Source of the DNA: a virus
Strand: one strand, 5' to 3'
Virus record (IMG/VR): IMGVR_UViG_3300045996_004580
Coordinates: 1 to 38,029 of that record
Length of the DNA: 38,029 bases
Part shown: positions 1 through 38,029 of the stretch, in pieces
How the letters are laid out: each line of letters starts with the position of its first letter
Numbering within the stretch: the stretch's first letter is position 1
Made by a program: the position numbers and the translations under genes
Notes under the pieces: generated by a model
What the model saw: the letters and a program-made list of their open reading frames with translations, nothing else
Told to the model about the DNA's origin: nothing
Database searches by the model: none

Positions 1-465
1 ATGAATAAAGCAAAAATATCAAATGACCAATTGCAACTACTAAGTGATTATCGTAATGCGATCACGAAAAAAGATTATGTTGCTTATTGGACGTTACTAA
101 GTGAAAGAACTAAATTTTATTTACTGGGAATTTATCACAAAAGAATCGACATAAATTTCCATCTTCCAACTTTCGAAAGTTTCTATCTTGAAGATACAAT
201 TAATCAGATTATAGATGGCTTTATCAAACTATATGGAGACGATTATATTGTAAATGGAGGGGTATCTGATCATGTAAGATACCCTTTTGATAATTGTGTT
301 ACATTAGCAGAAATATTTGTCTTAAAAGATATAAGAACAAAAATTTACTTCATTGCTGAAACAGAGGTGTTAGTTTGGAGAATTCCTATTTGTTTGGAAA
401 TAAGTGATAAAGGGGAACCTTGCTGGAAAATTGATTTGGTCAGAAAAATGACAGAGGAAATATGA
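1..465 (+). CDS. hypothetical protein (154 aa), possibly NTF2-like
   Basis: The gene begins with ATG at the first base of the window, so its SD and any longer start cannot be seen. The product is acidic and soluble, without membrane segments or recognised motifs. The alternating helix (residues 1-45) and strand-rich C-terminal half (about 95-150) could suit an NTF2-like fold, but this is only an impression. It is followed after 42 bases by the next + strand gene and belongs to the accessory cluster that ends at the terminator near 3150. Function is unknown. Confidence 0.6.
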   Translation: MNKAKISNDQLQLLSDYRNAITKKDYVAYWTLLSERTKFYLLGIYHKRIDINFHLPTFESFYLEDTINQIIDGFIKLYGDDYIVNGGVSDHVRYPFDNCVTLAEIFVLKDIRTKIYFIAETEVLVWRIPICLEISDKGEPCWKIDLVRKMTEEI

Positions 466-507
466 TAGAGTATCAATATTTTCATTGTTCAGAAGGAGTG
501 AAAATTT

Positions 508-1344
508 TTGAGCCAGATAAATTCTCTAAATTTCTCAATAAGTGAAATAAGGAGTCTTGTACTAGAAGCTTTTAAGAATAATCCATCGTCTCAGTATCTT
601 ATGGTTTGTAACAATGTTGCAGAGTTAGCGGTAAGAAAACAAATTGTAAGTGATGTAGGTCAAGGAATTACAGTTCATTACGGTGGAAGATATGTTTTGC
701 AAAATCGTGATCAAGACCATGTAAGGGAAATAATTTGGAATTTAATCGTCGAAGGGGTACTCACAATTGGTACAAACTCAAGCAATACAGAGTGGCCTTG
801 GCTAAAGTTAACGGAATATGGTCATTCAATGGTGAACTCAGAAATGCCAGCACCTCATGATCCTTCAGGTTATTTAGCGAGACTAAGAAACGATATTCCA
901 AATATTGACCCTGTTATCATTATTTATTTAATCGAAACCTTGAAAACATATAATATTAATTTGGTACTTTCATCATCAATAATGCTTGGATGTGCGTCAG
1001 AGAAAGCACTTTCGCTATTGATAGATGCATTTATAAATTCTCATACAGATCCGACAAGGAAAAAGACTGTAACTGAAAAGTTTAATAACAAAACAATAAA
1101 ACGACAGTTTGACGAATTTATCAGAAGCCTGACTACTATAAAAGATGAAATTCCAAAAGATATTCGAGATGGGTTAAATAATGTATTACTTGGTGTTTTT
1201 GAAATGATTAGAAGTTACCGCAACGATGCAGGTCATCCTACAGGCAAAACAATCATAAAGGAACAAGTATTTGCGAATATTCAAGTATTCATACCCTATC
1301 TCAAAAAAGTGTATCAATTGATAGAATATTTTGAAAGCAGATGA
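508..1344 (+). CDS. HEPN-like domain protein (278 aa)
   Basis: The TTG start at 508 is chosen because a good SD (aaggagtg, 493-500) precedes it. The C-terminal helical part contains RNDAGH (about residues 238-243), which fits the RX4-6H signature of HEPN domains; such domains are often RNases in toxin or defence systems or nucleic-acid-binding helpers. A SEKALSLL helix lies about residues 167-174. The N-terminal third (about 1-110) looks like a winged-helix module with a KLTEYG strand. The HEPN call rests on the motif and helical context. A toxic or defence role is inference, and no obvious partner antitoxin is adjacent. Confidence 0.55.
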   Translation: MSQINSLNFSISEIRSLVLEAFKNNPSSQYLMVCNNVAELAVRKQIVSDVGQGITVHYGGRYVLQNRDQDHVREIIWNLIVEGVLTIGTNSSNTEWPWLKLTEYGHSMVNSEMPAPHDPSGYLARLRNDIPNIDPVIIIYLIETLKTYNINLVLSSSIMLGCASEKALSLLIDAFINSHTDPTRKKTVTEKFNNKTIKRQFDEFIRSLTTIKDEIPKDIRDGLNNVLLGVFEMIRSYRNDAGHPTGKTIIKEQVFANIQVFIPYLKKVYQLIEYFESR

Positions 1345-1402
1345 AATGAGTTAGCTTTTTACCATCTATAAAAATACCGATCTCTACGAGGTGACTAGCA
1401 AA

Positions 1403-1981
1403 ATGAGTTTTATTTCGGTAATCGCGAGAGAAAATTTTATAACTGTTATGAGTGATGGGAGAGTTATGAATTATGAAGATGTACCAATAGAGGAAAACTT
1501 TCAAAAATTTATTAATATCGAAAATAGATCGTTTATTGCTTTCGGCGGCACAAGAGAATTGTGTGAGATGATAACGAAGGATATTGTTCCTATTTTGAAA
1601 AATGAATTAAACTACTCTATATGGCTTCAAAGTTTCAGACGGGTATTGGAAAGTTTGAAATTAAATCAAAATAATTTGAAATGTATGTTTGCTTTCGGAG
1701 GAATAAACCACGAAAGAAATATTGAGTTTTATACTATTAACTCGATTACATTGGATTCAAAGAAATTTAATCCGTATGGCGATCAGATATCCTATGCTTT
1801 TGTAAATAATACAAAAAATGCCGATAAACTGTATGAAGATAAATCAATTGAATTGTTTAGAGAAACCGGTTTCAGTACACCTTCTGAGGTAATACAGGCT
1901 CAACGATTGTTGAATAATTTTGTTTCGACACAAGATGTATCTGTTAATAATGTAACTTTTCGTATGATAATTAAAAAATAA
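1403..1981 (+). CDS. putative Ntn-hydrolase (proteasome-fold) protein
   Basis: ATG 1403 is preferred over GTG 1391, because the GTG lies inside the SD (gaggtga, 1388-1394). The 192-aa product starts MSFISVIAREN, followed by ITVMSDGRV and, 25 residues later, SFIAFGGTRE. That spacing of strand, Asp-Gly-Arg and second strand resembles the N-terminus of HslV/proteasome beta-type Ntn hydrolases, where the residue after the initiator Met is the nucleophile (here Ser2). A peptidase role is inference; the family also includes inactive members. It sits between the HEPN-like gene and a YjcQ-like gene in a co-directional cluster. Confidence 0.45.
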   Translation: MSFISVIARENFITVMSDGRVMNYEDVPIEENFQKFINIENRSFIAFGGTRELCEMITKDIVPILKNELNYSIWLQSFRRVLESLKLNQNNLKCMFAFGGINHERNIEFYTINSITLDSKKFNPYGDQISYAFVNNTKNADKLYEDKSIELFRETGFSTPSEVIQAQRLLNNFVSTQDVSVNNVTFRMIIKK

Positions 1982-2014
1982 GACAAGAGTTTTTTAAGTG
2001 AGGTGTTCATTAGT

Positions 2015-2299
2015 ATGAAGCGCGACAAAATTACATATTCAATATTAGTTGAATTGCGAAATGGAAATCACAGTTTCGACCATCAAACTTATGACCTGAA
2101 TAGCCAAGAATTTATTGAAATCATTAATTTTGCTGTAAGAGAAAACTTGATTGATCGCAATTCGGTTCTATATGCAGATGACGAACCTATGTACGAATGT
2201 GCAACAGTTACGATGAAAGGAATCGAATATATCCAAAAGAATAACAAATGGGTTAAGCTATACAAGGGACTTAAAGAAATTAGAGATTGGTTAAAGTAA
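2015..2299 (+). CDS. YjcQ-family protein
   Basis: ATG 2015 is chosen because the SD gtgaggtg (1998-2005) is well spaced from it; the GTG at 2003 is part of that SD. The 94-aa product has the pattern I recall for the YjcQ family: an N-terminal helix (KITYSILVEL), a central region ending in a short beta turn, a TMKGIEYI strand-helix, and the tail AYKGLKEIRDWI (here LYKGLKEIRDWLK). Members are small winged-helix-like proteins common in Firmicutes prophages. Their function is unknown, though DNA or RNA binding is suspected. Confidence 0.7.
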   Translation: MKRDKITYSILVELRNGNHSFDHQTYDLNSQEFIEIINFAVRENLIDRNSVLYADDEPMYECATVTMKGIEYIQKNNKWVKLYKGLKEIRDWLK

Positions 2300-2368
2300 T
2301 GAAATTCAAAATTTCAAAAGGTTTTTGAAACCTTAAATAAAAATTTATCAATAAGGGGTGAAGAATAT

Positions 2369-2869
2369 ATGAATCAGATCGCAACTATTCATGGTGTCCC
2401 CGTCTATGGGGCATGTAAATTTCTAGCTTGTTTAAAGAAAATCGAAGAGATTACTCCAAAAAAAATTTGGCGAGGAATTATTGGAATCTATTTCAGTGAT
2501 AGATATCTTAAACGAGAGAATAATGTTAATGTCGGTGGTTATACAGCCGCAGATAATGCAGCTCATATTAATCAAGAAATTACTATATATTATAAAAATG
2601 GAAATATAGAAAAGTGTAATGATATAACACCATATTTATACATTGAGTCAGGTATATTTCCTGATGAATATTGGTTTGCACAAACTGTTCTGCATGAGGT
2701 TGGTCATCATAATGAAAAACCAGGAATGGAATATCGTGAACGGGAAATTTCAGCCCATTTATTCTCATTAAGATATCTTGATCATTTTACATACAACGAA
2801 TTAATGAAACCACATCCTAGATATTGGCTTGACGCTGTTAAAATACACGAGGAAACAAGAAAACAATGA
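2369..2869 (+). CDS. zincin-like metalloprotease (HExxH)
   Basis: The 166-aa product carries a clear HEVGHH (about residues 110-115) in the context TVLHEVGHH, followed about 13 residues later by REREISAHLFS. This is the arrangement of small zincins, in which HExxH binds zinc and a downstream Glu/His completes the site; ImmA/IrrE-type phage proteases are the nearest family I can name. ImmA-type enzymes cleave phage repressors during induction, but no repressor gene is adjacent, so that role is speculative. The SD aaggggtgaag (about 2353-2363) supports the start. Its stop overlaps the next start (ATGA, 2866-2869). Confidence 0.6.
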   Translation: MNQIATIHGVPVYGACKFLACLKKIEEITPKKIWRGIIGIYFSDRYLKRENNVNVGGYTAADNAAHINQEITIYYKNGNIEKCNDITPYLYIESGIFPDEYWFAQTVLHEVGHHNEKPGMEYREREISAHLFSLRYLDHFTYNELMKPHPRYWLDAVKIHEETRKQ

Positions 2870-3018
2870 ATCAGCTTATAAACATAGGGGCCACTACGAA
2901 AATATTTTTCCTTCGTGTTCATGATGGTGGATTTTCTATTACTATCTGGATAATAGTTCTTATTGGCGTCCTTTTTCTTTACTTAAAACAAAGATCATTG
3001 AATTTTTCGAATGGCTAA
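2866..3018 (+). CDS. small single-pass membrane protein, probably frameshifted
   Basis: This 50-aa ORF is translationally coupled to the zincin by an ATGA overlap. It has one clear membrane segment (about residues 24-42, ending IVLIGVLFLY). Past residue 43 the adjacent frame continues with a convincing amphipathic basic tail (IIEFFEWLNDR then a Lys-rich helix) to a stop at 3084-3086. This suggests an original protein of about 73 aa broken by a single-base indel near 2985-2998. It may serve as a membrane partner of the zincin; that is inferred from coupling only. Confidence 0.45.
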   Translation: MNQLINIGATTKIFFLRVHDGGFSITIWIIVLIGVLFLYLKQRSLNFSNG

Positions 3019-3122
3019 ATGATCGAATAGAAATGAAAAAAAATAAGAAAATGATAGAAAAAGTGATTAAGACTCTTTACCGATAAAGATATATGGTTGA
3101 ATTGTTTAAGACATTATACTCA

Positions 3123-3153
3123 GTCGATTCCTTTTAGGAGTCGGCTTTTTTTG
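3123..3153 (+). terminator. rho-independent terminator ending the accessory cluster
   Basis: The arms cgattcc and ggagtcg (one G-T pair) around a TTTTA loop are followed by a run of seven T residues. It lies 37 bases after the possible end of the small membrane protein and closes the operon at 1-3086. Confidence 0.75.
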
Positions 3154-3175
3154 TTTGCTTACAATAATCCCAACA

Positions 3176-3229
3176 TTTACCGCTAGTTATTACATTAATT
3201 GTCACGGTAAAATAATGTAAATATATGAT
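3176..3229 (+). promoter_or_regulatory. promoter with two overlapping inverted repeats
   Basis: A -35 TTGTCA (3199-3204) faces a -10 TATATG (3222-3227, 17-bp spacer) or TATGAT (3224-3229). The -35 is embedded in a perfect 8-bp inverted repeat TTACATTA (3190-3197) / TAATGTAA (3213-3220), and a second repeat TTTACCG (3176-3182) / CGGTAAA (3205-3211) interlocks with it. This is what an operator for a dimeric repressor would look like. The promoter would drive the small-gene array downstream. Confidence 0.55.
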
Positions 3230-3262
3230 ACTGACAAACTTCCTGTAAAGGAATGTTGGAAC

Positions 3263-3414
3263 ATGAAAGTTACACATACATATTCAAATGGAACCTAGAC
3301 CCTAAGAGACTTGAATTGGTTTATAAAAAGTATATTGAAAAAATTTTGGAATTAGAAATTATGGAACGCAAAGAAGAATTAGAACGTTCTAGAGAAAGCA
3401 AGGAAATGGATTGA
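3263..3414 (+). pseudogene. broken first copy of the small-gene family A
   Basis: The start reads MKVTHTYSNG and stops at 3296-3298. The rest of the family signature continues in another frame (DPKRLELVYKKYIEKI) to a stop at 3412-3414. Aligned with the intact copy at 4254, the gap after the NG codons is 5 instead of 12 bases, a 7-base deletion. Two intact and one diverged paralogue follow within 1.2 kb. Confidence 0.65.
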
Positions 3415-3435
3415 TTAGAGGATGGTGAAGATAAC

Positions 3436-3603
3436 ATGAAAGTGAACATTATTTATTCAAATGAATCCAATACGATTGACGAAGCAAGACTAAAATTAAT
3501 TTACAGGAAATATGGTGAAAAGATTTTGGAGATGGAATTCAAAGAAAAACTAGAACGCACCAAGGGTAACAATGAAGAGAGATTGTCTGAAGGACGGCGA
3601 TAA
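3436..3603 (+). CDS. small family A protein, diverged copy (55 aa)
   Basis: The product starts MKVNIIYSNE and has DEARLKLIYRKYGEKILEME, the same layout as the paralogues at 3608 and 4254: a beta-like N-terminus, then a charged amphipathic helix. The glycine pair after the Asn is lost and the end differs (ERLSEGRR). The leader gaggatggtgaagataac resembles those of the other copies. The function is unknown. Confidence 0.6.
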   Translation: MKVNIIYSNESNTIDEARLKLIYRKYGEKILEMEFKEKLERTKGNNEERLSEGRR

Positions 3604-3607
3604 TAAC

Positions 3608-3796
3608 ATGGAAATAACTCATACATATTTGAATGGATCGGGAAAAGTCGATGAAGCAAGGCTCGATTTATTTTATAAAAAATTTATAGAATTAACTGAC
3701 AAATTGGAACTTATAGAGGAATTAGAACGTGATAAAGGTAACTCTGAAAATGGAATGATTGAGGGAACCACCGAAAAAGGTGAAGACAGTGAATAA
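3608..3796 (+). CDS. small family A protein, intact copy (62 aa)
   Basis: ATG 3608 is chosen because the protein then starts MEITHTYLNGSGKVDEARL, aligning end to end with the copy at 4254 (MKFTHTYENGSGQIDPVRL); a longer start at 3572 would run into the previous gene. A helix of about 30 residues follows, then an acidic tail. The stop overlaps the start of the next gene by 8 bases, indicating coupled translation. The function is unknown. A small DNA- or protein-binding factor is possible but unproven. Confidence 0.65.
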   Translation: MEITHTYLNGSGKVDEARLDLFYKKFIELTDKLELIEELERDKGNSENGMIEGTTEKGEDSE

Positions 3797-3980
3797 AGAA
3801 TACACAATTTTTGATGACGATACATACGAAGTGATAAGAAAAGGAAACAAAAAAACTTTACACTGTAGCAAAGATAAACATGGGTTCGAAATAACAATTA
3901 TTTATGATTCCACTCCAGAAGAACTTGAGCGATCCAGGGAAGTTATCGCTGACTTTTTTGCCAGAGAAATCTTTATTTGA
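3789..3980 (+). CDS. small family B protein, copy 1 (63 aa)
   Basis: GTG 3789 is chosen, with the SD aaaggtga (3776-3783) inside the end of the preceding gene. The product reads as beta strands (EYTIFDDDTYEVI, then HGFEITIIYD) followed by a helix (EELERSREVIADFFAREIF). It resembles the next gene in order and in the K-x-GF-x-T core, so the two look like paralogues. No known family was recognised. Confidence 0.6.
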   Translation: MNKEYTIFDDDTYEVIRKGNKKTLHCSKDKHGFEITIIYDSTPEELERSREVIADFFAREIFI

Positions 3981-3991
3981 AGGTGAAAGCA

Positions 3992-4195
3992 TTGAAGAAA
4001 TCAGACTTGCCCAATGAAATTGAATTTGATGGTGATATTTTTAAATTAAATTTATTAGATGATGCCAGATATGAATACATATGTAAAAAAAACAAACGAG
4101 GGTTTAAAACGACATTTCGATCCACTGGAAACGAGGAAGGTTATCACCAAGCCCAAGAAGCTATGAAGAGATTTATAGTAAATAATATATTGTGA
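3992..4195 (+). CDS. small family B protein, copy 2 (67 aa)
   Basis: TTG 3992 is preferred because the SD aaggtga (3980-3986) is spaced 5 bases before it; the in-frame TTG at 3977 has no SD. The product has an N-terminal strand region (EIEFDGDIFKLNLL), a KKNKRGFKTTF core and a C-terminal helix (QAQEAMKRFIVNNIL), parallel to the gene just upstream. The function is unknown. Confidence 0.6.
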   Translation: MKKSDLPNEIEFDGDIFKLNLLDDARYEYICKKNKRGFKTTFRSTGNEEGYHQAQEAMKRFIVNNIL

Positions 4196-4253
4196 GAATC
4201 AATTAAAGATTAATTTATGGGTTGCGATTCGTTGAAGGGCGGTAAATACAACA

Positions 4254-4439
4254 ATGAAATTTACGCATACATATGAAAACGGCTCAGGACAAATTGATCC
4301 TGTAAGACTTGAATTAGTATATAAAAAATATATCGAAAAGATCAACGAATTGACCTTAATGGAGGAACGACAATTCGCTAAAAATAATGAAGGTGGATTG
4401 ATCGAGGAAACCTTCGAAACGGGTGGCACTAGCGGATAA
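4254..4439 (+). CDS. small family A protein, intact copy (61 aa)
   Basis: The product starts MKFTHTYENGSGQIDPVRLE and continues with VYKKYIEKINEL and a polar tail ending TGGTSG. It is closest to the copy at 3608 and to the reading of the broken copy at 3263. The array order A-A-A-B-B-A suggests duplication of a two-gene unit followed by decay. Its leader gaagggcggtaaatacaac resembles those of the sister copies. Confidence 0.65.
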   Translation: MKFTHTYENGSGQIDPVRLELVYKKYIEKINELTLMEERQFAKNNEGGLIEETFETGGTSG

Positions 4440-4466
4440 GGAACTATCTGTTTATGGAGGTGGTTT

Positions 4467-4649
4467 ATGACAAGCAACGACAAGGTTATGATTGGTGTAA
4501 CAGATATTATGAAGAAAATGGGTGTTGGTCGAGATCGTGCATATGAAATCATTAGACGAGGTGAGTTTCACACGATTAAAGTTGGCAGAAGATATTTGGT
4601 TCACGAAGATATATTTGAGAAATGGTTGAAGGGCGAAACGAAAAACTAA
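4467..4649 (+). CDS. excisionase-type helix-turn-helix protein (60 aa)
   Basis: The sequence reads IGVTDIMKKMGVGRDRAYEI, then IKVGRRYLVHEDIFEKWLKG. This is the MerR-like winged-helix layout of the excisionase/Xis DNA-binding family: a recognition helix, then a basic wing, then an aromatic helix. Such proteins bend DNA at attachment sites or act as small transcription factors. The SD tggaggtgg (4454-4462) is strong. It is the last gene before a terminator and lies opposite the reverse-strand regulator. Its partner could be the integrase at 17862, though the 13 kb distance makes a regulatory role equally likely. Confidence 0.75.
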   Translation: MTSNDKVMIGVTDIMKKMGVGRDRAYEIIRRGEFHTIKVGRRYLVHEDIFEKWLKGETKN

Positions 4650-4740
4650 TATTATTTTGTGACCATTGTATAACGGAGTATAATCTGTGACTAATGATTA
4701 TTTTCGGTGGAATGTTGACCAATCATTCCAAAATAGAAAG

Positions 4741-4768
4741 GCTACTCTTTCGGGTAGCTTTTTTGTTT
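4741..4768 (+). terminator. rho-independent terminator
   Basis: The arms gctactc and gggtagc (one G-T pair) with a TTTC loop are followed by a T-rich tract. It closes the operon from 3263 to 4649 and lies in front of the 3' end of the convergent regulator gene. Confidence 0.75.
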
Positions 4769-4783
4769 TTGTATTCATTTTTT

Positions 4784-5026
4784 CTATGTATTTTTAATCT
4801 CTTTAACCTCAAATAAATCATTAGGTGTGATTTCAAAATAACCACAAATTTTTGCAATCAGACTTCCTGATATTCTGCTGTTGTCCAAGTCTTTGTTATT
4901 CACCAGTTTATAAATGGTTCCAATCCTTTCGCCTGTATCCTTGGCAAGTTTATATGCAGTTACATTGTTGTCATCCAGGATCGATTCAAGTTTACAGTAA
5001 AGCGTGAACTGTTTAATTTGCTCCAT
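4784..5026 (-). CDS. Cro/CI-type XRE helix-turn-helix regulator (80 aa)
   Basis: The product contains NNVTAYKLAKDTGERIGTIY followed by a C-terminal helix with ICGYFEITPNDLFEV. This is the compact single-domain XRE fold (HTH about residues 19-45) typical of phage Cro/CI-like repressors in Firmicutes. The SD GGAGGCT lies 5031-5037 on the reverse strand. It is transcribed divergently from the early operon at 5256. The intergenic region contains a consensus rightward promoter overlapped by an inverted repeat (5073-5114), so it probably represses that promoter. Confidence 0.8.
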   Translation of the reverse strand: MEQIKQFTLYCKLESILDDNNVTAYKLAKDTGERIGTIYKLVNNKDLDNSRISGSLIAKICGYFEITPNDLFEVKEIKNT

Positions 5027-5059
5027 TGTTAGCCTCCAAAATAATTATCATTTACACTA

Positions 5060-5121
5060 TTGACATTTAATGACCATAGTCGTAATATGGTTATAGACAT
5101 TAAACGACTATAGTTTTGACA
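5060..5121 (+). promoter_or_regulatory. early promoter with operator repeats
   Basis: TTGACA (5060-5065) and TAATAT (5083-5088) are separated by 17 bp, a near-perfect housekeeping promoter reading toward 5256. ACCATAGTCGT (5073-5083) fills the spacer and reaches the first base of the -10. Its inverted partner ACGACTATAGT (5104-5114, 10 of 11 matching) lies 31 bp downstream, close to three helical turns. A second TTGACA is at 5116-5121. The layout fits repression by the XRE protein encoded next door. No clear leftward promoter for that gene was found. Confidence 0.7.
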
Positions 5122-5255
5122 AAATTATTATACTATTAATCTTATGAAATGTATAGTGAAAAATAATATTATCGCTTACGCAATCCGTTACGTACGGATG
5201 GACTGCTTAATATATATGTTCTTTCTCAATTTAATACAGGGGAGCGCGAAGCAAA

Positions 5256-5489
5256 ATGATCTTAGCCATCCATGAAAGGATCGCTGAACTTTGGACTCAA
5301 CAACGCAAGCGAAAATTAACTGCTGATGAGGTTCAGGAAATGATTACCTGCTTAGACGCGAATGCCAGCCATTGCTTTCGTCTTGCTAAACTGGAGAATC
5401 TCAGCTTGCTGGCTTCAATGACCAATGACAGCGAATGGCAGCACGAAATTTGCCGGAGGATAGAGGAACTTTCGCCATATCGCGGTTAG
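5256..5489 (+). CDS. hypothetical protein, Paenibacillus-associated family (77 aa)
   Basis: The product has the layout MILAIHERIAELW, then RKLTADEVQEM, then SLLASMTNDSEWQHEICRRI. I recall this conserved arrangement (AELW, LT-x-DE, LSLLASMTxDxxWQHEIC) from many small uncharacterised proteins of Paenibacillus genomes and phages. The function is unknown. It is the first gene of the early operon, preceded by aggggag. A small inverted repeat ATCCGT/ACGGAT lies in the leader (about 5179-5195). Confidence 0.65.
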   Translation: MILAIHERIAELWTQQRKRKLTADEVQEMITCLDANASHCFRLAKLENLSLLASMTNDSEWQHEICRRIEELSPYRG

Positions 5490-5503
5490 GGAAAGCGGAA
5501 GCT

Positions 5504-5728
5504 ATGCGATCCGATAGCTACGTCATACTCAATATGTCCGAGGAAACCTATTCTCAATTAATCTCCATCAAAAACCATCATATTCGCCTTGCAAAACAGT
5601 CAATCAACTCAACATGCACCTTAGACCGTAAGACGCTTATAACAAAGGAAATCGATGGTTTAAGATTGCAGCGCACAAAAATTATCGACCAACAGCGCCA
5701 ACTGTTAGCCGATCAGGTGGAACAATAA
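5504..5728 (+). CDS. hypothetical early protein (74 aa)
   Basis: ATG 5504 is chosen because it lies just after the upstream gene and follows a purine-rich stretch (ggaag, 5496-5500); an in-frame start at 5435 would overlap the previous gene by 55 bases. The protein is largely helical with a polar, probably coiled-coil C-terminal half (LRLQRTKIIDQQRQLLADQ). No family was recognised. It is in the same operon as 5256 and 5760. Confidence 0.55.
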   Translation: MRSDSYVILNMSEETYSQLISIKNHHIRLAKQSINSTCTLDRKTLITKEIDGLRLQRTKIIDQQRQLLADQVEQ

Positions 5729-5759
5729 AACGAGACAAACAGAAGAGGAGATAACAACA

Positions 5760-5978
5760 ATGACAAATCAATTTGCAAAAGGTACGGCGACAAGTAAAGG
5801 TTCCTGCAAAATTTTCTTTGGTGACGCTCAAGCGGTTGAAGCAAAGGTACTTGCTGAGAACACCAAATATCGTAGTATTTATTACTACGAGTCATCGGAT
5901 GAAATGTTCCAAAAAGTTACCGAGGATCGGCAATATTTCGGTGAAGATGTTTTAGGTGTGGAACTTATCCAAGTGTAA
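5760..5978 (+). CDS. hypothetical early protein (72 aa)
   Basis: A strong SD (gaagaggag, about 5740-5748) precedes the ATG. The sequence looks like a small alpha/beta protein: a KGSCKIFFGD strand, AVEAKVLAEN, SIYYYES and a C-terminal VLGVELIQV strand. No family was recognised. It is the last gene before a terminator in the first early operon. Confidence 0.6.
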   Translation: MTNQFAKGTATSKGSCKIFFGDAQAVEAKVLAENTKYRSIYYYESSDEMFQKVTEDRQYFGEDVLGVELIQV

Positions 5979-5992
5979 CAAATAAGTTAGGG

Positions 5993-6025
5993 GATAGCCC
6001 TCATGTTTCAGTGGGGGCTATTTTT
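5993..6025 (+). terminator. rho-independent terminator
   Basis: The arms gatagccctca and agtgggggctat form a stem of about 10 bp with mismatches around gtttc, followed by T5. It ends the early operon 15 bases after the stop at 5978. Confidence 0.7.
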
Positions 6026-6050
6026 GTAAATTAAAAATTTTAAACTCTTA

Positions 6051-6089
6051 TTGCATAAAATTTATGCATATGATATATTGATTTATGCG
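6051..6089 (+). promoter_or_regulatory. promoter with palindromic operator
   Basis: TTGCAT (6051-6056) and TATATT (6074-6079) with a 17-bp spacer form the promoter of the HTH gene at 6105. A perfect palindrome TGCATAAA-A-TTTATGCA (6052-6068) covers the -35 box, and a further half-site TTTATGCG (6082-6089) lies 21 bp on, two helical turns away. The arrangement suggests autoregulation by the downstream DNA-binding protein. Confidence 0.65.
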
Positions 6090-6104
6090 AAGGAGGAATA
6101 AAAA

Positions 6105-6731
6105 TTGAATGGACTTGAATTTTGTATTCAGACTTACGGATATAAAAAATCTTGGGTTGCTGAACAAGTGGGAACAAAAAATCCCAATCTGTCTGCATGG
6201 TTTAGCACAGGGAAAAAAGGAAGCAGGCCGATTCCAGAGGATAAACTAAACAAGATATGTGAAGTATTCCCAAACATCCCAAGAAAATATTTTACGAAAG
6301 AACTAACAGAATGGGAAAGGTTGGATATCTTAGAGATTTACCTAAGAGAAACAGACGTAGCCGATGAATATGAAGATTTCACTTATCATAACGGTGAAAA
6401 GGTTAAAGTAACTCAGAAGATTTATCAAAATCAGGCAGAGGTTCAAGAAATACAGCAACAAAAGAATCATCTAAAGTTTATTGAAAGGGTAGAAAGGCTA
6501 ACCGGTGACATGGATATCGAAGGACTAAATAAAAAAATGATGACTGATTTCATGGATATTTTGGAGAGTGGGAATGAGAGGTTCCTTGCAGTTTTACAAA
6601 TGACACTACTCAATTTAAGTCCTAAAGTTTGGGGAATTCATCCAGCCTATTCAGCTTTGAGAAGTCAAAAGCAAATGTACATAGAATTTGAAAAACTCTT
6701 GGAAAAATTCAAAGTATTTGACGAAGAATAA
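6105..6731 (+). CDS. HTH regulator with N-terminal XRE-like domain (208 aa)
   Basis: TTG 6105 follows the SD aaggagga (6090-6097). Residues 1-65 form an XRE-like helix-turn-helix: KKSWVAEQVGTKNPNLSAWF, then a Gly-Ser-rich turn and IPEDKLNKICEVF. A mixed-charge helical region (about 95-130) and a helical C-terminal domain follow, which could be the oligomerisation or signal-sensing part. No peptidase or Ser-Lys cleavage motif is visible, so it is not a LexA-type repressor. It probably binds the palindrome in its own promoter. Confidence 0.7.
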   Translation: MNGLEFCIQTYGYKKSWVAEQVGTKNPNLSAWFSTGKKGSRPIPEDKLNKICEVFPNIPRKYFTKELTEWERLDILEIYLRETDVADEYEDFTYHNGEKVKVTQKIYQNQAEVQEIQQQKNHLKFIERVERLTGDMDIEGLNKKMMTDFMDILESGNERFLAVLQMTLLNLSPKVWGIHPAYSALRSQKQMYIEFEKLLEKFKVFDEE

Positions 6732-6842
6732 TCCAATTCAATTGAAAGGGGTGATGCCTGGCAAATGTAAGCGGAGCAGAGATGAGATTAAGCATAGATG
6801 CACAGAAAATCTAAAAAACAAAAAAATAGGAGGAAATTTTCA

Positions 6843-7115
6843 ATGTACGAAAGTTTGGATCACGAAAGAATTGCGAAACTATGCAAGTGTTTGAAAATAA
6901 TCGAACAAGGGAAAGAACCGAAAAAAGAGGATTTGGGGATTGAAGACAAAGAAGAATTTGGAATCATTGGTGAAATTATTAAAGACTTTCACTTGGCAAC
7001 AAATATTAGCATTCAGCGTGGTGGACAGGGAAATAAAGTATTGATAGTGTTTATGAATCATTCGGAAGTAACGGATATCGGACGCGATTTTCTTGAAAGA
7101 TTTTCACAACAATAA
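6843..7115 (+). CDS. hypothetical early protein (90 aa)
   Basis: ATG 6843 is chosen because the perfect SD aggagg (6828-6833) is 9 bases before it; an in-frame ATG at 6798 lacks one. The protein has an N-terminal helical part (HERIAKLCKCLKIIEQGKEP) and a strand-helix C-terminus (VLIVFMNHSEVTDIGRDFLERF). The latter recalls the winged-helix ends of phage proteins such as YjcQ, but similarity is weak. Between 6732 and 6842 I see only very short ORFs. Confidence 0.6.
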   Translation: MYESLDHERIAKLCKCLKIIEQGKEPKKEDLGIEDKEEFGIIGEIIKDFHLATNISIQRGGQGNKVLIVFMNHSEVTDIGRDFLERFSQQ

Positions 7116-7253
7116 AAAAAGACCGCCATATAAGCGGCCAATATGTAATAATCCACTTTCAATAATATCATAATTCACATTCACACGCTACATAGTTGGG
7201 GTGGAGCCGATCCCTCCCTAAAAAATTATAAATATCAAAGGTGTGTGGTTATT

Positions 7254-7637
7254 TTGTTAACAAATAATGCATTGGAAATTGAATTGGGAAGATTACATGA
7301 ACTTGGCTTCCAACTAAATGAACTTAAAAAACTCGGTTATGAGAATGTTAGTTTGGAATCAATCGAAGAATTGCTGGAATACACAATTCAAACTATTACT
7401 TGTTTTAATGATTGTGCGACTAATATCAACTCCAACATAAAAGAAATTTTAAAAGACGCAGAGAAAGAATGCGATAAATTAATTGCGGACGGCAAGAAAG
7501 TATTTGCTAGCGAAGGACTAGAATTTAATCATGATTATGAATATCTCACAAGAAACTCTTTTTTCAAGGGAGCAAACGTTGTTTTGAAGGAATTATTTAA
7601 AAGAAAAATCATCGTTTATAAAGATGAAATACAGTAA
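7254..7637 (+). CDS. hypothetical early protein (127 aa)
   Basis: TTG 7254 is preferred with SD aaggtg (7238-7243); the GTG at 7245 is too close to it. The product is almost entirely helical and acidic, with heptad-like stretches (LGRLHELGFQLNELKKLGY; CATNINSNIKEILKDAEKEC). No enzyme motif is visible. The 138 bases upstream contain a short GC hairpin (ccgc/gcgg, about 7124-7137) preceded by an A-run, which would terminate only leftward transcription. Confidence 0.55.
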   Translation: MLTNNALEIELGRLHELGFQLNELKKLGYENVSLESIEELLEYTIQTITCFNDCATNINSNIKEILKDAEKECDKLIADGKKVFASEGLEFNHDYEYLTRNSFFKGANVVLKELFKRKIIVYKDEIQ

Positions 7638-7687
7638 GTGGAAGAATGTTTAATAAAACAAAACATACTTAAGGAGAAAAAATATAA

Positions 7688-8206
7688 ATGGATAAAACAA
7701 ACGTATTTGAATTTGAAAAAGCAGTTGAGGCATTAAAAAAGCGCAAGGCAAATAAAGAATCATTGACTCGTCGTGTAATTATGATTGACGAATCTGAATT
7801 AGATGAACTTAATAAGATGGTAAAAAAAATAGTATCAAATTCACAGGAAACTGTTAATTGTTCGCAAAATATTGCCACGGACGCAAAAGAAATAGCCACG
7901 GATGCAAAGGAACAAATGTCTATAATGGAAGATGCACTAAACAGAATGTTAGAAGTTGCTGAACACTACAAAGAAGCATATCTTGATGCTCGTCAAGCAT
8001 GGCATAGAAACGGCGATATGGCAGAAATTCTAATTGATGCAATAACGATGAACGAACTTGAAGCAATTGTCATTGAAAAGGTTAAAGAACTTATGGAAAT
8101 CGAACGAGAACACGATTTTCCAGAACATGAAGAAGAATCATATCATGAATTGATTCACGAACTAGAAACGCATTGGGATTTTCTAATGGAAGCAGAAGGC
8201 AATTAA
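7688..8206 (+). CDS. hypothetical coiled-coil protein (172 aa)
   Basis: The SD aaggag (7671-7676) precedes the ATG. The protein is helical and very acidic towards the C-terminus. It contains a tandem seven-residue repeat IATDAKE-IATDAKE (about residues 61-74), encoded by near-identical DNA, in the middle of a predicted coiled coil. The sequence around it (IVSNSQETVNCSQNI) resembles the flexible rods of membrane or structural phage proteins, but no signal or membrane segment exists. The function is unknown. Confidence 0.55.
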   Translation: MDKTNVFEFEKAVEALKKRKANKESLTRRVIMIDESELDELNKMVKKIVSNSQETVNCSQNIATDAKEIATDAKEQMSIMEDALNRMLEVAEHYKEAYLDARQAWHRNGDMAEILIDAITMNELEAIVIEKVKELMEIEREHDFPEHEEESYHELIHELETHWDFLMEAEGN

Positions 8207-8223
8207 AAATATTCAAGTCAAAT

Positions 8224-8240
8224 GGGGGAGCAATCCCCCC
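8224..8240 (+). promoter_or_regulatory. GC hairpin with GNRA-type loop between two early genes
   Basis: gggggA and Tccccc form a perfect 6-bp stem around the loop GCAA, which matches the GNRA tetraloop rule. There is no T-run after it, so it is not a terminator. It sits between the stop at 8206 and the SD tggagg (8255-8260) of the next gene. A role in RNA stability or processing is possible. Confidence 0.45.
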
Positions 8241-8271
8241 AACAAATAAACCAATGGAGGAACAACAATTA

Positions 8272-8856
8272 ATGACAAATGGATACCTATATCTAATCGA
8301 CTATAACGAAAAATCATTTCAAGAAATTGGCATCGCCATAAACTTTCATTTCGATAACTACGAAGAAATCTTGCGGCCATATTGCGACCAATATATTGAA
8401 CAGTTGAAGGCTGACAAGTTGATATTTCTGGCGGCTAAGAATGAAGATGGGGAACTTGAAGCGCGTTTCAGGGCTTCTTATCTTGGGGACTTGGAAGAAG
8501 CTGTATTTTCAAACTTTCCGTATTATTTTGATGTAGCAGAACATGAAGAGAGATTTATATTTGGACGTATCGTGAACGGCGAAGAATGGGAAGAAAACCC
8601 TATACCCAAACCATTAATCGACTTAGCATATAAAGTATTTGATAAAGCAAAATTTACTATTAATGATTGGGATTTGGATAGAGTGTATATTACCAAGGGC
8701 AGGCATGAATACACAATCAGAATGTGGAATATTGACGGAGATAAAATTAAGTGGACTTTATTTAAAGATATTCCTGATGAAGACGGTGGAAGTCACGGCG
8801 AGGAACAGAAGCATGGAATATTTCATTATCAAGTAGTTGAGGAACAAATTCAATGA
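8272..8856 (+). CDS. hypothetical early protein (194 aa)
   Basis: ATG 8272 is chosen because the SD tggaggaac ends 9 bases before it; the in-frame ATG at 8254 lies inside that SD. The product is an acidic alpha/beta protein with no motif I recognise. Notable blocks are GYLYLIDYN at the start, AVFSNFPYYFDVAEHEERF and a C-terminal FHYQVVEEQIQ. It ends with an ATGA overlap to the next gene, so the two are translationally coupled. Confidence 0.6.
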   Translation: MTNGYLYLIDYNEKSFQEIGIAINFHFDNYEEILRPYCDQYIEQLKADKLIFLAAKNEDGELEARFRASYLGDLEEAVFSNFPYYFDVAEHEERFIFGRIVNGEEWEENPIPKPLIDLAYKVFDKAKFTINDWDLDRVYITKGRHEYTIRMWNIDGDKIKWTLFKDIPDEDGGSHGEEQKHGIFHYQVVEEQIQ

Positions 8857-9131
8857 CCATTCAAATCGCAAATTCCGAAGTAGCCCAATACCACAACCAT
8901 CTTACAGCAATTATTGTTGATCGTTCCATTTCAAGAGATAGAAGAATCATCGCAGCCCATAAACAAAAACTACTTGAATTATTCGTGCGATTATATGAGC
9001 AGGATGAACCTATAACCTACGAAGAAAATTTCTTGTGGATGGAAATGGGCGATCCAGCATTACCGGAAGAAATAGAGAAAGTGGTACGAAGATGTAGGTT
9101 GAGTGTGGTTGAAGGTGGCAAGACAAAATAA
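8853..9131 (+). CDS. hypothetical early protein (92 aa)
   Basis: The ATG overlaps the stop of the preceding gene (ATGA). The product is helical with a basic central part (RSISRDRRIIAAHKQKLLELF) and a basic C-terminus (RRCRLSVVEGGKTK), compatible with nucleic-acid binding but without a recognised domain. It is the last gene before a hairpin terminator. Confidence 0.55.
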   Translation: MTIQIANSEVAQYHNHLTAIIVDRSISRDRRIIAAHKQKLLELFVRLYEQDEPITYEENFLWMEMGDPALPEEIEKVVRRCRLSVVEGGKTK

Positions 9132-9132
9132 A

Positions 9133-9160
9133 TAAGGGGGACTAAGCTTACTCCCCCTTA
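9133..9160 (+). terminator. GC-rich hairpin, probable terminator
   Basis: TAAGGGGGA (9133-9141) and TCCCCCTTA (9152-9160) form a perfect 9-bp stem, only 2 bases after the stop of the previous gene. The T-run is missing (the following bases are aaacctt), so it could act as a weak terminator or as a 3' end stabiliser. Confidence 0.5.
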
Positions 9161-9192
9161 AAACCTTGATATATTGGCATTTTTTACAACTG

Positions 9193-9221
9193 TTGACAAC
9201 TCTATTGAACCGTGATATACT
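9193..9221 (+). promoter_or_regulatory. strong consensus promoter
   Basis: TTGACA (9193-9198) and TATACT (9216-9221) are separated by exactly 17 bp, with an extended -10 TG at 9213-9214. This is the best housekeeping promoter in the window. It drives the replication block (9465 onward). The leader of about 235 bases contains a very short ORF at 9325. Confidence 0.8.
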
Positions 9222-9324
9222 AATATGAGGTTTAAACCAAATAAAGGACTTCGTATACCATTTTTATTGAATGGTTAGAATTCCTGTGATTTTTTATTTT
9301 CTTTTTACTATCGGAGGTGAATCT

Positions 9325-9339
9325 ATGATAACACAATAA
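9325..9339 (+). other. four-codon leader ORF (MITQ) behind a perfect SD
   Basis: The SD cggaggtga (9312-9320) is among the strongest in the window, yet it serves ATG-ATA-ACA-CAA-TAA. The rest of the 9222-9464 leader is AT-rich, with an A10 run near 9425 and a 35-codon ORF from ATG 9345 that lacks a nearby SD. The mini-ORF may control expression of the downstream helicase operon, or be the remnant start of a decayed gene. Confidence 0.4.
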
Positions 9340-9464
9340 TAACAATGTTTCAATGCACTATTCAACTAGAACTTATTTTAAGGCCTAGAAGTATCAAAGT
9401 CAAGCAAAATGAATTGAAATTTTCAAAAAAAAAAATAATAAAATTACATTGAGGAGTATGAACA

Positions 9465-9653
9465 TTGATTCAAACTTATTGGGAGCAATCAGTATCAGAT
9501 TATCTTGCAGATACATATAGGAAACCGGTTGAACATAAGGTGTTCATTCCAAAAACTAAAACAATTATTTTAACTGAGTTAATGCCGAAGAGATTAAACG
9601 AAGTAAATGAGATCAGAAGTAAGAAACGGAGAAGTGGGAGGAAGGCGAATTGA
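9465..9653 (+). CDS. small basic protein (62 aa)
   Basis: TTG 9465 follows the SD gaggag (9451-9456). The C-terminus is strongly basic (RSKKRRSGRKAN), the middle is KVFIPKTKTIILTELMPKR. It could bind nucleic acid and, being directly upstream of the helicase, may assist replication; this is inference. No family was recognised. Confidence 0.5.
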   Translation: MIQTYWEQSVSDYLADTYRKPVEHKVFIPKTKTIILTELMPKRLNEVNEIRSKKRRSGRKAN

Positions 9654-9745
9654 GATATTAATTGCAATTATTAAAAAGAGAGCATACAACAATATTTTGA
9701 TAGCAAAAAGGAAAGTGTTTGTGAAAATTAAAAGGAGAGAAAGTT

Positions 9746-11275
9746 TTGGAAAATGTGGAAACCAAACTAGCTGAAAGGGTAAGTGAAATTGTAACAATCG
9801 ACGAGGTTAAAAAGTGGGAGAAAGGTGACGTAATCACAATAACCGCTGGAACTGGAACAGGCAAAAGTTATTTTATCAAGAACATATTGTACGCTCATGC
9901 TAAGAAGGAACATAAGAAAATTTTAATGTTAATACATAGAACTAATTGTGTCGATCAGTTCCAGAAGGAAATTGAGAGAGATAAAAAGACAGACATTATT
10001 GATATTAAGACATATCAATCCTTAGAAGTGGGATACATAAATAAACGTTACTATGATTTTTATGAGTATAAATATATCGTGTGCGATGAGTTTCATTATT
10101 TTATGAGCGATGCAGCGTTTAATAAATATACGGATATCTCATTGGATATGTTGTTACATCAAAAGAGCCATGTACGGATATTTATGAGTGCAACGAGCCA
10201 TTACATGAAAGGCTACATTAACAATGTAAAAGAGGTTGAAACAATCGATTATAAATTACCGATAAGATTTGATTTTATTAAGGAGTTAACATTTTATAAC
10301 AAAGATAGCACACTTGAAGAATTTATTGATGGAGCCATTGAAAAAAAGGATAAAGCCATCTTTTTTATCCAATCGGCACAGAAAGCCTATGAGTTATATA
10401 AAAATTATAAAGAACATGCACTATTCAATTGTAGCACATCCAATGAAGAATTTTATAAATATGTGGATAGTAATGCGATTGACAAAATGCTTGAGAACGA
10501 AAGATTTGACAAATCAATACTAATTACAACAACAACGATGGATGCAGGGGTTAACATTATAGATGATGAATTGAAGCATATTGTTTGTGATGTAAAAGAT
10601 ATAGGAACGCTTATACAGTGTATTGGTCGCAAACGCCTAAAAGACAAGAATGATTTCATATATGTTTACATTAAGACAATTACCAATAAACAATTAGGTG
10701 GTATGAAGAAACGAAACAAAGAAATAATCAGCAAAGCCGAATTTTTACGTTGGAACACTGTAAGAAATTATATTATCAAATATCCGCGAGATAATGACTA
10801 TTACAATATTGTTTATGACGATACAGTTAAATCTGAAAATCAAGGAACTAAAAAGGTTAATGAACTTATGTATTATAAACGAGTTATTGACAGTATGATA
10901 TTCGATAAAATGATTGAGATGGGCAATTATGGATATTGCAAATATTTAGCATCCGAATTTGGGCATTATGAAAGTACCAAAGGGTATACATATAGATTGA
11001 TTGAGGAGGAGCAACGAAACGATATGATTGAAAAATATTTGGCTGGCGTAGTTGGTAAAAAATTATATAAGGATTATCAGAAAACATTGATTGAAATAGT
11101 CAGTCTCAAGGATTCAAGAGGAAGGCTTCAAAAAAGCATTGAATTATTGAACGCTTATTTTGCTGAGAATAAGATGCCGTATATGTTAGTTTCGAAACAA
11201 ACAAGCGAAACGGTAGATGGAAAAAAGAAATATATTAGATATTGGGAGTTATTGGATGATGTAAATATATGTTAA
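9746..11275 (+). CDS. SF2 DEAD/DEAH-like helicase, phage replication (509 aa)
   Basis: TTG 9746 follows the SD aaaggagag. The protein shows ordered SF2 motifs: Walker A AGTGTGKS (34-41), motif II DEFH (114-117), motif III SAT (148-150), TTTTMDAGVN as motif V (about 261-270) and motif VI QCIGRKR (291-297). The C-terminal 200 residues are helical and specific. It is probably a DNA-unwinding ATPase for phage replication, as in phages that carry a stand-alone SF2 helicase near the origin. No primase or polymerase gene is visible nearby. A weak hairpin terminator follows at 11292. Confidence 0.85.
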   Translation: MENVETKLAERVSEIVTIDEVKKWEKGDVITITAGTGTGKSYFIKNILYAHAKKEHKKILMLIHRTNCVDQFQKEIERDKKTDIIDIKTYQSLEVGYINKRYYDFYEYKYIVCDEFHYFMSDAAFNKYTDISLDMLLHQKSHVRIFMSATSHYMKGYINNVKEVETIDYKLPIRFDFIKELTFYNKDSTLEEFIDGAIEKKDKAIFFIQSAQKAYELYKNYKEHALFNCSTSNEEFYKYVDSNAIDKMLENERFDKSILITTTTMDAGVNIIDDELKHIVCDVKDIGTLIQCIGRKRLKDKNDFIYVYIKTITNKQLGGMKKRNKEIISKAEFLRWNTVRNYIIKYPRDNDYYNIVYDDTVKSENQGTKKVNELMYYKRVIDSMIFDKMIEMGNYGYCKYLASEFGHYESTKGYTYRLIEEEQRNDMIEKYLAGVVGKKLYKDYQKTLIEIVSLKDSRGRLQKSIELLNAYFAENKMPYMLVSKQTSETVDGKKKYIRYWELLDDVNIC

Positions 11276-11291
11276 TTAGTTGTTGTTTTAT

Positions 11292-11325
11292 GGAGTATGC
11301 TTTATAGATGCTTACTCCACATTTT
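11292..11325 (+). terminator. hairpin after the helicase gene
   Basis: GGAGTA-T-GC (11292-11300) pairs with GC-T-TACTCC (11310-11318), with one T-T mismatch, followed by acatttt. It lies 17 bases after the stop. The T-run is weak, so some read-through into the structured block is likely. Confidence 0.5.
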
Positions 11326-11384
11326 AACAACTATTTAAATTAATATATAAAACAATTCGAAACGAGTATAAAAAATTCAAAAAG

Positions 11385-11622
11385 ATAATCGCGCATGAGG
11401 GGGAGCCGTAGGCGGGGGTGGTGGGCGCAGGTACTTACATTTAGCAAGTAGCGCGTAAGCGATACGGATAAATGTAAGTAGTTGGTGGTAGCACCCCCAT
11501 TAGTTAAACACTTATAAAATTTAGATTTACAATGTCGCAGACGCATGGGCAAGCCGTTGTCTAAGGCCAACGTCTTCCCCATCATGAGCCGAAGTAAACT
11601 TCGCCTCATGAGATTATTTTCT
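11385..11622 (+). ncRNA. candidate large structured non-coding RNA
   Basis: This gene-free block between the helicase and the next gene is far more GC-rich than its surroundings. It contains nested perfect stems: TACTTACATTTA (11432-11443) with TAAATGTAAGTA (11469-11480), enclosed by GGGGGTG (11414-11420) with CACCCCC (11492-11498). A second domain has CGTTG/CAACG inside ATGGG/CCCAT (about 11550-11585). A final hairpin ATGAG-C-CGAAG-TAAA-CTTCG-C-CTCAT (11584-11609) is followed by T-rich sequence. CATGAGG near 11394 could close the whole with CCTCATG near 11604. A weak promoter (TTAACA 11324-11329, TATAAA 11346-11351) is upstream. It does not look like a tRNA or tmRNA; family unknown. It could instead be a replication origin. 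Confidence 0.55.
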
Positions 11623-11643
11623 GTTTATTTTATTCCATCGAGA

Positions 11644-11668
11644 TATAAGCAATAGCGGATTTGCTTAT
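11644..11668 (+). repeat. 8-bp inverted repeat in leader of large gene
   Basis: ATAAGCAA (11644-11651) and TTGCTTAT (11661-11668) form a perfect dyad in the 5' leader of the gene at 11763. It may be an operator or an RNA hairpin; no T-run follows. Confidence 0.4.
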
Positions 11669-11762
11669 CTGAAAGAATATTAGAAGATTCAATATCAAAC
11701 TAAAGAAAAGGATGGATGCAAAATGAAAATTGTTCCGCTTCAAAATCTTAGGAGGAAATATA

Positions 11763-13649
11763 TTGGAAACTACAACTACAACGGCCAATTTAAAAACTAC
11801 TACTGCAAAATGTGGGGAATCTTCTCAAAAGTCAGTCAGTGAACAATTTGCAATTTATCGGAATGGTTATACAGAGCCTACAGATATCGAGGATTTAGAA
11901 GTTCAAAACGAAGGATTTTATGACTTATCCTTGCAATATTCTGATGATCGAGTGAAGAAAGTGTTGGGGGTTTTAGGTGACAAGGATAGCACAGAACATC
12001 CTTTAGATTCCTGGTTACTGGATTACATTGATTCTCATTCAGGTGATCAAGTTAAGAAAAAAACAGATATACGGTCTGAAGAATCGTTACTTAGTCAACA
12101 ATTGGAGAAGATAGCAGATTATTTGCTTGCTCCACAATTTATGAATGAGGAACATGAAAATTTATGGCAAGAGGATACGACAGGAACAGTATTGGATAAT
12201 GTGAAACGTAACAATATCAAGTATGTTAAGGGTAAAGCCGCAAAGTTAAACGAAATCGAGGACGGATATCCTGATTTAACACAAGGCCAGATTAAGAAAA
12301 ACAAGGTTAGAGAAGTTTTCATTACGGACTTATATAATAACGAGTACAAGAAATATTTGAAAGAGAATGAAGGTAAAGAAGATGAGTTTAATCCGAATTC
12401 ATTCATAAAACGAGCGGTTATTGAATGGCAGAGTGAGAAGGAATATAGAGATAAAACAAAAGTTACTGATTCCGATTATGAGAAGTTTCCAGAGTTGGCC
12501 GAAATGAAAAGTTACCTTGATTCGTTGGGACGGATGCTTGGGTATCATTTGCCGAAAAATTATGAGTTGTCATCGAAAGAATGCCAACAAAAGATTATTG
12601 AACAGTTTGATGAAAATTGGAAGCATAAAATTGAGTTGCAGAATGAGGAAAATGAGAAGCAGCCAATATATCATAAAAGAGAAGTAAAACAATTCGGTGA
12701 AGATCCGACTCAAGAAGATATCCATTATCCCGTTTTTGACGGTGCGATATTTCCTCCGCAGGAAACGTTGATGAAAACTAAACTAAAACAAATCGAGTTA
12801 GAGAGAAGCCGATTAATAGCGGAAAACCGGAATATGACAGATGAGCAAATGAATAAAGTGTTGGATGAATATGAGATAAAGATTGCTTTGCTAAACACAC
12901 TTCCAGCAGCGTTGTATAACACGAATACGAATAGGGCGAGGCCATTTGAACATAAGCCTGGTCAGCCAATACATAGAGTTTCGTTAGGCCGATATGAGCG
13001 TAAGGAGTACACACAGGATAATCTGGCAATACATACAGGCCAACAGTGGCTATGGTTTCTCAAGAATATGTATAAAGAAGTTTCCAAGGAATTATTCAAG
13101 GTGCGAGAAGAGTTAATAAAATATGCTACACGGTCGAAGGGTTGCAGCCACGAATCAACGGATTATAATTTGCTTGGTCAAGTTGAATATGGAAACTTTG
13201 AGCATATAAAAGCGATTTTCTCGTTATCGAATGATGGCAAGACAGTATTTTCCTATTTGTGGAGCGAACATGACAAAAATATAGGAAGTGAACTATGGAC
13301 TGTTGTTACCGACATTGATGAGTTAATTGAGAAGTCTGAGTTAAACGAAATACAGCGTTGTGTGATTGAATTGTTAAAGTATAATAATCGGATTTCAGCT
13401 ATTCCTGAAGGTGTTAAGCTTAGATTAAATGTAAGTGTGACTGAGGACGGAATCAGGAAGATGTTGAATGAAACGATTCCAAAGAAAGCACATCGAACCT
13501 ATATTATGGAGAACGATTGGATTGAGTTTAGAAGCGAGCTAAAGCAATGTTCCACTTGTAAAATAGAGAAACCTCCAACAGATCGGTTCTATGGTAAGAG
13601 TGAAAAGAGATGTAAACAGTGTGAAAATGAACGGAAACGAAAAAAATAA
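11763..13649 (+). CDS. large zinc-ribbon protein of unknown function (628 aa)
   Basis: TTG 11763 is chosen because the SD aggagga (11750-11756) ends 6 bases before it; the in-frame start at 11730 lacks one. The N-terminus is Thr-rich. A charged helical middle part follows (about residues 170-400). The C-terminus has a Cys4 zinc-ribbon (CSTC, then CKQC 22 residues on, in the context KQCSTCKIEKPPTDRFYG). The stretch before it (ELNEIQRCVIELL ... SVTEDGIRKMLNE) loosely resembles sigma-type region 4 HTH. Position after the helicase and alone under its own leader suggests a role in replication or late transcription. No family can be named. Confidence 0.6.
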   Translation: METTTTTANLKTTTAKCGESSQKSVSEQFAIYRNGYTEPTDIEDLEVQNEGFYDLSLQYSDDRVKKVLGVLGDKDSTEHPLDSWLLDYIDSHSGDQVKKKTDIRSEESLLSQQLEKIADYLLAPQFMNEEHENLWQEDTTGTVLDNVKRNNIKYVKGKAAKLNEIEDGYPDLTQGQIKKNKVREVFITDLYNNEYKKYLKENEGKEDEFNPNSFIKRAVIEWQSEKEYRDKTKVTDSDYEKFPELAEMKSYLDSLGRMLGYHLPKNYELSSKECQQKIIEQFDENWKHKIELQNEENEKQPIYHKREVKQFGEDPTQEDIHYPVFDGAIFPPQETLMKTKLKQIELERSRLIAENRNMTDEQMNKVLDEYEIKIALLNTLPAALYNTNTNRARPFEHKPGQPIHRVSLGRYERKEYTQDNLAIHTGQQWLWFLKNMYKEVSKELFKVREELIKYATRSKGCSHESTDYNLLGQVEYGNFEHIKAIFSLSNDGKTVFSYLWSEHDKNIGSELWTVVTDIDELIEKSELNEIQRCVIELLKYNNRISAIPEGVKLRLNVSVTEDGIRKMLNETIPKKAHRTYIMENDWIEFRSELKQCSTCKIEKPPTDRFYGKSEKRCKQCENERKRKK

Positions 13650-13679
13650 TTGACTCTGTGGTTATAGTCGTGGTATGTT
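13650..13679 (+). promoter_or_regulatory. promoter carrying a copy of the early operator motif
   Basis: TTGACT (13650-13655) overlaps the stop codon of the previous gene. TATGTT (13674-13679) follows with an 18-bp spacer and an extended TG. TTATAGTCGT (13662-13671) within the spacer matches the operator half-sites at 5073 and 5104 at 9 of 11 positions when extended by one base, so the XRE repressor may act here too. Confidence 0.55.
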
Positions 13680-13695
13680 ATTACATTTGGGAATT

Positions 13696-13764
13696 TACTA
13701 TTAAATAGTATGAAAAAACTGTATATAATAGTATAGGGACAATCGAGAGATTGTTCTATTTTTT
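13696..13764 (+). terminator. palindrome and terminator between promoter and HTH gene
   Basis: TACTATT-A-AATAGTA (13696-13710) is a perfect palindrome. A terminator follows: GGACAATC (13737-13744), loop gaga, GATTGTTC (13749-13756), then a T-rich tract. A second -10 box TATAAT (13724-13729) lies between. Transcription from 13650 would give a short RNA of about 80 bases unless it reads through to 13833. Confidence 0.6.
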
Positions 13765-13832
13765 TATAATGTTCATTGAAAATTATCACTGATATTTTAT
13801 ATAAAACTAAACCAAATGAGAGGGGAGATGGT

Positions 13833-14045
13833 ATGGACACTCAAAAAACAAGGGATTTTTATTACATGCTCCGAAGAAAAAAGAAGATTTCCTTAACGGA
13901 AATTGCTCAATCAATCGGATGCAGTCAATCGCTCTTGAGCATGTACGAACGTGGAGATATTAATATGTCCGAACCTAAGATTGAATGCTATAGGCGCTAT
14001 ATTAATGACACAATTAAAACGCAGACAATTGTTTTGCATTTTTAA
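13833..14045 (+). CDS. XRE helix-turn-helix regulator (70 aa)
   Basis: ATG 13833 follows the SD aggggag (13820-13826); the in-frame start at 13776 lacks one and would lie in the leader. The product contains KKISLTEIAQSIGCSQSLLS followed by MYERGDINMSE, a canonical XRE helix-turn-helix (about residues 17-45). It has no extra domain. It probably controls the following block or the late genes, and may compete for operators with the other HTH proteins. Confidence 0.75.
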   Translation: MDTQKTRDFYYMLRRKKKISLTEIAQSIGCSQSLLSMYERGDINMSEPKIECYRRYINDTIKTQTIVLHF

Positions 14046-14240
14046 AAATATATCGCGCATCGACAGCGACATGCTGACCGCCAAATACCACTTCTCGCGA
14101 TTAACAAATAAGATTTGGTTCATTATTTATTCAGTGGCCGCTTTTGTGGCTACTGCCAAGTCCATGTAAGTTGTGGGTTACTTGGTTGACTCCTATTACG
14201 CATGAGCCAAGAGCAGGTACATTTGTATTTGCTCTTTTGT
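14046..14240 (+). ncRNA. structured 3' region or small RNA
   Basis: This gene-free stretch contains ATCGCG/CGCGAT (14052-14057, 14096-14101), CAGC/GCTG (14064-14076) and CCAAAT/ATTTGG (14081-14086, 14113-14118); the last crosses the first, suggesting a pseudoknot or alternatives. Next comes a 10-bp hairpin with a TTTT loop (14132-14155) and a terminator, AAGAGCA (14209-14215) / TGCTCTT (14230-14236) with Ts. It may be the 3' end of the HTH mRNA or a separate RNA. Confidence 0.4.
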
Positions 14241-14292
14241 TCGTGCGTTAAAAATGTGGAGTTTAGTAAAAATAATAAAATAGGGAGATGAA

Positions 14293-14566
14293 TTGATCGT
14301 GGACAACGTGGATAAAATTAAAAAAACTGGTAGAGGCTAATGAAAAACTGAAACAATTTGTTGAGGTCGAAGATACCGGAATAAATGTTGGAACGGTAAA
14401 TGTCAATGACGAGAAAAAGCTTCGCGATATCGTTTATCAAGAAAGTAAGATCGCGAATAATCAACTTTATAAGGGCCTAGCAAATAATTTATATGATTTA
14501 TCGAATCAGATTAAATATATTGAGCAGATGCTTCAGGAGTTTATTTTGAAAGGTGGAAAACAATGA
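14293..14566 (+). pseudogene. small helical protein gene with a frameshift in an A7 run
   Basis: Starting at TTG 14293 (or GTG 14299) after the SD aggga, the frame reads VDNVDKIKKTGRG and stops at 14340. Removing one A of the A7 run (14320-14326) gives VDNVDKIKKLVEANEKLKQF and an open frame to 14566 that overlaps the next gene by ATGA. The downstream frame has no start of its own and strong coding character (helical, coiled-coil-like, ending in FILKGGKQ). It is either a sequencing error, a decayed gene or a slippage-dependent gene. Confidence 0.6.
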
Positions 14567-14937
14567 ATCTTGAATTGATGCAGCTTAAATTAAAAGTGTC
14601 TTTGGAAGAACAGAAAATTGACAATGAAGAAGCCTGGAAAGAAGATGAAGCTTTATTGAATCGTCTGAATGATGAAGAATCAATCGCCTATGCCAATATG
14701 ATGTATGACCACTTTGAAGCGTGTGAAAAGGAATTGATTCGGACTAAAAATAAATTTCGTTTATACGTGAGTAATAGGAGTAAAAAAGATAAATTTGAAA
14801 ATTTGGTTAAGAAATTTGATTTAAGCGAAGAGAAATTGGAAGCATTGAAAAATGCGATGATGAATCCCCCAAAGGATTTATTGACAATGAAGGCATATCA
14901 ACCTGATTATTCGGTCTTGATGAAGGGTAAAGGTTAA
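14563..14937 (+). CDS. hypothetical coiled-coil protein (124 aa)
   Basis: It starts with ATG overlapping the stop of the frameshifted gene (ATGA), with the SD aggtgg (14551-14556). The product is helical and charged: EEQKIDNEEAWKEDEALLNRL, later KFDLSEEKLEALKNAMMNPP. No motif is recognised. The operon continues with two further genes at 14939 and 15120. Confidence 0.55.
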   Translation: MNLELMQLKLKVSLEEQKIDNEEAWKEDEALLNRLNDEESIAYANMMYDHFEACEKELIRTKNKFRLYVSNRSKKDKFENLVKKFDLSEEKLEALKNAMMNPPKDLLTMKAYQPDYSVLMKGKG

Positions 14938-14938
14938 C

Positions 14939-15106
14939 GTGGAGCAGGAATTGACACGAGAGGCGTTCCTGGTTGTGTTCCAGCAGATGTTAGATGAGAC
15001 TAAGGCATATCTGGATGAACGATATAATGAACGCTTAGAGGCCATTGAGAAGCGTCAAGATGAACTATGTGATTTGTTGGAATTGATTCTTACAAAAGGA
15101 ATTTAG
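14939..15106 (+). CDS. short helical protein (55 aa)
   Basis: GTG 14939 starts one base after the upstream stop, with aaaggt as SD. The product is one long amphipathic helix (EAFLVVFQQMLDETKAYLDE, then RYNERLEAIEKRQDELCDLL), typical of a small coiled-coil oligomer. Its tight fit between its neighbours supports it as a real gene. The function is unknown. Confidence 0.55.
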   Translation: MEQELTREAFLVVFQQMLDETKAYLDERYNERLEAIEKRQDELCDLLELILTKGI

Positions 15107-15119
15107 GGGGACTTAATAG

Positions 15120-15638
15120 ATGGAATTTGTATTCAAAGATGATGTTAAGATTGAAAAGAATAAAAATAATGAATTTAAAATTTTTGTATGTGTGCCAAGA
15201 GATATTGGCGATTCAGATGAAGTTAGAATTGTATATGCGAAAGATCGCGATGATGTTAAAGAGCAGATAATTAGGCAGGAATCACAAGATCCAACTTTTA
15301 GAGAGCATGTGGATGATTTCTCGTTAGATTGTGGCTTGAGTAGCACATTCTATTGCGATGAGCAAGGATGGTTGTTTTCGAATAATCCTGATCTGTATTT
15401 TAGACCGGATTTGTATATTCAATTTGACACGGATAGAGAACGAAGCAGATATGTCGAAGCATGGTATTTGAATAATGCGATGAAGTTCTTTTATAAGCGA
15501 TTAGACTTGTATTTAGAGTTCGTTTGTGGACGTGAAGAAGATGGAGAGAATGGATTTAGTGATGTATTTTATTATTACTGTGCAAAGAATATTGACAATT
15601 GGAATAGTTGGAAAATAACTGAGGTGTATTATGGATGA
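15120..15638 (+). CDS. hypothetical protein (172 aa)
   Basis: The ATG follows taggggg (15104-15110). The product is acidic and rich in aromatics, with no hydrophobic segment: EFKIFVCVPRDIGD, then KEQIIRQESQDPTFREH, then DVFYYYCAKNIDNWNSWKI. Only general alpha/beta character can be inferred. The stop overlaps the next start, indicating coupling. Confidence 0.55.
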   Translation: MEFVFKDDVKIEKNKNNEFKIFVCVPRDIGDSDEVRIVYAKDRDDVKEQIIRQESQDPTFREHVDDFSLDCGLSSTFYCDEQGWLFSNNPDLYFRPDLYIQFDTDRERSRYVEAWYLNNAMKFFYKRLDLYLEFVCGREEDGENGFSDVFYYYCAKNIDNWNSWKITEVYYG

Positions 15639-15910
15639 TGTGGATTATTTATAGTTTGGCTGGAGTTGTTGCTATATTGTTAATTAATATAGCCAATATG
15701 AATGAGAAAATAAACCGGTTGAAGCATGATTATTCTGTAGTATGGAATGAGTATGTGAATACAAACCGGATGAATAATGAGATGGTTGCATTTGTTGAAA
15801 TGAAACAAATGGGGATTGAATGTTTGGATTTTGTGGTGAGTAGGAATACAGAACTGGTGGATAAAGAAGAAGTGGAACAGTATAAGCGAGTGATGGAACA
15901 GCTTGGGTAA
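15635..15910 (+). CDS. small membrane-anchored coiled-coil protein (91 aa)
   Basis: Two adjacent ATGs (15635, 15638) both give one N-terminal transmembrane helix (IIYSLAGVVAILLINIA) and a charged helical tail (NEKINRLKHDYSVV). The single helix with a long cytoplasmic or external coiled-coil differs from class I/II holins, so I do not call it a holin. The SD gaggtg (15621-15626) supports the start region. It could be a membrane accessory factor for the phage, with no clear partner. Confidence 0.5.
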   Translation: MMWIIYSLAGVVAILLINIANMNEKINRLKHDYSVVWNEYVNTNRMNNEMVAFVEMKQMGIECLDFVVSRNTELVDKEEVEQYKRVMEQLG

Positions 15911-15963
15911 TGCTTGGAATAATAATTATATTATGACATGATATTTGTGAAGGAATATTACTA

Positions 15964-15990
15964 CCTGTATTGAATTTATTTTACAGGTGA
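15964..15990 (+). promoter_or_regulatory. hairpin overlapping the SD of the next gene
   Basis: CCTGTA (15964-15969) pairs with TACAGG (15982-15987), and the 3' arm contains the first bases of the SD aggtga (15985-15990) of the gene at 15997. This would partly hide the ribosome site and lower or regulate its translation. Confidence 0.4.
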
Positions 15991-15996
15991 TAAGAG

Positions 15997-16728
15997 ATGT
16001 TGAGTATTTATAAAATATCCAGCGAAGAAAATAACTTGATTCAAAATGCGGAAGAAACTTATAAAGCACATTTTAAACACGCCCTCGAAAGCGTGAAGTT
16101 TGCTTGGGAATTTATACGTGAAATTAATCCTGAAGTATGGGTTTTTCAATCGTTTTTCTCAGCAGGGTGTAACTCAATATATTTAGCGTTTATATCAGTT
16201 TTAAGACAACATACTATACAAGCTGAAATGAATATACGTCAGGCTTTAGAGGCTTTCGTGTTGGCTTGTTATGCTCTTGAGTTTACAAACGAAAATAATT
16301 ATGTTTACAAAGATGAAAATGGCTTTGTAAGGGAAAAGTCAAAAGTAAAAGGCAAAGCATATAAATGGCTTGAGAACAAATATCCATATCATAATAAGAA
16401 AGTAAGATATTTTAAAGACAGAGTAAATGAATTGTTCGCTCATCCTAGTTTGATTACAACTTTTTATAATTCATCAATGGAAGATGAATATTTTCGAACA
16501 TCATATTTCGATAACGATACTGAAATCATGATTAAACTTCGGTTATGGATGATAGCAAACATATCTCTTGGTACAGTGGATTTAATTGAACTTGTATTAA
16601 AGGATTATCCTAAAGCTAAGTATTGTTTTGGATATAATGAAAAAAAAGAAGCGTTATGGAATAGCGATAATAAAATTAAAGAGATAATTAAGAAAGATCC
16701 TGAGTTTCCAAGTGTACAAATCGGATGA
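15997..16728 (+). CDS. hypothetical helical protein (243 aa)
   Basis: The product is almost fully helical with a conserved-looking core RQALEAFVLACYALEFT (about residues 83-99), typical of small uncharacterised proteins with a HEPN- or DUF5677-like helical bundle. The motif RVNELFAHPS (about 147-156) also recalls HEPN-type signatures, but the RX4-6H pattern is not exact. It ends before a gene-free region that holds the reverse-strand peptide locus. It may be an accessory (moron) gene with defence-related function, but this is inference. Confidence 0.5.
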   Translation: MLSIYKISSEENNLIQNAEETYKAHFKHALESVKFAWEFIREINPEVWVFQSFFSAGCNSIYLAFISVLRQHTIQAEMNIRQALEAFVLACYALEFTNENNYVYKDENGFVREKSKVKGKAYKWLENKYPYHNKKVRYFKDRVNELFAHPSLITTFYNSSMEDEYFRTSYFDNDTEIMIKLRLWMIANISLGTVDLIELVLKDYPKAKYCFGYNEKKEALWNSDNKIKEIIKKDPEFPSVQIG

Positions 16729-16822
16729 AAAATAATCGTCGTTAAACTGCCTTTTTCATATTGCAAAATGTAAAATAAAAATGTTTTATTGCAGGAAATA
16801 AACTTCTACTGGCGAAGTAATT

Positions 16823-16878
16823 AAAAAAAGAAAAAAATAGAGGCCATATGTATATTCTTGATGGCTGTGCCTCTATTT
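16823..16878 (-). terminator. bidirectional terminator of the reverse-strand peptide mRNA
   Basis: AAATAGAGGC (16835-16844) and GCCTCTATTT (16869-16878) form a perfect 10-bp stem. On the reverse strand it is followed by a long T-run (16823-16837, interrupted by one C). It would end the reverse mRNA at about 16823 and can also stop + strand transcripts from 16728. Confidence 0.7.
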
Positions 16879-16879
16879 T

Positions 16880-17121
16880 GATAAGGTATAATTCCGTTGT
16901 ACGTTGGGTATAATATCTGTTAATTTTTTTTGGCTTGCAGTCATATTACCAAAATTTTCGTAGTATTAATGGTAACAGACTAAGCCAATTGAGCAGCACT
17001 AACTCAACAGAATTTTTGCCAAGACAATAATAAGGACGAGGACAAGGATAAATGGCATATATTTTCCTCCTTTCTGATGAGAATTCTTTTCCACGGCAAT
17101 GGAAAAAGAATTCTTTTTTTT
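16880..17121 (+). ncRNA. possible antisense RNA with its own terminator
   Basis: Two TATAAT boxes (16887-16892, 16909-16914) face the + direction, though their -35 boxes are poor. A strong + strand terminator lies at 17081-17121: GAATTCTTTTCCA pairs with TGGAAAAAGAATTC (one bulged A), then T8. An RNA of about 200 bases from here would cover the whole reverse-strand peptide ORF and its SD, as expected for a type I antitoxin. Confidence 0.45.
16999..17058 (-). CDS. 19-residue hydrophobic peptide, candidate type I toxin
   Basis: Reading the reverse strand, ATG 17058 has the extended SD AGAAAGGAGG (17066-17075) at a 7-base spacing. The product is MPFILVLVLIIVLAKILLS, a single membrane-spanning segment with one lysine near the end. 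Its mRNA could start from an extended -10 promoter TGGTATAAT (17203-17211 reverse) and end at the terminator at 16823. Very short hydrophobic ORFs with extended SDs, long leaders and overlapping antisense RNAs are the hallmark of type I toxins such as BsrG/TxpA in Bacillus prophages. It has no recognised sequence family. Confidence 0.6.
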   Translation of the reverse strand: MPFILVLVLIIVLAKILLS

Positions 17122-17122
17122 G

Positions 17123-17174
17123 ATCAGCATTAATGATTTCAGAATCTTGCTCGACTATAATCTTTTATGCTGAT
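17123..17174 (-). repeat. 8-bp inverted repeat in leader of the peptide mRNA
   Basis: ATCAGCAT (17123-17130) and ATGCTGAT (17167-17174) are perfect complements and would fold the 5' leader. TCGACTATAAT (17151-17161) between them resembles the operator half-sites at 5073/5104 (9 of 11), but could be chance. Confidence 0.35.
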
Positions 17175-17202
17175 GTTTATAGTTATACTCTTTTCTTGTG
17201 GG

Positions 17203-17211
17203 ATTATACCA
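17203..17211 (-). promoter_or_regulatory. extended -10 promoter for the reverse-strand peptide
   Basis: Reverse-strand TGGTATAAT gives a perfect -10 with the extended TG; the -35 (ctccta) is weak. The start would be near 17196, giving a leader of about 138 bases before the peptide ORF. Confidence 0.45.
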
Positions 17212-17296
17212 AACGCGAAATATTTTAGGAGTTTTTTTGAAAATACTAATTGTTTCATAGGGTGAAACTAATGTAATATGTAAGGCGGTGAAATGT

Positions 17297-17695
17297 ATGC
17301 TAACACATCAGCAAAATGAATGTATAAATTTATTGTTGCAAGGTGAAATGAAAACAAATATTAAAGAGAAAATTGGGATAAGTAGGACAACTATATATGC
17401 GTGGTTGGATAATCCTGAATTTAGGGCTGAGCTTAACAGGCGCGAACAACAAATAAAAGATTTCGCAACCAAACAAATCAACGGCAAACTGAACACGGCC
17501 ATTGAAGAGTTTTGGGATTTACGGAAGAAGACGACGAATGAAATGGTCAAGGAAAAGATTTATACATATTTCATTGATCGCGCATTAGGTAAGCCAACAA
17601 GTAAGTTGGATATTACAGCAGAAGCGAAAACAAATATGGTTGATGAGAATACGATTGATTCAGAATTTGACGATTGGAAAAGTGAAGAGCAATAA
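17297..17695 (+). CDS. terS: terminase small subunit, HTH type (132 aa)
   Basis: ATG 17297 is chosen with the SD aaggcggtga (17282-17291); the GTG at 17288 lies within it. Residues 1-45 form a helix-turn-helix: QNECINLLLQG, then KTNIKEKIGISRTTIYAWL, with NPEFRAELNRREQ after. This is the layout of small terminase subunits and phBC6A51-like HTH proteins. It recognises the packaging site on phage DNA and recruits the large subunit. It lies just upstream of the integrase and the large terminase. The short hairpin GTTTCA/TGAAAC (about 17252-17269) precedes it. Confidence 0.8.
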   Translation: MLTHQQNECINLLLQGEMKTNIKEKIGISRTTIYAWLDNPEFRAELNRREQQIKDFATKQINGKLNTAIEEFWDLRKKTTNEMVKEKIYTYFIDRALGKPTSKLDITAEAKTNMVDENTIDSEFDDWKSEEQ

Positions 17696-17719
17696 AGTTT
17701 ATATTTTTTTGCCTATTTT

Positions 17720-17835
17720 GAATGTATGTTTTTAAATAAAAACTTACATTCGATTCCTTGATATTATTGACTTCCCCTTATTTTTACCTTAAAATGAAAT
17801 CAACAATTAAAAACGTACATTCAAATCGTTGATTT
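17720..17835 (+). repeat. repeated integrase-type sites around a promoter
   Basis: GAATGTATGTTTTTA (17720-17734) is an inverted copy, with one mismatch, of TAAAAACTTACATTC (17737-17751). A direct copy TAAAAACGTACATTC is at 17808-17822, set inside the perfect dyad AAATCAAC (17797-17804) / GTTGATTT (17828-17835). TTGACT (17767-17772) and TAAAAT (17790-17795), 17 bp apart, form the promoter for the integrase gene. The sites may be recombination arms or an operator. Confidence 0.55.
17767..17795 (+). promoter_or_regulatory. promoter of the integrase gene
   Basis: TTGACT (17767-17772) and TAAAAT (17790-17795) have the ideal 17-bp spacing. The repeat copies flanking it make control by the gene product or another regulator likely. 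Confidence 0.65.
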
Positions 17836-17861
17836 TATTGAGGTGAAAGGGTGTTGTCAAA

Positions 17862-18413
17862 ATGAATCAAGTGAAAGATGTCCAGCCTATCAGGAGTAAA
17901 GAGAAGATTGAAGATATGAAATGGGCATTAAAAAAGTTCTGTTCCGAACGTGATTATATTCTGTTCTTGATCGGTATCAATGTGGGTTGTCGTGTCGGTG
18001 ACTTGCTTAGTCTTAAAGTAAGCGATGTAAGAAGAAAGAAACGTGTTGTCATTCATGAAGGTAAGACGAAGAAGAAAAGAGAATTAAACCTCTCTAATAT
18101 CTATGATGAGATTCAAGAATACATTAAGACAGTCTCAAGCAAATGGTTGTTTCCTTCACGTAAAGGAGATGAACCAATAACTTCAACTCAAGCATATAGG
18201 CAACTTAATAAAGCGGCTGAGATGTGCGATATAGAAGAAGGTATTGGAACCCATTCGATGAGGAAAACGTTTGGCTATTGGTTTTATAAGCAGACTAAGG
18301 ACGTAGCAAAGTTGCAGCATATATTGAACCACAGCACACCGGCCATTACGCTACGATACATTGGAATTACCAATGAAGAAGTTGAAAAGGAATTAGATTC
18401 TTTTGTACTCTAA
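17862..18413 (+). CDS. tyrosine recombinase, catalytic domain only (183 aa)
   Basis: All catalytic residues are in place: Arg44 (GCRVGDLLS), Lys at about 70 (EGKTKKKRE), His131 and Arg134 (THSMRKTFGY), His157 (ILNHS) and Tyr166 (TLRYIG). The usual N-terminal core-binding domain of phage integrases is missing, so it is a minimal Xer/integrase-like enzyme. It has its own promoter, repeats upstream and a terminator after it, i.e. an autonomous cassette between the two terminase genes. It could integrate the phage, resolve dimers or rearrange DNA. Confidence 0.85.
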   Translation: MNQVKDVQPIRSKEKIEDMKWALKKFCSERDYILFLIGINVGCRVGDLLSLKVSDVRRKKRVVIHEGKTKKKRELNLSNIYDEIQEYIKTVSSKWLFPSRKGDEPITSTQAYRQLNKAAEMCDIEEGIGTHSMRKTFGYWFYKQTKDVAKLQHILNHSTPAITLRYIGITNEEVEKELDSFVL

Positions 18414-18416
18414 GTG

Positions 18417-18448
18417 GATCGACACATCAAAGTGTTGGTCTTTTTTTT
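18417..18448 (+). terminator. rho-independent terminator after integrase
   Basis: GATCGACAC pairs with GTGTTGGTC around the loop atcaaa, followed by T8. It isolates the integrase cassette from the large terminase gene. Confidence 0.8.
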
Positions 18449-18477
18449 GTTCAAAAAAGGGGTAGCATTCTAATCCT

Positions 18478-18501
18478 GGGATGGGGCTATAGGGGGTCGG
18501 G
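18478..18501 (+). other. G-quadruplex motif upstream of the large terminase
   Basis: GGG-AT-GGGG-CTATA-GGGGG-TC-GGG has four G runs with loops of 2, 5 and 2 bases, the consensus for an intramolecular G-quadruplex, in AT-rich surroundings. It lies in the only gap between the integrase terminator and the large terminase gene. It may be part of a packaging (cos/pac) site or a roadblock. Confidence 0.5.
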
Positions 18502-18560
18502 CAACCTCATTTTTTTTATAATATTTTTCAATATTCGAATGTTAAAGGGGGTGGATGATA

Positions 18561-20270
18561 TTGAAAGATACGATTAACACTCCTGAGAATCGCAAATTGT
18601 TGGCTGAGCATCTAATCGAACAAACGATAAAAGAAAAAGGAATATCCAAGGATAAAGCAGTTGAATTTGTCCGCTATCTCATGAAAAAAAAAAAGGATAT
18701 CTTATTCACATATCACGGTTTAGCGTGGGAATTAGGCTCAAAGAATCTGAAATTTTTCTGTTTATTCTTCTTATCGAACATATTTATTGACGGTGAAGAT
18801 AAAGCGGAGATTGCTCCAATTCATATTGAACTATGGTCTGAAATTGAAGCTATGATTCTAAATAAAACTCATGATAAACAATTGTATGTCCTTCCTCGCG
18901 GAACGGGAAAATCTTCATTTATTTCCCTTGGAACGGCTGTATGGTGTTCCTGTTATAAATATAGGCGATTCACATTAATATGCTCAGCAATTGGTGATAC
19001 AGCCCAAACATTTATTCGCAGCATTAGAATGTCATTGCAGAATAATGAACGAATTGAAGAATCTTTTGGCGTTCTATACGATCCTAAGAAATGTGTTGAT
19101 AATAACGAACAAATTGAATTGACCAATCGAACAATGATTCAAAGTATATCCGCTTCCTCAACCATGAGAGGCAAAAATTACGGAAATGTGCGCGTTGAAT
19201 TAGCCCTTCTCGATGACTTCCAAAAAGACGATGAGGTAGCGACTCATGAACAACGTGAAAAGAAATGGAAAAGGTTTAATGATGATGTAAACTATGCCAT
19301 ACAAAAAGGAAATTCCACGTTAATAGCAGTTGGCACACTTCAGCATCAAGAATGTTTCTATTCTCGGTTGAAAGATAGTCCAGTATGGAAGCATCGAATT
19401 GAAAAAGGGGTATTGGATGACGATGTAGATGAACTATTCAATTCCGGTTTATGGCTAGAATTTAAAAATATCCTATTCGATAAGAAAAATGAACATCGAT
19501 TAGACGATGCGAAAGAGTTTTATTTTCAAAATAAAGAGAATATGCAATTTCCTTTGTTATGGCAGTCTTATTGGGATTGTTTAGATATGGCTTTGAATTA
19601 CTATGGGAATCCAGTCTCGTTTAAACAAGAAGTTCAAGGCGACATAACAAACGATGGTCAAAAGAAATTTACAACGATAATCACTGAACCGGTTGAAAAA
19701 ATTGAAGCACATCATTTTGTGAAAACAATGCTATGTATCGATCCTGCATCTTCTTCAGCTTCTAAGAAAAAAGCGGATTATTCTGCTTTCCTGGTCGGAA
19801 GTGTAGCCGATACAAGTATCAAATATGTCCGAAAAGGTGAAGTGTTGAAACTAGAATTCGATGATTACATTAACCATTCCATCAAGATATTGAAGGAATA
19901 CACAGACATTTCCCATATTTATATTGAGAAAAACCTTTATATGGGAAGTGATATATCGAGGCTAAAGGAACTAATCAGCAAAGACAATGATTTAAAACAT
20001 AGGCGGTTTGAATGGATTAATGAGATGCAACGAGCCAACAAGGACGATAAAATCAATACAATTGTAGCTGATGTCATTTTTGGCCGAATTATATTTAACG
20101 AAGAAGGAGTTAGTAACGAGGCTATATTGCAGCTTAAAGAATTTTCTGGTTGCTCAACCTCTCCTCATGATGACTTTCCCGATATTGTTGCAGAATTCTC
20201 CAATCGAATCAATATAATAAACGTCATCCAAAAGGTTTCGGTCATTGATCGGAGCCTATTAGGTTTATAG
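18561..20270 (+). CDS. terL: terminase large subunit (569 aa)
   Basis: TTG 18561 is preferred, since the SD ggggggtg-like run (18546-18552) is too close to ATG 18555. The ATPase domain has Walker A PRGTGKS (about residues 112-118), Walker B LALLDD (about 214-219) and coupling motif GTLQHQ. The nuclease domain has the RNase H-like acidic residues CIDPA (about 392-396), IEKN (about 455) and HDDFPD (about 536-541). It cuts the concatemer and pumps DNA through the portal. Length and order fit SPP1- and phBC6A51-like terminases. Confidence 0.92.
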   Translation: MKDTINTPENRKLLAEHLIEQTIKEKGISKDKAVEFVRYLMKKKKDILFTYHGLAWELGSKNLKFFCLFFLSNIFIDGEDKAEIAPIHIELWSEIEAMILNKTHDKQLYVLPRGTGKSSFISLGTAVWCSCYKYRRFTLICSAIGDTAQTFIRSIRMSLQNNERIEESFGVLYDPKKCVDNNEQIELTNRTMIQSISASSTMRGKNYGNVRVELALLDDFQKDDEVATHEQREKKWKRFNDDVNYAIQKGNSTLIAVGTLQHQECFYSRLKDSPVWKHRIEKGVLDDDVDELFNSGLWLEFKNILFDKKNEHRLDDAKEFYFQNKENMQFPLLWQSYWDCLDMALNYYGNPVSFKQEVQGDITNDGQKKFTTIITEPVEKIEAHHFVKTMLCIDPASSSASKKKADYSAFLVGSVADTSIKYVRKGEVLKLEFDDYINHSIKILKEYTDISHIYIEKNLYMGSDISRLKELISKDNDLKHRRFEWINEMQRANKDDKINTIVADVIFGRIIFNEEGVSNEAILQLKEFSGCSTSPHDDFPDIVAEFSNRINIINVIQKVSVIDRSLLGL

Positions 20271-20393
20271 ATTGAATTTGAATGTTAATTTATTTGATTT
20301 CAGGCGTTCTATGGCGTTGATAAGGGGAATGTACCTCCTAAGTGTTAGAATGCATAAAACGAAGGAAAATAAGAGGAAAAATAAAGGGGTGAA

Positions 20394-21686
20394 ATGGTGA
20401 CTCAAGAGGAATTAATTAACCTTTGTCTTAATGACTATAATTTAAGTTTATCCAAGTACCAAAAAATGCAGGATTATTACAAGGGCAACACTGACGCAAT
20501 GATGAATTATAAAATGTTGACGAGTCGCACGAACAATAAAGTCAATGTGAATTTTATCAAGAAATTCGTCAAAGAAGAAACATCATATATTCTCGGGAAC
20601 AAGTTAACCTATATTAGCCGTAGTGGGAACGAGATGATTGTAAATCAAATTGTTACCAACCTTGCTCATTGGAGTGAGAAGCATGACCAGAATCTTTGTA
20701 AGAATGCTTTGAAATTTGGTACGGCATTTGAATTGTATTATGTTGATAAAGATGGCATGTTTTCGAGCCGCATACTTGATCCGTTAAGCGGTTATGCTTT
20801 GGTTTCGAGTGATGGAAATGTTGAATTATTCCTGCATATTTTTACAAAAAAATTTGATGAGAACAAATATTTGGACGTTTATTTTCCTGATAATCGGATT
20901 GATCATTATAGCATTGATCAAGGTGGGCAACTAACTAAAAATAATGAATCTCAACATATATTTAGTGAGGTTCCGGTTAGTGTTTGCAATATTGCTGAGG
21001 AAATGGAATTGGATACATTATATTCAGACATTAAGGGATTACAGGATGCCTACGAGACGAATTTGAGCGATATTTCAAATGAGTTAAGCGACTTTAGGAC
21101 TGCTTATTTAAAATTAATTGGCTGTGACATTAACGATGAGGATTTACCGAAAATGAAAGAACTTGGAATCTTAAAGGTTCCTGACAAAGATGCGGATATT
21201 AATTGGATTATTAAGAATATCAATGACGATTTTATTCAAAACACTTTGTCAACTCTTGAAGATAAAATTTATCAGATATCCGCTCATATTAATAGCAACG
21301 AAAAGATGCAATCCAATACATCATCATTGGCTCTCAGAACTAGATTAATTTCTTTGGAAAACAAATGTAAATTAAATCAAGATGCAATAAGTGATTCCGT
21401 CAAAAATAGGCTTAGAATGTTGTTTAAATTTTTGAATATTAAGCAGGGCGTAACTTACGATTATCGAGACATTAAGGCCAAATTCACGCCGATGATTCCA
21501 AGTGATGATTTGATAACGGCTCAAATTTTGGCTCAAGCAGGAGATCGATTGTCCACAGAAACCGGAATTGCTCAATTTAGTTTCATCGACAATCCAAAAG
21601 AAGAGCTGAAGAAAATCCAATCTGAACGAGAGAACAGTTTGATTAATCTTGATAATATTTCGGGTACTGGCGATGGAACAACTTAA
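20394..21686 (+). CDS. portal protein, SPP1 gp6-like (430 aa)
   Basis: The start is ATG 20394 or the adjacent GTG 20397 after aaaggggtga (20382-20391). The protein starts QEELINLCLNDY and has YYKGNTDAMM, typical of the SPP1-like portal (gp6) family, followed by KVNVNFIKKFVKEETSYILG. The portal forms a dodecameric ring at one vertex through which the terminase packages DNA. Its position after the large terminase and overlap with the minor head gene are canonical. Confidence 0.9.
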   Translation: MVTQEELINLCLNDYNLSLSKYQKMQDYYKGNTDAMMNYKMLTSRTNNKVNVNFIKKFVKEETSYILGNKLTYISRSGNEMIVNQIVTNLAHWSEKHDQNLCKNALKFGTAFELYYVDKDGMFSSRILDPLSGYALVSSDGNVELFLHIFTKKFDENKYLDVYFPDNRIDHYSIDQGGQLTKNNESQHIFSEVPVSVCNIAEEMELDTLYSDIKGLQDAYETNLSDISNELSDFRTAYLKLIGCDINDEDLPKMKELGILKVPDKDADINWIIKNINDDFIQNTLSTLEDKIYQISAHINSNEKMQSNTSSLALRTRLISLENKCKLNQDAISDSVKNRLRMLFKFLNIKQGVTYDYRDIKAKFTPMIPSDDLITAQILAQAGDRLSTETGIAQFSFIDNPKEELKKIQSERENSLINLDNISGTGDGTT

Positions 21687-22560
21687 TAAATCTATCTTGG
21701 ATATTCGTTTGCTTCTTGATAAACAGGCGAATAAAGATATCATGCCAATCCTTCAAGCCTATAAACGTTCATTGGATGATGTTCGAACGGAAATAGCAAA
21801 AATATATACCAAATATGCGGTTAACGGTAAATTAAGCGTTTCTCAAACACAAAGATATACTATATTGAAGCAGCTTGAACAATTACTAAAAGAGCAAGGA
21901 CAACAAATTGGGATGATTGACGTTGACCATACAACCAAGATATTGTCAAATATTTTTTCGGAATCCTATTATCAAACGGCCTATACCATTGATAAAGGTA
22001 TAGAATCAATTCTTACTTTTACAATTTTAAAGCCTGAAATGGTTGCAGCAGCAGTAAACACGCCAATTGAAGGCAAAATGTATTCAGACCGTATATGGAA
22101 GAACAAAACATTGCTTATTAATCGTGTTCGTCGTGCGGTCGAGCAAGGTATGATTCAAGGAATGTCGATTGATAAACTATCAAGAGCCGTAAAGAAGGAA
22201 TTTGACGTTTCTGCTTTTGAGTCAAAACGGTTGATACTTACCGAATTGGCAAGGGTGCAATCTCAAGCATCGGACTCAATCTATAAACAGTCATCGGTGA
22301 TTAATAAAGTCATGTACGACGCAACGTTGGACGTTAAAACTTCAAGCATATGCAGGAGTTTGGATGGGAAGATATTTGACGCTGATGCTGATTATCCCAA
22401 GCCTCCACAGCACCCATCGTGCCGTTCGTCTATCGTCCCTGTGATCGAAGGATGGTCGCCAACAAGGAAAAAGGAAAATGTAAAGAACGATAACGGAGTA
22501 AAACAAGTTATTGATTATGCAACTTATCAAAAATGGAGAGAGTCAAAAGGAATTTCTTAA
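21673..22560 (+). CDS. minor head protein, SPP1 gp7-like (295 aa)
   Basis: ATG 21673 overlaps the end of the portal gene by 14 bases; the in-frame start at 21649 would be far inside it. The C-terminal half has the family signature: ARVQSQASDS, then TSSICRSLDGKIF and PPQHPSCRSSIVP (Cys and His motif, about residues 247-259). Such proteins are injected or help head assembly. The stop TAA overlaps the stop of the convergent reverse gene. Confidence 0.88.
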   Translation: MEQLNKSILDIRLLLDKQANKDIMPILQAYKRSLDDVRTEIAKIYTKYAVNGKLSVSQTQRYTILKQLEQLLKEQGQQIGMIDVDHTTKILSNIFSESYYQTAYTIDKGIESILTFTILKPEMVAAAVNTPIEGKMYSDRIWKNKTLLINRVRRAVEQGMIQGMSIDKLSRAVKKEFDVSAFESKRLILTELARVQSQASDSIYKQSSVINKVMYDATLDVKTSSICRSLDGKIFDADADYPKPPQHPSCRSSIVPVIEGWSPTRKKENVKNDNGVKQVIDYATYQKWRESKGIS

Positions 22561-23351
22561 TTTGTTTTACTAAATTCTAAAAATCGATCTTTATCTTTAT
22601 CGTATAGAAAGAGGGTGGTTGATTCATCTTCAGTTTTTGCATTTCCAAGTACCATCATATTGTGATCAATCGAATAAAGGAAGAAAAATGAATGTTTCTT
22701 TATTTTATCCTGATCAGGTATAGTCATGGTATATTTAGCTGGTAGCTGTGAGTATCTTTCTTTTCTTTTGAAAGAGAAACAAAAAATATAAAAGTAACAC
22801 ATAAGTATAGGGAAAATTATAAGCCAAAGAATCCGAGAAAAATAGATAACATTAATTGTTTGAGTCGTGGTAAGTGAATGTATAAAGGAAGAAATTTGGT
22901 ATATATAATTTATCATACCAGTAATGAAATTGACGTAAAATATTATTTCATAATATCGCGAAATTTTTTGTGATTGTTCTAATGTGGATTTTCGCTTTCT
23001 GAATATCCAATAACGGATTCTAGTATAATAAGAATTTATTAATAATAGTATAAATGACAGGTAAAACAACAGTGTATCGATTTGATCGGTAATAATGAAA
23101 AAAAAGTTCGGTTTAAGATACAATTTCGATACAAAATAACTCGGGTACACTAGTGCAACGAATAAGAAAATACTTCCAACAACTATGTTAACAATGCTGT
23201 GCCATTTATTTTGATCTTTTGTAATGAAAATTCGTTCAAATTCTGACTTAGAAGAAGTTTTCAAAAATTCTTTAATGATTATTATTATGATCCCAACAAG
23301 TACAAATGGTATTAAATACTGCTTATCAACAAATTTACTTAAATCAAGCAT
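22557..23351 (-). CDS. multi-pass membrane protein on the reverse strand (264 aa)
   Basis: ATG 23351 is chosen; AAGGTGG precedes it on the reverse strand. Hydrophobicity suggests four or more transmembrane segments (about residues 14-27, 55-70, 84-106, 135-155 and 170-190) with a soluble C-terminal domain of beta character (HSFFFLYSIDHNMMVLGNAK). No family was recognised. It has a promoter at 23379-23407 and lies in the head operon, between the minor head and scaffold genes. This is the pattern of a moron, e.g. a superinfection-exclusion or lysogenic-conversion protein. Confidence 0.65.
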   Translation of the reverse strand: MLDLSKFVDKQYLIPFVLVGIIIIIIKEFLKTSSKSEFERIFITKDQNKWHSIVNIVVGSIFLFVALVYPSYFVSKLYLKPNFFFIITDQIDTLLFYLSFILLLINSYYTRIRYWIFRKRKSTLEQSQKISRYYEIIFYVNFITGMINYIYQISSFIHSLTTTQTINVIYFSRILWLIIFPILMCYFYIFCFSFKRKERYSQLPAKYTMTIPDQDKIKKHSFFFLYSIDHNMMVLGNAKTEDESTTLFLYDKDKDRFLEFSKTN

Positions 23352-23378
23352 CAATACCCCACCTTTTATTTTTATTTC

Positions 23379-23407
23379 ATTCTAAATAAACGGTTTAAAG
23401 TATTCAA
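23379..23407 (-). promoter_or_regulatory. promoter of the reverse-strand membrane gene
   Basis: On the reverse strand TTGAAT (23402-23407) and TAGAAT (23379-23384) are separated by 17 bp. The leader to the ATG at 23351 is about 20-25 bases. Confidence 0.65.
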
Positions 23408-23418
23408 TAAAAGTTTTT

Positions 23419-23449
23419 GACCATTAGCTGATTTGCTGATGGTCTTTTT
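23419..23449 (+). terminator. terminator between reverse-strand gene and scaffold
   Basis: GACCATTAGC (23419-23428) pairs with GCTGATGGTC (23435-23444), followed by T5. It would stop + strand transcription before the scaffold gene, so the capsid genes may need anti-termination or a promoter after it. Confidence 0.7.
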
Positions 23450-23535
23450 ATGACCTGTCACATGTCGGTAAACTGGACAAATTACAAATATGAACTTTCA
23501 GGGCAGTGCGTTGAAAGGGCGAAGGAGAGATAATT

Positions 23536-24171
23536 ATGAATTTAAATGAGGTAAAGCAGTTTATTGAGCAAAACAAAGATAACGAGGAAGTGAAGGCATA
23601 TCTTCAGGGGTTTAATCGATTGACCGTTGAAGGGGTGCAGAAGTTTGTCAACGAGAATCAAGATGCTAAAAAGTGGATGGATTCTGAGAAGGACAAACAC
23701 TTCAATAAAGGATTGGAAACCTGGTTGCAAAAAACCTTTCCTTCGAAATTGGAAGAGGAAATTAAAAAACGCTATCCAGATGAAGACCCTAAAGACAAGG
23801 CATATAAAGAAGTTCTATTGAAACTCGAACAAATGGAAAACGAGAAGAAGCGTGAAGCCCTGAAAAATAAGGCACTAACAATTGCAACAGAAAAGAAGCT
23901 TCCCGTTTCGATTACTGATTTTTTCATTGGCTTAGATGACGATTCCACTTTGTCAAATTTAACTAGATTGGAAGAAGTATGGAACACCTACGTTCAAACA
24001 GCCGTTGACGAAAGACTTAAATCGGGCAGTTATACGCCTCCAAAAGACAATAACAGTTATACCGGTTCGAATCCTTGGAAAAAGGAAACGTTCAATCTTA
24101 CTCAGCAAGCGAAAATTCTAAAAGAGAATCCTGAACTTGCAAAACAATTACAGGCGCAAGCCAAAAACTAA
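23536..24171 (+). CDS. capsid scaffolding protein (DUF4355-like, 211 aa)
   Basis: The SD gaaggagag (23520-23528) precedes ATG 23536. The product is acidic and helical, with a long charged coiled coil in the middle and the characteristic C-terminal block NPWKKETFNLTQQAKILKEN then PELAKQLQAQ, as in Gram-positive phage scaffolds of the DUF4355 family. It guides capsid assembly and is later removed; no protease gene is visible in the window. Position before the capsid gene supports it. Confidence 0.9.
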   Translation: MNLNEVKQFIEQNKDNEEVKAYLQGFNRLTVEGVQKFVNENQDAKKWMDSEKDKHFNKGLETWLQKTFPSKLEEEIKKRYPDEDPKDKAYKEVLLKLEQMENEKKREALKNKALTIATEKKLPVSITDFFIGLDDDSTLSNLTRLEEVWNTYVQTAVDERLKSGSYTPPKDNNSYTGSNPWKKETFNLTQQAKILKENPELAKQLQAQAKN

Positions 24172-24199
24172 TATTAATCCTAAAGGAGATGTTTTTTAA

Positions 24200-25156
24200 A
24201 TGGCAACAACTCAAATTTCTGATGTAATCGTACCCGAGGTATTTAATCCCTATGTAATTCAAAAAACGGCAGAACTGTCTGCTTTGGTTAGTAGTGGTAT
24301 TGTAGTCCCGAATCCTGAACTCGATTCTCTTGCACGTTCGGGAGGTAAAACGATCAATATGCCTTACTGGAATGATTTGACTGGTGATGATGAAGTCCTA
24401 TCCGATAGTGGGGCATTGACTCCCCAAAAGATTACCGCTGGTCAAGACGTTGCAGCATTGCTTATGCGTGGTAAAGCATGGTCGGTTAATGATTTGGCAG
24501 ATGCTCTTAGCGGTGATGATCCGATGGCAGCAATCGGTAATCTGGTTGCAGGGTATTGGGCAAGGATGAAGCAAAAAACGTTGTTTAGTACGCTAAAAGG
24601 TGTATTTGCTTCCTCAACTATGAGTGGTAATGTTCTTGATATTTCCGCTCTGACAGGTGGTGCAGAATTAATTTCTGCTTCAACTTTTATTGATGCTCAA
24701 TCGAAGTTGGGAGATGCGGCAGATATGCTAACGGCTGTAGCTATGCATTCGGCTGTCTATGCAAAATTGCAAAAAGACCAATTGATTACGTATGACAAAG
24801 ATCCGGTAACAGGCGCGGATGTGCCGAACTATCTTGGTAAGCGCGTTGTTGTGGATGATGGTTGTCCGGTTAGCACGGGTGTATATACTACTTACCTCTT
24901 TGGACGTGGAGCCATTGGCGAGGGTAATGGTGCAGCCAAAGTCCCGACTGAAACTGATCGTGATTCGCTTGCCGGTGATGATATTCTTATCAACCGTCAG
25001 CACTTCATTCTGCATCCTCGTGGTGTAGCATGGCAGAATGCTTCCGTTGCAGGTTCTTCTCCAACAAATGCTGAACTTGAAACGTCCACAAACTGGAGCC
25101 GTGTATACGAAAACAAAAACATCCGTGTTGTAAAATTTGTTCATAAGATTGCCTAA
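24200..25156 (+). CDS. major capsid protein (318 aa)
   Basis: The SD aaaggag (24181-24187) precedes ATG 24200. The start MATTQISDVIVPEVFNPYVI is typical of the N-arm of SPP1 gp13-like capsids, followed by a glycine-rich turn (SGGKTINMPYW) and the HK97-type core (VNDLADALSGDDPMAAIGNL). It forms the icosahedral shell. Its codon use is richer in GC third positions than in neighbours, as expected of a highly expressed gene. A hairpin GGAGCGGG/CCTGCTCC (25171-25193) follows. Confidence 0.92.
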   Translation: MATTQISDVIVPEVFNPYVIQKTAELSALVSSGIVVPNPELDSLARSGGKTINMPYWNDLTGDDEVLSDSGALTPQKITAGQDVAALLMRGKAWSVNDLADALSGDDPMAAIGNLVAGYWARMKQKTLFSTLKGVFASSTMSGNVLDISALTGGAELISASTFIDAQSKLGDAADMLTAVAMHSAVYAKLQKDQLITYDKDPVTGADVPNYLGKRVVVDDGCPVSTGVYTTYLFGRGAIGEGNGAAKVPTETDRDSLAGDDILINRQHFILHPRGVAWQNASVAGSSPTNAELETSTNWSRVYENKNIRVVKFVHKIA

Positions 25157-25170
25157 TATGAAATAAACGG

Positions 25171-25193
25171 AGCGGGTTATAAGCCTGCTCCTT
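25171..25193 (+). terminator. hairpin after the capsid gene
   Basis: GGAGCGGG pairs with CCTGCTCC around ttataag; the T-run is poor (ttatctta). It may be an attenuator that sets a high capsid-to-connector ratio. Confidence 0.5.
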
Positions 25194-25217
25194 ATCTTAT
25201 TTAAGGTGGTGTTAATA

Positions 25218-25328
25218 TTGTCAGCTACAGCTTTTCAGAGAATGAGAAGAGAGCAAGCAGCAAAAGCACAAGCAGAAAAAAATAATGAAAAAAAAGAAGT
25301 TAAAAAGTCTCCTGAAAAGGAGAGGTAA
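25218..25328 (+). CDS. short basic protein after capsid (36 aa)
   Basis: TTG 25218 follows the SD aaggtgg (25203-25209). The product MSATAFQRMRREQAAKAQAE continues with a Lys/Glu-rich tail. Short, highly charged proteins with this MRREQAAK start commonly occupy the place between capsid and connector genes in phages of Bacillales. The function is unknown. It may be a virion or assembly helper. Confidence 0.6.
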   Translation: MSATAFQRMRREQAAKAQAEKNNEKKEVKKSPEKER

Positions 25329-25331
25329 TTA

Positions 25332-25643
25332 ATGTTAGATAATGTAAAAATCCTACTTGACATTGATGGCAACGATACTTCAAAAGATGCCTTGCTAAAT
25401 CTCTATATCACAAGGGCAACGGATGCTATTGTATCCTATTGTAACTTTTTGGATTCTACCGAAATTCCATCTGTTCTAAATTCTCTTATTGAGGATATTG
25501 CCGTTTTCAAATATCGGAACAAGGGTAATGAGAACCTGAAAATGGAAATGCTCGGTTCACGGAATTCGACTTACTTTGATGATTTGCCAAAAGAGTTTAA
25601 GGCTAGGATGATGCCTTTCCGTAAGGTAAAGGTGATGGGATGA
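25332..25643 (+). CDS. head-tail connector, SPP1 gp15-like (103 aa)
   Basis: The product has MLDNVKILLDIDGNDTSKDA and LYITRATDAIVSYCN, then IEDIAVFKYRNKG, the signature of the phage connector (gp6/gp15-like) adaptor family. It sits between the capsid and the head-closure gene and would form a ring under the portal. The gene overlaps the next by ATGA. Confidence 0.85.
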   Translation: MLDNVKILLDIDGNDTSKDALLNLYITRATDAIVSYCNFLDSTEIPSVLNSLIEDIAVFKYRNKGNENLKMEMLGSRNSTYFDDLPKEFKARMMPFRKVKVMG

Positions 25644-25957
25644 AACTAACGAAAACCGTTCAAATTGTTACGCTTGAGCCGCAATATTCTTCAACGAATG
25701 GAACATTAATTGGCGAAAGTGACGTTGTTGTAAAGCAGTTTATGGCTGAGATTCAACCATATTCTAGTTCGCTGGCTGAAAAGCAATATGGAGTCATAAC
25801 TAAGGTTACAAATCGCATGTTTTGCAATCCTGTTAGCGAATTAACTTTAGGCTCATATGTAAAAGAAAACAATTTAAAATATCGCGTGAATGCGTTATTG
25901 GATTTCGATAAGCATGATGAAGTGTTGCTTGAACTGGTGGTGAATCAAGTTGAATAG
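25640..25957 (+). CDS. head closure protein, SPP1 gp16-like (105 aa)
   Basis: It overlaps the connector gene by ATGA. The protein is beta-rich (VQIVTLEPQYSS, then VTNRMFCNPVSELTLG, then YRVNALLDFDKHDEVLLELV), as in head-closure proteins that plug the portal ring and join it to the tail. Gene order (connector, closure, HK97 gp10-like, tail completion) supports the call. Confidence 0.75.
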   Translation: MKLTKTVQIVTLEPQYSSTNGTLIGESDVVVKQFMAEIQPYSSSLAEKQYGVITKVTNRMFCNPVSELTLGSYVKENNLKYRVNALLDFDKHDEVLLELVVNQVE

Positions 25958-26267
25958 CAAATTTCAAGAAGCAATTAAACAGATGCAGCAGAAGCGAGAT
26001 ACAGCGATAAAAAAAGTGAGTGCGATTGTTGAAGCAGAAGCAAAACTAAGAACGCCTGTTTTAACAGGAACATTAAAACGCAGTATTACACATCAAACGG
26101 AATCGAACGAAAACGAGTCAAGAGGCCGTGTTGGAACGAATGTGCAATATGCGGTGTGGGTTGAGAAAGGGAGTACGACTACTCCTGCTCAACCTTTTTT
26201 AGTTCCCGCGATTGAGGAAAACATTGACCAACTTCGCGAAGTGGTTAGAAAGGAGTTGGGTGTTTAA
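25950..26267 (+). CDS. HK97 gp10-like tail-completion protein (105 aa)
   Basis: TTG 25950 lies within the end of the previous gene. The motif AEAKLRTPVLTGTLKRSITH and the later VGTNVQYAVWVEKGS match the HK97-gp10 family: TPVxTGxLxxSI and Y-A-x-x-VExG. These proteins join heads to tails or terminate the tail. It is directly followed by the gene for the tail-completion protein. Confidence 0.9.
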   Translation: MNSKFQEAIKQMQQKRDTAIKKVSAIVEAEAKLRTPVLTGTLKRSITHQTESNENESRGRVGTNVQYAVWVEKGSTTTPAQPFLVPAIEENIDQLREVVRKELGV

Positions 26268-26647
26268 TGATGGATGCTATTTTCTCCTATTTAAAATCCG
26301 ATTCTGAACTTTCCTCGCTACTTGGTACTCCAACAAATCCGAATATATACCCATTCGAACATTACGGTGAAGATGATCCGTTTATTGTTTACTCTTACAG
26401 TCCAGTTGTATCTAGTGAAGCGTTGACACAGTATCGAGTAGAATTACGGATTGTGTCTAGAGAACTGACAACAGTTCAATCTATCGAAAAAGCGGTTGTG
26501 CGATTGATGCATTTCCGCAGAAAATCAGGATTTCAGCACAATGACGAAACAGTATATAACTCCCTTCATGTAGGTGGAGGAATGATGAAAAATCCTGATA
26601 ACAAAAAATATGAGCAATTTTTGATTTTTAACGTAACAGCAAATTGA
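26267..26647 (+). CDS. tail completion/terminator protein, gp17-like (126 aa)
   Basis: Its ATG overlaps the previous stop by one base. The product (AIFSYLKSDSELSSLLG, then NIYPFEHYGEDDPFIVYSY, then YRVELRIVSRELTT) has the pattern of DUF3168/gp17-like tail terminators, which cap the tail tube and bind the head. It is placed immediately before the tail tube gene. Confidence 0.8.
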   Translation: MMDAIFSYLKSDSELSSLLGTPTNPNIYPFEHYGEDDPFIVYSYSPVVSSEALTQYRVELRIVSRELTTVQSIEKAVVRLMHFRRKSGFQHNDETVYNSLHVGGGMMKNPDNKKYEQFLIFNVTAN

Positions 26648-26672
26648 AAAATGGAAGGATAAGTGATAATTA

Positions 26673-27236
26673 ATGGCACTAACTAATATTGATGGTCGTA
26701 CTTTTCTTGTCGGATCAGGGGAGTTGTATATTGGGGCTACTCCACTTGAAGATAGCGCAACTATTGAGACGATTGAAGCATCAGTTGTAAATATCGGACA
26801 TATCACAGCGGGAGCCAGTGTAACATATAAGCCGACATATGTAGATGTGAAAGGTGGAAATCGTCTTGGAACGTTTATGCGATTCCTTACAGACGAAGAG
26901 GTGACATTCAAAACAGGGATTATTACCTGGAATCAGGATAATATTGCTATTCTTGCTCCCGCAACCTCGGACATTGATGTGGCAAGTTCTAGCAAATCGA
27001 TGAAAATTGGTGGGGATAGAACCACGCTAAATGTCAATGTCTTGTTGTTTGTGCATGAAAAAGCTGATGGTAAAAAGTTAAAAGTATTGATTCGAAAGGC
27101 ACAATCCACTAACGGATTTGCGTTAGCTTTTGACAACAAAGAAATGACAATTGACGCAGAGTTTACGGCATTGTCTTGTACGGATGGCAACTTGCTTGAG
27201 GTCATCGAAGAAAAAGAACTAGCTGACCTGTTGTAA
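26673..27236 (+). CDS. major tail (tube) protein (187 aa)
   Basis: ATG 26673 follows a purine-rich SD (tggaaggata). The beta-rich sequence starts ALTNIDGRTFLVGSGELYIG and has VNIGHITAGASVTYKP and TFKTGIITWNQDNI, as in the tail tube family of siphoviruses. It polymerises around the tape measure into the tail tube. A strong terminator follows at 27252. Confidence 0.85.
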   Translation: MALTNIDGRTFLVGSGELYIGATPLEDSATIETIEASVVNIGHITAGASVTYKPTYVDVKGGNRLGTFMRFLTDEEVTFKTGIITWNQDNIAILAPATSDIDVASSSKSMKIGGDRTTLNVNVLLFVHEKADGKKLKVLIRKAQSTNGFALAFDNKEMTIDAEFTALSCTDGNLLEVIEEKELADLL

Positions 27237-27251
27237 TAACACTTTCACTTT

Positions 27252-27280
27252 GGGGGGCGTTGGCCTCCCTTTATTTTTTT
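27252..27280 (+). terminator. terminator after the tail tube gene
   Basis: GGGGGGC (27252-27258) pairs with GCCTCCC (27263-27269) with one G-T pair, followed by ttt-a-ttttttt. It probably reduces transcription of the downstream tail genes relative to the tube gene. Confidence 0.75.
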
Positions 27281-27306
27281 ATCAATCTGAGGAGGAATTA
27301 TATTTA

Positions 27307-27630
27307 ATGGCAAAAATAATTGACTTGGATGTAATGGTAGTGGAGCCGATTGAATTTAAGATTGGCGGCGAAGTCTATGTTATTCCTGGAAGCCCTTCGA
27401 CGAGTTTCCTGCTTAAATTTATGGACTTCGATCAAAAACGAATCGCAAAAAAGGAGCCAAAAGCACAAATTGAATTGCTGGCTGAAATGACTGCTATGCT
27501 CTTGAATCAGGACGAAAATCATAATGTAGATAAAAGTTTCATGCTTGATAAGTTATCGTTTAGTCAAATGGTTAAAATTGTTGAAGTATTCAAAGAGTCG
27601 ATGAGGGAGTTGGAAAACAACCCAAACTAA
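27307..27630 (+). CDS. tail assembly chaperone, short form (107 aa)
   Basis: ATG 27307 is chosen with the SD gaggagg (27290-27296). The product has a strand-rich start (EPIEFKIGGEVYVIPGSPST) and a helical rest (DKLSFSQMVKIVEVFKES), as in the G-type chaperones upstream of the tape measure gene. It stops at 27628-27630 right after the slippery heptamer CCCAAAC. Most ribosomes make this form. Confidence 0.85.
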   Translation: MAKIIDLDVMVVEPIEFKIGGEVYVIPGSPSTSFLLKFMDFDQKRIAKKEPKAQIELLAEMTAMLLNQDENHNVDKSFMLDKLSFSQMVKIVEVFKESMRELENNPN

Positions 27631-27932
27631 TTTTACCGTCTCTCCCATCGTCGGGAAGCGGAGAGGCGGTTTCTCATATTAGCGGCTATGAGTTTATGCG
27701 AAGCATTGCATATTTAATTCGGAAAACATCAATGGGGTATGAGCAGATCGTTAATCTGCCATATTCCATTTTTTTATCTTTAATGAAGCATAACCAGATG
27801 ATGGACTTGGAAGAAACTCCGGAAGGACGAGACTATCTCGACAAATTAAGAAGGTTGAACACAACAGAGGCCGATCTTGGCTCTTTACGGAAATTGGCGG
27901 GATACAAAGTAGAAAGGGGGTCTGAAACGTAA
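27307..27932 (+). CDS. tail assembly chaperone, frameshifted long form (208 aa)
   Basis: Ribosomes slip -1 on CCCAAAC (27621-27627), reading base 27627 twice, and then continue into the second frame (PKLILPSLPSSGSG, later YEFMRSIAYLIRKTSMGYEQ) to the stop at 27930-27932. The coordinates therefore mean join(27307..27627, 27627..27932). This is the GT-type fusion known from lambda and many siphoviruses. It recruits the tube protein to the tape measure. The independent ATG at 27696 is probably not used. Confidence 0.85.
27621..27670 (+). promoter_or_regulatory. -1 programmed ribosomal frameshift signal
   Basis: The heptamer C-CCA-AAC (27621-27627) fits X-XXY-YYZ exactly in the zero frame, and the stop codon follows at once. 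After 7 bases, ACCGTCTCTCC (27635-27645) pairs over 11 bp with GGAGAGGCGGT (27660-27670; one G-T pair) around a 14-base loop. Confidence 0.9.
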
Positions 27933-30900
27933 TGTCTCAATTTGACTTAGGCAGTTACGGAGCGGACTTAGTTATCACCGATAAAGGTTTTACCAAGAGT
28001 CTAAAAGAAGCGGAAAAAAACATTAAATCGACAGAAGATAAAAGTAAAGATTTGGCTAAGACGTTAGGTGCTATATCCATTGGTGCGATTGCATCTGTAG
28101 GTGTGGCTCTATCTGTTGTTGCTGGTAAAGGTGTCCAAGCGAATTCCAGCATGGAGCAATACCGAAATACTTTAAATACTGTTATGGGCGATTCTAAAAA
28201 GGCAGGAGAAACGCTTAATTGGGTGAAGCAATTTGCCGCAAAGACACCGTTTGAAATGCCTGGACTTGTGGAGAGTACAGTTAAACTTCAGTCGATGGGA
28301 TTGGAAGCCCAGAAGTTTTTACCGATTGCTGGAGATATGGCGGCAGTATTTAAAAGTAGCGGCAAAACAGTTGGAGACGCAGCAGAAGCCATAAATGATG
28401 CCATGATGGGCGAATTCGAACGGCTAAAGGAATTTGGAATAAAATTACAGCAAACGGACTTTAGCAAAGGTGGCAAATATGCAGGAAAAACCTACGCTGA
28501 AGCACTTGAAGAAGAAGTTAAGAAGCACAATTATTCCGGAGCAGCAGAAGCGTTGTCGAATACATTTGATGGACGTTTAGGCACGCTTAAAGATACTGTA
28601 GGCATGTTTATTCAAGAAGTCACTGGCCCATTGTTTGATTCGCTTTCAGGGAAAATGGGAAATTTAACCGATAAAATGAATGAACTTCAAGCAAATGGTA
28701 CATTGGAAAAATGGTCAACAAAAATTAAAGAAGGATTTGAAACTGCAATAAATGTATTGGAAAAGGTAGGTTCGGTTATTATGACCGTTGGCAACTTCAT
28801 TCATGATAATTGGGGAACGATTGAACCAATCCTCGGAGGTATTGTGAGCGGATTCTTAGCGTTTGCTGTGGTTGAAGGTGTGATTAAATCAGTGACCGCT
28901 GTTATGGGGATCTTCAATGCAGTTCTCTCAGCAAACCCAATAGCCATTGTTGTCCTTGCAATCGCTGGTTTAGTTGCAGCAGGAATTTATCTATACCGCA
29001 ATTGGGACACGGTTCGAATTAACATGAAAAAAATATTTGATAATATCGCTTTTGCAGCACAGAACGCAATGTCATGGATGAAGATTAAAGTGCTCGAAGG
29101 GGTTGAAATTGCACTTAATGCCTTATCTAAACTAACCAGTTTCATTCCTGGATTAAACGATAAAATCGATTCCTTGAAAAATACAATTTCGAGTATGATT
29201 CAAATTGAAAAGGCGACTCAATCAACTAGAGAACTTACGCATGAAATGAATCAAGCGTCCTATGCCGTTGAATTGCAGGAAATTAAACTAAAAAAATTGG
29301 ACGAGGCTCAAGCGAAAACTAAAGATCAAACAGACAAAACAACTGATGCGACAAATAAGCAGGCTTCTGCTCATCAAAATGCAACTCAGCAAGTAAATAG
29401 TCATGTTGATGCTCTTGAGGAATTGCACGAAGCACAAAAACAAGCGTATGAAGATGATTTGAAGAGTTTGCAGTTTAATATCCAAATGAATGATTTATCC
29501 GTTCAAGATCAAATTGACGGTTATTCAGAATTGGCAAAAACTCATGCAGATTTTTTAGAAAATGATATCGATGCACAGAGAGAAAATCTTCTTGAACTAA
29601 AGCAACTTAATCAAGAAAAAATTCAAGAGATATCCGAATTAAAGAAAAAGGATTTTGAAAATTCATTAAATTGGATGGATACCGAGAAATATTATAAGCG
29701 GTTGAGTTTGGAAGATGAACTAGCGGCTTGGGATCGTCTGCTTGCCAAAAACGAAAATGGAACCGAAGAATATGAGAAGTCCGCTCGTGAAAAATTTCGA
29801 GTAGAGCAGGAAATAGCCGAAAAGAGAAAAGAACTTGAAGAACAGGAAAAGCAGCGACTTGAAGATATTAAAAATGTTCAGTCTCAGATTCAAGATGAAG
29901 TATCGAAACTTGCCGATGAGATCGTAAAAATTTATCAGGAATATTATGAAAATAAAAAGAAGGCAGAAGAAAAAGCGGTTGAACTTCAAGAGGACGCTTT
30001 AGATAAACAACGAAATACCGAAAAAGATGCTCACACTCAACGAATGAAGGAACTCGATTCGGAAATCAACAAAAATAAAGAATTATATGATGTTCAGATT
30101 AATGCGATTGATGATGAGGCCAATTCAGAAGATTATTCGAAAAATCTCGAATCTAAGCGTCAAGAAGAATTAGAAATAGAGAAAAAATTAAATATCGCTA
30201 AACTCAATACTAGCAAAGAGAACAAGAAAAATATTGAGGATTTGGAGAAACAATTAGCAGATAAACGAACAGATATCGCCGATTTCGTTGCTCAACATGA
30301 TCGAGATGTCCGTAAGCATTCGTTGCAGGATGCTTTGGAAACACAACAAAAAGAAGTCAATAAACAAAAAGATGCAGCTCAACAAATTGAAGATACAAGG
30401 CAACAAGCATATGAATTGGAGAAAAATCGTTTAGACGGTTTAAAGAATATCATTGAACAGAACTACGAAAATCTAATCAACGACGACAAAAAGTATAATG
30501 AGATTCGTCAACAAGTCATGAGTGGAAGTTTTGCTCAAATTCAAAAGGACTTTGCCGGTTTTACAAATGAGATCGCCGCAAGCTCTTCTTTAATCGGTTT
30601 GGCTATATCCACTAATCTTATCGCGAAAATTAACGATATGGGTACTCAAATGACATCCGTTTCGAGTATATTGGCAGGACATTTTTCGGAATTGGGTACA
30701 ACATTGGAAAGTGATTTAACCACCAAATTAAAGGATTTGATGAAACAGTTAGACGATTTGAACAAGGTGAAGTTTGATGATCTTAAAAAGGAAATTGGCT
30801 CAATTAACGTGCCAAGTTCGGGGTTAGTTTCTCCTGCAAACAATGGGCTTCCGGCAGGCATTGGGGGCGGTTTTGGAGGCGGGGGCAGTTATGGGACAAG

Positions 30901-31333
30901 TAACCCAACAACGCCAATCAACGAAAGCGCAGGTTCAAGTGTTGGTAGTACTTTTACTCCGTTACCTTATGATCCAAGTTTGCCCGCAGGTTTTGGCGGG
31001 GGGCAATATATGGAAAAACATCATGGCGGAGGATGGATTGGGAATATTCAAAATATTTTATCGAATTTGAAAAGCGATGAAGTGCCAGCCATTCTTCAAA
31101 CTGGTGAATTCGTGCTATCTCGGGCAATGATTAAAGATATTTCTTCTTCTAAACAAGCAGTTTCAAATTCGGAATCGGTAAAAAAGGAAACAGCGAATCA
31201 AGATAGGAACAATAATCCGCCACGAAATATAACATTAAACCTAAGTATTGCAAACCTGCATGGAACTAAAAAAGATGTTGATTATGTCCTAAAGGGCATT
31301 CACGATGGATTATATAGATTGGGACTGACCTGA
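27932..31333 (+). CDS. tail tape measure protein (1133 aa)
   Basis: ATG 27932 overlaps the previous stop (TAATG). The protein has an N-terminal hydrophobic segment (about residues 46-66), the conserved TMP block (EQYRNTLNTVMGDSKKAGET, then FAAKTPFEMPGLVESTVKLQ), two hydrophobic segments (about 295-315 and 335-355) and a long coiled coil to about residue 960. Near the end a Gly-rich linker precedes the helical C-terminus. Its length sets the tail length, roughly 170 nm by the usual rule of 1.5 Angstrom per residue. Confidence 0.93.
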   Translation: MSQFDLGSYGADLVITDKGFTKSLKEAEKNIKSTEDKSKDLAKTLGAISIGAIASVGVALSVVAGKGVQANSSMEQYRNTLNTVMGDSKKAGETLNWVKQFAAKTPFEMPGLVESTVKLQSMGLEAQKFLPIAGDMAAVFKSSGKTVGDAAEAINDAMMGEFERLKEFGIKLQQTDFSKGGKYAGKTYAEALEEEVKKHNYSGAAEALSNTFDGRLGTLKDTVGMFIQEVTGPLFDSLSGKMGNLTDKMNELQANGTLEKWSTKIKEGFETAINVLEKVGSVIMTVGNFIHDNWGTIEPILGGIVSGFLAFAVVEGVIKSVTAVMGIFNAVLSANPIAIVVLAIAGLVAAGIYLYRNWDTVRINMKKIFDNIAFAAQNAMSWMKIKVLEGVEIALNALSKLTSFIPGLNDKIDSLKNTISSMIQIEKATQSTRELTHEMNQASYAVELQEIKLKKLDEAQAKTKDQTDKTTDATNKQASAHQNATQQVNSHVDALEELHEAQKQAYEDDLKSLQFNIQMNDLSVQDQIDGYSELAKTHADFLENDIDAQRENLLELKQLNQEKIQEISELKKKDFENSLNWMDTEKYYKRLSLEDELAAWDRLLAKNENGTEEYEKSAREKFRVEQEIAEKRKELEEQEKQRLEDIKNVQSQIQDEVSKLADEIVKIYQEYYENKKKAEEKAVELQEDALDKQRNTEKDAHTQRMKELDSEINKNKELYDVQINAIDDEANSEDYSKNLESKRQEELEIEKKLNIAKLNTSKENKKNIEDLEKQLADKRTDIADFVAQHDRDVRKHSLQDALETQQKEVNKQKDAAQQIEDTRQQAYELEKNRLDGLKNIIEQNYENLINDDKKYNEIRQQVMSGSFAQIQKDFAGFTNEIAASSSLIGLAISTNLIAKINDMGTQMTSVSSILAGHFSELGTTLESDLTTKLKDLMKQLDDLNKVKFDDLKKEIGSINVPSSGLVSPANNGLPAGIGGGFGGGGSYGTSNPTTPINESAGSSVGSTFTPLPYDPSLPAGFGGGQYMEKHHGGGWIGNIQNILSNLKSDEVPAILQTGEFVLSRAMIKDISSSKQAVSNSESVKKETANQDRNNNPPRNITLNLSIANLHGTKKDVDYVLKGIHDGLYRLGLT

Positions 31334-31387
31334 GAAGGGGATTAATTTCTCCTTCTTTTTATTGTCATAAATAGAAAGGGAAAATAT

Positions 31388-34300
31388 ATGATTACACTTT
31401 TTGACCCAAATAAAAAACCTCTTGAATTTGAAAAATACCTTTGCAAGCCGAATGGAACGACTATTGCATCCTTAAATAATACAACAAATCCAATAGTCAG
31501 CTATCGTCTCAAAGATGTAGATAAACTTGTTTTTAAAGCATTTTTTAAAGTTCCAAAAAACCATAAACAAATTGATGATCCAACTATTCCTTTATTGAAA
31601 AGTGGGTATTTGATAAAAGTAAGATATAACGAAACTACTCAATACTTTAAGATTAAAAACCTTGTGAAATCAAGCGATGAAAATGGAGACTTTCTTGAAG
31701 TTACAGCCTTCTCGCTTGAAATCGAATTAAACCAGAAAAAGTTAAGAAACCTTAGTTTAACGTCCGTTACATGTACGGAGGTTTTGAATTATGTACTAAG
31801 TTCGACAAATTGGAATGTGGCACATGTGGATTCATCGTTTGACCAAATTTTTCGTGATTTCGAAGTGTCTAATAAAAGCGTGATGGACTTTCTTTATAAC
31901 GATGTATGTGACCAATACTCTGCAATTGCCGTTTTCGACAGTGTAAACAAAAATGTTAGTCTGTATGCAGAAGATACGTACGGTGAAGATAAAGGACTTC
32001 GTATTTCGTATGGTCACTATATGAAGTCCGTCGAAGAAGATTTAAATGAGGACGATTTGACAACTAAATTATATTGCTTTGGTTCAGGGAACACATCCAT
32101 CGAGACTGTCAATCCCAACGGTTCACAATATTTGTTGAATTTTGATCATTTTTTATTGCCTTATGAGGAAGACGTTGACGGAAGTGTAATCACATCGAGC
32201 ACATATATGAGTGACTCGCTCGCAGGGGCAATAGTTTCTTACAATGCTTTGGTTGATTCTAAGTCTCCCACAAGTCAAAATGCTGGCGCAGGAACGACAA
32301 CTACTCAAATTGTTTTACCTTCACATGGTCTAAACAGTGGAGAATTTGTGACCAATCGCAGCAGAGGCAGAGAAACTAGAAAAATTTTAAGCGTACCTAA
32401 TACTGATACCGTTGTCGTTGAATCTATTGTTGGAATGTCGGAAACCGATTTAATAGAAAAATATAACTCTTCCACGTTTGGATATCTTTTATTCGGCAGA
32501 GATGATATTAACGCAAGCATATCCACTAAAACCGATGAATTAAACGCGCTTAAACTTGAGAAAGCACAAATATTAGATCGTTTAGCTGTACAATCAGCAG
32601 CAAAAACAATGGATAGTTTCGTTGGTGCATTAACGAATGGGGATATGACAAGGACATTAAGCGGAGTAAATACAGGCGATAGGTACGCCGCGATGGTTAG
32701 AGTCTCAACTGAAACCGGAACGGCAGTTTCATTTGACGGTTCTATCAAGACTTTTACAGCAAATGAATGGTCGTTTCTTGGAAAAACAACCGCTAAAACA
32801 AATTATAGTCTCATTGTTTCAACTGTTGAATCTGATGTTTCTGTGCAAACTCTAATTGTCAAAATCACCGAAGATGAATACACTTCTGCAACCGATGCTG
32901 AATTGATTGATAAATATTCAGCAGATAATAAGCAGATTGAAATTGATGCAAAACAAATAGAAATCGACTCATTAAACTCTGACTTGGCAGATAAGAATGC
33001 CGAAATCTCAACAATGTCAACGAGTCTTAGTTTGGAAGGAAACCTAACTTCAACTCAATTGGACGAGATACAAAATTTTATATACGAGGACACCTATACT
33101 GCGGATTCCCTAGTCGACCCATATGATATTTATGATTCTGGTGTGGAAGAAATCACACGAAGAAATTCACCTCAAATATTGTATAAAACTGGAATTATTG
33201 ATTTTGAGTCAAGCATAAGGGATCAAAAATCGTGGGGCAAATTGAATTTGGGTGACAGGAGTTCCATCGTTAACAGTAATGTAAATATCAATGTAAAAGT
33301 AACTATATTGGAAATTGAACGCGATTTTGAAACTTGTGATATCAATCTTACCATTGGCAATAGTAAGAAAATATTATCTAAAGCTGATAAGTTATTGATT
33401 GCAATGTATAAAAGTATCCATACAACAAAAAAAGTTGATACAAGCATTTTCAAATGGAATTCTACCAACTTAAATTTTTCAAACAGGAACGATAGAATAA
33501 GTGTGAAGCCGTCGAATGTCACAATTCCTTCAGATGGCACATCTATTGACCACGTTCAAAATGATAACGGCTCAGTAGACATTTCATTCGAGTGGTTATT
33601 CGATACCTATGATCCTGCATCTCCCGTTGAAGCAAATAATATCGATGGATTTTTTGTTTACTATTATTCATCCGACAATGACAACAACATTACATTCGGC
33701 TCAACCTCAACGCGCAAACCTGTGGAAAGGGTGCCATATACTGAGCGTTCTTTTGCCGTGTATGGTGTGGCGGCAAACAAGTATTATACATTTGGAGTTC
33801 AGGCATATAGAATTGTCGATGAGGATATTGACCCAAGTGGAATGTTAACATCGGATATCATTCAGCCTTCATTGGTTACTGAGAATCCTTACCGTCCAAT
33901 GGACAACGTTGCCTTGAAGGGCGATCTTTCGGGAAGTATCGACAATGTGCCTACTTCTGATATCATATCTCAACTTAACGATCTTGCCAGTGACGGAAAA
34001 ATATCTCCAAATGAAAAAATCATAATCAACAAAGATTGGGCGCTTATCCAGGCTGAGAAGCCTATTCTGGATGATTCTGCGGATGTATTTAGTATTACAA
34101 CAGAGAAAACAGCCTACGGAACCGCATATTCAGCGTTGGACACCTATATCGCGCCATTATTGGCAAGCTTAACAACAACAAGTGATATTGACGCCTCCAC
34201 ATTTGCGGCAAAGTTTAGCGATTATTTTGATGCAAAAGCAACATTAGAGAAAGCGATAAGCGATGCTAATAAGACGTTAGCAGATAATGCTAAAGATGCG

Positions 34301-35878
34301 GCTGACGATGCACAAGTGGACGCTACTTCTGCATTGAATAAACTAACTGACATAGCAAGTGATAGTAAACTCACTCCCGTTGAAAAGCAGCAAACGTTGA
34401 ATCAATGGAATGTTATCGCAAGCGAGAAATCGACAATTGATAGTCAGGCAACTACATACTCGATCACAACGACAAAAACAACATATGATATGAATTTTCA
34501 AGCCTTGGCAGATTATTTGAATGGTGGAACAACATGGAGTAGTGGCACACCTTCGATGCTATCCGATTTAACTACGACTACAACTATAGTTGGCTCAACA
34601 TTTAGGAGTAATTTTAAAGATTATTATGACGCGAAAATTGCTGTATTGAATGCAATAACTGATACTGTTAAGGCATTGGCAGACGGAAAAGTTACTACTT
34701 ATTATCAAGATTCAGAGCCAACAGGTTCAGAAGGTGATTTATGGCTTGATACGAATGATGGTAACAAGTTGTATCGATATGATGGAAGCGATTGGGTAGC
34801 GGTACAGGATACAGCAATACAAACGGCTCTTGATAATGCACAAAATGCGTTGGATACGGCTGACGGAAAAATCGTATCATTTTATCAAACAACTGCTCCT
34901 GGAAGTGCAAGCGAAGGAGATTTGTGGATTGATACAGATGATAAAAATAAATTATATAGATATACAAGTGGAAGCTGGGTTGCCGCAAGGGATACCGATA
35001 TTGCTACGGCTATTACAAATGCAGCAACGGCTCAGTCGGCTGCGGCGACAGCACAATCGAAGGCTGACTCCTCGGTTCAAAAAGACACTTTATATAACAA
35101 AATAAAAATAAGTGAAACAAACGGTATCGAAGTGCTTGACGCTTCCAGCAATCAAAGAGTCCAGATTGCTGACCTGGGTAGTAGTAAATATGGTATAAGA
35201 ATAAAAAATAGTAGCGGCACGACTACTGTTGAGACAAATTCGAGCGGCGAGTTAGAACTAACGGGGGGGAAGATTACAATCGTTAATTCGGATGGAAGTC
35301 AAGTCATCCTAGACGCAACAAATGGATTAACGAGAAAAGTAAAAGGACAAAAGGTTGCTACTTATTATTTACCGTTTAAGTCAACTGAAGATAGCGGCTA
35401 CTCTGGCTCAAGCCAGATTTATGCTGTTGCTCGTCTTCGGGGGGACGCCTGGTACAATATTGCTACGCAATACAATACGGTATTGGCTGACACAGGCAAA
35501 ACAGCAGGCGTGAGACAAAACATCCTAGAAAGCATGGTTGTTGCCGGATTGTTGCCGATTTTTTCAGACATAAGTTCCTCTTCTCCTGCATATGGGCTTT
35601 CATTCGATTGGCTGACTAATCAAATTGGCACGAGCGGAATTTACGTTAAAGAAGTGAAATCTGTGAACATCGGTGATTCAATTGTGATTGGAACTCATCA
35701 ACATGACACAGGTGAAACCGATGGTGATGGCGATCCCATTTTTGAAACCGTTAATGATACGGAAACTTCAACGTTTAAGGGTGCGGTGATGACTGCCTTC
35801 GGGTCGCTCACGCCGACGAGTACGCCAATCTCATTTTTGATGGATATTTTAGGGACTTTAGATGTGGATATGACATAA
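31388..35878 (+). CDS. giant tail-tip/fibre protein (1496 aa)
   Basis: The N-terminal third resembles the tail-associated (Tal/gp18-type) hub: FDPNKKPLEFEKYL, DVDKLVFKAFFKVP, a strand-rich body (SLYAEDTYGEDKGLRISYG) and LNLGDRSSIVNSNVNI. Later come a fibronectin-III-like region (about 725-835), two imperfect helical repeats (DLASDGKISPNEK and DIASDSKLTPVEK, nt 33970-34310 and 34340-34690), two EGDLWxDT-x-x-x-NKLYRY repeats (about residues 1114 and 1176) and an Ala-rich coiled coil before a terminal domain. It probably forms the tail tip and host-binding fibre. No separate Dit gene is visible. Confidence 0.8.
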   Translation: MITLFDPNKKPLEFEKYLCKPNGTTIASLNNTTNPIVSYRLKDVDKLVFKAFFKVPKNHKQIDDPTIPLLKSGYLIKVRYNETTQYFKIKNLVKSSDENGDFLEVTAFSLEIELNQKKLRNLSLTSVTCTEVLNYVLSSTNWNVAHVDSSFDQIFRDFEVSNKSVMDFLYNDVCDQYSAIAVFDSVNKNVSLYAEDTYGEDKGLRISYGHYMKSVEEDLNEDDLTTKLYCFGSGNTSIETVNPNGSQYLLNFDHFLLPYEEDVDGSVITSSTYMSDSLAGAIVSYNALVDSKSPTSQNAGAGTTTTQIVLPSHGLNSGEFVTNRSRGRETRKILSVPNTDTVVVESIVGMSETDLIEKYNSSTFGYLLFGRDDINASISTKTDELNALKLEKAQILDRLAVQSAAKTMDSFVGALTNGDMTRTLSGVNTGDRYAAMVRVSTETGTAVSFDGSIKTFTANEWSFLGKTTAKTNYSLIVSTVESDVSVQTLIVKITEDEYTSATDAELIDKYSADNKQIEIDAKQIEIDSLNSDLADKNAEISTMSTSLSLEGNLTSTQLDEIQNFIYEDTYTADSLVDPYDIYDSGVEEITRRNSPQILYKTGIIDFESSIRDQKSWGKLNLGDRSSIVNSNVNINVKVTILEIERDFETCDINLTIGNSKKILSKADKLLIAMYKSIHTTKKVDTSIFKWNSTNLNFSNRNDRISVKPSNVTIPSDGTSIDHVQNDNGSVDISFEWLFDTYDPASPVEANNIDGFFVYYYSSDNDNNITFGSTSTRKPVERVPYTERSFAVYGVAANKYYTFGVQAYRIVDEDIDPSGMLTSDIIQPSLVTENPYRPMDNVALKGDLSGSIDNVPTSDIISQLNDLASDGKISPNEKIIINKDWALIQAEKPILDDSADVFSITTEKTAYGTAYSALDTYIAPLLASLTTTSDIDASTFAAKFSDYFDAKATLEKAISDANKTLADNAKDAADDAQVDATSALNKLTDIASDSKLTPVEKQQTLNQWNVIASEKSTIDSQATTYSITTTKTTYDMNFQALADYLNGGTTWSSGTPSMLSDLTTTTTIVGSTFRSNFKDYYDAKIAVLNAITDTVKALADGKVTTYYQDSEPTGSEGDLWLDTNDGNKLYRYDGSDWVAVQDTAIQTALDNAQNALDTADGKIVSFYQTTAPGSASEGDLWIDTDDKNKLYRYTSGSWVAARDTDIATAITNAATAQSAAATAQSKADSSVQKDTLYNKIKISETNGIEVLDASSNQRVQIADLGSSKYGIRIKNSSGTTTVETNSSGELELTGGKITIVNSDGSQVILDATNGLTRKVKGQKVATYYLPFKSTEDSGYSGSSQIYAVARLRGDAWYNIATQYNTVLADTGKTAGVRQNILESMVVAGLLPIFSDISSSSPAYGLSFDWLTNQIGTSGIYVKEVKSVNIGDSIVIGTHQHDTGETDGDGDPIFETVNDTETSTFKGAVMTAFGSLTPTSTPISFLMDILGTLDVDMT

Positions 35879-35889
35879 GGAGGGACAAC

Positions 35890-36084
35890 GTGGAAAACGA
35901 GTCAAATATGATTGTTAAAAAAGTAAAATATACTTGTAACGAATGTGGAACCGGAGAAGTTAAATACACAGGCAACTTTAACGTAAGAGAATATAAGCCT
36001 TATGAACATAAATGCGAAAATTGCGAATGTCTCAGTTATTTTACGATACAGTATCCGTTCTTTAAGTATGTTGAAGCTCAATAA
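35890..36084 (+). CDS. small zinc-ribbon protein (64 aa)
   Basis: GTG 35890 follows the SD aggaggga (35878-35885). The product has CNEC (about residues 16-19) and CENC (about 42-45) around a short beta segment, a two-Cys-pair zinc ribbon, and a hydrophobic aromatic end (FTIQYPFFKYV). It may be a virion or regulatory protein; no function is assigned. It is the last gene of the late operon. Confidence 0.6.
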   Translation: MENESNMIVKKVKYTCNECGTGEVKYTGNFNVREYKPYEHKCENCECLSYFTIQYPFFKYVEAQ

Positions 36085-36090
36085 CAATTG

Positions 36091-36133
36091 AAAAGGGAAC
36101 CTTTCTTGAAATCGAGAGAGGTTCCCTTTTTTT
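36091..36133 (+). terminator. strong terminator of the late operon
   Basis: AAAAGGGAACCT (36091-36102) and AGGTTCCCTTTT (36119-36130) form a perfect 12-bp stem, followed by Ts. It ends the 17-36 kb late transcription unit. Confidence 0.9.
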
Positions 36134-36231
36134 GAGTTTTTATGGAAAATTATTCTTCCATCTTCCTCGGAATGGTGTTAAAATGCGATCAATGGTAATT
36201 TATACCCATATTATGGAGAGAAGATGATAAC

Positions 36232-36426
36232 TTGTACCTAAGGAAACTCGTATTGTCGAATGATGTTGATTTCAAAAATGCAAAGCATTATAAAGAAACG
36301 ATTACCGTCTGGCATCATGGGGAGCAAATTGGAAGTGGAGTGATGAAGAGATTCGATAAAGAAGCTGTTGTACTAAATGATGGCGCTTACTATATGAGAG
36401 GATATTGTGATTTTGTTTTTGTATAA
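36232..36426 (+). CDS. hypothetical protein (64 aa)
   Basis: TTG 36232 is the best in-frame start, although the SD ggagag (36215-36220) is 11 bases away and points better at a five-codon ORF (MITCT, 36224-36241). The product is beta-rich (YKETITVWHHGEQIGSGVMK, then DGAYYMRGYCDFVFV) and could be a small SH3-like or cold-shock-like barrel. No family was recognised. A possible extended -10 (TGTTAAAAT, near 36174-36182) is upstream. Confidence 0.5.
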   Translation: MYLRKLVLSNDVDFKNAKHYKETITVWHHGEQIGSGVMKRFDKEAVVLNDGAYYMRGYCDFVFV

Positions 36427-36432
36427 ATTTAG

Positions 36433-37158
36433 ATGAATGGAGTGGGTGTCGTGGGTTTTTTCGGATTATTCATATTGATTGTGATTGTTGGCGTGATATT
36501 TGTATTCGTTAAGAGAAGTCAACAGGCTAAAACAATGCAGAACGAGTTAGCGAAACACGGTGTATCTGTTACAAAATCCATAATATCCGATGATCGTAAA
36601 GTATTATTAGCAATTGATGAGGAAAACAAATGCCTAGCAACAGTAAAACTAAACGGTTCAACTCCAATCTTTAAGCGTTATGATTTCAAGGATGTTATTT
36701 CTTCTGAAATTGTTGAGGATGGCGAACAAATCATTAAAACTTCAAGAGGAAGTCAACTAGGCGGTGCTATCGTTGGCGGTGTCCTACTTGGTGGGGTAGG
36801 GGCTATTATTGGCGGTTTATCCGGTAAAAAGAAGGCCAACGATAAGGTGAAAGAGATTAAACTGCTTATAACGGTGAATGATATGCAATCGCCAGTTTAT
36901 GAAGTGTATTTCTTGAAAACGACTCCAACTAAAAAAGGATCGCTGATTTATAAGCAAGCTATAAATTCGGCTAACGAATGGCATGGATTGATAAGTGTTA
37001 TTGTGAAACGATCCGATGTGGAAGCGGCAGCCAGTACAACAGGAGGAAATGGTAAATCTGTTGCTGATGAACTGAAGAAGTTGTCTGAGTTGTTGAAGGA
37101 AGGGATTATTAATCAGGGCGATTTTGAGAGCCAGAAAGCGAAATTGTTAAACATGTAG
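36433..37158 (+). CDS. SHOCT-domain membrane protein (241 aa)
   Basis: An N-terminal transmembrane helix (GFFGLFILIVIVGVIFVFV, about residues 8-26) is followed by a soluble domain and a glycine-zipper segment (GSQLGGAIVGGVLLGGVGAI, about 106-125). The C-terminus SVADELKKLSELLKEGIINQ, followed by GDFESQKAKLL, is a SHOCT domain, an oligomerisation motif of membrane-associated bacterial proteins. The gene lies after the late operon and is followed directly by a lipoprotein-like gene. Its function in the phage or host is unknown; lysogenic conversion is possible. Confidence 0.75.
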   Translation: MNGVGVVGFFGLFILIVIVGVIFVFVKRSQQAKTMQNELAKHGVSVTKSIISDDRKVLLAIDEENKCLATVKLNGSTPIFKRYDFKDVISSEIVEDGEQIIKTSRGSQLGGAIVGGVLLGGVGAIIGGLSGKKKANDKVKEIKLLITVNDMQSPVYEVYFLKTTPTKKGSLIYKQAINSANEWHGLISVIVKRSDVEAAASTTGGNGKSVADELKKLSELLKEGIINQGDFESQKAKLLNM

Positions 37159-37210
37159 TGTGGAAAAAATTATGTTGATTAGAACAGGTTGTAAAGGAAA
37201 GGTGAAATGG

Positions 37211-38029
37211 TTGAATAATCGAAAATTTCTAGTTTGTTTAATGTTTATATTGATATTAATTAATTCTGGTTGTGTTTCATCAAGTCAATATACTAGCATG
37301 ACCAATTCACTATCTACATCAAATAATAAAGTCACACAATTAGAAAATGAATTAAATGAGACAACAAGAAAACTAACTGATTCAACCGAAAAAAATCAAG
37401 AATTACAGAATGAATTGAACGATTTAAAAAATGGTGCTCAAATGTCCATCATCAATATTAGAAAAGAATACAATGTGGAAAATTATGATGAAGTTTTGGA
37501 CTTGTCTAATAAACTAAATGAGAAGTTTCCTGGAACACCGGAAGACATTGAAGCACAATCATATGTAACGGAAATTAACAATACTAGAGATGAAGAGGCT
37601 AGGGTAGCTAAGGAAGAAGAGGAAAAACGGATAGCAGAAGAAAATAAATCAGCACAAGATAAAGCACGTTCGATTTTAAGAATATCAAATAGTTACCCAA
37701 GTAAACCGAATTCTGCTAGTGGTGTTGATTTACATATCATATGGAGAAATAATTCGGATAAGGTAATAAAATATGTTGATTTTGCGGTTGAACCATATAA
37801 TGCCGTTAATGATGTAGTTAGAAGTGAGATCGGGAATAAATCACTTTTTGAAGGCAGAGCAACAGGACCATTCAAAAAAGGCGAAGGTAACAATGGGAAT
37901 AAGTATTGGGAAAATGCCTGGTATAACTACTCTATAAAAACAGTACAGTTTTACAGTGTAAATATTGAATACATGGATGGAACAAAAGTAACATTAAAGG
38001 GCGATGATTTAAAGTACATCCAATATTAG
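37211..38029 (+). CDS. lipoprotein-like exported protein (272 aa)
   Basis: TTG 37211 is preferred because the SD aaggtga (37198-37204) precedes it and the signal peptide then starts NNRKFLVCLMFILILINSGC; GTG 37160 has no SD. The Cys at residue 20 could be a lipid-attachment site, but the -3 residue (Asn) is unusual for a lipobox. A coiled coil (about 30-70, 130-165) and a C-terminal beta domain (VDLHIIWRNNSDKVIKYVDF) follow. It probably sits outside the cell membrane and may modify the host surface. The ORF ends exactly at the window end. Confidence 0.65.
   Translation: MNNRKFLVCLMFILILINSGCVSSSQYTSMTNSLSTSNNKVTQLENELNETTRKLTDSTEKNQELQNELNDLKNGAQMSIINIRKEYNVENYDEVLDLSNKLNEKFPGTPEDIEAQSYVTEINNTRDEEARVAKEEEEKRIAEENKSAQDKARSILRISNSYPSKPNSASGVDLHIIWRNNSDKVIKYVDFAVEPYNAVNDVVRSEIGNKSLFEGRATGPFKKGEGNNGNKYWENAWYNYSIKTVQFYSVNIEYMDGTKVTLKGDDLKYIQY

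Follow-up and report, generated by a model that had tools for sequence, protein, structure and literature searches.

A putative prophage locus with the layout of a type I toxin-antitoxin pair and a 19-residue hydrophobic peptide

Introduction

Can a few hundred nucleotides between phage genes, read against the direction of their neighbours, encode both a toxic peptide and the antisense RNA that would silence it? An earlier note on this DNA had proposed such a type I toxin-antitoxin locus, with TxpA/RatA and BsrG/SR4 as its models. We examined the locus at 16823-17215 within its window, that is, the whole stretch of 38,029 nucleotides that was analysed, and searched for relatives in phages, plasmids, viral contigs and genomes.

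The window carries phage genes for a small terminase, a phage integrase-family protein, an SPP1-type portal and a Gp13-like capsid protein. In the ORF listing of the 38,029-base record, the first ORF runs from base 1 and the last one to base 38029; such ends would be expected of a provirus excised at gene boundaries, which this record may be. Since the relatives of the terminase come mainly from Clostridium, Tissierella, Bacillus and their kin, the host is probably a Gram-positive member of the Bacillota. The locus is antiparallel to its flanking genes, and the upstream plus-strand gene occupies 15997-16728. Elsewhere in the window, a 265-aa probable membrane protein (22557-23354, minus strand) is likewise antiparallel to its neighbours and may be a moron; its Pfam and PHROG matches are weak and all below the cut-off.

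Results

The peptide ORF and its predicted transcription unit

The minus strand of the locus holds the following features.

17203-17211, minus strand: extended -10 TGGTATAAT of the predicted toxin mRNA, inside CGTTTGGTATAAT (17215-17203)
16823-17196, minus strand: predicted toxin mRNA of about 374 nt, its ends placed from the -10 and the terminator
17123-17174, minus strand: first leader hairpin, an inverted repeat with 16-nt arms that are 88% complementary
17066-17075, minus strand: 10-nt Shine-Dalgarno sequence (SD) AGAAAGGAGG, 7 nt from the ATG at 17058
16999-17058, minus strand: 19-codon ORF encoding the peptide MPFILVLVLIIVLAKILLS, from the ATG at 17058 to a TAG stop ending at 16999
16930-16988, minus strand: hairpin 3' of the ORF (TTGGCTT.../...AAGCCAA), fold z about -2.1, followed by A8
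16823-16878, minus strand: intrinsic terminator of the predicted toxin mRNA, stem 16878-16835, about -12.6 kcal/mol, T tract to about 16823

The elements named in the earlier note (the ATG at 17058, the SD, the extended -10, the leader hairpin and the terminators of both strands) were all read directly from the DNA at their positions. The SD 10-mer AGAAAGGAGG, which is complementary to the 3' end of the Bacillota 16S rRNA, occurs only once in the window, with both strands counted. The peptide MPFILVLVLIIVLAKILLS is small and hydrophobic with a potential transmembrane segment, as type I toxins are, and its GRAVY of 2.82 is the highest among the 334 ATG ORFs of 15-30 aa in the window, where no other exceeds 2.5. 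Its one positive charge, K15, lies near the C-terminus. In a third-order Markov null, which was devised, like the facing-box test described below, after the locus had been seen, a comparable hydrophobic ORF behind AAAGGAGG arose in 0 of 300 windows, while the SDs AGGAGG and GGAGG gave one and four finds, respectively, in the same number of windows.

The motif TGnTATAAT is found twice in the whole window, one of the two being TGGTATAAT; the promoter score for 17211 is moderate, and a good -35 is absent. The predicted 374-nt transcript folds with a z of -5.1, and none of 100 shuffles folded as well. Its leader contains a second hairpin (17114-17080) with perfect 11-nt arms, which is formed by the complement of the plus-strand terminator. 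The hairpin at 16930-16988 is not regarded as a terminator, because A8 comes after its stem. Simple sigma-70 and terminator scans did not call the sites of the locus, which have long stem loops and no -35.

The unique SD, the top GRAVY, the rarity of TGnTATAAT, the Markov null and the transcript fold together indicate that the 19-codon ORF is probably a real gene. A leader-peptide reading was dropped, the minus strand having no closely following gene. We also considered sequestration of the SD by pairing with the CTT-GTC-CTC-GTC-CTT codons of the ORF. The cost of opening this pairing exceeds that of 96% of synonymous recodings in the local segment and of 85% on the full RNA, and the mean unpaired probability of the SD is ordinary compared with the recodings; the effect is weak only, being equalled by 4% of recodings locally and by 15% on the full RNA, and the idea was rejected. 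The peptide ORF can be extended in frame to 43 aa, from an ATG at 17130. After the peptide ORF, the same predicted transcript holds a 23-codon ORF, MTASQKKLTDIIPNVQRNYTLSK (16873-16944, minus strand), with no evident strong SD.

The facing box and the predicted antisense RNA

What could produce an antisense RNA? The earlier note had named no antisense promoter; a candidate was found here, within the following arrangement.

16902-16914, plus strand: candidate antisense -10 box CGTTGGGTATAAT, identical at 12 of 13 positions to CGTTTGGTATAAT (17215-17203, minus strand), which it faces
16921-17121, plus strand: predicted antisense (antitoxin) RNA of about 201 nt, deduced from the box and the terminator, fold z about -2.1
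17079-17121, plus strand: strong intrinsic terminator, stem 17079-17115, about -14 kcal/mol, T8 to 17121

These two boxes are the only near-exact copies in the window, all other matches having at least two mismatches. In the facing-box test, again one made with the locus in hand, a distant inverted match of such quality holding TATAAT appeared in at most 0.3% of simulated loci. The box at 16902-16914 has neither a -35 nor a TGn, and promoter scoring was not in its favour. On the same strand, the segment 16885-16914 contains two TATAAT boxes, at 16887 and 16909, 22 bp apart.

The predicted RNA would start about 7 nt past the box and lie wholly within the toxin mRNA, spanning the ORF and the SD (16999-17075). 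Because the plus-strand terminator lies upstream of the SD, the overlap in this predicted geometry would include both the SD and the ORF. Scoring of the plus strand turned up several terminator-like hairpins.

Search for relatives

Does the locus have relatives? With blastn, it gave only weak matches in phages (E about 0.6) and none in plasmids; the weak phage matches listed were of about 44 nt, in T4-like phages and mostly in clamp-loader genes. A strict pattern of the SD plus 19 codons, which does recover the locus in the window, found nothing in the genome contigs, and pattern scans of the viral contigs returned only ORFs that look unrelated once translated. Pattern searches of genomes of the phylum gave three matches in 398 genomes, all translating to ORFs of at least 44 aa, and two matches in 299 genomes. 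For the relatives of the terminase, DNA from around the terminase was read, in many cases with the small-terminase gene itself included; it showed no short hydrophobic ORF that resembles the present one and follows a strong SD. The patterns used yielded no relative, whether among phages and plasmids or among viral contigs and genomes, although near-identical records may have escaped these searches.

The earlier note could name no family for the peptide, and the profile searches agree. The 19-aa form, taken with two upstream residues, matched no Pfam or NCBIfam family at E up to 10, including those of the TxpA/BsrG type, and the 43-aa extension also gave no match in the family search. No PHROG matched the peptide and no Rfam family matched the locus. 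Run over the window with E values of up to 10 allowed, the Ibs profile PF13956 found nothing; its E. coli control scored above the cut-off. The failure to find a homologue, and with it any sign of selection on the peptide, counts against the toxin-antitoxin reading. Terminators on the opposite strand of the leader showed no enrichment, occurring at 5 of 28 short hydrophobic ORFs versus 8 of 48 long ones.

Discussion

Comparison with known type I systems

IbsC of E. coli has 19 aa, and versions as short as 15 aa that keep 10 or more hydrophobic residues are still toxic (PMC8309996); the Sib antisense RNA covers the ibs ORF and its ribosome-binding site (PMC4147584). The present locus resembles Ibs/Sib in its almost wholly hydrophobic 19-aa peptide (PMC8309996) and, by its predicted geometry, in an antisense RNA that would span the complete ORF together with the ribosome-binding site (PMC4147584). 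Unlike Ibs/Sib, it lies as a single copy in a Bacillota-type phage, has K15 near the C-terminus of its peptide, and matches neither PF13956 nor Rfam.

With TxpA/RatA of the B. subtilis skin element and BsrG/SR4 of SPbeta, the locus shares a prophage-like location, a hydrophobic peptide and, as predicted here, opposed transcripts. The near-perfect SD at the peptide ORF is a further likeness to txpA; near-perfect SDs, complementary to the anti-SD over more than 11 bp, are reported for both txpA and yonT (PMC6562991). The toxins TxpA (59 aa) and BsrG, in contrast, are longer and have charged C-termini, and no family match links them to this peptide. BsrG has about 38 aa. The choice of these two pairs as models therefore holds for the hydrophobic peptide and the opposed transcripts and fails for the layout: their RNAs overlap at the 3' ends, by about 75 and 120 nt (PMC4147584), whereas the topology predicted here has more in common with Ibs/Sib than with these B. 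subtilis pairs. Only 3'-overlapping Gram-positive pairs were described in a 2014 review (PMC4147584).

Type I pairs are common in Gram-positive prophages (PMC6563280). Those of C. difficile prophages (CD0956.2/RCd10, CD0904.1 and their kin) are like the present locus in their prophage setting, convergent genes and small membrane peptide; they differ in their toxins, which have 34-59 aa and a C-terminus rich in lysine (PMC6563280), and no Pfam or NCBIfam link connects them to it. The earlier description of the peptide as shorter than typical is correct for B. subtilis, whose toxins have 28-60 aa, and for C. difficile, where they have 34-59 aa (PMC6563280); it is too narrow when IbsC, also of 19 aa, is included (PMC8309996).

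Weighing the readings

We assign a probability of about one half to the reading of 16823-17215 as an orphan, self-contained prophage unit that acts like a type I toxin-antitoxin pair. It is the best single reading, and all the elements that the earlier note named are present. It is favoured by the unique 10-nt SD, the small ORF of highest GRAVY and the Markov result; by the unit's own promoter-like box and terminator, its antiparallel orientation to the flanking genes and the fold of its transcript; by the facing near-identical -10 boxes and the plus-strand terminator just upstream of the SD; and by the parallels in the literature, namely the SDs of txpA and yonT, IbsC, Sib and the Gram-positive prophage pairs. 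It is weakened by the antisense promoter lacking a -35 and TGn, by a plus-strand terminator that possibly belongs to the upstream operon, by SD/ORF pairing that lies only weakly above the synonymous null, and by K15 as the sole positive charge.

How else could these elements be explained? No plus-strand terminator was scored between the end of the upstream gene at 16728 and 17079; therefore, the terminator at 17079-17121 may simply close the upstream operon, and by itself it is weak evidence for an antitoxin, the point at which the earlier claim has to be softened. The peptide could then be a lysogeny-expressed moron: a small membrane peptide with another task, such as superinfection exclusion or modulation of the membrane or of lysis, equipped with its own promoter and terminator and without a dedicated antitoxin. 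The unit's own promoter-like box and its terminator, both running against the flanking genes, suit this reading, as do the several plus-strand terminator-like hairpins, the weak antisense promoter, and further short hydrophobic ORFs of viral contigs that have strong SDs and mostly no opposite-strand leader terminator. However, it leaves unexplained both the facing near-identical -10 boxes and the exact site of the plus-strand terminator in the leader, just before the SD, and we consider it somewhat unlikely.

The same terminator-free interval would let the transcript of the upstream operon (gene 15997-16728) run across the ORF and the SD, so that read-through silences the peptide with no dedicated small RNA and the peptide is made only while the operon is silent. 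The near-copy of the toxin promoter box that faces it at 16902 argues against this account, to which we give little credence; jointly with the moron, it still falls only a little short of an even chance. Alternatively, the ORF may be incidental and the locus no more than degenerate intergenic DNA or a non-coding RNA with structure, as the lack of homologues and the fold z of -5.1 would allow, but a unique, correctly spaced 10-nt SD before the most hydrophobic small ORF and the 0/300 of the Markov null make this improbable.

Proposed mechanism

From the elements of the toxin-antitoxin reading and their rarity, we infer the following course of transcription, toxicity, repression and prophage retention. 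Transcription from TGGTATAAT at 17211 would yield a structured minus-strand mRNA of about 374 nt, in which the only strong ORF is that of the 19-residue hydrophobic peptide. The peptide may insert into the host membrane as one helix, in the manner of IbsC, and would cause depolarisation if overproduced. A plus-strand RNA ending at 17121, initiated at the facing box (16902-16914) or supplied by read-through of the upstream phage operon, would pair with the SD and the ORF and, by analogy with Sib, block translation. The RNA duplex would then be exposed to RNase III and may be cleaved. Prophage retention, the usual role of such pairs, would presumably be that of this unit.

Tentatively, and with less confidence than the toxin-antitoxin reading itself, the locus could represent a new, sequence-orphan type I family, borne by a Bacillota phage, that combines a 19-aa toxin with a Sib-like antisense RNA over the ORF and SD and with facing near-identical promoters. 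If so, its toxin would be one of the shortest of type I, and the Ibs/Sib-like geometry would be brought to Gram-positive prophages, in contrast to the reviewed Gram-positive toxins of 28-60 aa with 3'-overlapping antitoxins. Moreover, such pairs could then be without recognisable relatives and be missed by homology searches, and a search keyed to the layout, with its unique SD, leader terminator and facing promoters, may do better.

Other short hydrophobic ORFs in viral contigs

Among the finds of the pattern scans was also a conserved hydrophobic peptide of 31 aa, MNILIFLDFRFNLSLTIVLGLFIVLTKYLNK, which lies behind the same 10-nt SD AGAAAGGAGG in five viral contigs, with one residue differing in L241. 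Its copies are as follows.

L208, 4278, plus strand: MNILIFLDFRFNLSLTIVLGLFIVLTKYLNK
L222, 8589, plus strand: MNILIFLDFRFNLSLTIVLGLFIVLTKYLNK
L231, 2120, minus strand: MNILIFLDFRFNLSLTIVLGLFIVLTKYLNK
L241, 2089, minus strand: MNILIFLDFRFNLSLTIVLGLFIVLTKYLNK with the one differing residue
L248, 4910, plus strand: MNILIFLDFRFNLSLTIVLGLFIVLTKYLNK

Just upstream of the peptide, all five aligned copies carry AAAAAACTGCC...GGCAGTTT, which reads on the opposite strand as a stem with a run of T after it and is a possible opposite-strand terminator. Pfam gave no match to the peptide, and NCBIfam none above the cut-off. It is not a relative; the layout resembles that of the present locus, and we regard it as a candidate type I pair.

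Short hydrophobic ORFs also follow AGAAAGGAGG in L228 (about 9809, minus strand) and L026 (5012, plus strand), with the similar C-termini RLKIDIEI and RLKIEIDL. Just upstream of the ORF at about 9809, L228 has a second SD with a short hydrophobic ORF, which suggests a tandem pair. Finally, a hydrophobic ORF of 17 aa, with NRD as its last residues, lies behind GGAGGCAAA in three viral contigs (L025, 2423, minus strand; L029, 3962, minus strand; L030, 5176, plus strand).
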